A stretch of 13,140 nt of DNA from Betaproteobacteria bacterium. GTDB lineage: Bacteria; Pseudomonadota; Gammaproteobacteria; Burkholderiales; Burkholderiaceae. Positions 1 to 13,140 of the stretch are shown one piece after another (position 1 is the first letter of the stretch; each line of letters begins with the position of its first letter). The notes under the pieces were generated by a model. That model saw nothing but the letters and a program-made list of their open reading frames with translations. It did no database searches and was not told where the DNA came from. The DNA is taken from NCBI GenBank assembly GCA_009921765.1, contig RFXC01000119.1, positions 1 through 13,140 of the forward strand. The letters are read 5' to 3'. A program made the translations under genes and the position numbers.

Positions 1-1
1 G

Positions 2-82
2 TGCGCGCTGCGCGACCCCGAGGTGATCGAGATGGCCTCGAGATATGGCGACCCGGTGGATCTGCTTGAAGGCTGGGTCTGA
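2..82 (+). CDS. 3' end of an unidentified gene (partial, last 26 codons)
   Basis: One frame is open from the window edge to a TGA at 80-82 and ends with residues DPVDLLEGWV. I do not recognise the family from 26 residues. The stop codon sits in the left arm of a hairpin (76-102) whose right arm holds the stop codon of the convergent fcl gene, which is what a real 3' gene end would look like. Given fcl next door, a polysaccharide-biosynthesis gene is a reasonable guess, but nothing in the visible residues proves it. The fragment could also be a chance open frame. Confidence 0.45.
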   Translation, partial: CALRDPEVIEMASRYGDPVDLLEGWV

Positions 83-102
83 ACGCTTCTGGCGCTCAGA
101 CC
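76..102. terminator. Hairpin containing both stop codons of two convergent genes
   Basis: The arms GGTCTGA (76-82) and TCAGACC (96-102) are perfectly complementary. After one A/C mismatch the stem continues with CGC (84-86) and GCG (92-94), closing on a 5-nt loop, so ten pairs form around one mismatch. The plus-strand TGA (80-82) and the minus-strand fcl TGA (96-98 read in reverse) lie in opposite arms. Neither side has a T-tract, so intrinsic termination would be weak. It may act as a bidirectional terminator or a 3'-end stabilising structure. Confidence 0.45.
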
Positions 103-1091
103 GAGCGGGGGGTGCTCGCGAGAAAATCGCGATAGGCAAGCTTCAGCCCATCATCAAGCGATATCTGCGGCTGCCAGCCCAGGCTATTGAGCCGGCGGCT
201 GTCCATCAACTTTCGCGGCGCGCCATCGGGCTTGCTGGCATCGAACACGATGTCACCGACATACCCCACCGCACGCGCCACCGCACGAGCAAGTTCGGCA
301 ATGCTCACGTCGTCTCCCCAGCCCACATTGATATGACTGAGCATGGGCTGGGTGTGCTGCGAGTAGACCTCGTGCGACAGATTCATCACATGGACGCTCG
401 CCTCGGCCATGTCGTCCACAAAAAGAAATTCGCGACGCGGCGTGCCGCTTCCCCAGACCGCCACCTGCGGCAACCCGGCCGCCCGTGCTTCGTGGAAACG
501 GCGGATGAGCGCCGGAATGACATGCGAATTTTCGGGGTGATAGTTGTCGCCCGGGCCGTACAGGTTGGTGGGCATGACGCTGCGGTAGTCAACGCCGTGC
601 GAGGCACCGTACTGACGGTTATAGCTTTCGCAGAGCTTGATGCCCGCGATCTTGGCGATGGCGTAGGGCTCGTTGGTCGGTTCAAGCAAACCGGTGAGGA
701 GCGCCTCTTCGCTCATGGGCTGCGGCGCATTTCGCGGATAGATGCAGCTTGACCCCAGGAAGAGCAGCTGTCGCACGCCGCTTCGGAATGCCGCATCGAT
801 CACGTTGGCCTCAACCATCAGGTTGTCGTAGATGAAGTCGGCCGGATAGGTGTTGTTGGCGTGAATGCCGCCCACGCGCGCCGCTGCCAGATAGACCTGG
901 TCTGGCTTTTCAGCAGCAAAGAACTCGCGCACCGCGCGCTGGTCAATGAGATCGAGTTCGGCATGCGTTCGGCTGAGGAGCTCGAACGGCACGCGGTCTG
1001 CGCGCCGGTTGAGGGCGCGGACAATCGCAGCACCGACCATTCCCCGATGACCGGCGACGAAGATTCTTGCTGGACGAGAGGCTGACGGCAT
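96..1091 (-). CDS. fcl: GDP-L-fucose synthase (GDP-4-keto-6-deoxy-D-mannose epimerase/reductase)
   Basis: This cytoplasmic NADPH-dependent enzyme of the extended SDR family epimerises and reduces GDP-4-keto-6-deoxymannose to GDP-L-fucose, a donor for surface polysaccharides. The 331-residue product has the N-terminal nucleotide-binding motif GHRGMVG (14-20), the segment LGSSCIYP (112-119) with the catalytic Ser and Cys, the YxxxK pair at Tyr143/Lys147, and the conserved [14 protein letters not shown] segment with its catalytic His. It also has [15 protein letters not shown]. Length matches the family (about 320). The ATG at 1091 is chosen because the conserved fold begins 9 residues later; the frame stays open upstream to 1214, but that part has no family character. 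No good ribosome binding site is visible. The usual partner gmd (GDP-mannose 4,6-dehydratase) is not in the window. The gene converges with the fragment at 2-82 and diverges from the ATPase gene. Confidence 0.93.
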
Positions 1092-1101
1092 GACGGGTAG
1101 A

Positions 1102-1117
1102 AGGTTGGCCACAACCT
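1102..1117. promoter_or_regulatory. Inverted repeat in the fcl leader (possible operator)
   Basis: AGGTTG-GCCA-CAACCT is a perfect 6-4-6 dyad 11 bp upstream of the fcl start codon, in the divergent gap between fcl and the ATPase gene. It could be a regulator site or a hairpin in the fcl 5' untranslated RNA that limits translation initiation. A weak minus-strand -10-like TACACT lies just beyond it (1122-1127). The role is inferred from position and symmetry only. Confidence 0.25.
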
Positions 1118-1188
1118 CGCTAGTGTACTGGGTTGACGGTACGCAAGGCGTATGCGGCGTGGCCCCGCCTGCGCGGGCGGTCTTCCGC

Positions 1189-1193
1189 GAAAG
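1189..1193 (+). promoter_or_regulatory. Ribosome binding site supporting the ATPase start at 1200
   Basis: GAAAG lies 6 nt before the ATG at 1200. The next in-frame ATG (1278) has no purine-rich sequence before it, so this site favours the upstream start. Confidence 0.4.
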
Positions 1194-1199
1194 TGGCGA

Positions 1200-3986
1200 A
1201 TGGCCGATGCGCATTCAGGCACCCCCACCGGCAGCCCCAGCTCCCTGACGCAGTTCGCAGCCTGCTCATGGCATGCGATGACACCGGAGGCGACGCTCGC
1301 GCAGCTGAGAGCTCACCCGATCACCGGGTTGTCAGAGGCCGAGGCCGAGCGTCGAGCGCTCGTTCACGGCATGAATGCGCTGCCCGAGGCGCCGCGCCGC
1401 TCGGTCGTCGCCCTGTTCCTGTCCCAGTGCACCAGCCCACTGGTCTTTCTGCTTCTGGGCGCTTCGCTCCTGTCGCTTGCCTTGCGCCATATCGAGGACG
1501 CAGCCGTGATCCTGGTGGTGGTCATCATCAATGCAGCGATGGGGACCTATCAGGAGCAACGTGCCAACCGCTCGATGACAGCGCTTCGCCAGCTGTCGAC
1601 CATCCGCGTGAAGGTGCAACGCGGCGGCCGCGGCGAGATCATCGATGCCCAGAAACTGGTGCCGGGCGATTTGATCGAAGTGGGGGCGGGTGATGCCATT
1701 GCGGCCGATGCCAGGGTGATCGTGGCGGTGGGCCTGCAGGTGTCGGAAGCATCGCTTACCGGCGAGTCGGTGCCGGTCGCCAAATCCGTCGCTGCGGTAT
1801 CCGAGGCCACGCTGCTCGCCGACCGACATTGCATGCTGTATGCCGGCACGCTTGCCACGGCCGGTCATGCATGGGCAGTCGTGGTGGCAACCGGCCCCCA
1901 CACCGAGGTCGGCGCAATTGCGCGCTTGTCGGAACAAGCGCAAGAGCCCCCGACGCCGCTAGAGCGACGACTCGCCGCTCTGGGCCGCGCCCTGCTGGGC
2001 GTGGCGGCCGCGCTCTTTGCAACGCTGGTTCTACTGGGCCTGTGGCGACGGATCCCCACTGGGGAATTGCTGATGATTGCCATCAGCCAGATGGTGTCGG
2101 TGGTTCCCGAGGGCCTGCCGATCGCGCTTACCATCGCGCTTGCTGCCGGCATGCAGCGCATGGCAGCCCGCGGCGCGCTCATCCGGCGCCTGAGCGCGGT
2201 AGAGGCGCTGGGCGCCACCACCGTGATCTGCACCGACAAGACCGGCACCCTGACACGCAACGATATGACGGCGGCCGGGTTCTGGATTCCCGGCCTGGGC
2301 CTGCACAGCGTCGAGGCAAGACCCCCGCAGCCGAGCCAACCCGTGGAAGGGGGTACACCTCCCTTTGCTGCCGATGAGCCCGGCTTGAGGCGCCTGCTAC
2401 GCGCCGCCGTGCTGTGCAACGATGCGCGCGATTCCACCGAAACCACGTTGATCGATCTCGCGGTGCAGCTTGGCGAATCACCGGAGGACAGGCGTCGCGA
2501 GGCGCCACGCGTAAGCGAGCAGCCCTTCGAGGCAGAGCACCGGATGATGGCCAGTTGTCACCGCCTGGCCGATGGGCGAATGCTCACCCTCGCCAAGGGC
2601 GCGCCGGAGACGATTTTTCGCCTCTGCAAGCAGGATGACGCCGGCATCGCAGCGGCCGAGGCGGCGGCGGAACAGATGGCCTCCCGCGGCTGGCGCGTGC
2701 TGGCGTTTGCGGATCGCACAGATGCCGGCGCAACACCTGCGCCAGCGGCGCCTGCTTCACAGCCCGCCGACCACTCCGCGTCACTCGCGCAGACACCGCT
2801 CACGCTGCCCTCGGATGCCTATCAGCCCATCACCGGCAGCCAAATCAACGCGGTCGGACTCACGCTGCTCGGCCTGATCGGCGAGCGCGACCCGCCCCGA
2901 GACGGGGTGGCAGAGGCGATCGCGCAATGCCATGCGGCAGGCATCCGGACGATGATGGTGACCGGAGACCACAAGCTCACCGGGCTTGCAATCGCCCGCG
3001 AACTCGCGATCGCCGAGGCGGCCACCGACACCCCCGGCGCAGCAGTGGACGGGCTGGAACTCGAGCGCATGGATGAGGCGGAACTCCGCGAACGTATCGC
3101 CTCGGTTGCCGTATTTGCCCGCGTGCAACCCGCACAGAAATTGCGGATCGTGGAGGCACTGCAGGCCGAGGGGCATGTCGTTGCCATGACGGGCGACGGC
3201 GTGAACGATGCGCCAGCACTCGCGCGCGCCGATATCGGGATCGCAATGGGCGCGAGCGGCACGGATGTCGCACGCGCAGCCGCTGGCATGGTGATCACCG
3301 ATGACAACTTCGCCACCATTACACACGCCATCGAGGCAGGCCGAGCCATCAACGCGAGTGTGCGCAAGGTGCTCCTCTACCTGCTCGCGACCTCAATCGA
3401 CGAGGTGCTGCTGCTGATGCTCGCGCTCATCGCCGGACTTCCGCTGCCGCTTGCCGCAGTGCAGATTCTCTGGATCAACCTGGTCACGGAAGGCACGCTC
3501 ACGCTCAACCTGGTGATGGATCCCGCCGACCCTGATGCCATGCGCAAACCCCCGGCCCCGGCCGACGCGCCGCTCCTCGACCGCGCGATGTTGATGCGGG
3601 CGGGCCTGATGGGTCTCACGTCCGCCGCAGCGGCATTCGGCTGGTTCGCCTGGGGACTGAACCAAGGCACCGACCCGGCGGTTCTGCAGACCGAGGTTTT
3701 TACGCTGGTGGCGATCAGTCAGTGGTTCAACATGCTCAACTGCCGCAGCGCCACGGCGAGTGCGTTCTCGCCAACGCTGCTCTCCAACCGATGGCTTGTA
3801 GCGGGTCTTGCGCTTTCTGTCGCGCTCCAGTTGTCCGTGCTCTACGTACCCGGCATCGCCGCAATCTTTCATACGGTGCCGCTGCCTGCGTCATCCCTTG
3901 GGCCCATCGCCCTCACGGGGAGCGCGGTCCTTTGGGTTGAAGAGCTTCGAAAGGTCGCTGTGCGCAGCCGGCGACCGTTCCATTGA
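1200..3986 (+). CDS. P-type cation-transporting ATPase (P2, Ca2+-ATPase-like)
   Basis: This inner-membrane pump is predicted to use an aspartyl-phosphate cycle to move a cation, Ca2+ by family resemblance. The 928-residue product has, in order, a cation-ATPase N-terminal domain, an actuator domain with TGES (187-190), PEGLP in TM4 (303-307), DKTGT with the phosphorylated Asp346, KGAPE in the nucleotide domain (near 466), TGDHKLT (588) and TGDGVND (664-670), then a C-terminal set of membrane helices. The TM6 motif reads NLVTEG where SERCA has NLVTDG. TM5 reads ATSIDE where SERCA has SSNVGE, so one Asn ligand becomes Ser. An Ala/Pro-rich insertion lies at about residues 505-551. The 1200 start is chosen because [11 protein letters not shown] keeps the Trp-His found at the start of many family members; ATG 1278 would cut it off. 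Its tie to the neighbouring genes is unknown. Confidence 0.88.
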
Positions 3987-4012
3987 TGAATCAACGTTTC
4001 GTGTATTAAACT
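3983..4012 (+). promoter_or_regulatory. Candidate promoter with overlapping dyad before the cupin-ThDP operon
   Basis: TTGATG (3983-3988) and TAAACT (4007-4012), 18 bp apart, each match four of six sigma-70 consensus bases. An alternative -10, TATTAA (4004-4009), has a 15-bp spacer. The -35 overlaps the palindrome TTGAT-GA-ATCAA (3983-3994), which could be an operator half. It is the only AT-rich stretch between the ATPase stop and the cupin start, so it is the natural place for the operon promoter. The call is by eye. Confidence 0.3.
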
Positions 4013-4042
4013 GGCGCGTCATTTCCAACCGAGACGCCGCCC

Positions 4043-4645
4043 ATGAGCAACGCCCCCGCCGCCAACGCGCCCGTGTTCAACGAACGCGGTTTGCTCGACC
4101 CGCTCACCCCGCCTGAGGCCGACATCCAGCGTTCACTCATGCAACCCTCGGGGCAGAGCTTTTCCGACTGGATGGAGAGCCGTGTCGCCCGTCGCTCCAC
4201 GCGCAGCTACGACTGGGACGCCCTCAAATTCCAGGCCGACTACGACCCCCGCTATCGCCGCGCCCAGATGCGCTATGTCGGCACAGGCGGCACCGGCGTC
4301 TCGCGCGACAGCAATGCCGTGCCCTCGGCACATTTCACCTTCAGCACCATGGTGATCCCGGCTGGCAACATCGGTCCCTCCCACATCCACTATGACGTCG
4401 AAGAGATCTTCTTCGTGCTCCGCGGCGCCATGAAGGTGGTCTGCGAAAAAGACGGGCAACGCTGGGAAGCAGTGCTGGGTGAGCGCGATCTCATCTCGGT
4501 GCCCCCGGGCGTATACCGCGAAGAGCAGAACATCGGCGATGAAGATGCGCTGATGTGCGTGATGCTGGGCTCTCCCAAGCCCATCACACCGGTCTACCCC
4601 CCTGATTCGCCGCTCACCAAGATCAAGCGCGACCTGGGACGATGA
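4043..4645 (+). CDS. Cupin-domain protein with altered second metal motif
   Basis: The 200-residue protein has an N-terminal arm of about 95 residues (including SFSDWMESRVARRSTRSYDW) followed by one cupin barrel. Motif 1 is clear: HIH at 114-116, Glu121 and Gly128, with the spacing HxH-x4-E-x6-G. Motif 2, normally PxG-x2-H-x3-N, reads PPG (154-156), VY, Arg159, EEQ, Asn163, so the last metal-binding His is replaced by Arg. Bicupin and monocupin ring-cleavage dioxygenases normally keep this residue, so the protein may bind metal with three ligands or act as an isomerase, binding or sensor protein. It is the first gene of a run to 9449 and its stop overlaps the next start (ATGA), indicating translational coupling to the ThDP enzyme. 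The start has only a weak ribosome binding site (GAGAC). Confidence 0.8.
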   Translation: MSNAPAANAPVFNERGLLDPLTPPEADIQRSLMQPSGQSFSDWMESRVARRSTRSYDWDALKFQADYDPRYRRAQMRYVGTGGTGVSRDSNAVPSAHFTFSTMVIPAGNIGPSHIHYDVEEIFFVLRGAMKVVCEKDGQRWEAVLGERDLISVPPGVYREEQNIGDEDALMCVMLGSPKPITPVYPPDSPLTKIKRDLGR

Positions 4646-6324
4646 GCACCGCGCCCGCCCCTGCAGCGCCGTCGCCCACCATCACGGTGGGGGAGCTGGT
4701 GGCGCGTTTTCTCGAGGCCTGCGGCGTGCGTGCCGCGTTCGGCGTGATTTCGATTCACAACATGCCGATTCTCGACGCGCTTCATCGTCGTCAGCAGATT
4801 CGCTTCGTCTCTGCCCGCGGCGAGGCTGGCGCATGCAACATGGCCGATGCCTGCGCGCGCGTCACTGGCGTGTTGGGTGTCTGCGTCACCAGCACCGGAA
4901 CCGGCAGCGGCAACGCGGCTGGCGCCATGGTCGAGGCCTACACCGCCGGCACACCGCTCCTCCATCTCACCGGTCAGATCGAATCCGAGTACCTGGATCG
5001 AGATCTGGGATTCATCCACGAACATCCGGCGCAGCTGGCCATGCTGCAGTCGGTGGGCAAAGCGGCCTTTCGGATCCGGAACCCCGAGACCGCGCTCGCC
5101 ACGCTGCGCGAGGCGGCCAGGCTCGCCTTCACGCCGCCCTGCGGACCGGTGAGCATCGAGATTCCGATCGACATTCAGGCGCGCACCCTGCCGTTGCCTG
5201 ACGACCTCGGCCCCTTGACGCCGAGCGCGATCGCGCCCGCACGCGGCGAAGTCGCCGCGCTGGCCGATCAGCTGTCAGGCGCTCGCCGGCCCATGCTCTG
5301 GCTGGGTGGCGGCGCCCGCGGGGCCCGCTCGGCGGTCGAGCGATTCATCAAGATGGGCTGGGGCGTGGTGAGCTCGGTTCAGGGCCGAGGCATCGTGCCG
5401 GAATCGCATCCCGCCACGCTGGGCTCCTTCAACCTGCTCAAGCCCGCCGAGGCGCTCTACCAGACCTGCGATGCCATGCTGGTGGTGGGCTCGCGGCTAC
5501 GCAGTAACGAAACGCTTCGCTACCGGCTCAAGCTGCCCGACGCGCTCTACCGGATTGACGCCAACGCGCTCGCCCATAACCGCGGGTACGTGAGCCGCTA
5601 TTTCGTTCACGGCGATGCGCAGCTCACACTCGATGCTCTCGCCGATGCCCTTGAGGGCAAAATGCAGATCGACCCCGCCCTGCAAGCCGACGTGGGTCAC
5701 GCGCGCAAGGCGTGCGAAACAGAGGTCAACGCCACGCTCGGCCCGTATCTGGCACTCAAGGAAGCATTGGCCGAGTGCGCCGGGCCAGCACTCTGGTGGG
5801 TGCGCGACATCACGCTGTCAAACAGCATGTGGGGCAATCGCGCGCCAGCACTCGACCATCCCCGCGCCGGCGTCCATGCGCTCGGGGGTGGCATCGGTCA
5901 GGGCCTCTCGATGGCAATCGGCACGGCCATCGGCGACCGGCTCTACGGGCTGGGTCGACGCACCGTGGCGCTGGTTGGTGATGGCGGCTTCATGCTGAAC
6001 GTGGGCGAACTCGCGTGTGCGGTGCAGGAGCGCGCCGATCTGGTCGTACTGCTCATGAACGATCAGCGCTACGGCGTGATCCGCAACATTCAGGATGACC
6101 TGTATGGCGGCCGGCACTGCTATGTCGATCTGCACACACCACGCTTCGAGCAATTCTGCGCAAGTTTGGGAGCGGGCTATCACCGCCTGGACAACCCGGC
6201 CCGCGCGGGCGAGGTGTTGCGCCTCGCGCTGGCCGAACGCGGCCCGGTGATCGTCGAGATCGACATGCAGGCCTGGGGGCCGTTTGCCGCCAGGTTTGCC
6301 GGACCCATGCTGAAAAAAGATTGA
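4642..6324 (+). CDS. Thiamine-diphosphate-dependent enzyme, acetolactate synthase/benzoylformate decarboxylase superfamily
   Basis: The 560-residue protein has the three-domain layout of the ThDP superfamily. The N-terminal pyrimidine-binding domain carries the cofactor-activating Glu61 in ARGEAGACNMADA, followed by TSTGTGSGNAAGAMVEAY. A central domain contains MLWLGGGARG. The C-terminal pyrophosphate-binding domain has GDGG (446-449) leading to Asn473 in LLMNDQRYG, the Mg2+/ThDP motif with the usual spacing of about 26 residues. Such enzymes decarboxylate 2-oxo acids or make or break C-C bonds next to a carbonyl. No regulatory small subunit lies beside it and the context is catabolic, so biosynthetic acetolactate synthase is unlikely. 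The IHEHPAQLAML segment stands where acetolactate synthases have their FQE-type loop, suggesting a different substrate. The start overlaps the cupin stop, so the two are probably made in a fixed ratio. Confidence 0.85.
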   Translation: MSTAPAPAAPSPTITVGELVARFLEACGVRAAFGVISIHNMPILDALHRRQQIRFVSARGEAGACNMADACARVTGVLGVCVTSTGTGSGNAAGAMVEAYTAGTPLLHLTGQIESEYLDRDLGFIHEHPAQLAMLQSVGKAAFRIRNPETALATLREAARLAFTPPCGPVSIEIPIDIQARTLPLPDDLGPLTPSAIAPARGEVAALADQLSGARRPMLWLGGGARGARSAVERFIKMGWGVVSSVQGRGIVPESHPATLGSFNLLKPAEALYQTCDAMLVVGSRLRSNETLRYRLKLPDALYRIDANALAHNRGYVSRYFVHGDAQLTLDALADALEGKMQIDPALQADVGHARKACETEVNATLGPYLALKEALAECAGPALWWVRDITLSNSMWGNRAPALDHPRAGVHALGGGIGQGLSMAIGTAIGDRLYGLGRRTVALVGDGGFMLNVGELACAVQERADLVVLLMNDQRYGVIRNIQDDLYGGRHCYVDLHTPRFEQFCASLGAGYHRLDNPARAGEVLRLALAERGPVIVEIDMQAWGPFAARFAGPMLKKD

Positions 6325-6330
6325 TCCGTT

Positions 6331-6393
6331 ATGAGCGCCCAGAAAAGCTTCTACTGGGGACTGAACGAATCGCCCCTGCCCTGGGCTCGCTGA
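6331..6393 (+). CDS. Possible 20-residue small protein between the ThDP enzyme and SDR genes
   Basis: An ATG 6 nt after the ThDP enzyme stop opens a frame of 20 codons ending in TGA: MSAQKSFYWGLNESPLPWAR. The composition is unlike noise from high-GC DNA: it is aromatic-rich (FYW, W) with a Pro-Trp end. The upstream purine run AAAAGA (6315-6320) is 10 nt away and a poor ribosome binding site, but translational re-initiation after the upstream stop is possible. It ends 27 nt before the next gene. I do not recognise it. It could be a leader peptide, a small interacting protein, a peptide substrate, the remnant of a lost gene, or chance. Confidence 0.35.
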   Translation: MSAQKSFYWGLNESPLPWAR

Positions 6394-6408
6394 GCCCCCG
6401 GTCCACTC

Positions 6409-6413
6409 AGGAG
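6409..6413 (+). promoter_or_regulatory. Ribosome binding site of the first SDR gene
   Basis: AGGAG is 7 nt before ATG 6421, a strong match that fixes this start. Confidence 0.6.
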
Positions 6414-6420
6414 TCTTTCC

Positions 6421-7200
6421 ATGGATCTCGGAATCGCTGGCCGCAAGGCCCTGGTGTGCGGCGCAAGCGCCGGACTGGGTTTTGCCTGCGCCCAGGCACT
6501 GGTTGAAGAAGGTGTTCAGGTGGTGGTGGTCGCCCGCACGGCGCAGACCCTTGCCGATGCGGCCGCGCGACTCGCTGCACTTGGGGGCGGCTCAGTCGCA
6601 CAGGTGGTCGCAGACGTCACCACCGACCACGGACGCGCGGCCATTCTCGACGCTCACCCCCGCTTCGACATCGTGATCACCAACGCGGGCGGACCGCCGC
6701 CAGGCAGTTTTCGTGACTGGACGCGCGACACCTGGCTGGCCGCCCTTGATGCCAACATGCTGGCGCCCATCGAACTCATCCGCGCGACGGTCGACCCGAT
6801 GATTGCTCAAGGCTTCGGACGCATCATCAACATCACCTCCAGCGCGGTGAAATCGCCACTCGAACCACTGGGGCTGTCGAACGGCGCACGCAGCGGTCTC
6901 ACCGGGTTTGTGGCCGGACTCGCGCGCAGCGTGGCCGCCCACGGTGTCACCATCAACAATCTGCTCCCCGGCACCTTCGATACCGCGCGGCTTGCGAGCA
7001 ATTTCGCAGCCCAGGCCCGGCGCGAAGGACGGCCGGTCGATGCCGTGCGCAACGACCGAATCGCCCGACACCCGGCCCGCCGGCTGGGATCGCCCGATGA
7101 GTTCGGCCGTACCTGCGCATTTCTCTGCAGCCTGCATGCGGGCTACATCAACGGCCAGAACCTGCTGCTTGACGGCGGCTCGTATCCCGGCACCTTCTGA
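6421..7200 (+). CDS. Atypical short-chain dehydrogenase/reductase (FabG-like, lacks YxxxK)
   Basis: The 259-residue protein has a classical SDR Rossmann fold: the cofactor loop GASAGLG at 14-20, NAGG at 88-91, INITSS with Ser140/Ser141, and the C-terminal GQNLLLDGGSYPG. The catalytic YxxxK is absent. The aligned segment reads GLSNGARSGLTGF (151-163), with Leu/Ser where Tyr is expected and Arg157 near the Lys position. From memory, a FabG-like SDR subgroup carries an LSNxxR segment here, so this looks like a subgroup feature rather than a broken gene. The reaction is unknown; it may be a non-redox or unusually catalysed step on the intermediate made by its neighbours. It shares the operon with the ThDP enzyme and the monooxygenase, which starts 26 bp after its stop. 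The N-terminus (MDLGIAG) resembles that of the second SDR (MDLKLAG). Confidence 0.82.
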   Translation: MDLGIAGRKALVCGASAGLGFACAQALVEEGVQVVVVARTAQTLADAAARLAALGGGSVAQVVADVTTDHGRAAILDAHPRFDIVITNAGGPPPGSFRDWTRDTWLAALDANMLAPIELIRATVDPMIAQGFGRIINITSSAVKSPLEPLGLSNGARSGLTGFVAGLARSVAAHGVTINNLLPGTFDTARLASNFAAQARREGRPVDAVRNDRIARHPARRLGSPDEFGRTCAFLCSLHAGYINGQNLLLDGGSYPGTF

Positions 7201-7226
7201 CGGTCACCGCCTCATCCCCATCGATC

Positions 7227-8384
7227 ATGAATGCACTCGACATCGGCATTGCCGGAGGCGGCATCGGCGGCCTCGCCGCCGCCATCGCGCTTCAGCGCAG
7301 CGGCTACCGCGTGACCGTCTATGAGCAGGCACCGCATTGGATGCGCGTTGGCGCCGACGTGAACCTCACCCCCAATGTGGTCCGGGCGCTCGACGGCTTC
7401 AAGCGCCCCCTCAGTGAACGGATCCGCCGAGAGGGGGCGCAACCCACCTTCCGGATCAGCCGCGACTGGGACACCAGCCTGGAAACATCTCGGCTGGGCA
7501 TGGGCAACGTGGCCCAGGAACAGTACGGCGCGCCCCAGGTCACCATCCACCGGGCCGACCTGCTGGCCGCGCTCGCAGCCGAGGTGCCCGCCGACACGGT
7601 GCGCTTTGGCAAACGCATCCGTTCGCTGGCCCAGAACGGAAACGGCGTCACGCTGGAATTTGAAGATGGCGACAGCGCCCGCCACGATCTGGTGGTCGGC
7701 GCAGACGGCATTCACTCGCGCGTGCGCGCAGCGCTATTCGGTGAAGAGTCGCCCCGCTTTACGGGCGTGGTCTCCTACCGCTCGGTGGTGCCCACCGAGC
7801 GCGTACGCGATGTACCCGAGATCGAAGCCTTCACCAAATGGTGGGGGCCCTCCCCCGATGTACAGATCGTCACCTTCCCGCTCAGCCAGGGGCGTGAAAC
7901 CTTTGTCTTTGCAACCACCGGCCAACCCAGCTGGACCGAGGAGTCCTGGACCACCGCAGGCGATGTAAACGAACTGCGTGAGGTCTACCGCGAGTTTCAC
8001 CCCGATGCCCGGAAGCTTCTGGAGGCCTGCGACAGCGTCATGAAAAGTGCGCTCTATGAGCGCGAGCCGCTCGCGCGCTGGAGCGTAGGGCGCGTCACGC
8101 TGCTGGGTGATGCCTGCCACCCGATGCTTCCCTTCATGGCACAGGGGGCGGGCATGGCGATTGAAGACGCTGTCGTGCTGGGCCGGGCGCTCGCGCCGCT
8201 CGCAACGCTCGCCGGCAACGCACCGGGCGCAAACATCGAAGCGGCGCTGACCCGATATGAAAACGCCCGTCGCGAGCGCACAGCGCGAATCCAGATCGGC
8301 TCTCGTGGCAACCAATGGATGCGCGGCCCCGGAAACGCCGACTGGGTTTACGGTTACGACGCCTGGCACACAGACCTTGAATAA
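7227..8384 (+). CDS. FAD-dependent monooxygenase (group A aromatic hydroxylase, salicylate hydroxylase-like)
   Basis: The 385-residue cytoplasmic enzyme has the three fingerprints of single-component flavin hydroxylases. These are the N-terminal dinucleotide-binding GGGIGG (10-15) with the acidic Glu33 ending strand 2, the DG motif DLVVGADGIHSR (154-165), and the GD motif GRVTLLGDACHPMLP (288-302) followed by AQGAGMAIEDA. HRADL near 108-112 carries the FAD-contacting Arg. Relatives such as salicylate 1-hydroxylase and 6-hydroxynicotinate 3-monooxygenase use NAD(P)H and O2 to hydroxylate an aromatic acid ortho or ipso, often with decarboxylation. That would produce a diol-type substrate for the extradiol dioxygenase encoded at 9531-10508. 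The exact substrate cannot be read. It is the fourth sure gene of the operon; no clear ribosome binding site precedes ATG 7227, so coupling to the preceding SDR is possible. Confidence 0.88.
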   Translation: MNALDIGIAGGGIGGLAAAIALQRSGYRVTVYEQAPHWMRVGADVNLTPNVVRALDGFKRPLSERIRREGAQPTFRISRDWDTSLETSRLGMGNVAQEQYGAPQVTIHRADLLAALAAEVPADTVRFGKRIRSLAQNGNGVTLEFEDGDSARHDLVVGADGIHSRVRAALFGEESPRFTGVVSYRSVVPTERVRDVPEIEAFTKWWGPSPDVQIVTFPLSQGRETFVFATTGQPSWTEESWTTAGDVNELREVYREFHPDARKLLEACDSVMKSALYEREPLARWSVGRVTLLGDACHPMLPFMAQGAGMAIEDAVVLGRALAPLATLAGNAPGANIEAALTRYENARRERTARIQIGSRGNQWMRGPGNADWVYGYDAWHTDLE

Positions 8385-8420
8385 CAATCCGATCGACGCC
8401 CCACCCACGCAGGAGACAGC

Positions 8421-9449
8421 ATGACCCGTTTCACGCCCTTCACGGCGCAGCACCGACCGTTCACCACGATGGCGCTCGCCGCCTCGGTGCTGGGACTCGG
8501 CCTGACAGCCGCATCGCCGGCTGACGCACAACAAACCACGCCGGCCGCATTCCCTTCCCGCAACCTCACCCTGGTGGTGCCTTTCCCACCTGGCGGAGGT
8601 CCCGATCTCGCCGCACGCGCAGTGGGGGAAAAGCTCACCGCCCGCCTGGGCAAGCCGGTTGTGGTCGAGAACAAGCCGGGTGCGGGCGCGCTGATCGGCG
8701 CAGGATTCGTAGCCAAGTCTGCAGCCGATGGCCACACCCTGCTGTTCACGCCCAACACCGTGGTCATCTCGCCCCATGTTCTGCCCGCTGGCGCAGGCGG
8801 TGGCGTCAATGTTGCCCGCGATCTGGTGCCCGTCATTGCACCCGCTGCCACCCCACTCGTGCTGGTGGCGCACCCCTCACTGAACGCCACCCGCCTTCAG
8901 GACGCTCTGGATGCCGCACGCAAGTCGCCAGGCCTGCCCTATGGCAGCGCAGGTAACGGCTCGCCCATGCACTTCGCTGGCGAAATGATGAAACGCGCGG
9001 CCAAGGTCGATCTGCTGCACGTTCCCTACAAGGGCGTGGCGCCCTCGATCAACGCCGCGCTAGGCGGCGAGGTCAAGCTGCTCTTCGTAGGCCTGGGCGG
9101 CGCGGTGCCGCACATCAAGGCGGGCAAGCTCGTGCCGCTTGCGGTCACCGAGGCCAGGCGCTCCGACCTGCTGCCCGATGTACCCACCGCCACCGAGCAG
9201 GGTGTACCCGGGGTGGAGGTCAACGCCTGGTACGGCGTCTTCGCCCCCCTTGCCACCCCGCAGGCCATCATCGATCAACTGAATGCCGAGATCAATGCGG
9301 TGATCGCCATGCCCGATGTCCGAACCCGGCTCTCCACTGCTGGGATCGAACCCCTGGGCGGGTCAGCGGCCGTGCTCGCGGGCTTCGTCAAAGCCGACAA
9401 CGAGCGCTACGGCACGCTCGCGCGCGAATTGAAGATCAGCGCCGACTGA
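8421..9449 (+). CDS. Bug/TctC-family periplasmic solute-binding protein
   Basis: The 342-residue precursor starts with a signal peptide: basic residues, a hydrophobic stretch at about 17-31, and likely cleavage after ASPADA at residue 36. The mature part shows family marks: NLTLVVPFPPGGGPDLAARAV at its start, VVENKPGAGALIGAGFVAKS, and LLHVPYKGVAPSINA. These receptors bind small carboxylates or aromatic acids in the periplasm. Some work with a TctA/TctB membrane pair, but most Bug genes in Burkholderiales stand alone, as here. An AGGAG at 8411-8415, 5 nt before the ATG, fixes the start. As the last gene of the run from 4043, it probably captures the substrate, or a signal molecule, of this pathway. 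A hairpin follows at 9504. Confidence 0.92.
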   Translation: MTRFTPFTAQHRPFTTMALAASVLGLGLTAASPADAQQTTPAAFPSRNLTLVVPFPPGGGPDLAARAVGEKLTARLGKPVVVENKPGAGALIGAGFVAKSAADGHTLLFTPNTVVISPHVLPAGAGGGVNVARDLVPVIAPAATPLVLVAHPSLNATRLQDALDAARKSPGLPYGSAGNGSPMHFAGEMMKRAAKVDLLHVPYKGVAPSINAALGGEVKLLFVGLGGAVPHIKAGKLVPLAVTEARRSDLLPDVPTATEQGVPGVEVNAWYGVFAPLATPQAIIDQLNAEINAVIAMPDVRTRLSTAGIEPLGGSAAVLAGFVKADNERYGTLARELKISAD

Positions 9450-9503
9450 CACTGAACGGCGCGGGCGCAGGCCCAGTCACGCCGCGCGGCACCCGAGCCC
9501 CAA

Positions 9504-9526
9504 CCGCCCCGCTCCCTGCGGGGCGG
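9504..9526. terminator. Bidirectional hairpin between convergent genes
   Basis: CCGCCCCGC (9504-9512), loop TCCCT, and GCGGGGCGG (9518-9526) form a perfect 9-bp GC-only stem. It lies between the end of the Bug gene (9449) and the stop of the minus-strand dioxygenase gene (9531). There is no T-tract on either side. The placement suggests transcription termination or RNA 3'-end protection for both genes. Confidence 0.55.
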
Positions 9527-9530
9527 GCCA

Positions 9531-10508
9531 TCAGGTAGACGGTCTCTGACCGGCCCGCTCGGTCGCAAACTTGGCGGTGGGCGCATCGGCGTCTTTCTGG
9601 CGGCGCGTGGTGCCATCAATGCCACCGGAAATGGCCCACTCCGCAAAGGCCGTGGGCCCCGGGGTGAATTCGCGCGGCGCCCAGGCATCGGTCAACTCGT
9701 CTTCGTCGGTGTTGTATTCGACCAGGCCGCCGCCGGGGCTACGGAAATACCAGAAGATCGCCGAGGAGATCGGATGACGTCCCGGGCCAAGTTCGGTCTC
9801 CCAGCCACAGCGCGACATGTGCATTCCGCCCCCGAAGACCTCATGCACATCGCGTACGGTGAACGCCACATGGTTGAGACCTGCGCGACCGTGCGGCAGC
9901 TGGAGCAGAAACAGGTCGTGATGGCCGGCGCGCGGCGCGCAGCGAAGAAATGATCCCCGGCCCGGATAACTGTCAGAGAGCACGAACCCGAATCGCTCGA
10001 TATAAAACGAGGTGACCGCCGCCAGATCGGCCACGAAGAACACAACATGGCCCACTTCGATCGGCGCAGCGCGTTCATAGGCAGGGCTCGCCTGATCCAC
10101 ACGGCTGCGCTCGTTCCAGGTGTTGGTGCGCGCGCACACCACCTCCACCGGACGCTTGCGCGTGACCTGGACCCGAACCGCCAACCCGCTGGGATCGGTA
10201 CAGCCCACCCGATCGCCGGTATCCATAAAACCCGGGGCGCCCTGCAGCCGCTCACGAAAGCGCTGGAGCACGGCTGCGCTCTCCACGGCCCAGACCACTT
10301 CGCGCACGGTGGGGTCGGGTTCGATCCCCGCAGGGAGTCCGGGGGTGTCGGAGGCCACCACGATCACGCGGCAGCCGTTGAGCGTCTCGAACACCAGACG
10401 ACCGGTGTCGTCACCCACCAGCGTGAGGCCCCAGTCGGAAAAAAACTGTCGGCAGCGCACCAGATCGGTGGCGCCGTAAGTGACCTCGTCGATTCCCTGA
10501 AGATTCAT
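9531..10508 (-). CDS. Type I extradiol ring-cleavage dioxygenase-like protein (two VOC domains)
   Basis: The 325-residue protein has two vicinal-oxygen-chelate domains. The N-terminal one has no metal ligands, as in BphC-type enzymes. The C-terminal one has His154 (VGH), His213 (LNH) and Glu264 (LVEY) as the Fe(II)/Mn(II) triad, plus the second-shell residues His196/197, His245 (GRH) and Tyr254 (WYF). Spacings agree with 2,3-dihydroxybiphenyl dioxygenase: 9 residues from His245 to Tyr254 and 10 more to Glu264. The extradiol signature nearly matches, with Trp before the Tyr and Ser where D/E/N/T/A is listed. The predicted reaction is meta cleavage of a catechol-like ring with O2. ATG 10508 is chosen because TGGAA lies 6 nt upstream; TTG 10523 and ATG 10520 are also in frame. 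A C-terminal tail of about 45 residues after the domain is polar. The gene faces away from the second SDR and towards the operon. Confidence 0.85.
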   Translation of the reverse strand: MNLQGIDEVTYGATDLVRCRQFFSDWGLTLVGDDTGRLVFETLNGCRVIVVASDTPGLPAGIEPDPTVREVVWAVESAAVLQRFRERLQGAPGFMDTGDRVGCTDPSGLAVRVQVTRKRPVEVVCARTNTWNERSRVDQASPAYERAAPIEVGHVVFFVADLAAVTSFYIERFGFVLSDSYPGRGSFLRCAPRAGHHDLFLLQLPHGRAGLNHVAFTVRDVHEVFGGGMHMSRCGWETELGPGRHPISSAIFWYFRSPGGGLVEYNTDEDELTDAWAPREFTPGPTAFAEWAISGGIDGTTRRQKDADAPTAKFATERAGQRPST

Positions 10509-10839
10509 CGGTGGTTCCATCAAACATGGGTTGAGTCAAGGCGGGCACTGAAGCACGCCCGGCCGAACGCCGTTCCGATCGAAAGGATAGCGAAATCCGC
10601 GTGCGGCGCACGCCACGCCTCAATCGATTCGGAAACACTCCCCACCCATCTTCTTGAACGGGCCCAACCGGGAATTCGCAACGTTGAGGCAAGCATCAGA
10701 CAGGGGGAAGCGTCCTGTAGCGCAGCCATGCTACCCCGCCCGCCAGCCGGATCCGCGAAACCGCGGGGCCCGACCAGCGGAACTTCAGGGCATCATCGCG
10801 CACCAGGCTGTACTCGCCCTTCTCCATTCAAGGACTCCC
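10509..10839. promoter_or_regulatory. Divergent intergenic region between the dioxygenase and second SDR genes
   Basis: These 331 bp hold no convincing gene. A frame is open from 10654 into the SDR gene, but its residues have no SDR character. A -10-like TATCCT on the minus strand (10584-10589) is the best promoter candidate for the dioxygenase gene. The dyad at 10599-10613 sits just upstream of it. For the SDR gene I see AAGGA at 10830-10834, 5 nt before the ATG, but no clear promoter. A shared regulator site is plausible here because no regulator gene is in the window. Confidence 0.35.
10599..10613. promoter_or_regulatory. Perfect dyad, possible operator
   Basis: GCGTGC-GGC-GCACGC is a perfect 6-3-6 inverted repeat in the divergent intergenic region, next to the minus-strand -10-like box. 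GC-rich dyads arise by chance in such DNA, so the role as an operator is only suggested. Confidence 0.25.
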
Positions 10840-11604
10840 ATGGATCTCAAACTCGCTGGCAAAACCGTGATGATCACCGGCGGCTCCAAAGGCATCGGCG
10901 CCTCGTGCGCGTGGTCGTTTGCGGCAGAAGGTTGCGGGCTGAAGCTCGTGGCCCGCAATGGAGACACCCTGCAGGCGCTCGCGCGGCAGATCGAGGCGGC
11001 GCACCGGGTCAAGGTGGACACCCATGCGCTCGACCTCCGCGCCCCGGCCGACCTGGCGCGCGCCGCCACCCTCTGTAGCGACCTGGATATTCTGGTGAAC
11101 AATGCGGGCGACATTCCAGCGGGCTCACTCGACCGCCTCGATGACCCCGCCTGGCGGCATGCCTGGGAACTGAAGGTGTTTTCCTATATCTCACTCTCGC
11201 GCGCAGCGTTTGTGGCCATGCGCGACCGCGGCCAGGGGGTGATCACCAACGTGATCGGGATGGCGGCCGAACGGCCAACCTTCGAATACATCTGCGGGGC
11301 CAGCGCCAATGCCGGGCTCGCAGCCTTCACCAAGGCGCTCGGACAGGGCTCGCTCAAGCATGGCGTCCGGGTGATGGGCGTACACCCGCCTTCCACCCGC
11401 ACCGAGCGGATCGACACCATCCAGCGCGGGCTTGCCAAACAGCACTATGGCGATGAATCACGCGTTGACGACCTGTTCCGGGACAAACTCGCCACCCCGG
11501 CGATCGATCCCGAGCAGGTGGCCGACGCGGTGGTCTATCTGTCGTCCCCCCGGGCGAGCCAGCTGACCGGCATTGTGATGAATCTGGGCATGGTGAACGG
11601 ATGA
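10840..11604 (+). CDS. Atypical short-chain dehydrogenase/reductase (lacks catalytic Ser and Lys)
   Basis: The 254-residue protein has the cofactor loop TGGSKGIG (13-20), NNAG (87-90) and a C-terminal LTGIVMNLG. The catalytic centre is changed. Where Ser is expected the sequence reads NVIGMAAE, with Gly140. The YxxxK region reads EYICGASANAGL (149-160): counted back from the conserved Leu160, Gly153 takes the Tyr place and Asn157 the Lys place, while a Tyr sits three residues earlier at 150. From memory, similar YIxGSAxNAxL segments occur in a group of FabG-like proteins, so this is probably a subgroup trait. The reaction is unknown. ATG 10840 follows AAGGA by 5 nt and begins exactly at the family N-terminus (MDLKLAGKTV). 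The gene is divergent from the dioxygenase and is followed 86 bp later by ugd. It probably belongs to the catabolic module but could be regulated separately. Confidence 0.82.
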   Translation: MDLKLAGKTVMITGGSKGIGASCAWSFAAEGCGLKLVARNGDTLQALARQIEAAHRVKVDTHALDLRAPADLARAATLCSDLDILVNNAGDIPAGSLDRLDDPAWRHAWELKVFSYISLSRAAFVAMRDRGQGVITNVIGMAAERPTFEYICGASANAGLAAFTKALGQGSLKHGVRVMGVHPPSTRTERIDTIQRGLAKQHYGDESRVDDLFRDKLATPAIDPEQVADAVVYLSSPRASQLTGIVMNLGMVNG

Positions 11605-11618
11605 GTGGTCGGGCGGGC

Positions 11619-11632
11619 CGTGCCGAAGCACG
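11619..11632. terminator. Short hairpin after the second SDR gene (weak terminator candidate)
   Basis: CGTGC-CGAA-GCACG forms a 5-bp stem with a tetraloop 15 bp after the SDR stop. No T-tract follows directly. The call is weak and rests on its place before the ugd promoter candidate. Confidence 0.25.
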
Positions 11633-11656
11633 CCTGAGTCCACCATCACCAGGGGT

Positions 11657-11662
11657 ATGATC
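11657..11662 (+). promoter_or_regulatory. Candidate -10 box of ugd
   Basis: TATGAT matches five of six -10 consensus bases and lies 28 bp before the ugd start. The -35 position shows only CTGAGT (11634-11639), 17 bp upstream, a poor match. If used, ugd is transcribed apart from the second SDR gene. Confidence 0.35.
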
Positions 11663-11690
11663 TCGGCGTTTTCAGCCTGACTGATCTCCA

Positions 11691-12857
11691 ATGAAAATCG
11701 CTGTCGCCGGCCTGGGCTATGTGGGCCTCTCCAATGCAGTGCTGCTTTCGCAGCGCCACGAGGTGGTTGCGGTCGATCTGGTTGCCGCCAAGGTCGACCA
11801 GGTGAACGCCCGACGCTCACCGATTGAAGATGCCGACGTCACCGCGTTTTTGGAAACCAAACCGCTTACGCTGCGGGCAACTGTCAATGGGGCCGAAGCA
11901 TGGCGCGACGCCGACTTTGTCGTCATTGCCACCCCCACCGACTACGACCCAGTCACCAATTACTTCAATACCGCCTCGGTGGACGCGGTCATCCGCGATG
12001 TGAAGGCCGTCAATCCGCGGGCGCTGATGGTGATCAAGTCCACCATCCCAGTGGGTTTCACGCTGGCTGCGCGCGAGCGTCACGGTACGCAGAACATCGT
12101 CTTCAGCCCAGAGTTTCTGCGTGAGGGCAAGGCGTTGCACGACAACCTGTACCCCAGCCGTATCGTGGTGGGCGAACAATCGGAGCGCGCCCGCGCGTTC
12201 GCGGCGCTCCTTCAAGAGGCCTCCCTGAGGCCCGATGTGCCGGTGCTCTTTACAGGCAGCACCGAGGCCGAAGCAATCAAACTGTTCGCCAACACCTATC
12301 TGGCCATGCGGGTCGCCTATTTCAACGAGCTCGACAGCTATGCGGCCTCTCACGGCCTGGACACGCGCGAAATCATCGAAGGCGTGTGCCTGGACCCACG
12401 AATCGGCAGCTTCTACAACAACCCCAGCTTTGGCTACGGCGGCTACTGCCTGCCCAAGGACACCAAGCAACTGCTCGCCAATTTCGCCAACGTACCGCAA
12501 ACCCTCATCGAAGCCATCGTCACCGCCAACACCACCCGTAAAGATTTTGTCTCTTTCGATATCCTCAAACGCAATCCGAAAATTGTGGGCATTTACCGGC
12601 TGGTGATGAAAGCAGGGTCGGACAACTTTCGCGCGAGCAGCGTTCAAGGCATCATGAAGCGGCTGAAGGCCAAGGGTGTCGAGGTGATTGTCTACGAGCC
12701 AGTGCTGAAAGAACCCCGCTTCTTCAACTCCGAGGTCACCCACGACCTCGCAAGTTTCAAGCAGCGGGTAGACCTGATCGTGGCGAACCGTCTTACGCCC
12801 GAGATCGCCGACGTCGCCGACAGGGTTTATACGCGGGATCTCTTCGCGTCAGACTGA
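11691..12857 (+). CDS. ugd: UDP-glucose 6-dehydrogenase
   Basis: This cytoplasmic enzyme oxidises UDP-glucose twice with NAD+ to give UDP-glucuronate, the precursor for acidic exopolysaccharides, capsules and lipid A sugar modification. The 388-residue product starts with the Rossmann motif [11 protein letters not shown] (GxGxxG at 7-12) and has [19 protein letters not shown] (139-148), [17 protein letters not shown] with the catalytic-site Lys197/Asn201, and [14 protein letters not shown] with the nucleophile Cys253 and Asp257. Length equals the short bacterial Ugd type, and all catalytic residues are present. The start is set by the N-terminal motif; no strong ribosome binding site is seen. 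Like fcl at the other end of the window, it belongs to sugar-nucleotide metabolism, so the catabolic genes between them look like an insertion into, or a neighbour of, a polysaccharide locus. Confidence 0.95.
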
Positions 12858-12911
12858 CCTGTGCGCTACCGGAAGAACCGCGTGCCCTCGCCCGCAGGAA
12901 CCGAATTTTGT

Positions 12912-12916
12912 GGAGA
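12912..12916 (+). promoter_or_regulatory. Ribosome binding site suggesting a TTG start at 12924
   Basis: GGAGA lies 7 nt before an in-frame TTG (12924-12926) but 16 nt before the first ATG (12933), too far for normal use. It therefore favours the TTG as the start of the last gene. Confidence 0.45.
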
Positions 12917-12923
12917 CAACCCG

Positions 12924-13140
12924 TTGTTTCGGATGACCATGACCCGTTTCATTCGCTTTATTTCAATTGCCATCGCTTCAACCCTGAGCGTCTCCATTGC
13001 CCAGGCAGGCGGCGCCCACCAGAACGACGTCGCCCGTTATCTGGCCGGCCTCGCGCCGGATACCCAGTCAAGCACACATGCGCTCACCCAGGAACCCGCG
13101 TGGGCGACGCATTCCGAGCAGATGAATGCGGCCTGGGCGC
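12924..13140 (+). CDS. Exported protein of unknown function (5' part only)
   Basis: The frame runs off the window after 72 codons. It starts with a signal peptide: Met/Arg-containing N-region, hydrophobic ISIAIASTLSVSIA, and likely cleavage after AQA at residue 28. The visible mature part begins GGAHQNDVARYLAGLAP and includes a Trp/His-bearing stretch, EPAWATHSEQMNAAW. I do not recognise the family. The gap of 66 bp from ugd and the same strand suggest a polysaccharide-linked periplasmic or outer-membrane role, but that is inferred from neighbourhood only. TTG 12924 is preferred for its ribosome binding site; ATG 12933 and ATG 12939 are in-frame alternatives that keep the signal peptide. Confidence 0.65.
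   Translation, partial: MFRMTMTRFIRFISIAIASTLSVSIAQAGGAHQNDVARYLAGLAPDTQSSTHALTQEPAWATHSEQMNAAWA

Follow-up and report, generated by a model that had tools for sequence, protein, structure and literature searches.

A conserved proteobacterial gene module, apparently split in a Burkholderiaceae lineage, and its possible role in kynurenate degradation

Bacterial breakdown of kynurenate was established enzymatically around 1960, and the step list for Pseudomonas (EC:1.14.99.2, EC:1.3.1.18, EC:1.13.11.10), which comes from KEGG and the biochemistry of the 1960s, involves ring dioxygenation, dihydrodiol dehydrogenation and extradiol cleavage, followed by NADH reduction, decarboxylation, aldehyde oxidation and hydrolysis. 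Xanthurenate is a close relative of kynurenate, and Delftia acidovorans breaks down tryptophan by the quinoline route. One article describes kynurenate as a product of tryptophan that protects and signals in animals and that pseudomonads convert to glutamate, alanine and organic acids, a 1961 paper being cited for its bacterial breakdown (PMC11354673). Among the papers listed in open-literature searches, judged from titles and the opening lines of abstracts, none concerned kynurenate-degrading genes and none linked kynurenate to the genes described here.

The window analysed is a 13,140-nucleotide stretch of contig RFXC01000119.1 (assembly GCA_009921765.1, Burkholderiaceae), in which all seven open reading frames named in a first-pass annotation were found in place and in the families claimed for them. 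The forward strand encodes a 200-aa cupin (Cupin_2 by family match; 4043-4645), a 560-aa ThDP-dependent enzyme (NCBIfam PRK07064, 809 bits; 4642-6324), an atypical SDR with Ser and Arg where the YxxxK motif has Tyr and Lys (SDR1; 6421-7200), a class A FAD monooxygenase (FMO; 7227-8384) whose nearest solved relative is 6-hydroxynicotinate 3-monooxygenase, and a Bug/TctC periplasmic binding protein (family match; 8421-9449). A two-domain type I extradiol dioxygenase (VOC; 9531-10520, with the open reading frame extending to a TTG at 10523) lies on the reverse strand. These six genes hold together as a set, and the seventh, SDR2 (10840-11604), is a real gene outside it. In the nearest genome SDR2 lies about 5.5 kb further downstream with other genes in between, the separating stretch being missing from the window between 10610 and 10655, and among the listed non-overlapping matches in relatives' loci, L020 (30% identity) and L060 (26%) are alone in having it; this distant position and near-absence rule it out as a member. 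The supposed direct flanking of the set by fcl does not hold, as a 2.8-kb cation P-type ATPase gene (1152-3986) intervenes. Scans of composition and promoters in the window gave nothing informative.

An aldehyde dehydrogenase (ALDH) gene had been overlooked, and survives as a forward-strand remnant of 20 residues (6331-6393), whose two initial codons run directly, in frame, into the final 18 codons and the stop; it was recognised by comparison with the whole gene in the same-genus loci L021 and L002. The gene is also lost in the same-genus genome G001, where no other close ALDH copy was found, so that in this lineage some other ALDH would have to serve in the route proposed below.

Sequence comparison places the six window genes in a conserved, patchily distributed and presumably catabolic module. 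The conserved set was found in 53 loci, and in most relatives it forms a single operon that also encodes an alpha/beta hydrolase, an IclR regulator, an L-aspartate dehydrogenase (AspDH), a "normal" SDR and a Rieske oxygenase. Among 25 well-flanked loci, the cupin and SDR1 are present in all 25, the hydrolase, IclR, AspDH, ALDH and normal SDR in 23 each, the Rieske oxygenase in 17, FMO in 15, VOC in 14 and RidA in seven. That the cupin and SDR1 genes stand beside the ThDP gene in every well-flanked relative makes the set more than a chance assembly; the co-occurrence across genomes on which the first-pass annotation had staked its module is borne out. Loci L013 and L047 come from the environmental strains Curvibacter lanceolatus ATCC 14669 and C. 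gracilis ATCC BAA-807, both carriers of the module. An equivalent annotated set occurs in Caballeronia, Klebsiella, Acinetobacter, Novosphingobium, Paracoccus, Pseudosulfitobacter and Nitratireductor, and the module is also found in Burkholderia records, the co-occurrence spanning alpha-, beta- and gammaproteobacteria. A class-wide search with a Klebsiella-type ThDP query matched one of 370 genomes at E<=1e-120, namely the window's own nearest relative. Divergent VOC enzymes, at 26-34% identity, are encoded in the clusters of Vibrio, Paracoccus, Pseudosulfitobacter and Nitratireductor, and the Vibrio cluster has neither a Rieske gene nor a normal SDR within 10 kb, its FMO frame being broken into pieces. 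Uptake genes of the module loci are of general organic-acid, sulfonate/taurine or MFS types. One cluster, that of G596, also holds a dihydrodipicolinate-synthase (DHDPS)-family gene, which has no place in the proposed route.

Three genomes of the window's genus (G001, G003 and G005) have the remaining module genes at a separate, second locus. All three carry there a BphD/PcaD-like hydrolase and a YxxxK-type SDR, and G003 and G005 also a Rieske gene (the G001 contig is short). Judged from these genomes, the window most likely holds one half of the module, with the second half at another place in the genome. The reported lack of a ring-fission hydrolase accordingly stands inside the window and fails for the module as a whole, since a BphD/PcaD-like hydrolase accompanies 23 of the 25 well-flanked relatives.

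Conserved residues were observed in most of the enzymes, and those of VOC, the ThDP enzyme, AspDH and the hydrolase are, we assume, the expected catalytic ones. VOC has the extradiol dioxygenase fold, and its H159, H218 and E269 (numbered from the TTG start), presumably the iron ligands, show at least 95% conservation across 35 sequences and are invariant in 14. In the ThDP enzyme E61, G446-D447-G448 and N473 are at least 95% conserved (78 sequences), and the hydrolase conserves S110, D230 and H257. AspDH scores 341 bits against an NCBIfam aspartate dehydrogenase cut-off of 226, its three matches among solved sequences are aspartate dehydrogenases or TM1643, and its H219, which we take to be the active-site His, is at least 95% conserved (47 sequences) and aligns with the His of 2dc1. 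The conserved cupin residues H114, H116, E120 and E121 are likely a metal motif; the cupin structure model is poor (pLDDT 69), and a fold search returned generic cupins only, with no functional lead. The residues S153 and R157, which replace the Tyr and Lys of YxxxK, are conserved in 39 SDR1 sequences. A second YxxxK-less SDR (SDRx) has Thr for Tyr in most sequences and Arg for Lys; SDR1 and SDRx are mutually exclusive, occurring in 32/67 and 29/67 loci with neither in 6/67, and the normal SDR retains YxASK. The ThDP enzyme and the atypical SDRs had been set apart as oddities, which does not hold for the ThDP enzyme and SDR1, both core members, nor for SDR2, which is not in the set.

The conservation of the set gives good support to the reading that it serves the catabolism of an aromatic acid, which would be hydroxylated and opened by extradiol cleavage, a 2-oxo acid then being processed. 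It is doubtful, on the other hand, that no known pathway corresponds to it, as its enzyme classes fit the kynurenate (quinoline) pathway of Pseudomonas step by step. That pathway calls for a ring-hydroxylating oxygenase and a dihydrodiol dehydrogenase, for which the Rieske oxygenase (17/25 loci) and the YxxxK SDR (23/25) are candidates by family only, and for an extradiol dioxygenase, for which VOC has an intact predicted iron site. For the steps of reduction, 2-oxo acid decarboxylation and aldehyde oxidation the module has candidate genes from fitting families, the ALDH being deleted in the window. The module differs in its putative iminosuccinate/aspartate ending and in an extra FMO branch.

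Other described systems agree less well. Classical meta-cleavage of catechol, biphenyl or homoprotocatechuate shares the type I extradiol dioxygenase and a BphD-like hydrolase, and the module ALDH resembles HpaE and betaine-aldehyde dehydrogenase; the ThDP enzyme, AspDH, cupin and atypical SDR are extras of the module. This pathway was rejected for want of its lower-pathway hydratase and aldolase: as the first-pass annotation had observed, the window encodes no such pair, and no 2-oxopent-4-enoate hydratase or aldolase is named inside the annotated module clusters examined. Outside the module lie a fumarylacetoacetate-hydrolase-family gene, in one neighbouring group, and fbaA. NicC (PDB 5eow), to which the window's FMO comes nearest among solved proteins, has histidines in its GAGIHI and AHRAL motifs, which we take to be catalytic; they align with Asn and Tyr in FMO, and a NicC function was rejected on account of both replacements. 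The lumichrome pathway (PMC12746152) shares an N-heteroaromatic route, ThDP decarboxylation, a Rieske oxygenase and extradiol cleavage, but there the ThDP enzyme consists of two subunits and does its work ahead of the Rieske oxygenase and the extradiol cleavage. The term 'aspartate dehydrogenase' has no occurrence in the text of that article, and riboflavin/lumichrome catabolism was set aside for its different gene set. The module AspDH lies above the cut-off of the NadX family (PDB 2dc1, 1j5p) and shares the His of 2dc1, yet NadX serves NAD synthesis, whereas the module enzyme is encoded in a ring-cleavage operon with a proposed role in iminosuccinate reduction.

By a slight balance of probability, the module serves to break down kynurenate and its near analogues among the 4-hydroxyquinoline-2-carboxylates, xanthurenate for one, the window holding one half of it; we infer the substrate, the step order and every reaction. 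The aromatic acid would be imported by Bug, ABC or MFS proteins and 7,8-dihydroxylated by the Rieske oxygenase, encoded at the second locus, with the normal SDR; alternatively, FMO could ortho-hydroxylate an already hydroxylated (phenolic) analogue such as xanthurenate. A simple substitution of FMO for the Rieske enzyme was dropped, since 11 of 15 FMO loci also have the Rieske gene, and the four that lack it include two from the window's genus (L001, L021), in which G003 and G005 carry it at the second locus. Extradiol cleavage by VOC would leave a pyridine ring bearing a 2-oxobutenoate side chain, whose C=C bond SDR1 may reduce before the 2-oxo acid is decarboxylated by the ThDP enzyme and the resulting aldehyde oxidised by an ALDH. 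The hydrolase and cupin would act late, in pyridine ring opening and C-C hydrolysis, the ring nitrogen leaving as iminosuccinate, which AspDH would convert to L-aspartate. The end products of the 1961 scheme differ from this proposed exit. A more specific version is tentative and somewhat unlikely: that the module supplies the genes so far missing for kynurenate catabolism, departing from the 1961 scheme through an FMO entry from (de-sulfated) xanthurenate to the 7,8-dihydroxy intermediate and ending with C-C hydrolysis to glutarate and iminosuccinate, so that the dedicated AspDH would keep the ring nitrogen as an amino acid.

A possible genomic link to tryptophan catabolism comes from G596, where a complete module lies 2 bp from a convergent tryptophan 2,3-dioxygenase gene, with no second case in 155 loci (100 with a ThDP match) or in six 41-kb regions from Burkholderia, Caballeronia and Cupriavidus, which gave no match to tryptophan dioxygenase or kynureninase queries. 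Tryptophan 2,3-dioxygenase was found in 21/23 carriers against 113/177 others in one family and in 9/15 against 72/384 in an order sample that overlaps it, where three of the 15 ThDP matches (G042, G192, G275) have no module around them. Genome size and phylogeny confound this enrichment, as the control gene homogentisate dioxygenase is enriched too (14/23 against 68/177). In a third set of 20 carriers (G001, G003, G005 and 17 chosen from module loci), only 12 had a tryptophan dioxygenase above the cut-off, with no excess over the family's 134/200.

The same chemistry could act on another N-containing bicyclic or pyridine-fused aromatic acid, for example another quinoline-2-carboxylate, and also end at iminosuccinate. 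The core enzymes and AspDH would suit any substrate yielding an N-C(COOH)-CH-C=O fragment, and the divergent VOCs suggest clade-specific substrates, but by itself this leaves the tryptophan 2,3-dioxygenase neighbour in G596, a single case, unexplained; we consider it unlikely, if appreciable. Somewhat less probable is a nitrogen-free aromatic acid degraded by an unusual extradiol route, with AspDH kept for a side purpose: the similarity of the hydrolase to BphD and PcaD and the general nature of the uptake genes agree with it, but such a substrate needs neither AspDH, encoded inside 23 of the 25 well-flanked loci, nor RidA (7/25), a member of an imine-handling family.

In the tropone pathway FMO hydroxylation precedes ThDP-dependent ring cleavage, and tropone 2-monooxygenase is second among the solved relatives of FMO. 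A tropone-like route is nevertheless very improbable and was rejected, as FMO is confined to 15 of the 25 well-flanked ThDP loci, the set comes with Rieske and extradiol genes, and ring opening by the ThDP enzyme would leave VOC without a role. The spread of the genes over two loci in the window's genus might suggest chance neighbours with no shared pathway, a reading contradicted by conserved co-occurrence in three proteobacterial classes and of negligible probability.

If the kynurenate assignment is true, genes would be supplied for a pathway worked out on its enzymes around 1960, orphan enzymes would gain sequences, and kynurenate breakdown would become traceable in genomes and metagenomes, including those of freshwater Comamonadaceae, soil Caballeronia and some Klebsiella and Acinetobacter records.

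The genes around the ThDP gene form a genuine catabolic module that is conserved among relatives. ORF listing and Pfam/NCBIfam scans of the window identified fcl (96-1214, minus strand), a cation P-type ATPase (1152-3986), a cupin (4043-4645), the ThDP enzyme (4642-6324), SDR1 (6421-7200), an FAD monooxygenase (FMO, 7227-8384), a Bug receptor (8421-9449), an extradiol-type VOC protein (9531-10523, minus strand, probable ATG at 10520), SDR2 (10840-11604) and a ugd-like nucleotide-sugar dehydrogenase (11691-12857). The first-pass annotation had proposed a seven-gene set extending from the cupin to SDR2. All seven ORFs and their families were confirmed by the same scans, but SDR2 is not a module member, because a deletion placed it there: approximately 5.5 kb present in the nearest genome, G001 (L163), is missing from the window between 10610 and 10655 (junction 10611-10654), which moves SDR2 and ugd nearer the module.

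Querying named genomes with the ThDP protein yielded 55 loci. By title, almost all of them came from Comamonadaceae or other Burkholderiales, and their comparison by ORF clusters and then tblastn revealed one recurrent operon. This begins with an ABC transporter, an SDR with the YxxxK motif, the cupin, an alpha/beta hydrolase, an IclR regulator, the ThDP enzyme, L-aspartate dehydrogenase and an aldehyde dehydrogenase (ALDH), followed by a variable part comprising Bug, RidA, SDR1, FMO, Bug plus sulfatase, and a Rieske oxygenase with its reductase and the VOC protein. The ThDP gene was present in 53 loci at the tblastn thresholds used. Among 25 well-flanked loci (at least 6.9 kb upstream and at least 9 kb downstream of the ThDP gene), the cupin and SDR1 were present in all 25, and genes that the first-pass annotation had grouped thus do co-occur in other genomes. 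The hydrolase, IclR, aspartate dehydrogenase, ALDH and YxxxK SDR were each found in 23 of these loci, the Rieske and ABC genes in 17 each, FMO in 15, VOC in 14, the Rieske reductase in 13, and sulfatase and RidA in seven each, part of the absences being due to loci that end too early. FMO was present in all seven sulfatase loci, and the two loci without hydrolase, IclR, aspartate dehydrogenase and YxxxK SDR (L001, L021) both belong to the window's genus.

A small protein with a recombinase-like HTH_62 domain repeatedly adjoins the Rieske gene (L009:16057-16305, L086:6770-7078 and others). A trio of cupin, alpha/beta hydrolase and aspartate dehydrogenase genes on a Paraburkholderia phenoliruptrix plasmid (L116:10698-12807), neighboured by proline racemase-family and FAD oxidoreductase genes, is a hint that the three also cooperate in other settings.

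The distribution of the module is patchy. Annotated copies occur on records of Caballeronia sp. NK8, Klebsiella pneumoniae, Acinetobacter baumannii, Novosphingobium resinovorum, Paracoccus sp. MA, Pseudosulfitobacter, Nitratireductor, Caballeronia sp. SBC2 and Caballeronia sp. M1242 (cut by the record's end), to which tblastn adds four Burkholderia records and Cupriavidus sp. EM10. Vibrio nigripulchritudo has a version with no Rieske gene or YxxxK SDR nearby; in this cluster the FMO reading frame is in two pieces (L090:15190-16322). ThDP matches were found at E<=1e-100 in 15 of 399 genomes of a Burkholderiales sample, three of them (G042, G192, G275) with no module around the match, and at E<=1e-150 in 23 of 200 genomes from the family of Curvibacter lanceolatus. 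Under their record names, L087 is Klebsiella pneumoniae and L088 Acinetobacter baumannii; the Klebsiella record is labelled a plasmid, yet may be a chromosomal piece, given that tkt, epd, pgk and fbaA adjoin the module. Genes for a TonB-dependent receptor and a glycoside hydrolase of family 3 lie directly upstream of the Novosphingobium ThDP gene (L089:5711-9936), a pair possibly involved in releasing the substrate from a glucoside.

We have high confidence that the module forms a single pathway combining ring cleavage with ThDP decarboxylation. In sequence and predicted fold (pLDDT 81), the VOC protein resembles type I extradiol dioxygenases, and its H159, H218 and E269 are conserved. E61, GDG 446-448 and N473 are conserved in 78 ThDP sequences, and S110, D230 and H257 in 50 sequences of the hydrolase, whose best solved relatives are BphD enzymes. 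The aspartate dehydrogenase scores over an NCBIfam cut-off and conserves the His aligned with 2dc1. The Rieske protein has a VanA-type C-terminal domain; dicamba O-demethylase is among its solved relatives, as is, more weakly, 2-oxoquinoline 8-monooxygenase. SDR1 has Ser and Arg in place of YxxxK, and SDRx, found beside ThDP in other clades, mostly Thr and Arg. SDR1 and SDRx probably fill one slot: across 67 loci in which the ThDP match had a flank of 5.5 kb or more on either side, 32 had only SDR1, 29 only SDRx, none both and six neither, in a split that follows clades and a count in which L021 and L111 represent one contig and others may repeat. The nearest relatives of FMO are NicC (6-hydroxynicotinate 3-monooxygenase) and tropone 2-monooxygenase, although two NicC histidines are replaced. 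The residues named for the VOC, ThDP, aspartate dehydrogenase, hydrolase, SDR and FMO proteins have presumed functional roles.

Our confidence in a kynurenate-type substrate is moderate. Kynurenate breakdown in Pseudomonas proceeds through a 7,8-dihydrodiol to 7,8-dihydroxykynurenate, extradiol cleavage of which gives a dihydroxypicolinate with a carboxy-oxopropenyl chain; the chain is then reduced, decarboxylated to an aldehyde and oxidised to a carboxyethyl chain, and the ring is broken down. The module has a suitable enzyme class for every step. The ring left after the side-chain steps would have its N next to C-COOH, and from its structure, hydrolytic opening and C-C cleavage would yield iminosuccinate and, by carbon count, glutarate. 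Iminosuccinate would be the substrate of the aspartate dehydrogenase, whose presence in the module would thereby make sense. FMO and sulfatase may feed xanthurenate, in which the 8-hydroxyl is already in place, or its sulfate into the pathway. PMC11354673 cites 1961 work in which pseudomonads convert kynurenate to glutamate, alanine and organic acids.

In G596, a complete module with FMO has a convergent tryptophan 2,3-dioxygenase gene 2 bp beyond its end (L145:8039-8899); no second such adjacency occurred among the further module loci and regions searched. The same module has a dihydrodipicolinate-synthase-family gene between FMO and the HTH_62 gene (L145:4562-5551). A weak kynureninase-like match (26% identity) in the flank of a Rhodoferax module locus (L020:405-1370) may be another PLP enzyme. 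In the family sample, 21 of 23 carriers had the tryptophan dioxygenase gene, compared with 113 of 177 non-carriers (one-sided Fisher p 0.005), part of this enrichment being general since the control, homogentisate dioxygenase, was also enriched (14/23 versus 68/177, p 0.034). The order sample, which has genomes in common with the family sample, gave 9 of 15 carriers and 72 of 384 others (p 0.0007), or 8 of 11 and 73 of 388 (p 0.0002) with only ThDP matches of at least 57% identity. In a third set of 20 carriers, comprising G001, G003, G005 and 17 chosen from the ThDP-query loci, 12 had the dioxygenase over the cut-off, no more than in the family (134 of 200). Among genomes of the window's genus, module and dioxygenase occur together in G001 and G003, the module alone in G005, and neither in G002 (78% complete) or G004.

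Among the matches listed, no title or abstract opening describes the module or names any genes for kynurenate breakdown, a comparison drawn mostly from open-access papers and no proof of absence.

In the window's lineage, the module is split and partly eroded. The window and L001 share, in the gap from ThDP to SDR1, a remnant of ALDH (6331-6393; 21 codons including the stop, 20 residues) consisting of its start and C-terminal end joined by a clean in-frame deletion. ALDH is whole in the same-genus loci L021 and L002, and besides the remnant a search of G001 found none above 39% identity. Upstream of fcl, the nearest genome has a second SDR1 homologue (L001:1085-1864, approximately 50% identity), beside an ORF read as an AMP-dependent ligase. 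Aspartate dehydrogenase (62-63% identity to L030) and hydrolase (54-56% identity) are located away from the ThDP locus in G001, G003 and G005. In G001 this second locus, on a 4.3-kb contig, comprises YxxxK SDR, hydrolase, IclR, aspartate dehydrogenase and Bug; in G005 it has YxxxK SDR, hydrolase, aspartate dehydrogenase and Bug plus ABC, HTH_62 and Rieske genes, IclR not being resolved by ORF picking; and in G003, over two contigs, it has the G001 and G005 genes, including ABC, HTH_62 and Rieske, plus the Rieske reductase. The window therefore holds half of the pathway.
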